Shown here: piece after piece, positions 1 to 64,000 of the stretch | Position numbering within the stretch: the stretch's first letter is position 1 | Layout: every line of letters begins with the position of its first letter | Source of the DNA: Rhea pennata | Lineage: Eukaryota > Chordata > Aves > Rheiformes > Rheidae | DNA length: 64,000 bases | Direction: 5' to 3' | Assembly (NCBI RefSeq): GCF_028389875.1 | Contig: NC_084671.1 | Coordinates: forward strand, 28,515,083-28,579,082 | Position numbers and translations under genes: made by a program | The notes under the pieces: generated by a model | The model's input: the letters and a program-made list of their open reading frames with translations, nothing else | Told to the model about the DNA's origin: nothing | Database searches by the model: none

Positions 1-3000
1 TAGGCTGCTGCATCAGCCCCAGGTGTCTGCGCAAGGGCCAGCGCGATGGGACAAGGACACGACACAGGGCCTCTGTCTTGCAGGAAGCCCCAGTGCTGGG
101 CAGCAGCACATATCCTCCTCCCTTTGCCTTCTTGCAAACCAGCTTCATTGCTCGCTTGCTTTAAAAGATGACTTCACCGCTGTCCTGATGGAGAAACAAA
201 GCCATCAAGATGGGGCAGGGCACATCCTCAGCTCACACTCCTGGAAATTCATCTCCTGCGCGTGTGTGCACTGATGGTTGCTGCCAGCAGCTCAGCGAGG
301 AAGAGCACTGGCTCTGACAGATCAAATTAGGCCATCTCCAGTGTCCATCACTCTCTGCTCGCTGAGTCAGAGAGCCCCCACAGCCAGCTGGGCAGGCTGA
401 CGCATCCTTCACTCTGTTGGTGATTTCAGGAGAGGAAGAGCCTTTTCAACACTTTGCTGCGTTTCCCAGATGCTTTCCAACTCCTGGACTTGCCAGGAGA
501 TGCAGAAAGGCAAGGAGTAGTCTTTAAGGTGACGTCTGGTTGTACTGATGCAGTCAATAACCATTCAACAAGAAAAGGCCAAACTGATGGGGAGGAGGGT
601 CAGGACACAGGAGCACTGCACAGACCTGAACTGTGAAACCGCAGGCGCAGACCATCTCTGAGACCATCTCCCCCAACCCGCCTCTCACGCTGCTTTCCGG
701 AGCCCTGCTCGAGCGGGAGGGTCCAAACGCCGCTCTCCCCAGCCTTGGCAGCCGTCCCGCTACAACTGCACCGCTAAGGAGTTGGACGGCTAGATGCGAC
801 AGAGAGAGGGCTACGGACAGAGGAAGATGAGCTCAAACAAACCCTCCCCCAAAACGCCTTGCCTTTGCTGGGAGCTCAGCCCCAGCAGGAGCTCGGTGGG
901 AAGCGGAGGGGAGGCTGCACGTGCTCCTGCCCAGAGAAGTGCGTTCAGGTGGCAGGGAGCAGTCGCCGGGCATACGGGGAACCTTAGCTCTGCTCCCGGA
1001 GGCGAAGGGAGGCAGGGGCCAGGCGTTGGCTCCCCCGTGTCTTGCCAAGGGCACGCTTTTGCCTGCCGGAGGCAGCCTGCTTCATGCTCTGGATACCTCC
1101 TGCATCCCGGGAAGATCAGAGCTAATTATCGAAGGCAGAGCCGCTCTCCCAGGAGGAAGGGGTCAGAAATACCATCTCCATAGCAACTACCCATCTTCCA
1201 GCCACCCATGAGCCGAGCCGGCTCGTGGCTCGCAAACAATGAACACGTAAATCCCCGGTGAGATCCACGCTAAAAAGTCATCGCGCATGCCTGGGCCTTT
1301 GCTCCGTGCTACGACCCGGAGGGCTGCCTAGTTGGGCTGCTGCATATTTGAAGCAGACAGCGCGTGTTCAAGCCCTGGTTGCTTCAGCAGGTCTCTCCTC
1401 ACGCTGGACAGCCGTAAACAAAAGCGTCTGCGATGGTCATGCAATGGAGCAGCTCTGATGGCTTCTGGCCGGGAGATGCAAAGACTTAGGTGGACAGCAC
1501 ATCTCCAGCACTTCACAGGGGTGCCCCTGAAGCAGGCACTGCCCACACGCAGCCGGGTCATTGGCCCAGTAGCACAGCACCTCGTGTCCCTGCTTCCTCC
1601 CGACCTGTCCAACCGGCATTACAGGTCAGTCCTCTGCCACTGGCCCAGTGGCCACCATTCAGATTATCGCTGCAGTCCAGTCTGCCCTTTCTAACACTGC
1701 TGTGATTTAAATATTTTTATCTGTTGTACATTTGGCAGGTTATTTCCCAGGAGATAAAAAGAAGGGGAAAAAGGAACATTACCCAGTCTCCTGACTCTCT
1801 CCAGGCTGCCTGCTGCTTCTAGCAGTTTCCAAAGCCACCTGCCTGTGAAACTCCTTATCCTGTTTATTCACGCAGAAAACGCCTCATAACTAGCTTTCCT
1901 GCTGATTTCAGACAGTGCCCTGAAAAAGCAGGTGTTGAAGAAACCTAGACAGCCTGCAAACGCCCTGATGGTGACCCTCCCCGAAGTCAGGGGATGGGGA
2001 AGGCAAACAACCATCACTGATGGGTGCAGGAGAGGCAGGGCTGCCGGTAAGGTCTCGCCAGTTCAGGGTGGCAGAGCCCATCCCGCGGAGCGCTGGCATG
2101 TAACGCATACCCCATAAAGTCAGACCTTAGCAGCCCTGTCCCGAGACGCCTGGGTTCAGGATTAGGGGAGCATTTCTGCACACCCCAGCACAGCCTGTGG
2201 TTTGGGTCCCTATGGCACAAGCAGCTCAGTGGGGCCTGACTCTGGGTGCAGATGCTGGTCCTCTGAGCTGCCCTGTACCTAGTTTGCTTGACTCCACAGC
2301 TACAGAGATGAAGATGGGAAAACTGGAGCTCCACCAGAGCTAACGGAAGCTTTACCCTTGCGAAAACAAGGCAAAGGCGGCAACACGGGCATGTGTCGAA
2401 GGACAGGAAGGCGCCCACATAACAAGGCTATTCTGCACGCCGGTGCAATCCTGCGCTGGGCACGGGGCAGACAGGGAGCCGGGGACGGCACCGAGCAGCG
2501 CTGGGTGCCCGGCGGCTCCAGCTGCAGCCGCCCAGCTGGCCTGGCCCGCCTGGGGAGGAGCCAGCCCCGGAGCCGCTGAGCCGGCACACAAGAAAGCAGG
2601 GAAAACAGACGGCTCCCGCTGTTTTGGTTTGCCCACCGCCAGCCTCGACGGTGGGCTTGCAAATGGGAAAGAGAATCTGCACCAAAACCTGAAGATCTCC
2701 CCTCAATACTGCTCCAGGGTTTTCCTCGCACCCTTTTCCGTTAGTGTTTTTTCGTTCTTCTCTCTCCCTCCCTTTTTACTTTCAGCCACAGGAGAAACCT
2801 CTCCCTAAGCCTGAGAAGCTATCGAGGGGCAGCTCTGAAGTTCATCTGTCTTCAGTTGCCCCAGAGCTTTTCCGAAATTGTTGTGAAAAGTCTGTGCTCT
2901 GGCCAAAGGGGGAAAACAAACAAGAGAGGGTACGAGAGAGACGAACAGACGAAAGACCAAGGAGGAAAACATCCGGAGATATCAGTTTCCCTTACCATAA

Positions 3001-3429
3001 AGAGCCATCAACACTGCAAGAACGTGGAGAAAAGGCAACTACTGAGCAAAACAAAAACGAAAACCAACACGTCCTGGGTTTTACCACGAGATACATTTTT
3101 CTAAAGAATATCACAAGGCTTCAGGATAGAATAAAATACTGGAGGTGCTCTGCCAGGCTGCCAGGAGGAAACTAAACCTTGGGAGAAGGCTGGAAACGCA
3201 CCTCAGCTGACTTTGCAGGTGGCCTGGTGGATCTTTTTCAGCGCGGCTTGGGCAACAGCAGCTGGAGGCAGCCAGCTCTCAGGAGGAAAATGCAAAAGCA
3301 AAGGGCAGCAGGTTCCCAAGGCTCTGCCATTCAGCACCGCGCTTGCCCTCAGAGCCACGGCTTTGGCCGCAGAATATTAATAGCCTGGCGGGAAGAAAGC
3401 CGAGGTCTTTTCCTCCCTGTTCCTCCAGG

Positions 3430-3650
3430 GGAGGGCGAAGGGTGAGAGCTCGGGCGCAACGCGAGGCGGCCAAGAAAGCGGGTCGGGGCTATTGATGCGA
3501 GGGCGCATCGCAGCAACGCTGGGAAGGCCGGCGTCAGCAGGAGCCCGCGGGGGGAACGTTCCCCACGAACAAAGCGGCAGTGTTGGCAGGCCGGCCGGCC
3601 GCGGCGAGGCGAGCCGAGGGGGCGGCGCCGCAGGCTGGAAACTCGGGGAC
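3430..3650. promoter_or_regulatory. small intronic CpG-rich block
   Basis: About 220 bp is clearly denser in CpG than its surroundings, with runs such as CCGGCCGGCCGCGGCG near 3590-3605. It lies in the KIF1A intron about 3.3 kb beyond the first coding exon. CpG-dense islets inside neuronal genes can be alternative promoters or enhancers, but no transcript evidence is visible here, so function is inferred only. Confidence 0.35.
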
Positions 3651-3821
3651 AAAAATGACCGCAGGGAAGGGCCGGGTCCTTCCCTCCTTGCCCCACTTCC
3701 CCTGCCAGGCCTGCCACGCGGTGGTGTTTAACTGATTATGAACGAAAAAGACCCTCTCTAGGGCATGTGATGGTCTCTGTAAATAATCCTGGAAAGGGGG
3801 AACTTCAGCTCCCAAAAATTA

Positions 3822-3848
3822 TTTTTTTTTCTTTCTTTCTTTCTTTCT
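3822..3848. repeat. T-run followed by (CTTT)n microsatellite
   Basis: Nine T residues are followed by about four and a half copies of CTTT. It is a simple repeat in the KIF1A intron. Confidence 0.9.
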
Positions 3849-4466
3849 CCTCTTTTTGCCCTTTCTGCAAGGAGAGTCAGCAACTGACACAGGTGGTGCT
3901 GAGCTGTCAAGAGTGTCACTGGCACTGCTGGCACATCCTTCAGCTTTCCCTCATCTGGCACAAGAAAGGGACACCAGAGTCTTGCTGCTATTGGAGAAGA
4001 AGGAAACTTTGTGAGTGGCAAGGCTCTCAAGTGGAGAGAAGGCACCCAAGAGAAAGACCTCATGTTTGCAAGCTCTCTCTACTGGCAAAGAAAGGTTTGG
4101 ATTTGCCGGGTAACCTGAGTGGGATGGAGAGTGGAAAAAGACCAAAGCTCTGCTCGCAGGATACTGCAGATGAGTGTTGGGGAAAAAATATCCCAGCACG
4201 TATCAAGCCACCTCAGTCCCTCACACCTGAAGTCACTGAAACCAAAGACAAGATCATCACTGATGCCCCTTACGTGGGCAAGGAGAAAACCCAGGCCCAA
4301 TGCCTCATCAGCAAATTGTACAGGGAGATGAGTGCATGGAGACCCCCCACTGTGCCTCGGGTGATACCACCCATGGAGGGGGCTGTTCCAGTGCAGGCAT
4401 AGGTGGGACGTGCAGCCTGTGGTAGGGCTATCCCGGCCCCATGCAGGCCCCAGGCATGAGCACTGC

Positions 4467-4478
4467 AAAAAAAAAAAA
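4467..4478. repeat. poly(A) run, 12 bases
   Basis: A plain A12 tract in the KIF1A intron. No SINE-like body precedes it. Confidence 0.85.
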
Positions 4479-6938
4479 CCCAAGGATCATTTCCTCAATG
4501 CCAGCATACATGAAACCTAGGCAAGGTTTCTTCTTCAGGGAGACCCTGGAGGCCTCTCAGCCCCACATCCAAGGTTTCTTTCTCATCCAACTCCCAACAC
4601 CCCTTTCCCTTCCTCTCCTCCCAAGCAGAGTCACTTTGCATGCCCCCTCCACTCTGCTCCCAGCTCCTCCTTCCCTTTCTGGGCCAGACAAACCGCTTGG
4701 CTGTGCCTGCCACAAGTGCTGAGCTGGTGCGGCCCATGGAGCCGCAAACAAACCCCTTTCATTCCCAGCAGAGAGGATTAGCCGATGATTTGTTGATTCA
4801 CGTTTCAGTGGCTGCTGTGTTGTGCAGGCGAGAAAACTTTGCTGTCAGCAAAGGGCTTGCTGGGAGCTGCAGCTGCCCACAGAGAAAACTGTCCCTGCCA
4901 GCCCTGCTGCCCGGAGCTGCAGCCTGCCATCCCTGAGCCTCAGCTCAGACTGGGCAGGAGGGAGGAGGAACCAGCTCACGGTGCGCACACAAAGGCTGGA
5001 TGCGCCTGTCCAAATGCTTGCCCCACTTCAAACATGCCCTGCCGCCATGCCTGGAAGCTGTCCCCTCTTGCACCAGGCAAAAGAACCTGATGGACCTTTC
5101 TACCGCTGAGCAAACCTGACCACTCTGGAGTTGGAGGAAAGCCAATGCACCTAACCAGGCCTGGGTAGGGGGAGCCAGGCCCCCTCCCAGCAGTGCCAAA
5201 AGGGATGTCCAGTCTGAATCCCGTCTTGTCTCCTCAGCTGCAGTGTTGGCCCAGGAAAGCTTCCTCAAGGAGAGCGAGAGCAGCTCCGGGATGGATGTCC
5301 CGGGCAGGTGGAGCATCTCCGCATGAAGAGGCCAGGCAGAGACCTGTCAGAGTCCGGCATCAGAGACCTGATGCAGCCACGCAGACCCTGCTCCAAGGCT
5401 CTGTGCAGCATCGGAGACCTTTCAACCATTTGCCCCCTGCTCCCCAGCAGGTCCCTGGCAGGCAGGGGCTCAGCAGCACTGCAGAGCCACCCTGACACCC
5501 TTGGGTGGGCTGCTCTCCCCTAGCCAGCAGCCTGCCTCCTGGGTTGTCATGGCAGCCCAGTGGCGTGCGCCGTGGAGGCGGCTCTTGCCGGTGTTTCACC
5601 CACTGCCGGTGACGTAGGAAGCTCCAGCCAGGCAGGAAGGAGGGAGTTATTTTAAACGTTGCCCCATCTGGAGGTTTTCAGAGCCAAAGGGGAGGGATTC
5701 AGCTGCCTTTTCCACCACGTATTTCCAGCACCCGTTACTTAGAGAGAGGCAAACACTGGAGAGGCCCCTCACGGGAAGTCTGCTCTCGAAACCCTCAGCC
5801 ATGTCCACCTTGAAAAAGACTGGTCCCTCAGCAAGCCTCAGTCCTGCGTTAGAAGCTGCTTGGGCTCCCGTTGTCCAGGCCATGCTGTACACTGCAGATG
5901 GGAGCGTGTCAATGTTGGCCTGGTCCTTCTGGTGCAGCAAGGCCACTCAGCACTGCGGTGCAGCAAAAGGATGGCTGGAAGGAGGAGGAGGTTCTTCACC
6001 AGGCTGGCAAGGCCAAGCAAAGGAAGCACGCTGCACAGCAGAGCTAGCTCCACTGGGTCCTAAGCTCTTCCATACTGGTCCTGCTCTTCCCACCGCAGCT
6101 GCTGGGCCCAAGGAAACATGGGCTTGAGCGTCTGGTCCTCCTGGAGCAGCCATGCCGTGTCCAAGGCTCATGAAGCAACACACCACACAGCACAGTCTCA
6201 GATCAGCACTGCGCTCTGGAAAAATAAAAACCGCGCTTCCCTTCCTGCCCTTCTCCAGCCCCTTCATCGCGTCGCTGCTGCGACTCTAAGCCTTGCAGAA
6301 GGGGTGAAGCGTATCGCAATGCTGCCCCACGGCTCGCAGTACCCAGGGGCAAGGCGTAGCGGCACGCACCCACGGCCTCACCCATCAGAGCCGCTTACCT
6401 CTGGCTGGCAAAAGCACGCTTTCAAGCCGTACTCAGGCACGCAGCCTGGGCACGGTCACGCTCAGTGCCCACGACCAGAGCTGCACACTAGCTTTTTCAG
6501 GCATTTTAAGTATTCCTCTCACCCACGTTTGCCATGGGATGCTGTCTAGGGCTGCCCTCTTTGGTACTGCCACAAACCGATGGCTCAAAAGCTGCCTCGT
6601 GGATATTGCCACTTCACCGGCGAGACTGTATTTGCCCGTGGAAAAGCTGATACTCCACCACCACCATCCTCATTCTCTCCTCCAGACAACACTGTGCATG
6701 ATGAACATCTATGCTGAAGGTCCCAACAGCCTACTGCTTGCTGTCACAGCTGCAGCACGCAGCCATTTCACGAGCGGATGAACCACACGCGCTCCTTCGC
6801 TCTTCGACAGCATCGTTTGCTGCCAAGGCCCAGAGTGTTTCACATCCCCTCAGCCTGCCAGCCCCACTTTACAGTCAGCATAACTGAGTCCCCTCCCCTT
6901 CCACCGGGCTGCAGTGGTCCCCAAAGGCCGGTACTCAC

Positions 6939-7044
6939 TCGTGGTGCTTCCCGACATCTGGATAATGCATTTGGATTCCCGGCTCATTTCCCGGGAGTTG
7001 AACGGCCGCACTCTCACCGCCACCTTCACGGACGCTCCCGCCAT
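6939..7044 (-). CDS. KIF1A: KIF1A first coding exon (kinesin-3 motor N-terminus)
   Basis: This exon encodes the first 35 residues of a kinesin-3 motor, starting [19 protein letters not shown] and ending MSGSTT plus one base of the next codon. The stretch [14 protein letters not shown] is the first beta strand of the kinesin motor domain. The reading MAG...REMSR...MSGSTT fits KIF1A; KIF1B begins MSG and has MQGNST. The exon ends at 6939 with a GTGAGT donor reading leftwards, and the acceptor lies just above the ATG at about 7066-7070 (TTAG or TAGCAG). The rest of KIF1A lies beyond the left edge. In animals KIF1A carries synaptic vesicle precursors along axonal microtubules. AGXT follows on the right, as in human 2q37.3, which supports the call. 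Confidence 0.95.
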
Positions 7045-10000
7045 CTTGTCGGCCGGAGGTGGGTCCTGCTAACGGGGAGCGGAGCCACACGAGGAGCGTC
7101 CTGGAAAGGATGAGAAAAGGAGGTTAGCCAAGCTGTCCCCTAGCCCTGCCCTGGCTGCGCAGAGAGGTGAGCGAAGAACCACACCACTGTCTTGTGGCAC
7201 TGCCAGAAAAATGAATGAAAAACCAAGTCTGCGTCAAGCCCAGACAATAATTTCCTAGGGTTTTCAGTGAAACAAAATCTCCTGGAAACGTCAGTTCATC
7301 TCTGCACAAAATGTTTCCTTTGACCTAAAACAGAGCATGTTGCATCATCCCTCAATTTGCCTTTATTTTGCATCTTCTGCCCTCCTTTTTATCCTAGGTC
7401 ACACATTCCAATGGAAAAACATTGCATCCCATAATAAAGACCAAAAATTTTCATTCTGAAAACACAAAACAGCACTGCATGTTTAGCAGTTCAGAAACAA
7501 ATTGTTTCTTTTAGGAAAAAAAGAGGTGTATCACTCTCACCTCCCGAAAACTGCTTTTCCCAGTTGAAAATATTTGACCCCCAGCCCCGGATCAGCTCAG
7601 GCCCCCGGCACACCGCTCCTCGGTGCCCTTCCCGGGCACAGAGACCATCTTAGGGTCGCTCTGGGCAACCACCCTTTCCAGCAGCAGGGAGCCAGTGGCA
7701 GAGCTGGTCGACCCCGAGCGATTCGCCAGGAGCCACCTGGCTTGTGAGTCCCCTGGGGGTGCGGGCCATGGCTGCGAGGTGCGCAGGGGAGTTGCCCGAA
7801 GCCTCCAAAAAACCCTACCGTCAAGAGCCAGCTGTCACGTATCTCAGGAAGAGGGCAGGAGACGCTACGAGTCATCACCCGGCTCTCTGTATTCGCATGG
7901 TATTTGTTAAATCTGATTAAAACACGCAAATCTCCCCAGCTCCCTGGAGAGCCTCACCTAGACAGCAACATCGGCATCGTGTGCCTGCACCTCTTCTGGG
8001 GCCGTGGACATCTCCAGGGCTTTGGAAAGAGGTTTAAAAAAACACCCCAAACCTAGGTAAGGGTAGAGGAAAGGGTACTCCTTCCCAGCTCTCATCCCAG
8101 CATCCCACACGCCATCTCAAAGCCACTCGCAGAGTTTCAACTCGAAGGTTTAACAATCTCCTCGACTTCCCCCTAGGAAACTCATTCACTTCTAGTTTGC
8201 AGCCCCCAGCCCCTCTAGGCACGCTCGTACCCTCACTCTGTTTTCCACACCCCGCGTGGACGCAGTGAGGAGGTGAAAGGAGAAGGCCTCCTGCATTGAA
8301 AATTATCATTTGCCTCTCGTTCAGCTCCTGGGAAAAATAAAAGCGCAGCGTCAGCACGAGCGGTTCAGCCGGCAGTCGGGGTGCCACAGGCACGTGGCTC
8401 TAGGACAAACCACCCCAGCAAGCACCAGGATTTTGCGGCTCACCTCGCACCTTCCTCCCTTTTCTCCCACCGAACGCGTAGTTGCCATCCCCGGCACTAA
8501 GCGCGTGCTGGCTCCCACGCAGCGCCAGGCTGCGTGCCGCCACCGCGGGCCACGGCTCTCGGTAGGCCTCGGCAGGGCTCCTCGAGGCTTCCTCTGAAAA
8601 GAGGGCTCAACAAGACGGGACAGCGGCCGAGCTGCGTGGCTCCTGCAGGACCAAAGCTGTGGGAGATGGAGCTCCTCTTCGCTCAGCCACCGGCCCCCTC
8701 CACTCACCTTCCCATTGGGGTCCTGTTCCCGAGCCAGCGCTCACAGGATCTCTGCTGTGCTCCCCATCGCTCACCCAGACCAACAGCCCCAGGCCCTTCT
8801 GCTCTTCGCTGGAGAGCGTGGAGAGCTGTTAGTCAATAACTATTTTCCACTTAATCTAACTAACCCAACAATCAATTCTCTCTCAAAGCGAGGGGGCATC
8901 TCTGCAAGACGAGCCAAAGAAAGCTTCCCAAGAGCGGAGTAGGCAGGAGAAATTGTGAGACTAGTTTAGGAAGGGGAGACTCCATCTCGCATCTGTGCCA
9001 GCCTCCCTCCACGTTCAGGGCTGTCCCCAGGACACTGGCCAGTCCCAACCTCCACCCAGCAGTTTCCTAAGTGGAACAAAGTCAAGAAGCTCACGGCGGA
9101 GACACAGCTGGGATGCAAGTAGGTGTAAAAGGGCACGGAGCAGCAGCGAGCAGGCCAGAGCAGAGCGTGGGGAGACCCACGGCCAGGACAGGGGCAGAAG
9201 GCTGCAGTCATGGAGGTGGTTGTCAGCTAAAGCTCCAAGCTCACAACTGTTTCTCCACTGCTTTTTCTATTCAATTATTGATTGCAAAAAACACAAGCCA
9301 AAACGAACAGCCCTAGAACATCTTTCAGAGCACCCGTTCTTCCTGTTGCTGTCTTACAAGCTCTTGGCAACTGGTCCCCACCTTTCCCAACCCAAAATTA
9401 AGCCTCGCTAGCATTAACCAGAGAAGGATGCCCAAGGTCCTTTCATCTTGTCCCAGGTTCTCCACTCCCTGCATCCTTCCTTCTCTGTGAAGAGATGATG
9501 ATTTACCAAAAGAAGAAATACTTTCCATCTTTCCCTAGTGCTTTCCTTTTACCACATTTCCTTAAAAATCAGCCCACTCTTTGACACCTTCCTCTCTCCA
9601 CCACCACCAGTTTCTGGTGCTTACTGAAGCAGGCTTACTAAAAGACACCCTTTTCATCTCATCTTGCAGTTCATCCTCCATCGTGGCTTAAGAGTTGTGA
9701 AATAGAGAACAGGGCACACTTGCTTATCCAGGGTAGAAAAAAATCAAACCAAGAGCCCAGAACAGCAGCTTGAGACAGGCTGACATTGAGCAAATAGTCT
9801 GGCCTCTAGAGCAAAAAGGGGTGAGTGATGACACAGCTCTGGTTACTCTAGCTGTGCTTACTAGTAACCAGGATGGGTTGCCCTCAACACATAAGACATT
9901 TTCTCCAGTGAAAATGAAAACACAACTAAATTTGTGGTAGATGAGGAAAATACATTAAAAAAAATGGAAACTGTCCCAAGAGAAGGGAGTAGTTTGAAAT

Positions 10001-10479
10001 AAACCGAGTTTTGATAGTTGAGCTTTCAGTTCCAAAGGCAAAAAAAGATATATTTTGCCCAAAGACAGGTACAGTCACAGCACAGTGGAAAATATACAGC
10101 CAGAAAACACTACAAGCTTGGTACTTTCTTTCAAAAACGCTTTGCTCATTTGGAAAGCATTCCTGCCTTCCCACTGCGTAATGACTGCACTAGGAAGAAG
10201 ACAAATATTCATGCTAGGTAGGAGTTACCAAATCCTACATTCACTACCCACCTTTGGCCAAGGCTCAAGATGGCTCCCGAGCTCACACTGCTCTCCGTCA
10301 GCAATCGCACCTTTAAATCCTACTGATTTTAAAGTTCAAGCGTGTGCTCTCACGATTTCTTGAATGTAGACTACTTTAAAGACGTGTTTAATAACCTTGC
10401 TGAGCCCAAAGCTGGTGAGCACAACGCCACGTATAAACATGCTTCCGCCTTCTCCATTCTACTGCTATCTCGGGTAGCA

Positions 10480-10507
10480 AAATAAATAAATAAATAAATA
10501 AATAAAT
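10480..10507. repeat. (AAAT)n microsatellite
   Basis: About seven copies of AAAT in tandem inside KIF1A intron 1. Confidence 0.92.
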
Positions 10508-13500
10508 TTGACTCTGTGCCAAAAGTGAAAGAAAAGTTGTTTTTCTGTAAAATGACAAAATATATTCCTGGGTGGAATGGCTGCATTCACAGGAGGCCAT
10601 CTGCTCTGGCTGGTGCATCCTGAACCAGAGAGCAGCAGCACAGCCCTGTATTGCACAAGCCGCGCTCAGGGACGATTGAATTGCTCCTCAGCTAAACTCC
10701 AAATGGCATTTGACAACTGCCCACGTCAAATGCTTTTCTCTCCTCCTCGAGTAACTCACAGATCTCCTGTCTCCCAACAGCAGACGCTTTTCCTCTTTAT
10801 TTAAAGAAAAGGCCCATTAGCATTTGTTAGCATCGTGCAGCATTTGGTCTCAGGAAATCCCTGAATTTGGGAGCTGGAAGGGTCCAGGCAAGGGAAGGAG
10901 CTCTGGGTATAAGCCCTGCTCACGCTCTGCCCACAGAGCCAGCCTCCGGAGAGGGCGCGGGGTTCGCTGAGCCTTCGTGTCGGCACAGCAGCCACGGTCT
11001 GGATCAAGGCTTTGCCAGCTCTGCCTCCCCAGTCCCCAGAGGGCTGGCTGGCTGCTGATGGACGGGGAGGAACAGGGCCAGGTCCCCTGGGCTCCGGCCT
11101 CACGTCACAGACCACCCCACCATCCCCTTCGGCCAAGCTGCGAGAGTCGCCGTCATCCGAACAGCACGTGCGGGACCATCGCTGGCCCGGCACCCACGCA
11201 GAACAGCTAAGAAAGGCCGCAGAGGAGACCCCTGGAGAACAAGACCCCAGGTGGGGGGAACACGTGGGCACGGCCCTGCTCCATCGAGCAAGCACAGACC
11301 CATCTTCCCGGGGCAGCAGGGCGCCAGGGACTCCCCTGCCACCTCCAGCCTTGCCACCGTCGGCACGCCCAAGCTCCGGTTTCTCCTCCTCCCCTGTCCC
11401 ACTTTCCTGGCACCGCTCCTTGCTGCATGGCCTCAATCTGCGGCAGCGCGTAGTCCTCCACGGGGCCTGTCTGCATCACGTGGGGCTGCTGGGGACCATT
11501 CTCTCCCCCCTAAACCAGTGACCCCTCCTTTATACTCTGCTGCCTACCGCTCAGGGTTAGCCTTGCTGCTCCTCCTGGGAAGCTGCTCTATATCTCAGTG
11601 CTCTGAGAGCTAGAAACCATTCGCATTTCCAGCAGGAATTTTCTCCTGGCCAGTACATCCTTCAACAGCCTAATACTAACGTCCTCAAGCTAAAATTGCT
11701 CTCCCTGGTGTCTACCCTGGTGTATTTCTAGGAAGCTATCCATTTTACTAGGCTCGTTCAGCTTGGCAGCGCAGACTTCTCTCCCTGCCGTTATTCCCAG
11801 CCCCATGTCTGCCGCAGAGCTGCAAGAAGTAACCCAGGCTCCATTTTCTGCGTTGGAGCAGCTCCATCCATTTCCTCAGGATTCATCAGCCAGCAAAACA
11901 CAGCTTCTTCCTTGCTCCTCTGCAGCTTTCTAGTCCCATCTCATTTGCTGTTTTCCTACTCAAGCCTGCGTTCTCGCCCCAGGTGCCAGCACTAAAACGA
12001 AGGCTGTACATGGCCCAAACCAGGGTGGAGCAGCTGAGATGCTGCTTGGGAAACAGATGCCACGGGGCTTCAGCAGGCTCCAGATCAGCCCCTGCTCGAA
12101 ACGCCGCAGTTCCTCCCGGCTACGGCACATGGCTCAGCTCAGATGCTGCTTGGCGGCTCCCGGGCCACGGTGCTCCCGGGGAATCTCATTCCGTGTCCCC
12201 ATTCTCTTTGCTGGGGGGAATTGGGATTCCCACCTCAGCTCCAGCCCCTCAAGCTTAGGGTGGTGGCACCCTCTTGGGAAGCCCTTTGCATCAAAAACCT
12301 TATTTCTCCCATGGGGAGCACAACAGTGCAGGCAGGCTGCACAGGCAGAGCCCCCAGGTCCTCTGGAGGATCTTCAGAGCCAGCATGAGCTGGGAAATGC
12401 TTTCGGCGAGGTGGGAAGGAACCACGCAAGGTTCCACCAACCTCCACATGTGCCAGCGCAGAGGGCCCCAGGAAGCACCCAGCCTCTCACACAACCAACC
12501 CTGCACACAGACTAGCAAGCTCAGCTCTGTTTGGAGCCTGGGCTCCTTCTCTTGCCCCTGTTCCCCTCCAGGCACAGCCACAGGGAAGAATTCAGCCTAA
12601 AGTCCTCTTACGGTGGCAACAGCCAGATCGAAAGTCATGGCCAGGAGCAGCATGGACAACCATAGACGCTTAGTGCCTTAGGAGCTAGGTTCAGGTCGCC
12701 CAGGGAGAGGTAGATACGCCACAAGGGGCAGGGTCTCGCACGCAAGTGGTTTTAACTCCTCCTTCACCTAGTCCAGTCCCACGTGGAGAATTCACACACC
12801 AGTCTGACCCAGTGGGGTGAATTACTTAGACTGTCTGGCTCAAAGTACCTAACCCAGCCCCCTGGGGACTGCATGTCCCATGCTGGGAAAAGCCAAGATA
12901 GGCAGCGAGCAGAGGGAAACCATTGGGGCAAGCGGCCTTCCCCGGCGCAGGAGGAGAGGAAGGCCCGGCTGGCGCAGGGAGGGCTGAGCCGAGCCGACAA
13001 GCTGCCTCTTCTCGGAGACAGTCAGACACCGCCTGCCTAATCTGCCATCAAGAGAAATTCAATAACCTGGTATCAGTCTTTCCCTGGGAACAGTCCAGGG
13101 ACACGCCTGGCTCCTGTGCAGGGACCTCTGCGAAGCAGGCAAACAAGGCTGATCCCGCACGTCCGCCGGAAAACGGAGACGAGATGCTGCCGAAGGAGGA
13201 ACTCGTGTTTCAATGCACAGGCGGCCGAAACTATTTAACGTGCCTGCACCAGGTCCCAAATCGCCCCTCATTTTCCACCTACGATCCCAGCAAACGTCCG
13301 TCTCCTTCCAGTGACATTTCACTCAGGAGGGACTGCGGAGGCGCAGAGAGGGGACGGCAGAGTGCCCCAGGCCACACAGCATTGGGGGGGGGGCATGGCT
13401 GAATCCACCCCCACAGCCCTCTGTGGGGCAGGAGCAGGAGTCTCTCACCCACTCCATGCACAAGAGCCCTACTAAGCTCTTCTCATCTGACCAGCACACC

Positions 13501-14154
13501 CACGAGCCCTTGATGGCCAGGAGGCAAACGTAACACCTAGCACAGTTACGATTAACTGGATCAGCTAAGATTAATTGGGCAGAGATTAGCTGAAGAGATC
13601 TCCCTTAAACCAGAAGACTACCCACCCGCAGCCCTACCCCTCTCTGCTGTCCCACCAGGGCCAAGAAGCAACTAGCAGGACAAGGTGTCCCTCCAGCACC
13701 CCAGAGCCTCCTCCACAGGCTACGCTTCACGGAGGGGGAAGTGCCCCTGGAAATCTGGAAACCTTCATGCCAACCTAGGGGCTAAAGCACGCCGCGGTTC
13801 ACATGACGCGAGGCTCCTGCCACAGCCTCCAGTTCCCTGAGCGTGCCTTGGGGCAACGGCTTCGTGCTCAACAGCGTGCCCAGCAAACCGCCTTGCAGAG
13901 GCGGAAGGCAGCTCTGGGAGATCAAAAGCTCTCTGCGACAAGGGAAATCCAGACAGCATTCCTGCTTTTATCTGCGTCACCTCTGCAGCGAGGGCCAGCG
14001 TCGTACCTGGCTCAGCCAGGAACGGGCTCTGTTTCAATAAATAACCGCTTGCCCGTATCCCTCACCAGGAGCCAGATGTTGGGCTCCCCACCCTCTGCTT
14101 CTGGGCCAGGGGAAGGACCACGGACATAGCTACGGCCCCTTGCCTTTCCTCCAC

Positions 14155-14345
14155 GAGTCCAGGGACGGCGGCGCTCGGCAGAGGGCTGGGGACTTGCTGG
14201 CCCCCCCGGGCACGGCGCCCGGCCCAATCTCCACCGCCCGAATGACACGACAGCGCTGGCGGCCGGCAGCCGAGCGCCGCCGCTCCCCTCCGCTCGCTTT
14301 CTGCGGCTGCCGGGGCCCCTCCCCTCCGCAGCCTGGTACGATATT
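14155..14345. promoter_or_regulatory. CpG-rich islet in KIF1A intron 1
   Basis: About 190 bp is dense in CpG and GCCGC motifs and is followed at 14340-14347 by an AT-rich TATA-like stretch (GATATTAAAA). It resembles a small alternative promoter or an old CpG islet. No linked open reading frame or donor site can be tied to it, so the role is a guess. Confidence 0.3.
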
Positions 14346-17272
14346 AAAACCCTGCTAGATCCCTATCGCCAATCCATCTCAGGCACCCGGAAATTGCTTT
14401 TTTTTGCAGGCATCAGCCTCCAGCTCAGAGGGCTGAAGAAAGCGCAGAGAAGTGTTTCCCCTCCCTCTGTCTGCTCCGGAGCTGTCCAGAAATCAGCAGT
14501 CGTCGCTCTCGGGCTCTCCGGAGCCCAGGGTTTCCGAGGGCCGGCAAGGGAACGGCCCTGGCCCCAGAAATCCCACGCAGCCCACTTGGCAGCAAGGGCC
14601 TCTGCACCGGGAGCGTCTCTGCCCTGCTTTTCTCCCCCAAACTGAGGCACTTGGTTTCCTAGGAGGGAAAACGCAGTCAGGAAGCTCCCTGCAGCCCCAC
14701 GCAGTGAAGGGTGCTGTGACAGTGCAGTTTTCGAAAGAGCAGCACGTGCAAACAGGGAAGGAGCTTGGAGGGCAGCACAGGGCAAATCAGCAGCAAGTCG
14801 GTCAGGGGAACGTTCCCACCGGCCACTGCCGAAACCCACCCTCGCTCCTTCGGCCCTGTGCTGATCCCCCCCACCCACCCCAGTCCGACTGGCGCAGCAG
14901 AGCGGCGCTGAGCAGTGGGCCCGGCACCCCGGCCGCAGGGGAGCCCGGACGATGCATGCGGGGACTCAGCGGAGATAAAAACGGGCTGATGTCGCAGTCC
15001 GCCAGCGCTCGTTCCCCACTCCGGCCTGCATTTGTCACGGACGAGCTGCCCCGCGCCACTCCGCCAGCACAAAGACGCAGGACTGCACGTCAGGGCAGCT
15101 TTCTGCCATTTGCAGCTCCCCAGGAATTTCAGTGCAGATTCTGGACAGCAAATTTAAGCCTGCCAGCGGAAGGCTTTTCTCTTCCTAGCCCTTGGCCAGG
15201 CCCCTTAGACAGCAGCAGGTTCATCGGCACCGATGGAAGGGTAAATCACCTTTTCTCCATCGCTTGGTCCCTTGACTGCCCGTTTTGCACACAAAAACCC
15301 ACGTCACTGAAAAACCACGCAAGCAAATACAATGTGTTCTGCACGGAAGCCACCTCCTTAGTACCAAATGCAATGGCTGGGGCGGGCAGCGGGCGAGGAG
15401 AGAGCTTGGCAGCCCAGCAGACACGCGGGCTGCTTGCACAGGTCCTACCGTCCGGCGACGGCAGGCTGCAGGGAACAGTGCTGGAAGCAAACACCAAGCA
15501 GACAGAAAAAAAAACGCACGGCTCAGGGAGTCTCATCTGGCTCCACACGAGCCGCCCGCCGCCTCCCTCGGCCCTGCGCAGCCAGCTGCCACCGCCGAAA
15601 CAAAATGGAGGTCAGCAGCGTCACACCGGGCTGGGGCATCACCTCCGCTCAGCGAGCAGGGCTGAGACCTGCCTCAGAGGAGACACAACAAAAACAGCAT
15701 GGAAATATGTATTGAAAATCGCTGTATTGAAACCAGGCTGGCCTGGTTGCTGAACTGCAAAATGAAGGCAGGAGGTGGGGGGGCATCTCCCTTCCTCGCC
15801 CCGGAGAAATCCACCCAGAGGCAGGCATCTGCAGGGGCTCTCCGCAGCCCAGCCTCCTGCCCCACTGCCCCCTTACCAGGGCACTGTGCTGCTCCCTCAG
15901 CGGAAACGCCGCGGAGAGCAGGAGGCGGTGGGGGAAAACGGGCTACGCGGGATCCCCTTACGGGGTAACTCCCCAAGCGGCCGCTCAGAGGGCCGGGCGG
16001 CGCGGAGAAGGGCCTCCGTGGCCGCGCTCGACGGGAGGCGTGCCGACCCCAAGGGATGCCCAGCCCGGGCAGGGCAGAGGAGCCGCTTCAGCGGCTTCGC
16101 AAGTCAAGAGACGGCCTTGCCGTAAGGTTGCGCAAAGGCAATGGAGATGCTCAGCTCTCCTGCAGCCAACGCATGGGAACACCGCAAGGTGCACTCGAGC
16201 CCTGTAACCTACCTGTGGGCAGAAAAGGGCTCACAGGAGATGCTCCTGCTCCCCTCTTCTCACCCGAGCAGGTCAGGGCACCAGCGCCTTCCATGCCTAC
16301 GACCGCAGGGGACACAGCCCTGTCAAAGGAGGCCTCTGACGCACAGCGACCCTGCGTGCCGGAGCGTCCTTTTGGACGTGAACAGGCAGTTTCTAGCTCA
16401 CCCCTGCAGGAAATGCCGGAGATCAAGGGCAGCATGGACGCACCTGACTCTCTACGGCGGAAACTAGAGGCCGGGGCTCTCCATGCACCTAAGGTCTAGG
16501 TGAAGCTGCCACGGAGGGAAGAAGAGGGAAAACGAAGGGGCAGGCGCAGGGCTTCTCCCTGGGAGCTGGGGGGAACGAGCAGTGACGGGTGTGAGACTCC
16601 GTGCCAGCATCTCCAGCCAGAGACCACCCTCGAGCCAAAAACGAGCAACGCTGACCCGCGATGACAGCGCAGCCATTCCCGAGCTGCCCCCAAACCCAAG
16701 GTCAACCAAGGAAGCTTGTCCTTGTGCAGCAGCCAAGGGCCACAGCTCCACTGTGCTCCCCGAGGAGGCAAGCTGCCCACTGACAAGCAAGACCCCCAGC
16801 CACAGCATCCTGCTGCTCCCTCCACCGCTGCCGTTGACTCTGAAGCGTACTGATGACGCCTCAAGACAGCTCAGCTTCGTGCCGAGAGCCAGCTGCACCA
16901 GGGGAGCTGGCGCAGGTCGGGATGGAGCTCGGACCCGCCGCCACCGCAGAGCCCAGGTGCGGGCACGGCGGCCGCGGCCTCCCCCACCGCGGGGGCAAGG
17001 CCGCGCCAGGCGCGATCCTTCTGGAAGCCGGCGCCGAGCCGCGGGGTCCCGCAAAATGGCCGCCGCCCCCCGGGACCTGCCGCTCCCCACCCCGGCACGT
17101 TTACTGAGCGCCGGGGACCCCCGGGCGGGGCGGCCCGGCATGGCGGGGCAGCGCCGCCGCTCCCCGCTCCCCGCGGCGGCCACCGCGCCGCGCCCCGCCC
17201 GCCCGCCGCATCCCGGGCGGCTCCGCAGCAGCGCGGCGCGGCGCGGAGCTGTCCGCCGCGGCACGCCCTTAC

Positions 17273-17400
17273 CTGCGCCCGGCTCGGCGGGTCGCTGCGC
17301 TCAGCCGCGAGCGGGGGGCGCCGGCATGGGGCCGCGCCGAGCCGAGCCGAGCCGAGCCGAGCCGAGCCGAACCGCGGTGCCCGGCGGCTGCGGGCTGGCA
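17273..17400 (-). other. KIF1A: probable noncoding first exon of KIF1A (5' limit unknown)
   Basis: Read on the minus strand, the sequence ends GAGCCGGGCGCAG followed by GTAAGGGCG, a near-perfect splice donor, in the core of the CpG island. The acceptor of the first coding exon lies 10.2 kb away in the right orientation. The right-hand (5') limit given here is arbitrary, because the transcription start cannot be read from sequence. Confidence 0.45.
17336..17370. repeat. (GCCGA)7 tandem repeat
   Basis: Seven perfect copies of a GC-rich pentamer sit beside the likely KIF1A noncoding exon. Read from the KIF1A side the unit is TCGGC, so it may be part of the 5' UTR. Confidence 0.95.
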
Positions 17401-17500
17401 GCGGCTCCGTCCCTGCGGGTCCCCGCCCGCCCCGCCCCCCGCGCGCTGGTTGGCTGCCGCCAGCGGTGGAGGGGGAGGGGGGGATGGAATGGAGGGGAGC

Positions 17501-17520
17501 GGGGGGGGGGGGGGGGGGGG
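17501..17520. repeat. G20 homopolymer in the KIF1A CpG island
   Basis: Twenty consecutive G residues follow a G-rich lead (about 17467-17499) made of GGGGG and GGGGGGG blocks. It can form G-quadruplexes and is also prone to assembly error in length. Confidence 0.9.
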
Positions 17521-17646
17521 CGCGAGCCGGTGATGGAGCGGTGACGTCAGCGCCCCCCGCCCGGCCCGCGCTGCGGAACCGCCGCAAGGGCGAGGGAGCG
17601 GGGCGGGGCGGGGCCCCCTGCGGCGCGCCCCCCCCCCCTCCGCGGC

Positions 17647-17659
17647 GTCACCTGGCAAC
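17647..17659. promoter_or_regulatory. X-box-like RFX site near the KIF1A promoter
   Basis: GTCACC-T-GGCAAC fits the RFX consensus GTNRCC(N0-3)RGYAAC with a one-base spacer. It lies within the CpG island about 375 bp upstream (KIF1A sense) of the noncoding exon donor. One site in a GC-rich island can arise by chance. Confidence 0.4.
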
Positions 17660-17860
17660 CGCCCCCCCCCCAGCAACCGCCCCCCGCGCTGCGCCCGGCC
17701 GGGAGGCGCCGGGGCCGCGGCGCGGCCGCCCCCTGGGCTCAACCCGGCTCCGCCGGGGCCTGCCGGGGGAGCAGCCTCAGCCCCGCGCCCGGCCGGGGCT
17801 GGAGAGCACCACTGATGTGCAGAGCGGCGCGCCACGCCGCTCACTGCGGGGCCCGCCCTA

Positions 17861-20800
17861 AAAATAGCCGAAAGCTCCAGCTTTCCCCCCCGTTCTCGCG
17901 GGGATGAGCTGTGGCACCGCTGCTCCCCACCGGCCTCCTGCAGCCGAAGCTGAGGGCCAGCGCTGTGGGGCCGCGCGCCGCGCCCAGACCGCAAAGCGGC
18001 TGTGGGCCGCTGCAAGGGCCGGGGCCGGCCGGCGTGAGGAGAGCGGGCCGGGGGCTTTCCCCCACCTGCCTCCCCTCGCCGAGGGGCCTCCCAGCACCCG
18101 CTGTGGAGATGGAGACCTGGCCGCCCCATCCTCCTCGCCATAGCGGCCCTGATCCCTCAGCTCCTGGAGCTGCCTCCCGCCCTCGCCAGTGCCCTCCAAA
18201 CCCGGCAGCTTGCCCATGGTTACTTCTTTTAGCATCTGTAAAAGATTTTCCTCCACTGAAAGAAGTGATTAAAGCAGATAAAACCAGCCCGCCCGCCCTC
18301 TCCCGTGGAGTTGTCCCTGATTTGCACGGGTGGCTGTGAGCCTCGTGTGTGCACTGTCCCGGCCAGACAAGTTCTCCCGGGCTGCCCGCTTGCGTTTGGA
18401 AGTGAAAATGCCGGCACCCCGGCCATCTGGATGGAGGTATTTAGATGAAACAAGGAAAGAAGATTACATCTTCGCTGCCAGCTGTTTTGAGTAGCACATC
18501 ACAGCTTTTCTCTATGCAAGAACAGTACCCGCTGCTCCTGCTCACCCCATAACGATGGTCAAGAAGGAAAGTGCCCCACTTTGCTGCCTCTTCACAGTGT
18601 TCAGGGAGTGAGAAGGGACTTTGGAGCTCAAGGCACACATCTCCTCCACTGCCTTTTCTGGAAGACTCTCTGGAGGACAGGAGGCAGAGAAGTCCTTCGG
18701 CTACCGGTCTGTGCATCATCTATGTTCTGTGATTAAATGCTTCAGGGCAGCGCTTGCGGTGCTGCGAGCCTGGATCCAGCAGTGACCCTGAAGCTGGAGA
18801 CTCCTCTCTCCAGCTTCGGGGTCTCACTGCCCGCAGTGAGAAGGGGCAAACAGCCTGGCACAGCACTGGAGGCCACATCCTGCACCGGAGGCTAGCGAGG
18901 CTTTTTGCTAGGCAGATGAAGAGGAATGGTTTGAGACGAACAGCATTACTGGACTAGCGTCTTTGACATCCCAGCTCACGCCCAAGAAATCATCCATCAG
19001 ACAGCTGTTGCAAAATTGTTCATATCAGAGCAACCTGAGCCGCTGGTCCCCAGCAGAGGCCGGAGAGGGGACCGATTATTACTTATTAGGCAAAAAGCAG
19101 CCGCTTGACCATGGGAGAAAGGGAGAGTGGAAGAAAGAGGCTTGCAGGAACCACTCTGAAATCACGCCGGGCTGGCTCTTGCCTCCCCTTGACTGCCTGC
19201 TTCATATGCGAGCTGCTGCTGAGCCTCCCTTGTCTAAGGCAGAGAGGCATTTATAGGAGGAGACAATTTAACAAACCTATAAAACACCCTCTTGCCTGCA
19301 CCCTCCACCTAGAAATCAATAGCAGAGGTTGCCCCTTTTCTGACATTACTCATTAAGCATTTATCGAGATGGTGTTGTTTCTCTTTTTCAGGTTTTCCAT
19401 TCTCCAAGTAGAGTCCCCATGGGACCTTCACAGCTCCTGGGTCTGACTTTGTTCCTGAAAACCTTGGCTCCTTCCCCCTTTTTTTGCACTATGGGGTGAC
19501 CCAGGGCAGGGGGAGTTAGCAAGCACTCCCAAACCAAGCTGGGGATGGATCTGCTCCGCTTTGAGACCACTGCTTCTGCTGCACACCAGCAGCATAGATC
19601 CAGAAACCATGACACTCGTGGACCTTCATGTGAACACATGCCGATTATAAGCCATCCGATGGGGGTCCTGACACGGCCAGCCAACAGTTCTGGCACAGGA
19701 CATGGAGCTGGTACCTCACCGGAGGATTTGTTATAATAAAGGACTTCAAACTAATCCTCTTTCCCTGCAGTACAAGGTGAGGTTCACATTTGCACAGATG
19801 CCCCTGACAAAGGCACAGCAAGCAAGAGCTTGGTAGCCAGCAAACAGATACAGAGAGGCCCCAATGTGCAAGTCCTTCTCAGAAATATTTCCTTCCAGAA
19901 ACCACCAGCTCGTTTGTTCATTAAATCATGATATTGTCCCAGAATGTCCTGGTGCAAAGGCCAGGAAGCCTGGTGGAGAGGAGAAGCCTGCACGTCTCTG
20001 GTGAGCAAGGCTCCATCCACCCCGAACTCTCTCCCTGCTGCAGCCCAAGGCATGAGGGCACAGCGAGGAGGTGAATGTTACTTGATGCTGGCTGTGTTTT
20101 TGTCTCCGCTGATGATTGCTTTAGTCACACAGCCCTGTTACACCTCATTCCCAGCCAGGTACTTGGCTGAGCTTGGTCCTGGTGCTTCACAACACCTTCA
20201 CATAGCAGAAGGCACCTGAGCACCACTCTGTCTCTTATCACTGGTCAATGGACGTGTGTTCTCTCTCTACCCTGCCTTCCCATCTTCATGCTTGGTTCCC
20301 ACCTTGCAGGATCTGCAGTGGTGGAAGACATTGGGACTTCTCCTGGCAACTCAGAGCTATGGAGAGGGCAGAGCAGCATGAAGGGGGTGGGAGTGTTTCC
20401 TACGTGGCTCCCGCCATCCATTTCTTACAAGCCCAGTGGAGCCTCAGGCTAGGTCTCTCCCACCTGAGTGTTGGGGGACATTGCACATGCTCTGCACTCT
20501 TCTGTGGGCCTTTGCAATGTGACAAGATGTTGTTCCTCAACAACTTCTCTCATTCTCAATTCTGTAAATGAGGAGCTAGCAGCACTTGCCAGGCTAGTAG
20601 CCATTTCCACCGTCTGTGCAGCAACACCACCTCTCTGCTCCAACCTGCTCCAAGTCCTCTCAGAGAAGAGCAGCCAGCTGGTCACAGCATGCCTCAGGCA
20701 GTGGCACTCTCACCATTCAAAGAGGTGCAGTCACCTGGCCCGTTCAAGGCCCCATGATGCAGCTGCCAGGTGGGGTTTGGGCTGAGGTTTGTGCCCTCAA

Positions 20801-23800
20801 ACCCTGAGGCGGGAGCACTTAAGCACATACCAAAGTCTTGTACCTAAATGGTTCTGCAACATATGCCAGCGCACTCTGCTGAACAGGTAAAGCTAGGCGC
20901 AGTGACATATGCTGTGTAGACCTCATCTCTTAACCAAGGGGAAATCTAGCTGGTGAATCTGGAAGGAAAACAGAACAGAGCTTCTTCTCCACAGCTTACT
21001 GTACCTGCCCCAGTGCAAGGGGCAGAGGCAGTCTTCAAGGCCAGCAGAGCTAGTTGGCTATAGGCAGATCATTTCTAGACACACTTTGGTTTGAGCTGAA
21101 GCAGAGTTTAGTAGTTCCCACTACGGCAAAGCTTGCACTTTTTGGTTCATCTTCATTAATCTCAGCAGAGAAGGGCAATAGTTTGCAGGGAAAGTACTGG
21201 CTGAAACTGCATTTGCAGAGGATAATAAACAGGATCATGTGTTTGCATAGGAAGGGCAATGTGCCAGCAGCAATCACAGTGTCACGGCTGATCCTGCCCC
21301 AGATGCCACCTTTGGCATCAGCAGCCCCAGGCATCACCCACTGCCCTGCAGGCCCAGAGGTGGGGCCAGCTGGGTTGCTCTTACTGGGACACACGGACAC
21401 GTAAGGGGCTCCCTGCCCTCTGCCATGGATCAAAATGCCAGCCTCAGGCATGTGCCAACGAGCCACACTGCCACAGGGAGCCCTGGCCAAGCAGTGTGAC
21501 TGCTTATGGCTGCACTCACAAGTCAGGGCGACAAGCTCCTTAAGCGTCATTGTAGGAGCCACTCATGGCAGGGGGACAGCCAGCCCCAGCAGGGACCAAG
21601 GCCGAGGCTGCTTGATGACATCAGGTGACAAGTCACCTCTCCTGCACCAAACCAGCAAGCTTTTGAGGACTTTGCACCCAACAAGCATCATCTCCAGCCC
21701 TGAGTCTTTGACTGACACTTCTCCAGGGAAGCACCTGCAGAACAGGAAGGGATGGGCAGAGGTTCATGGAGAGAAGTAGCCAGTTGCTGCAAAAAGCAGA
21801 TCTCTTGTCATCTTTTTACAGGGCGGCAGGCAGGTCTGCACTGCTCTGGGTCACTCCTGCCCACTGCCGACTGAGCAGGGACAATGCTGGTCCCAGAGGA
21901 GCTCAGATCAGGAAGCTGGAAGGTGGCCAGTGTGCGAGTGCCTGGCTCTGAGCCACAGTCCGTTCATCAACCGGAAAGCAAGAGCTTTGCCAACTCCTCA
22001 TGGCCAAGGAGGACCCACTGGGACCCACTCTCAGACCTGCCAAGAGCCTGAAACAGGCAGCTGTTAGGGTCATAGCATTTGCATTTTGGAGTTGGTATCT
22101 GACCTGTGGTTCTCATGTGGGGTAGGAACACTTAGGGCTTCAGCAGAGCCATAGTCCTTCGCCCAGCCCTGGGCTGCATAGAGATCAGAATCACTCATGT
22201 GGAAATCTGACATAGCTGAAAGAGCTGCCTTAGCTGTTGACAGGCATGGCATGGTGGACAAGATGCACACGTGATGGACCATGAGCACACACAATGGACA
22301 ACAGGCACACACACTGGGTGATGGACACACGTGATGGATCACAGGCACGGCATGATGAGCAACAAGCATAGCATGACAGAGGACAGGCACACACAGTGGA
22401 GGACAGACACAACATGATGAAGGATGTTTACAGTGTAATGGATGATGGACACAATGTGATAGACACCAGGCAGGCATGATGGATGACAGACACAGCATGA
22501 CAGATAATAAGCACACGGGGCAGAGGATGGGCATGTTGCGATAGACCACGGGCACACATGACAGATAACAGGCACATCATGACAGACGATAAGCATGGTT
22601 TGATGGACCATAGGCACACTTGACAAGTGTGGCACGTTGAACAACAGGCATGCTTGTCATGCAACATCCCAGCACACTGCACATACTGTAGGGACACATC
22701 ATGAGGCCAGTGAGCTGGGCCGAGCCTGCAGGAGCAGAGTTTGCTCCAGGAGGGACTGCAGCTGCTGTCTGATCCCATGGTTCCGCTCTTGGACAAATCA
22801 TCCCAACACCCAATCTGCTCTGAGTGGATGGCACTCGGCCAGGCATCCTTCTGCAAGGCTGGTGCTTGAGCATGGATCAATGATTGAAAGACCTGTCTTA
22901 CAGTGGGTTAATACAGAATATGATTCTGTTTCTGGTTGGATATAGTGGTCACACTCATGTCCACATCAGTGAGCAGAGGTTCATGACCTGGGAGGGCTAC
23001 AGCTCTGCAATGCTGGAGACGTCCAGACAGTGGTGGCTGTGCCGAGTCCAGTCCTGGCGTGCACTTCCCTGGGCATGGAGGCAGCAGGAACCTTGTGAGC
23101 AGGATCTCTGCATCCCCTCACAGCAGGGATCCCAACAAGAAGGTGTTGGGAGCCCGTCAACCATCTTGTGCTGCCCTCTGAGTATGCCTCCCCATCACAG
23201 TGGGACGTCCCCTCCATGGGCACCTGGTGCTCAGATCGCACTGGAGGACCCCAATACCTTCGCTCCCTCTTCCTCTTACAGGTGAAGAAAAATGAGATTG
23301 CCATCCAAGTAAGGTACAAGAGCAGCTCAGCTTCCCCTGGCTCATGGAGAAAGTGAGAGGCTCATGCCATGCCTTGCTGGGACGTGGTTCGGGGAGGCAT
23401 GACCTGCCCTCAGCCCTGGGGTGGACAACATGCTCGATGCACACGTTATGTGTGGCAGCATGTCGACAACAAGGTGAACTGCAGCCCAGGACATTCATCA
23501 ACCTGGGGCTGGAGAAAGCCACCTTGACCCATGCTGAGCGGTGGCTTATGCCACGGCTGTCACTAGGGCTAGCACAGCTGTACTGCCAAGGTGGTTGGAA
23601 AATGCTGTCTGCAGTAGCCAGCTCTGTGGGCGTTTCCCAGAGTGTCTGCCAGCGGTGCCGCTGGCATGTGGGGCAGATACACGGAGTCAGTGGGGGTAGA
23701 TGTGGCCCCCGAGGGACCGTGGTGGGAAGGAATCCCCTGCAATGAGAGGGCCGAGGTGTCAAGGCCAGTGTTAGTGGCACATTAACCAGGCGAGGAGGCA

Positions 23801-23884
23801 GCCGGGGCAGAGTCCGGGCTGGTGGCAGGGACTCTGCCCCATGGTCGGAATCCACGAGGGCACAAGACCCACCCGGCTGCGGTG
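17861..23884. other. intergenic region between KIF1A and AGXT
   Basis: No supported coding exon lies in these 6 kb. Open frames are short and unmatched. The region holds a degenerate minisatellite (22238-22645) and one unassigned 27-base cassette flanked by good splice sites (23282-23308). An AATAAA at about 19734-19739 on the plus strand has no obvious upstream gene. Confidence 0.7.
22238..22645. repeat. degenerate minisatellite, unit about 21-22 bp or a multiple
   Basis: About 400 bp consists of imperfect repeats built around ATGGAC/ATGACA, ACAGGCACA and GCATGATG words, for example GTGATGGACCATGAGCACAC and AATGGACAACAGGCACACAC. Copies vary by substitutions and small indels, and neighbouring units differ in length. 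The plus strand is purine-rich (A and G) with regularly spaced CACA. It is between KIF1A and AGXT and encodes nothing recognised. Confidence 0.85.
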
Positions 23885-24139
23885 ATGCATAGTGCAGCAG
23901 TACGGGGCACCGCGCGGGCCGTGCCTGCGGCTCCTCTCCTCCCAGCTCGGCTCTGGGGGGTGCTGCGGCACGCCATGGCTGCGAGCCCGCTGCTCATCGC
24001 CCCTCCGGAACGGCTGCGCCAGCCTCTGGCCGTGCCGCAGAGGCTGCTGTTGGGGCCAGGACCCAGCAACGTGCCCCCTCGCGTCCTGGCCGCGGCGGGC
24101 CGGCAGCTTGTGGGCCACACGACCCCCGAGATGCTGCAG
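23885..24139 (+). CDS. AGXT: AGXT exon 1: optional leader plus residues 1-55
   Basis: The leader occupies 23885-23974 ([13 protein letters not shown]...LRHA). The cytosolic/peroxisomal form begins at 23975 with [14 protein letters not shown] and includes the [13 protein letters not shown] motif. The exon ends ATGCTGCAG before GTGAGT. Confidence 0.93.
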
Positions 24140-27100
24140 GTGAGTCACCTCCTGGCCCTGCCTGCCTCCCCTTCCGTCCTCATCCTCGGCATAACCCCAC
24201 TACGCAGCCCCATGGCAGCGTGGTGCCTGGGAAAAGGGCTGTCCTAACGCACCGGTCTCTTGCTGCCCGCCACAGATCATGGATGAGATCAAGGCAGGCA
24301 TCCAGTACGCCTTCCAAACGAGCAACCCGCTGACCCTGGCCGTCAGCGGCACAGGCCACTGCGCCATGGAGACTGCCCTCCTCAACCTGATTGAGCAGGG
24401 CGACACCATACTGGTGGCCATCAACGGCATCTGGGGCGAGCGCGCAGCCATCATCGCTGAGAGATTGGGTACGCTGGGGAGCAGCTGGGCTCCAAACCGC
24501 GGTGGCATTGCTCAGGGTTTAACCAGCTGCTCATGGGGTAGGACACCCTCACCCAAGAGATCCTGCCCACTGTCCCCATCCTGAGGGACATGTCTCCTGC
24601 CATGACTGCTTTGGGATCAGGAGAAAGCTCCAAGTGATGCCCCTCTGCTTATGGTAGTTTATGGGTTTTCCACCGGGCAAATCCCCAGGGGGCCAGACCC
24701 TGGCCAGTGGCTTGACTCCTGGTTAATATGTAACTTACTCTCCTGCGGAGCAGGAGGAAAGGCCAAGACTCACTCTCGCTCTGCCCAAATCCCTTCCAGG
24801 AGCCAACGTCCATAAGTTGCTGAAGCCCCTAGGCGAGTACTTCACCCTGCAGGACATTGAGGAGGTGAGTGACAGCTGCAGGCAGTGGGCTCCCTCCCAG
24901 CCCACCAGGCCCAGAACTGAGCAGTTCATCTCTTTTTGTGCAGGGCCTGGTGCGGCACAAGCCCTTTGCACTCTTCATCACCCATGGCGAGTCCTCCACA
25001 GGCGTGCTGCAGCCACTGGAGGGGCTGGGCGAGCTGTGCCACCGGTCAGTGAGCAACGGGTGTTTGTGCGACCCCAAGGCGGCAGCCCATGCCCAGCTGG
25101 CATCTGGGACTGGGGCTCAAGGATTGATTTGTGATGCATAGCCTTGGGCGGCTTGGACACCCACTGGGGGTGGGGACTGGAGGAAGAGGGGAGGGAGGAA
25201 GGGTGCGAGAGCAGGAGGAGGTAGCAGGAGTCCAGGGCTGAGTTCTGTCCTCCCTCAGGCACGGCTGCCTGCTGCTTGTGGACTCGGTGGCATCGCTTGG
25301 AGGGGCACCAATCTTCATGGACCAGCAGGGTAAGAGCCATGGGTGCTGTTGGGGTTACCCAAGTGGACAAGAGGGTCCCACATGCCGAGTGTTCAAGCTG
25401 GGATGCAGAGGGGGAGATTGAAGGGGAATCAGCTCTACCGCCTGTCAGTCCGTGCCAGTGACACTAGAAACTGGTCCAGCTATGGCCAGACACCTTGTGG
25501 CCACCTCCACCTCTCAATGGGGATAGTCAGAGGTGCCAAGATTTCCGTCAAAGTGGGCCAAATGCAACCAGCACCTGCAGCATCTATGATCCACCCTATG
25601 CTCCATGCACACCATTCACAGCAGGGCAAAATGCAAGCGAGACCTGGGGGGGGTCAACACCCATCTCTCACAAGGGAGTCCCTGGGTCTCTGAGGAGCTT
25701 TCTCTCCTTTTGTGCAGAGATTGATGTCTTGTACTCAGGGTCTCAGAAAGTCCTCAGCGCCCCCCCTGGCAGTGGCCCCATCTCGTTCAGTGAGCGAGCC
25801 AGGTAAGGATAGCCCTGTCCCCTGCATGGAAAATGGCCATGGACGCCAGGCATGGGGCAGGCCATAATTCCCTCTCCCTTGCCACCCATCTGGTCCAGCC
25901 ATGCTAAGGAGAGCGCTCCCAGCACCGTGTCTGCTGGGCTCAGAGCCAGGCCCTGTGCCAGCTACTTCTCCACGCAGCAATGCCAGCCTGGGCCTGGCAC
26001 CGAGAGCTCTGCAAGAGCCACTCCCTGCTCCATGCTGGCCCTGGGCCTAGAGCTGCCCCAGTACTCATTTTGAGGAGGTCCTGGCATGGGGCAGACCCCC
26101 AGCCTGAAGCTGGCGTGGGGAGATGAGGTAGTCCTTGCTGGGGAGATCCCCAGGGTCCAACTGAGGCCGTATGCTCTGCTTCACCAGGGAGAAGATGCTG
26201 AGGAGGAAGACAAAGCCTTCTTCCTTCTACCTAGACATAAACCAACTGGCAAGCTACTGGGGCTGTGACGGCAAGCCACGAACGTGAGGGAAGGCCGCGG
26301 CATCCCAATGCATGTTGCTTCCCTTCGCCCAAGCTCCTCACAGTTTGCACCTCCCTTCTATCGAAAGAGCCCTTTCCTCCTAACCTTTGGGCCCCACTTG
26401 GGTCCCCTCCATAGCACAGCCTTCACCTCACTGGTGGGACACCTGCCCTGCAAGGATTGCTCATGCTAGCTTCTCCATGCAGGGTTCTGCCCTTTCTCCC
26501 CATCACCTCCACCCTCCCCATGGGCTGCCCTAGGTGCTTTGCTCCCCCCCCCCCCCATGCTGGCTGCAGTGGAGGTGGCAGGGCCCAGCTGCACCTCAAC
26601 CCCTGCCGCAAGCTGGAAGCACCAGGGATGAGCCCACCAGGGTACCGTTTGGGTTTCGCAGGTACCACCACACAGCACCAGTCAACAGCTTCTTCAGCCT
26701 GCGGGAGGGCTTGGCAATGCTGGTTGAGCAGGTGAGCAGCACCAGGGCTGGGCGCAGGGAGAGGAAGAGGGCAAAGCCCCAGGGGATGGCAGAGCCTGGC
26801 ACTGCTTCACTACTGACAGAGTTTGGGTGAAAGAATGGGCACCAGGAGGTCTTCGGTAGTTGTGGTGACTTTCTCTCTCTTTTATGGCCACCCTGGCACA
26901 GGGCCTGGAAAACTCATGGGAGCGCCACCAGGCCAACTGTACCTACCTGTGTAAGGGGCTGCAGGACCTGGGGCTCGAGCTCTTGGTGAAGGAAGAGGTA
27001 GGTCTGGGGTGAGCCCGTCTCACTGGTCTGGGTGGTGGGAGGACACAACGTCATTCCTCTACCAGAGACTTGGCCTGGGTAGGTTTTGATGCAAACTCCT

Positions 27101-27986
27101 CCAGTGGTTTCACAGATGGAAAAGAATATCCCAAATTTCCCCTGCCCTGAGATGCTTTCTCCTCCTAGGCTGCAGGGCTCCTAGATGACTGGCAAGTGGC
27201 TAGAAGCTGAAGATTTGACCCTGTTTCTGTCTTCTCCAGAAAGCAAGACTTCCCACCATTACTGCCATCAAAGTGCCTGAGGGCTACGACTGGGAGGAGA
27301 TCACAACCTTTGTCATGAACAAACACACCATCGAGATCGCTGGGGGCCTGGGCCCCTCGTCAGGCAAGGTGGGAAGGGTGCTCCTCTCCCCGCTGCACTG
27401 CTCCAAATTTACTCTCTGGTCCCCTGGTAGACACTGAACCTGGATTCTTCACCCCCAGAAACAGGCTGCATCTGTCAGTAGTGCACTCCGAGATGAACTG
27501 ATGGTCCTTGGATGCTAGCCACAAGACACCTAATATCTGGTCCTACCCAATTGCTTGCAGCAACGCGTATCAGTTCCTAGCCCTACAGAACTGCTGCAGC
27601 GTGACTGAATAACTGCACATACAGTTAGCGGGGTGACACGTCTTTATCATCATTGAGAGGAAATGCACGTTAAATACGAGCGAACAAGGGGAGGTGCACA
27701 TGCATGCTCACACGCACGCACGTAGAGCTGCTCCCTTGCACGCCCCTGGCTCTTCACCATGGCTGGAAGGAGCCTTTGCTCTGTTGCCAGCAATTCTGCT
27801 CTGCAAAGAGGAGACGGGGGCTAGGGCAGAGCCCTGAAGGTCTGTGCTGCAGTGAGAAATCTGTCTGTCTCCTCCCAGGTTCTTCGAGTTGGTCTCATGG
27901 GCTACAACTCAACCAGAGCCAATGTGGACCTGGTACTCCACGCCCTGCGAGACGCCCTGCAGCACTGTCACCAGAGCAGGCTGTGA
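23885..27986 (+). CDS. AGXT: AGXT, alanine-glyoxylate / serine-pyruvate aminotransferase, 11 exons
   Basis: Pyridoxal-phosphate enzyme that transaminates glyoxylate with alanine and also serine with pyruvate. CDS exons: 23885-24139, 24276-24468, 24800-24864, 24944-25044, 25259-25329, 25718-25802, 26188-26283, 26662-26731, 26902-26997, 27240-27368, 27879-27986. From the inner ATG at 23975 the product is 392 residues, the same as human. Visible family motifs are SGTGHC (about 81-86), [19 protein letters not shown] and the Schiff-base lysine in SGSQK at position 209. The outer in-frame ATG at 23885 adds 30 residues with four Arg, many Ala and Leu and no acidic residue, a mitochondrial-type leader. 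The C-terminus is SRL, a peroxisomal PTS1. The inner ATG has G at -3 and +4; the outer has G at -3 only, so leaky scanning could give both forms. The gene converges on MAB21L4. Confidence 0.97.
24276..24468 (+). CDS. AGXT: AGXT exon 2: residues 56-120
   Basis: Encodes [13 protein letters not shown] through [14 protein letters not shown]. Contains SGTGHCAME, the glycine/histidine loop at the cofactor site, and the tryptophan of GIWG that stacks on the cofactor ring in this family. Donor GTACGC. Confidence 0.95.
24800..24864 (+). CDS. AGXT: AGXT exon 3: residues 120-141
   Basis: Encodes [22 protein letters not shown], after acceptor CTTCCAG and before donor GTGAGT. It matches the human HYTLQEVEE segment. 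Confidence 0.93.
24944..25044 (+). CDS. AGXT: AGXT exon 4: residues 142-175
   Basis: Encodes [20 protein letters not shown] and [13 protein letters not shown]. The serine in GESSTG contacts the substrate or cofactor phosphate in this family. Donor GTCAGT splits an Arg codon. Confidence 0.95.
25259..25329 (+). CDS. AGXT: AGXT exon 5: residues 175-199
   Basis: Encodes [19 protein letters not shown]. The Asp of VDSVAS is the residue that pairs with the pyridine nitrogen of the cofactor. Donor GTAAGA. Confidence 0.95.
25718..25802 (+). CDS. AGXT: AGXT exon 6: residues 199-227, catalytic lysine
   Basis: Encodes [17 protein letters not shown] and ends SERAR. The lysine in SGSQK falls at position 209 of the 392-residue form, the Schiff-base position in human AGT. 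Confidence 0.96.
26188..26283 (+). CDS. AGXT: AGXT exon 7: residues 227-259
   Basis: Encodes [19 protein letters not shown] and [12 protein letters not shown]. It matches human KTKPFSFYLDIKWL. Donor GTGAGG splits a Thr codon. Confidence 0.94.
26662..26731 (+). CDS. AGXT: AGXT exon 8: residues 259-282
   Basis: Encodes [19 protein letters not shown] then LVEQ. YHHT is a family-typical substrate-site loop. Acceptor TTTCGCAG, donor GTGAGC. Confidence 0.94.
26902..26997 (+). CDS. AGXT: AGXT exon 9: residues 283-314
   Basis: Encodes [19 protein letters not shown] then [13 protein letters not shown]. Donor GTAGGT. Confidence 0.93.
27240..27368 (+). CDS. AGXT: AGXT exon 10: residues 315-357
   Basis: Encodes [20 protein letters not shown] through GGLGPSSGK. 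It matches human RLPTVTTVAVPAGYDW and GGLGPSTGK. Confidence 0.95.
27879..27986 (+). CDS. AGXT: AGXT exon 11: residues 358-392 and stop, PTS1
   Basis: Encodes [18 protein letters not shown] and ends QHCHQSRL before TGA at 27984-27986. The last three residues SRL fit the PTS1 pattern (S/A/C)(K/R/H)(L/M). Confidence 0.96.
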   Translation, partial: VLRVGLMGYNSTRANVDLVLHALRDALQHCHQSRL

Positions 27987-28828
27987 GCACCCTGTGCAGC
28001 GGCTGCAGACGGGGTCCAGCCAAGATGTTGCTCCCTCTACTCCTGCCCTCTCAGGCGGCAGGTGGGCAGAGGGGCTCCTCTGGCTCCCCGGCAGCAAATG
28101 CTGCAGCACCCAGCAGCCAAAGCACAGTGGCACAGACCATCGGGAGAAGCTGGTGGCAATGACAAGATCTGCTAGGAGAAGTATGGGTTGCAGCTGGACA
28201 GCCGGACAGCCAGGGCTGTGTGGGACCTGTAGAACTGGGAGGGAAGAAGGACAACACAGCCAGTTTCTGGCCCCAGTGCCGTTGGCTGCACTGGCTGGCA
28301 AGTTCTCCCAGCATTGCAGTGCAGGGCTGCGTGTGTGGGCAGAGGGGTGGGCAGCACAGGGGACCCTGAGCCGGCACCCACACTGCCCAGGGAACCATCC
28401 TACAGGGTGAGGCCCAGGAGACCAGCATGTCGGTAGGACACTGCGCAGGTGTGGGATGTGGTTACATATCCTTCTCCTGGTCCCTCTTTCAGGGTTGCTC
28501 CTCGTGCCCAATGCCCTGCTCCCCTCACCTCTTTCATTCCCCTTGCCCCAGGACATGACAGTCTCACAGCAAGTTGAATCTAAGGCTGGAGGCAGGATCC
28601 ACCTGCAGGTCCCTTCCCCTCCTGCCCCTTCCATCACCATCACCATTGGCTGGTCCTTTCCTAAAGCCTAGCAGCGCAGAACAACCATATCCTCAACAGC
28701 AGGTATGCAGTGATGCAAAACACCCGTTCCAGAGCCCAGCTCTAACTGGGGGAGCTGACAGGCCATGCACCCACACCCAGCTGCGACAAACCTGTGCTCC
28801 TTCCCTGGTGCCACCTCTCCTGAATAAA
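27987..28828 (+). other. AGXT: AGXT 3' UTR to a poly(A) signal
   Basis: An AATAAA at 28823-28828 is followed by a GT-rich stretch (28846-28870). It is the first convincing plus-strand signal after the stop codon and implies a 3' UTR of about 0.85 kb. Confidence 0.6.
28823..28828 (+). terminator. AGXT: AATAAA polyadenylation signal, AGXT
   Basis: Canonical hexamer with downstream CTGTTGGTTGCTTGTG, the GT-rich element expected 20-40 bases beyond the hexamer. Confidence 0.65.
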
Positions 28829-29178
28829 ATGACATAGCACCATGTGGCTTCCCTGTTGGTTGCTTGTGCTCTCCGAGTTTTGAGCGGAAAGATGCAGTCG
28901 AAAGAAGCACCACAAGGACACAGCCTTGCCCAGCACAGGGGAAAGCACAGCTTGAGAGCCATCTACAGGAAGGAGGCAGAGAGCTGGGTTGGTCTCTCCA
29001 GTTGTTAGAGAGAAAAGTTTCTTGCCTGTGTCCTTTCCTCTTCTTCAATGTTTTAAGGTCAGCTGTAGCCTGATTTCCCTTCCCCCTGCAGGGAGCTCAG
29101 GCTGCTGGCAGGGAAGGGCCTATGTAGTAAGGAAGGCAAATGGGGAGACACTCGGATGGGCTGGCAGTGAGACCCCAC
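28829..29178. other. convergent gap between AGXT and MAB21L4, MAB21L4 3' UTR
   Basis: Only 350 bp separate the AGXT poly(A) signal from the MAB21L4 stop codon. No AATAAA or ATTAAA is visible on the minus strand here, so the MAB21L4 transcript may use a variant signal or run into AGXT 3' sequence. Confidence 0.5.
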
Positions 29179-29271
29179 TCAGCTCTGCACTGGCACTTCT
29201 CTCCGGGCCTTGGACAGGAGCTGGGACATAGCCAAGTGGCGTGCATGGTCCTGGATCTGGTACATCTGGAA
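29179..29271 (-). CDS. MAB21L4: MAB21L4 exon 5: residues 414-443 and stop
   Basis: Encodes FQMYQIQDHARHLAM then SQLLSKARREVPVQS and stop. It matches human FQVFNIQDKDR. Acceptor CCGCTCAG. Confidence 0.92.
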   Translation of the reverse strand, partial: FQMYQIQDHARHLAMSQLLSKARREVPVQS

Positions 29272-32200
29272 CTGAGCGGACACATGCAGGGAGTGAGTGG
29301 AGAGGGTTTCCCGCTCTGCTCGAGCCCAGCACACCCTGAGCAAGCCCCTCCGCAGCCTCCCACAGCTGCCAAACACCACGGTGGGCTGGGCAGCACAAGC
29401 CAGTGAGGGTCAAAGGCAGGGGAGCTCTTGGAAGTAAATTCCAGCACACCATAAACTGCCCAGCCAAGCAGGTTTCGGGCAGTGCCATGCACTGCCTCAC
29501 GTTGGCAAGACCAGCCAAGCAAAGCCCCTGGAGTCTCTGGCGTCCCCTTAGTTACCTGGCTGAGTAGGATGTCAAAATAGGCTGTGTCCCAGTAGGTCTT
29601 GTCCTTGGCTGGGAGCTGCAGGAGGGCTCTGATGCCAGGATCTGCCTGCAGGCCACTGGTGTGCACAGGGAGGCTAAAGTGGAAGTGGAGGAAGCGATGG
29701 GGGTCCCGGGCAAAGCCCTCCACCATACAGTATAGTGAGCTGAGGTCCAGAGGCTCTCCTTGGAACAGGTTTTCCTCCGGGTGCAGGAAGTGGGGCAAGC
29801 GCTGGGTGGCCAAGCAGCAGAGGAGGATCACCAAAAGCCTGTAGACCGAGCCCTCGAGGTCCTGCCAGTCCTCCGGTGAAGGAAACAGCTCTGTGCTCCA
29901 CAGTAGCACCATCTGTGGAGAGTGAGAGCGGCATGGAGAAGCTGTGGGGTGTGGGCAGGGTTGGGCTGCAATGCCAAGGGGACTTAGGCACTCCCTGCAA
30001 AGATTGCGCCTTCAGATCCCTTGAATCACCGTGCAGCCATCCCCACATGCATGGAGCTGAGCTCTCAACGCAGATACCACATCTGGCTTTGCTCAGCATC
30101 CCAGTGACACAACAGGACTGTACAGTCTCTCGGAGCTGTTGCTTCAGGTGCCTGCAGACTCAGGCTGATGTCCCTGAATCTCCCTACTCTGTTCACCTTC
30201 TGATGCGGATATCACCTTCATCCCCCAAAGAGCCTCTGATTTGGTGCTGGGACAGACAGGACTCTACATCTCAGCTATGCAGCAACTCTGAAATGATGTG
30301 CACAAGCTTTCCACACAGGAGAAACATTAAAGCACAGAGACTGCTCACAGTTTCCCTGTCACATCAGCCATCCACAGTGTATGTGAACCCCTTGCGACTA
30401 CCACATCAGCTACCTCAGCACTGTGCTGAGAAGTGGCCCAGCAACTGATACTTTCTGGTGCCAGATTGTAATGGGAAACACATCCGGGGACAAAGGCCAG
30501 CATGGCTTGGAACAAGAATGTCCCTGCTAGCCCAAGGAGGTCTGTTTGACCAGCCAGGTTTGTCGGAAGCAGTTGCCTCCTCCATGCTGTGATCCCAGGG
30601 CCATAGTATATCCACATGACAACAGGGATATCTTAGTGCTGCTGCCTTTGCTGCCTTTACTTTCCTGCTCAGTTCAAGAGAACTTTCAAGGCTCTGGCCA
30701 AGTAGAAAAATTAGGGTGAAACTCGGCACAGGGTGGTAGGGCAGCCTGCATTTGATTAGAAATCAAAAGAAGATGCTTTTTGAAGAAAAAAGGCATTCTG
30801 TGTTTTTTCTTAATTGCAAAAAACCACAATCTAAAATAAAACCCAAGGGATCTGGGTTACTTTCAGCTGAAGCCATTCTCTTGACAGAAGACAGCTTTGC
30901 CTGCTTCTCCATCTCCACCCCAGTGAGACACCACAAGATGGAGCACACCTCGATCGTACTCCGTCCCTGGCCCAGAGTGCTGTGAACAGGTTCAGCAAGG
31001 AGACAGGGTTTGGTCGGAGAAGGAAATGCAGCCCTCAGCCATGCACAGGCACCTCCCGGCATGCTAGGACAGAGGATACCATGTGGCACGGTAGGCACAG
31101 CAATGCCATCCCCAGCACTGTCCTTGCAGACACGAACTAGGCCAGGGAGCTCTTAACACTCCAGGTCTTTTGCTCTGGAGATTACTGGCTCAGTCCCCTA
31201 AATGCCTGCTGTCTCCAGAGAGGGTAGCATGCACTGGAGAAGGATCAGAGCTCTCTGATCAGGGCCAGCAATGTGCATTCTTTCCGGACACAGCCACGGG
31301 CTGATATGTTCCAATATACATAAATTACTCTGGCTTTTGTTTGGGCTCCTCTTTCAGCAGCAGCTTGGCCTCATGAGGTCCAAGCCTTGCCCCCGGCCAG
31401 GGAGCAGCTCTGGCTCTGCCCATGCCTTGTGTTCAGCTAGGAGAGCTGCACTCCTGCAAACTCTGGAGGAAGAACCTACCTTCAGGTGGTTGAACGTGAG
31501 GCCGCATTTCTTGCCCTCCTCCCTCCAGTCCTCGGAGTTGACCTGGTCAAGCAGGCGAAGGCTGTCTAGACGAGGACCCTTCAGAGTGCCCACTGCATGG
31601 AGCAGCTTCAGGACTGGAATGTGAGTGGAGGATCTGTGAAGGGAGAGCAGCTTGGTGAGGGCTGTGCAGGGCTACCCAGACTAGAGACCTGGATTTTCCC
31701 AGCCAGGAGACAAGGAAAGGGTATCTACAGTGACCTGGCACACTTGGAGATGGAGCGCTGGAGGGGCTAGGGAAAGGCCCAGGAGTAGGCAGGAAGGCAG
31801 AAGGCTGCTTTTTGGCACCGATGAACGGAGCACCCCACCTGGATGCCCTGGGAGTTGAGATACCCCGGAGCAGAGAACAAGTGTTGAGATATTGGACTGG
31901 CTGCAATCAAACAGCTGGCATGGCCAGACCCACAGCAGCTCTGGGGCTGGAGGTTTGAAGCAGGAGCCTCCCCAGGGCTGGTTCCCCCCTGCCCAGAAAC
32001 ACAGGAGCTGAGGGCAGCTTGCCCCCAGCAGCCATCTGGCCCCAGGAGCCGCACGTGGATTTGCTGCAGCGTGGGGCTAAACTCTTTTCAGCTGCCCCAT
32101 GCGACAGGGCAAGAGGCAATGGGCAGAAGCTGAACCACAGGAAGTTCCACCTGAACATGAGGAGGAATGTCTTCCCTGTGAGAGGGACAGAGCACTGGAG

Positions 32201-35100
32201 CAGGTTGCCCAGAGAGGTTGTGGAGTCTCCTTCTCTGGAGATACTCAAAGCCCGCGTGGATGCAACCCTGTCTAACATGCTCTAGGTGGCCGTGCTTGAG
32301 CAGGGAGGTTGGACTAGATGATCTCCAGAGGTCCCTCCCAACCTTCCTGATTCTGGTCTCTGTCCCAAACCTGCTGGGAGAACGGATTGTGGCCTTGTGC
32401 CACACAAGGTGTAGGGATAGGCTCACTGTGGGCACCAAAGGACCCAAGACTCCAGCCAGCCCCAGCAGCTCAGCACCACCAAGCCCCACAGACTCTCCCA
32501 GCCACCTGGTGTGGTCCCAACCGCATAGCATCCCCAATCCACCTCCTGCAACCACTCCTGTCAAGAAAGGAGAGTGGAAAGGAGGACCCAGAAGATCTGC
32601 AGCTAACAAAGGTGCTGCCGAGCAGTTCCTGAATTCCCAGAAGGGACTGGGGATGAGGGGAAGCACGCCTGTGTTTCCTTATACACCAGCCCTGTGTGTT
32701 TTGGGGAGTGCTGCAGGCTGTCTCAGGGGTGAAGCCGGCCTCGCAAGTTTGGGCTGGACACCCAGCTCGTGCCCAAAATAATTCAGGCTGGTGCAGGCGG
32801 ATGCTCAGCCCCTCCTTGGGGCTGGGTAACTGTGCTCACAGGTGAGGCGTGTGTCACCCCAGCCCTTTTCCCTCCCACAGCCCACACTGGAACGCACCTC
32901 TACCTGCTGCTGTGAGATGCCTGGACTTGCTTGCAAAGTCCTAGCAAGAGAGCTACCACCGTCTGCATTGCTCCTTCTGAGATTCAGCTGCTGGAAGCCA
33001 CCTGCGGGCCTCCCCAGACATCTAGACACCCTGTGGGGCATGTCCTGGCTGGAGAGGGTTCGGCATGTGAGCCCAGCTTTTTGGGAATGTATCACATACC
33101 CCCCGCAGTCAGCACAGCCCCCAACAGGGGCTTGGGGATGCTCAGAGCCAGGAGTGAGCCAAGAGTTCATCAGCCTTCCCAGGCCACCAGGCAGGAAAAT
33201 CATCTCAGTGCTAGGCTGAGAGCATCAAACCTACTCTGGAAAGAGGGGTATGCTAGGGAGGGACTCCACAAGAAAAGGTTTCTCCATATACTCCCCATGC
33301 TGGGAGATTTCCCAGGACCCTGGAAATAGCTCCCAAATTCATGGAGGGCCTGGCCTTACTCTGGGCTGCACCTGAGCTTCAGTGTTTGAGCTCAGCCAAA
33401 GGTCTCTGCATGTTTCTGGTACGGAGCCCTCTTTTATTGCCCTCTTTCCTGGTGTTGCCTGAAATTTGGCTCATGTTTTTCCACTGTCTCCCCCAAAACA
33501 GGGCAGTAGTTTTGATCGTAATTTTAATGGTGAGATAAATTCACTTCAGCTGGCCACAGCAAACATCTCCCTCTACCTTCCCACCGCCTTCTGCATGCTC
33601 CCGGCAGCGCTGCCAGCCAGGGGCCCCCAGAACAGATGGGACATAGGCACGGTCACTGTGTGCTGCGCGTGTGCCCCTGCAGAGCACGGTGTGCCACTCA
33701 CCTCCAGCAATAAGGAGAGGCAGGGACGAAGTGGGCCTCTTCTGTGGCCTTCTGGAGGCTGCCTTCAGGGAAACCCTTGTCACTCGGCTGCCTGCCAAGC
33801 TCAAGCGGCTCCTGCTGCCTCCTCACCACAGGGATGATGTTGAAGCGGACGGTTTTCCACCCACCACGGATCAGCAGGGACAGCTCCATAGCGTCTTCCT
33901 TTAAATGTTCAGCATTGAGGTCACCTAGACATGGAGAGTTCAGCTACATCAGAGGAGAAGGCCAGGAGGTTACCACAGCCGGTCCTGCAGGCTGAACCAG
34001 GTGCATGCCGCAGCACCCACGGGCTCGTCCCACCCGACTCGAGTCACTCCTTGCTGGTGCTGTGGTTTGGCTGCAGTTCCCAAGAGAAGGCTGTTGATCC
34101 AAGCCCTGTGTGGCCCTCGCGTGAGAAGGATGAGGGTCGGCACAGCAGGAACCCAGGCAAGCACCAGTCAGCAGAACAGTTCGGTGGCAGAACAGCACAG
34201 AGAAAGACAACATGATCCAAGAAAAACTGATCAGAGAAAGGTCTCAGGCTATGGGGGCAGAGGAAAACCATGAAGGGTTATGGCTCAAAGGAGAGAGGTT
34301 GATGGACTGGCTAGTGGTGCTGCGTTTCTGAGACCCTCTGGTCCTCTAATATCATCTTCTCTTCATCAGAGCAAAGACTTACTTGAAAGAGTATTCAGAG
34401 GTGGAAAATGTGTAACGATACCACTACAATCCCCCCGGGCATTCCTGGTGGGGACCTTCCCCACCCCCCACATCCTTCCCAGGCACAGTTCTGCCCAGGA
34501 GCTTGGGGTAACGTGCAGGGACCCCTGCAGAGCCCGGGCCCCTCCATCCCAGCCGGATGGCTCCTGGACAGGGAAGACCCCGCTAGCTTACGCACCTGGC
34601 TGAAAGAGGAAATGGCGCTGGCAGTGCACGATGGCCGAAACAAGGAGCTCTTTCAGGCGGCAGAGGACTTTACTCGGTACCAGACACCCGGTGCCACCTG
34701 CCTGTTCCATCATGCCTAAGGCATCTGCACTGGTCCAGTCCTTCAAACTGGTCTCCTGAGAGGGCACTTCGAGGTAACAGGTGCCAGACGCGGGCTGGTG
34801 CCCAGGAGTCACGCTCTCGGCTGGGCTGTCTCCAGGCCGGCATGCCCGTGCCCGCAGGGTGTTGCCGTCAATCCGCAGGGGCACCTCCAGGGTGACAGCA
34901 TCCTCAGAAGCACGGAGGGCGAACTCCAAGGCTTCCAGGTTCCTGCAGTAATCCACGAGGAAGCGGGGGTCCCGCTCGTGGACGTGCTCCAGCAGGGTCA
35001 GCAGGATGTCCTCGGCCTGCTGGAAACTCTCCACCCGCTGCCCCTCGCGGGACAGGGTGACGCCGAGGTAGCTGTGCCAGCGGGACACGCGCGCTGCCAT
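29179..35100 (-). CDS. MAB21L4: MAB21L4 (C2orf54), Mab-21-like protein, 5 exons, 443 aa
   Basis: CDS exons in coding order: 35100-34596, 33924-33702, 31633-31480, 29912-29556, 29271-29179. Lengths 505, 223, 154, 357 and 93 sum to 444 codons with the stop. The start MAARVSRWHSYLG, the middle LRSS/SGWKTVRF-like segment (here IRGGWKTVRFNIIPVVRR) and the end YWDTAYFDILLSQ match the human protein, which is of similar length (about 447). The family has a Mab21 nucleotidyltransferase-like fold, but MAB21L4 is divergent and no catalytic acid triad is obvious, so enzyme activity should not be assumed. Human work links the gene to epidermal differentiation. The start has G at -3 and +4. It is head-to-head with CROCC2 (604 bp between the two ATGs) and tail-to-tail with AGXT. 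Confidence 0.94.
29556..29912 (-). CDS. MAB21L4: MAB21L4 exon 4: residues 295-413
   Basis: Encodes MVLLWSTELFPSPEDWQDL, GSVYRLLVILLCCLATQRL, LPHFLHPEENLFQG and YWDTAYFDILLSQ. The hydrophobic VYRLLVILLCCLAT helix is a hallmark of the family C-terminal domain. Donor GTAACT. Confidence 0.95.
29913..31479 (-). other. MAB21L4: MAB21L4 intron 3
   Basis: No exon-like segment with matching splice sites was seen. An AT-rich patch at about 30745-30850 stands out from the GC-rich surroundings. Confidence 0.75.
31480..31633 (-). CDS. MAB21L4: MAB21L4 exon 3: residues 243-294
   Basis: Encodes SSTHIPVLKLLHAVGTLKG, RLDSLRLLDQVNSEDWREE and CGLTFNHLK. Acceptor TTCACAG, donor GTAGGT. Confidence 0.93.
31634..33701 (-). 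other. MAB21L4: MAB21L4 intron 2, contains a CR1 relic
   Basis: A noncoding stretch of 2.1 kb. Its only recognised element is the plus-strand CR1 3' end at 32056-32362, antisense to MAB21L4. Confidence 0.75.
32056..32362 (+). mobile_element. CR1 LINE, truncated 3' end
   Basis: The sequence carries the characteristic end of CR1 ORF2 (reading RKFHLNMRRN, HWSRLPREVVESPSLEILKA, LSNML and stop), followed by the 3' UTR hallmark TTGGACTAGATGATCTCCAG and AGGTCCCTCCCAACC. The terminal ATTCTGTGA-type repeat is decayed to GATTCTGGTCTC. It is a 5'-truncated dead copy, as most CR1 copies are in bird genomes. Confidence 0.9.
33702..33924 (-). CDS. MAB21L4: MAB21L4 exon 2: residues 169-243
   Basis: Encodes GDLNAEHLKEDAMELSLLI, GGWKTVRFNIIPVVRRQ and FPEGSLQK, ending PYCWR. 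Acceptor TCTAG, donor GTGAGT. Confidence 0.94.
33925..34595 (-). other. MAB21L4: MAB21L4 intron 1
   Basis: 670 bp without a supported exon. Nothing notable was seen. Confidence 0.8.
34596..35100 (-). CDS. MAB21L4: MAB21L4 exon 1: residues 1-169
   Basis: Starts MAARVSRWHSYLGVTLSREG. Contains HERDPRFLVDYCRNLEALEF and ends CQRHFLFQPG before donor GTGCGT. It is the longest exon and holds about 38% of the protein. Confidence 0.95.
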
Positions 35101-35495
35101 GGCCGGGGCCCGCAAGCTCCTGCTCCAAGCGGGAGTGGAAATATGTGGGCAGGGCGGGGAGCAGGCGCCGGGCGGGCGGAGGGAAGCTGCAGGGAGCGTT
35201 CGCCCGCGCCCCGGCGCTGCTGGAGGAGCGCCAGGGCGAGCCGAGGGGCACGTCGCCCCAGCCCCCAAGTGCCGGCATCCCCCCGTACGCACGGCCCCAT
35301 CCTCCCCCCGTCCCGAATGGGGGTCTCAGGCCTGCTGCCCCGCTCCCTCCCGCTTCTCCTTCCTGCTCTGCCGCGGGGAAGGGGCGTGGGGCCGGGCCCG
35401 GCACGGTGGGAGGCCCCAGGGGCTGCCCGCTCCCACGCGTGGGCTCGGCCGCGGCCCGGCGGGGGGCGCTGGCGGCCCCGTGTGTCGGCCCCGCC

Positions 35496-35651
35496 GTCCC
35501 CATGGCAACGCCGCGGCCTCGCCGTCGCCATGGCAACGCGGCGCCCCCCACCCCGCGGTCGCCCCGGCAACGCGGCTCTCCCCCCCCCCCCTCCCCTCCG
35601 CCGCGGTCGCCCCGGCAACGCGGCGGCGTCCCCCGCGGTCGCCCCGGCAAC
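35496..35651 (+). promoter_or_regulatory. CROCC2: array of five RFX X-box-like sites upstream of CROCC2
   Basis: Sites: 35496-35509 GTCCCCATGGCAAC (one mismatch), 35524-35537 GTCGCCATGGCAAC, 35558-35571, 35606-35619 and 35638-35651 (each GTCGCCCCGGCAAC). The last four fit GTNRCC(N2)RGYAAC exactly. Spacings are 28, 34, 48 and 32 bp. Each core is embedded in a repeated CCGCGG...GCGG context, so the array probably grew by tandem duplication. RFX factors activate ciliary genes through X-boxes close to the start, and the downstream gene is a ciliary rootlet protein. Confidence 0.8.
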
Positions 35652-35669
35652 GCGGCGGCCCCGGCAGCA

Positions 35670-35701
35670 GCGGCGCGGCGCGGCGCGGCGCGGCGCGGCG
35701 G
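35670..35701. repeat. (GCGGC)n / GCGGCGCGGC simple repeat
   Basis: Four to five near-perfect GGCGC units lie directly before the CROCC2 start codon, forming a GC-only stretch in the presumed 5' UTR. Confidence 0.75.
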
Positions 35702-35704
35702 GCG

Positions 35705-62611
<26,907 letters not shown>

Positions 62612-63825
62612 CCTGGAAATAGCTGTTGTGTCCCTGTGTGCTACTTGGTAAGACCAAGCACCCAGAGCCATGCTTGGGCAGCAGCTCTGTGGGTGCCCCA
62701 TGCCAGACTTCTCTGTCTTTTCTTTTGCTAAGGTGCCCCAGAGCCTGGCCAGGAATGGGGCAAGCAGGACACTGCTCATCAAGGTGCAAACTTCATCCTG
62801 TGGGAGGATGGAGCTCAGCTTATGATTCTACGATTCCCAATCTGTCCAGCGCCCTGTCCCACTCCAGCACATCTGGGATTTGACCTCTCCAGCCCCTCAC
62901 ACTTTCTGAGATTCCCCCCAGCTCTGCTCCAGCTCTTTTTTCCCCTGGATTAGGCTCTGGACAACTAGTCTGCAGGCAGCCCCGGCAGGCAGGCTGGCAG
63001 CAGGGAGAGTGCACGCAGAAGTGCCCAGTGCACCCAAGCACCCGGCAGGAGCATGACACAGGCCTGCGTGGAGCCCTGCAGGAACTGCTGGTGTTTTCAC
63101 ACGGTGGCAGATGGCTGGGATTAATCCAAGCCAAGTCATCTTGTGATGCGCTGGCCTGAAACATGCAGAAGTGTAAAATCGGGCATCCTACCCACTCGTC
63201 GCCTAGAAAATCCCTGTAGAAATCAAAGCCGGGGGGGGGGGGCTCCCCAGCAACTGCAACAGCTGTCTTGGGACCACTGCACCCTTCACCTGTTAGCATT
63301 AATACACGTTTTCCCCCTTAATATTTTTTGGAAGTGGGGGTGATAGCATTTTCCTTACTTTTTTTTTTCCCCTCCAAAGCTTGGTTTGTTTAACCTTAAA
63401 TGAGGGGAGCAGGCTTTCCCAACGGTGTGCGCAACGGGACGCCTGGCCCAATAGCGCCAGGAGTGGCGGCCACCCGCGTCACACTGCCTGGGCATCGGAG
63501 GCTGTGAACAGCCCAGGCTCCTTGGGCCGGCACCACCACGTTTCGGGCCTGGGCCCCAGGGCTGCAAGCAGTGACGTGTGGGCCAGGATTTGGGAAGCCC
63601 GCAGAATACCCTCGCGTTGATGGCAAAGCCGGGTCCCTGTGAGGCAAACTTTCCACGGTGGTATCCACATAATCCCAGGGCTGTTGATCCTAACTGAGTC
63701 CTGCTGTTGTTTTCTCCTCCGTTTCAATCCTTACATAATATGTTCCTTGGCCCGTTTTCAGTATTAAAATGTACCTTGCAATAATTACAGTGGAGGATAT
63801 TTATATTACATTTGTATGGAATAAA
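62612..63825 (+). other. CROCC2: probable CROCC2 3' UTR
   Basis: From the stop codon to AATAAA at 63820-63825. The last 120 bases are AT-rich, unlike the rest, as is common at vertebrate transcript ends. A G-run (about 63230-63241) and a T-run (about 63360-63369) interrupt it. Confidence 0.5.
63820..63825 (+). terminator. CROCC2: AATAAA polyadenylation signal, probable CROCC2 end
   Basis: Canonical hexamer followed after about 25 bases by GATTTCTGTGTCTTCC, a GT/T-rich element. An alternative ATTAAA lies at 63763-63768. Confidence 0.55.
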
Positions 63826-64000
63826 ACATAAACTCTTTGGAACCGGGGTTCTGATTTCTGTGTCTTCCAAGCATCAGGAGCTGCTGACGTCCCTCCCCAC
63901 CTTTAAAAATCGTCAGGACCTTAGAAGTACTCGGCGAGGCTGCAGCTTGTGGCTGCCTGCATGCCAGGCACCCGCAGGGCACCTGCGCCGGGGTGAAGAG
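63826..64000. other. intergenic edge after CROCC2
   Basis: 175 bp, nothing recognised. In human the next gene is SNED1, but no part of it is visible here. Confidence 0.5.

What the first reader, a model, noticed from the sequence alone, without database searches (positions are those of the whole stretch)
35496..35651. Tandem array of five RFX X-boxes just upstream of the ciliary gene CROCC2
Seen: four exact fits to GTNRCC(N2)RGYAAC and one with a single mismatch, all in the same orientation, within 156 bp and 54-209 bp before the CROCC2 ATG. Known: RFX factors drive ciliary genes through one or two X-boxes near the start. Five in tandem, embedded in a repeated CCGCGG...GCGG unit, is unusual and suggests that promoter strength grew by tandem duplication of the site. 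The same array sits between two divergent genes and could also act on MAB21L4.
Basis: partly seen in the sequence, partly recalled or inferred. Interest (0 to 1): 0.75.

Follow-up and report, generated by a model that had tools for sequence, protein, structure and literature searches.

The report
Repeated RFX sites before CROCC2
Just before a gene for a ciliary rootlet protein, the DNA carries five repeats of the site that the ciliary switch protein RFX is expected to bind; the array is real and probably helps switch the gene on, but similar arrays sit elsewhere in the same genome, several of them near genes not known as ciliary.

Summary
In detail: five same-direction X-boxes at 35496-35651, four exact and one with one mismatch, ending 53 bp before a CROCC-family ATG at 35705. 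None of 20,000 local shuffles held two exact sites. The copies are tandem duplicates in a CpG island. In 5 of 5 the right half-site is GGCAAC and the left half departs from GTTGCC. One of 12 half-site columns varies, against 2 of 2 spacer and 13 of 22 flanking columns, a test biased by how copies were found. A coding repeat and an RNA structure are not supported. Best reading: a homotypic RFX-site minisatellite in the CROCC2 promoter. It is not unique: the same 1.27-Gb genome holds 66 such tandem pairs (reversed control 6) in 35 clusters. Of eight other arrays fetched, five have a recognisable gene near (TUSC2/RASSF1-like, beta-crystallin, AP1S1-like, SC5D-like, L1CAM-like), none known to me as ciliary. 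NRF1-type sites also pair often. Dosage-driven promoter gain is plausible but unshown; no orthologue or occupancy data were available. A known kind of element, with a recurrence worth testing.

The parts
35496..35509 (+). X-box copy 1, GTCCCCATGGCAAC (one mismatch to GTNRCCNNRGYAAC; out-of-frame ATG inside)
35524..35537 (+). X-box copy 2, GTCGCCATGGCAAC (exact; out-of-frame ATG inside)
35558..35571 (+). X-box copy 3, GTCGCCCCGGCAAC (exact; CC spacer, no ATG)
35606..35619 (+). X-box copy 4, GTCGCCCCGGCAAC (exact)
35638..35651 (+). X-box copy 5, GTCGCCCCGGCAAC (exact)
35486..35659 (+). minisatellite carrying the five sites; spacings 28, 34, 48, 32 bp
35001..36000 (.). CpG island over the divergent promoter (GC 0.74-0.86, CpG observed/expected 0.75-1.16 in 250-bp bins)
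35705..35758 (+). first coding exon of the CROCC-family gene ([18 protein letters not shown]), joined in reading to 36207-36357; splice sites judged by eye
   Evidence: Rootletin profile positions 1-26 matched in 38266-38568, E 2e-7, 31.6 bits, below Pfam's cut-off of 36; the exon-2 peptide alone matched no Pfam family
34902..35100 (-). start of the MAB21L4-like gene, ATG at 35100 on the - strand
   Evidence: name recalled; no Pfam match for this exon; Mab-21_C domain in 29097-30011 -

Best explanation
A short GC-rich minisatellite whose conserved core is an RFX binding site (X-box) lies in the CpG-island promoter of a CROCC2 orthologue. Shown: five copies related by tandem duplication, every copy keeping the right half-site GGCAAC and a weaker left half-site, at promoter distance. 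Inferred: RFX1/2/3-type factors bind as dimers; several sites in about one nucleosome length raise the chance that at least one is occupied and keep the promoter open; FOXJ1, for which I found no site here, would be brought in through RFX. The lack of helical phasing argues for simple avidity rather than a rigid cooperative complex. Copy number is likely to be mutable and may tune output.
For: Sites and chance level. One of 12 half-site columns variable against 15 of 24 others, Fisher p 0.0035; mean pairwise difference 0.033 in half-sites, 0.60 in the spacer, 0.31 in flanks. No 26-base stretch scoring 18 or more to the unit beside the five copies; the two other such stretches in the window are far off. 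Spacings 28, 34, 48, 32 and out-of-frame ATGs speak against a coding repeat. RNA folding weaker than 200 of 200 shuffles. With simple patterns, no FOX, CCAAT, NRF1, ETS, E2F, MYB, CREB or TATA match in 35102-35704. Literature, passages only: a robust window of -500 to +500 around the start site for human X-boxes (PMC5838959); fly rootletin CG6129 treated as an RFX target (PMC2375033); HEATR2 has two X-boxes, the second often with a degenerate 5' half (PMC4168999); Rfx2 stabilises Foxj1 at promoters poor in forkhead motifs (PMC5245798); mouse Crocc2 named with ciliary genes in an oviduct study (PMC11864756).
Against: No binding, expression or start-site data. [quoted passage not shown] The copies were recognised by the same pattern whose columns were then tested, so the conservation test is biased in its favour. 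Spacer position 8 is followed by G, so CpG decay could explain part of the spacer's variability. In 5 of 5 copies the left half deviates from GTTGCC. Similar arrays occur near genes not known as ciliary. NRF1-type sites also form many close pairs and one long array, so repetition of CpG-island motifs is general. PMC8321518 on cichlid crocc2 does not mention RFX or promoter (0 occurrences each).
Confidence: 0.6

Rival explanations
1. Neutral GC-rich promoter minisatellite: one functional X-box was present and slippage copied it; the extra copies are passengers without effect on expression.
For: Copies 4-5 are near-identical over a 32-bp period; GC-rich flanks and runs such as C12 at 35580-35591; (GCGGC)n next to the ATG; arrays near unrelated genes.
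Against: Half-sites change less than spacer and flanks, with the bias noted; no broken copy found beside the array; X-boxes lie in tandem pairs more often than the reversed control word (66 of 3437 matches against 6 of 1672; by clusters 35 against at most 6, p 0.012).
Confidence: 0.27
2. Repressor or methylation-tuned array: RFX1 (MDBP) binds the GTCGCC halves, which carry a CpG at positions 3-4 in four of five copies, more strongly when methylated, holding the gene off outside ciliated cells.
For: CpG at the position where the consensus has TpG in 4 of 5 copies; RFX1 is MDBP, and methyl-C can stand in for T in its sites (PMC3185043, passages).
Against: CpG observed/expected is 1.16 in 35501-35750, as expected of an island unmethylated in the germ line; the copies are duplicates, so the CpG is not four independent events.
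Confidence: 0.06
3. The array acts mainly on MAB21L4 or on both divergent genes.
For: The core is near-palindromic and lies 395 bp from the MAB21L4-like ATG.
Against: Much nearer to the CROCC-family ATG; MAB21L4 described in keratinocyte differentiation (PMC11802505, passages); GGGCGG boxes nearer MAB21L4 at 35152, 35170 and 35174 offer it another activator.
Confidence: 0.05

Closest known systems
X-box promoter motif of RFX-regulated ciliary genes (HEATR2, Dync2li1, fly rootletin)
   Same: Half-site pattern, short spacer, closeness to the gene start; a well-kept 3' half with a weaker 5' half, as described for the second HEATR2 X-box
   Different: The HEATR2 passages describe two X-boxes; here five in tandem. 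[quoted passage not shown]
Promoter VNTRs that may carry transcription-factor sites (eVNTRs such as ZNF232)
   Same: Tandem unit close to a gene start; [quoted passage not shown]
   Different: Copy-number variation has not been examined here; only one assembly is held.
Homotypic clusters of CpG-island motifs, e.g. NRF1-type sites in this genome (motif recalled)
   Same: 122 close pairs against 0 for the reversed pattern; one 24-bp array at C24:640183-640362
   Different: On contigs C1-C58, the part for which NRF1 places were listed, 4 of 27 X-box clusters hold four or more pairs against 1 of 64 NRF1 clusters (p 0.026), but clusters with two or more pairs do not differ (5 of 27 against 7 of 64, p 0.33). 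Post hoc.

Membership tests
X-box (RFX site) | two half-sites GTNRCC / RGYAAC with a short spacer | tested here: met
   4 of 5 exact, 1 of 5 with one mismatch
X-box (RFX site) | bound by an RFX protein | not testable with these tools
   no occupancy data
RFX-regulated ciliary gene promoter | X-box near the start of a gene for a ciliary protein | tested here: met
   53-209 bp before the ATG of a gene with a partial Rootletin match below Pfam's cut-off; CROCC2 rather than CROCC rests on the MAB21L4-like neighbour and recalled synteny
RFX-regulated ciliary gene promoter | X-box conserved in orthologues | not testable with these tools
   G000 'has no relatives here'
homotypic site cluster made by tandem repetition | repeated unit including the site, flanks alignable | tested here: met
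expression-controlling promoter VNTR | copy number varies and tracks expression | not testable with these tools
   one assembly
coding tandem repeat | unit lengths in multiples of three, in frame | tested here: not met
   spacings 28, 34, 48, 32 bp (one of four a multiple of three); ATGs at 35502 and 35530 out of frame with 35705

The most novel reading that the evidence does not exclude
In this genome the X-box is a recurrent seed of promoter minisatellites: tandem arrays of three to eight X-boxes arose separately at several GC-rich places, with unrelated linkers and different left-half variants but a kept right half GGCAAC. Either RFX-site dosage is a widely used, rapidly mutable tuning knob, or the RFX-bound palindrome itself promotes tandem duplication in the germ line (RFX2 is a spermiogenesis factor by the titles listed). 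The CROCC2 array is the ciliary member of that set.
Probability: 0.2. Interest if true: 0.7.

Novelty: new member of a known kind. Interest (0 to 1): 0.42.

Why it matters
What multiple X-boxes do is called unclear in the passages seen (PMC4168999). A natural five-site array in front of one ciliary gene, plus sister arrays elsewhere in the genome, gives a direct test of whether RFX-site number sets expression level, and whether RFX sites are themselves prone to tandem duplication.

Tried and rejected
Coding repeat: rejected, spacings and frames. RNA structure of a 5' UTR: not supported, folds worse than 200 of 200 shuffles. Helical phasing: none, offsets mod 10.5 are 0, 7, 9.5, 5, 5.5. Methylation-tuned reading: kept as a minor rival. 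A decayed sixth copy after copy 5: considered by eye; no 26-base window of 18 or more matches beside the five. Pfam on other open frames of the window: 0 of 10 pieces matched at E 0.01 and 0 of 10, so synteny was not extended. MAB21L4 first exon and CROCC exon 2: no Pfam match; best PDB match for the former E 0.63, not meaningful. In some searches (protein 1) and 49 the MAB21L4 exon was read in a wrong frame; one search is the right one, and the 394-bp gap printed should read 395. The YY1 pattern held a literal N in one alternative and is not used. The promoter of the CROCC paralogue and a search with the array's own DNA in the same genome were asked and never answered, so both are untested.

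Genome-wide: L042 (C94) shows a 21-base unit without indels and may be a coding or satellite repeat; I count it as doubtful. Of the 10 other clusters with two or more pairs I fetched 6-kb stretches for 8 (C101 and the second C94 cluster left out), and scanned 3-kb flanks of 12 single-pair clusters for genes, of which two gave a Pfam-supported gene, an IRF-domain gene (L008) and an adaptin (L032). The remaining 14 of 35 clusters were not examined. A first NRF1 comparison (6 of 35 against 1 of 64 clusters, p 0.0074; 0.018 without C94) is superseded: the NRF1 list stopped at C58 while X-box clusters on higher contigs had been counted.

Paper searches on tandem or multiple X-boxes: 'tandem X-box' 0 papers; 'RFX' + 'multiple X-box' + 'ciliary' 1 paper; RFX + X-box + rootletin 7 papers; the 'homotypic cluster' query 70 papers, 25 listed, none of the listed with that phrase; RFX + homotypic + reporter 3 papers, titles and abstract starts only; the X-boxes/VNTR query 544 papers, 20 listed, general VNTR papers; CROCC2 38 papers, 25 listed. 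All within the open-licence library only. Also looked at by word search, with little use: PMC11344851, PMC10393296, PMC3795713, PMC11623930.

Full report
What is there. The stretch 35496-35651 holds five X-box-like 14-mers on the + strand, four exact to GTNRCCNNRGYAAC and one (35496) with one mismatch. The CROCC-family ATG is at 35705 and the array ends 53 bp before it. The divergent MAB21L4-like ATG is at 35100 on the other strand, 395 bp from the array. The gene names rest on a partial Rootletin profile match in 38266-38568 (E 2e-7, 31.6 bits, below Pfam's cut-off of 36), a CEP250 coiled-coil match in 55254-55823, and a Mab-21_C match on the other strand. Most other CROCC-side frames scanned gave nothing or generic coiled-coil matches. 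CROCC2 rather than CROCC is an inference from the neighbour and recalled synteny. The 68 residues read from two exons joined by eye resemble the rootletin N-terminus as I recall it, but the exon-2 peptide matched no Pfam family.

More than chance. Four exact sites lie in 35340-35706; 16 of 20,000 dinucleotide shuffles gave one and none two or more. Allowing one mismatch over the whole window, 9 of 100 shuffles reach the observed 11 rows, so the loose count alone would not be remarkable. The sites are tandem duplicates, so the surprise is one or two events followed by copying.

Anatomy. In 5 of 5 copies the right half-site is GGCAAC; in 5 of 5 the left half departs from GTTGCC at position 3, and copy 1 also at position 4. 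Copies 1-2 have the spacer AT, copies 3-5 CC. Among 36 ungapped columns (10 left, 14 core, 12 right), one of 12 half-site columns varies, two of two spacer columns and 13 of 22 flank columns (Fisher p 0.0035 for half-sites against the rest). This is what selection on RFX contacts would leave, but the copies were recognised by that pattern, so the test leans towards the result, and spacer position 8 is CpG-prone. Copies 1 and 2 contain ATGs (35502, 35530) out of frame with 35705; copies 3-5, nearest the gene, lack them. One may guess that the start site lies below copy 2; this is untested. With simple patterns no FOX, CCAAT, NRF1, ETS, E2F, MYB, CREB or TATA match was found in 35102-35704, only three GGGCGG boxes nearer MAB21L4 (motif patterns recalled).

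Not unique in its genome. Same-direction pairs GGCAACN{10,40}GTNRCCNNRGYAAC number 66 against 6. Per single match that is 1.9% against 0.36%; counted as clusters, 35 against at most 6 (p 0.012). Eleven clusters have two or more pairs, the window's among them. Of the other 10, eight were fetched: X-box counts within the 6-kb stretches were 7, 6, 8, 5, 10, 3, 3 and 3. In the seven of these that I aligned (not L042), half-sites differ less than the spacer and less than the flanks in each, though in L038 flanks are nearly as conserved (0.024 against 0.057). The search pattern itself fixes most half-site letters, and GGCAAC in the first site of each pair, so this is expected in part. The arrays use different left halves (GTCGCC, GTTACC, GTAACC, GTTGCC and others) and different linkers, so they probably arose separately.

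Neighbours. L039 lies between TUSC2 (Pfam E 7.7e-19) and an RA-domain gene that reads as RASSF1; L040 lies about 2 kb from a beta/gamma-crystallin exon; L041 about 2.3 kb from a clathrin-adaptor small-chain exon that reads as AP1S1. L044 is about 1.2 kb before an SC5D-like exon and L045 lies among exons of an L1CAM-like gene; these two names are by eye, with no Pfam match for the first and weak Ig matches for the second. L038, L042 and L043 gave no identified gene. So, with the window, six of nine arrays have a recognisable neighbour and one of the six, the window's own, is at a gene I know as ciliary. ZMYND10, a ciliary gene, lies near RASSF1 in human as I recall; this was not checked here. 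Being near a gene is not shown to mean acting on it.

A motif control. NRF1-type pairs (pattern recalled) number 122 against 0 for the reversed pattern, so close repetition of CpG-island motifs is common here. The tool listed only part of them, up to contig C58; merged over strands by hand these are 78 places in 64 clusters, 7 with two or more pairs and 1 with four or more. On the same contigs X-boxes give 27 clusters, 5 and 4: p 0.33 for two or more, 0.026 for four or more. This comparison was chosen after seeing the data. It hints at longer arrays for X-boxes, no more.

How it most likely works. RFX dimers bind one or more of the five sites; several sites raise occupancy over the promoter and keep it open; RFX recruits FOXJ1, as proposed for multiciliated-cell promoters (PMC5245798, passages). 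The sites, their duplication and their place are shown. Binding, activation and dosage are inferred. The spacing is not phased on the helix, so independent binding is more likely than a rigid assembly. Against it stands the fly result that an X-box before the ATG does not by itself predict RFX control (PMC2375033, passages).

Verdict. The class of tandem X-box arrays is the more interesting lead.

Noticed in passing
L038 2785-3092 (G000:C2:934284-934591): Seven X-boxes on a 49-bp period, a young-looking minisatellite in a CpG-rich stretch about 0.93 Mb from the contig start, with retroelement-like frames nearby.
   Followed up: partly
L039 2859-3046: Six X-boxes with identical half-sites (GTTACC..GGCAAC) and linkers of changing length, between TUSC2 and a RASSF1-like gene.
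   Followed up: partly
L041 2770-2908: Three of the units join an X-box to a GC box (GGGGCGGGGC); about 2.3 kb from an AP1S1-like exon.
   Followed up: partly
G000:C24:640183-640362: NRF1-like palindromes in an array with a 24-bp period (seven chained pairs).
   Followed up: no
L042 2404-3057: 21-base repeats without indels containing ten X-box matches; may be a coding or satellite repeat.
   Followed up: no
35580-35591 and 35670-35704: A run of 12 C inside the array and (GCGGC)n directly before the ATG; both likely to be length-variable.
   Followed up: no
17331-17374: GCCGA pentamer array (8.8 copies).
   Followed up: no
22477-22625: 62-bp minisatellite, 2.4 copies.
   Followed up: no
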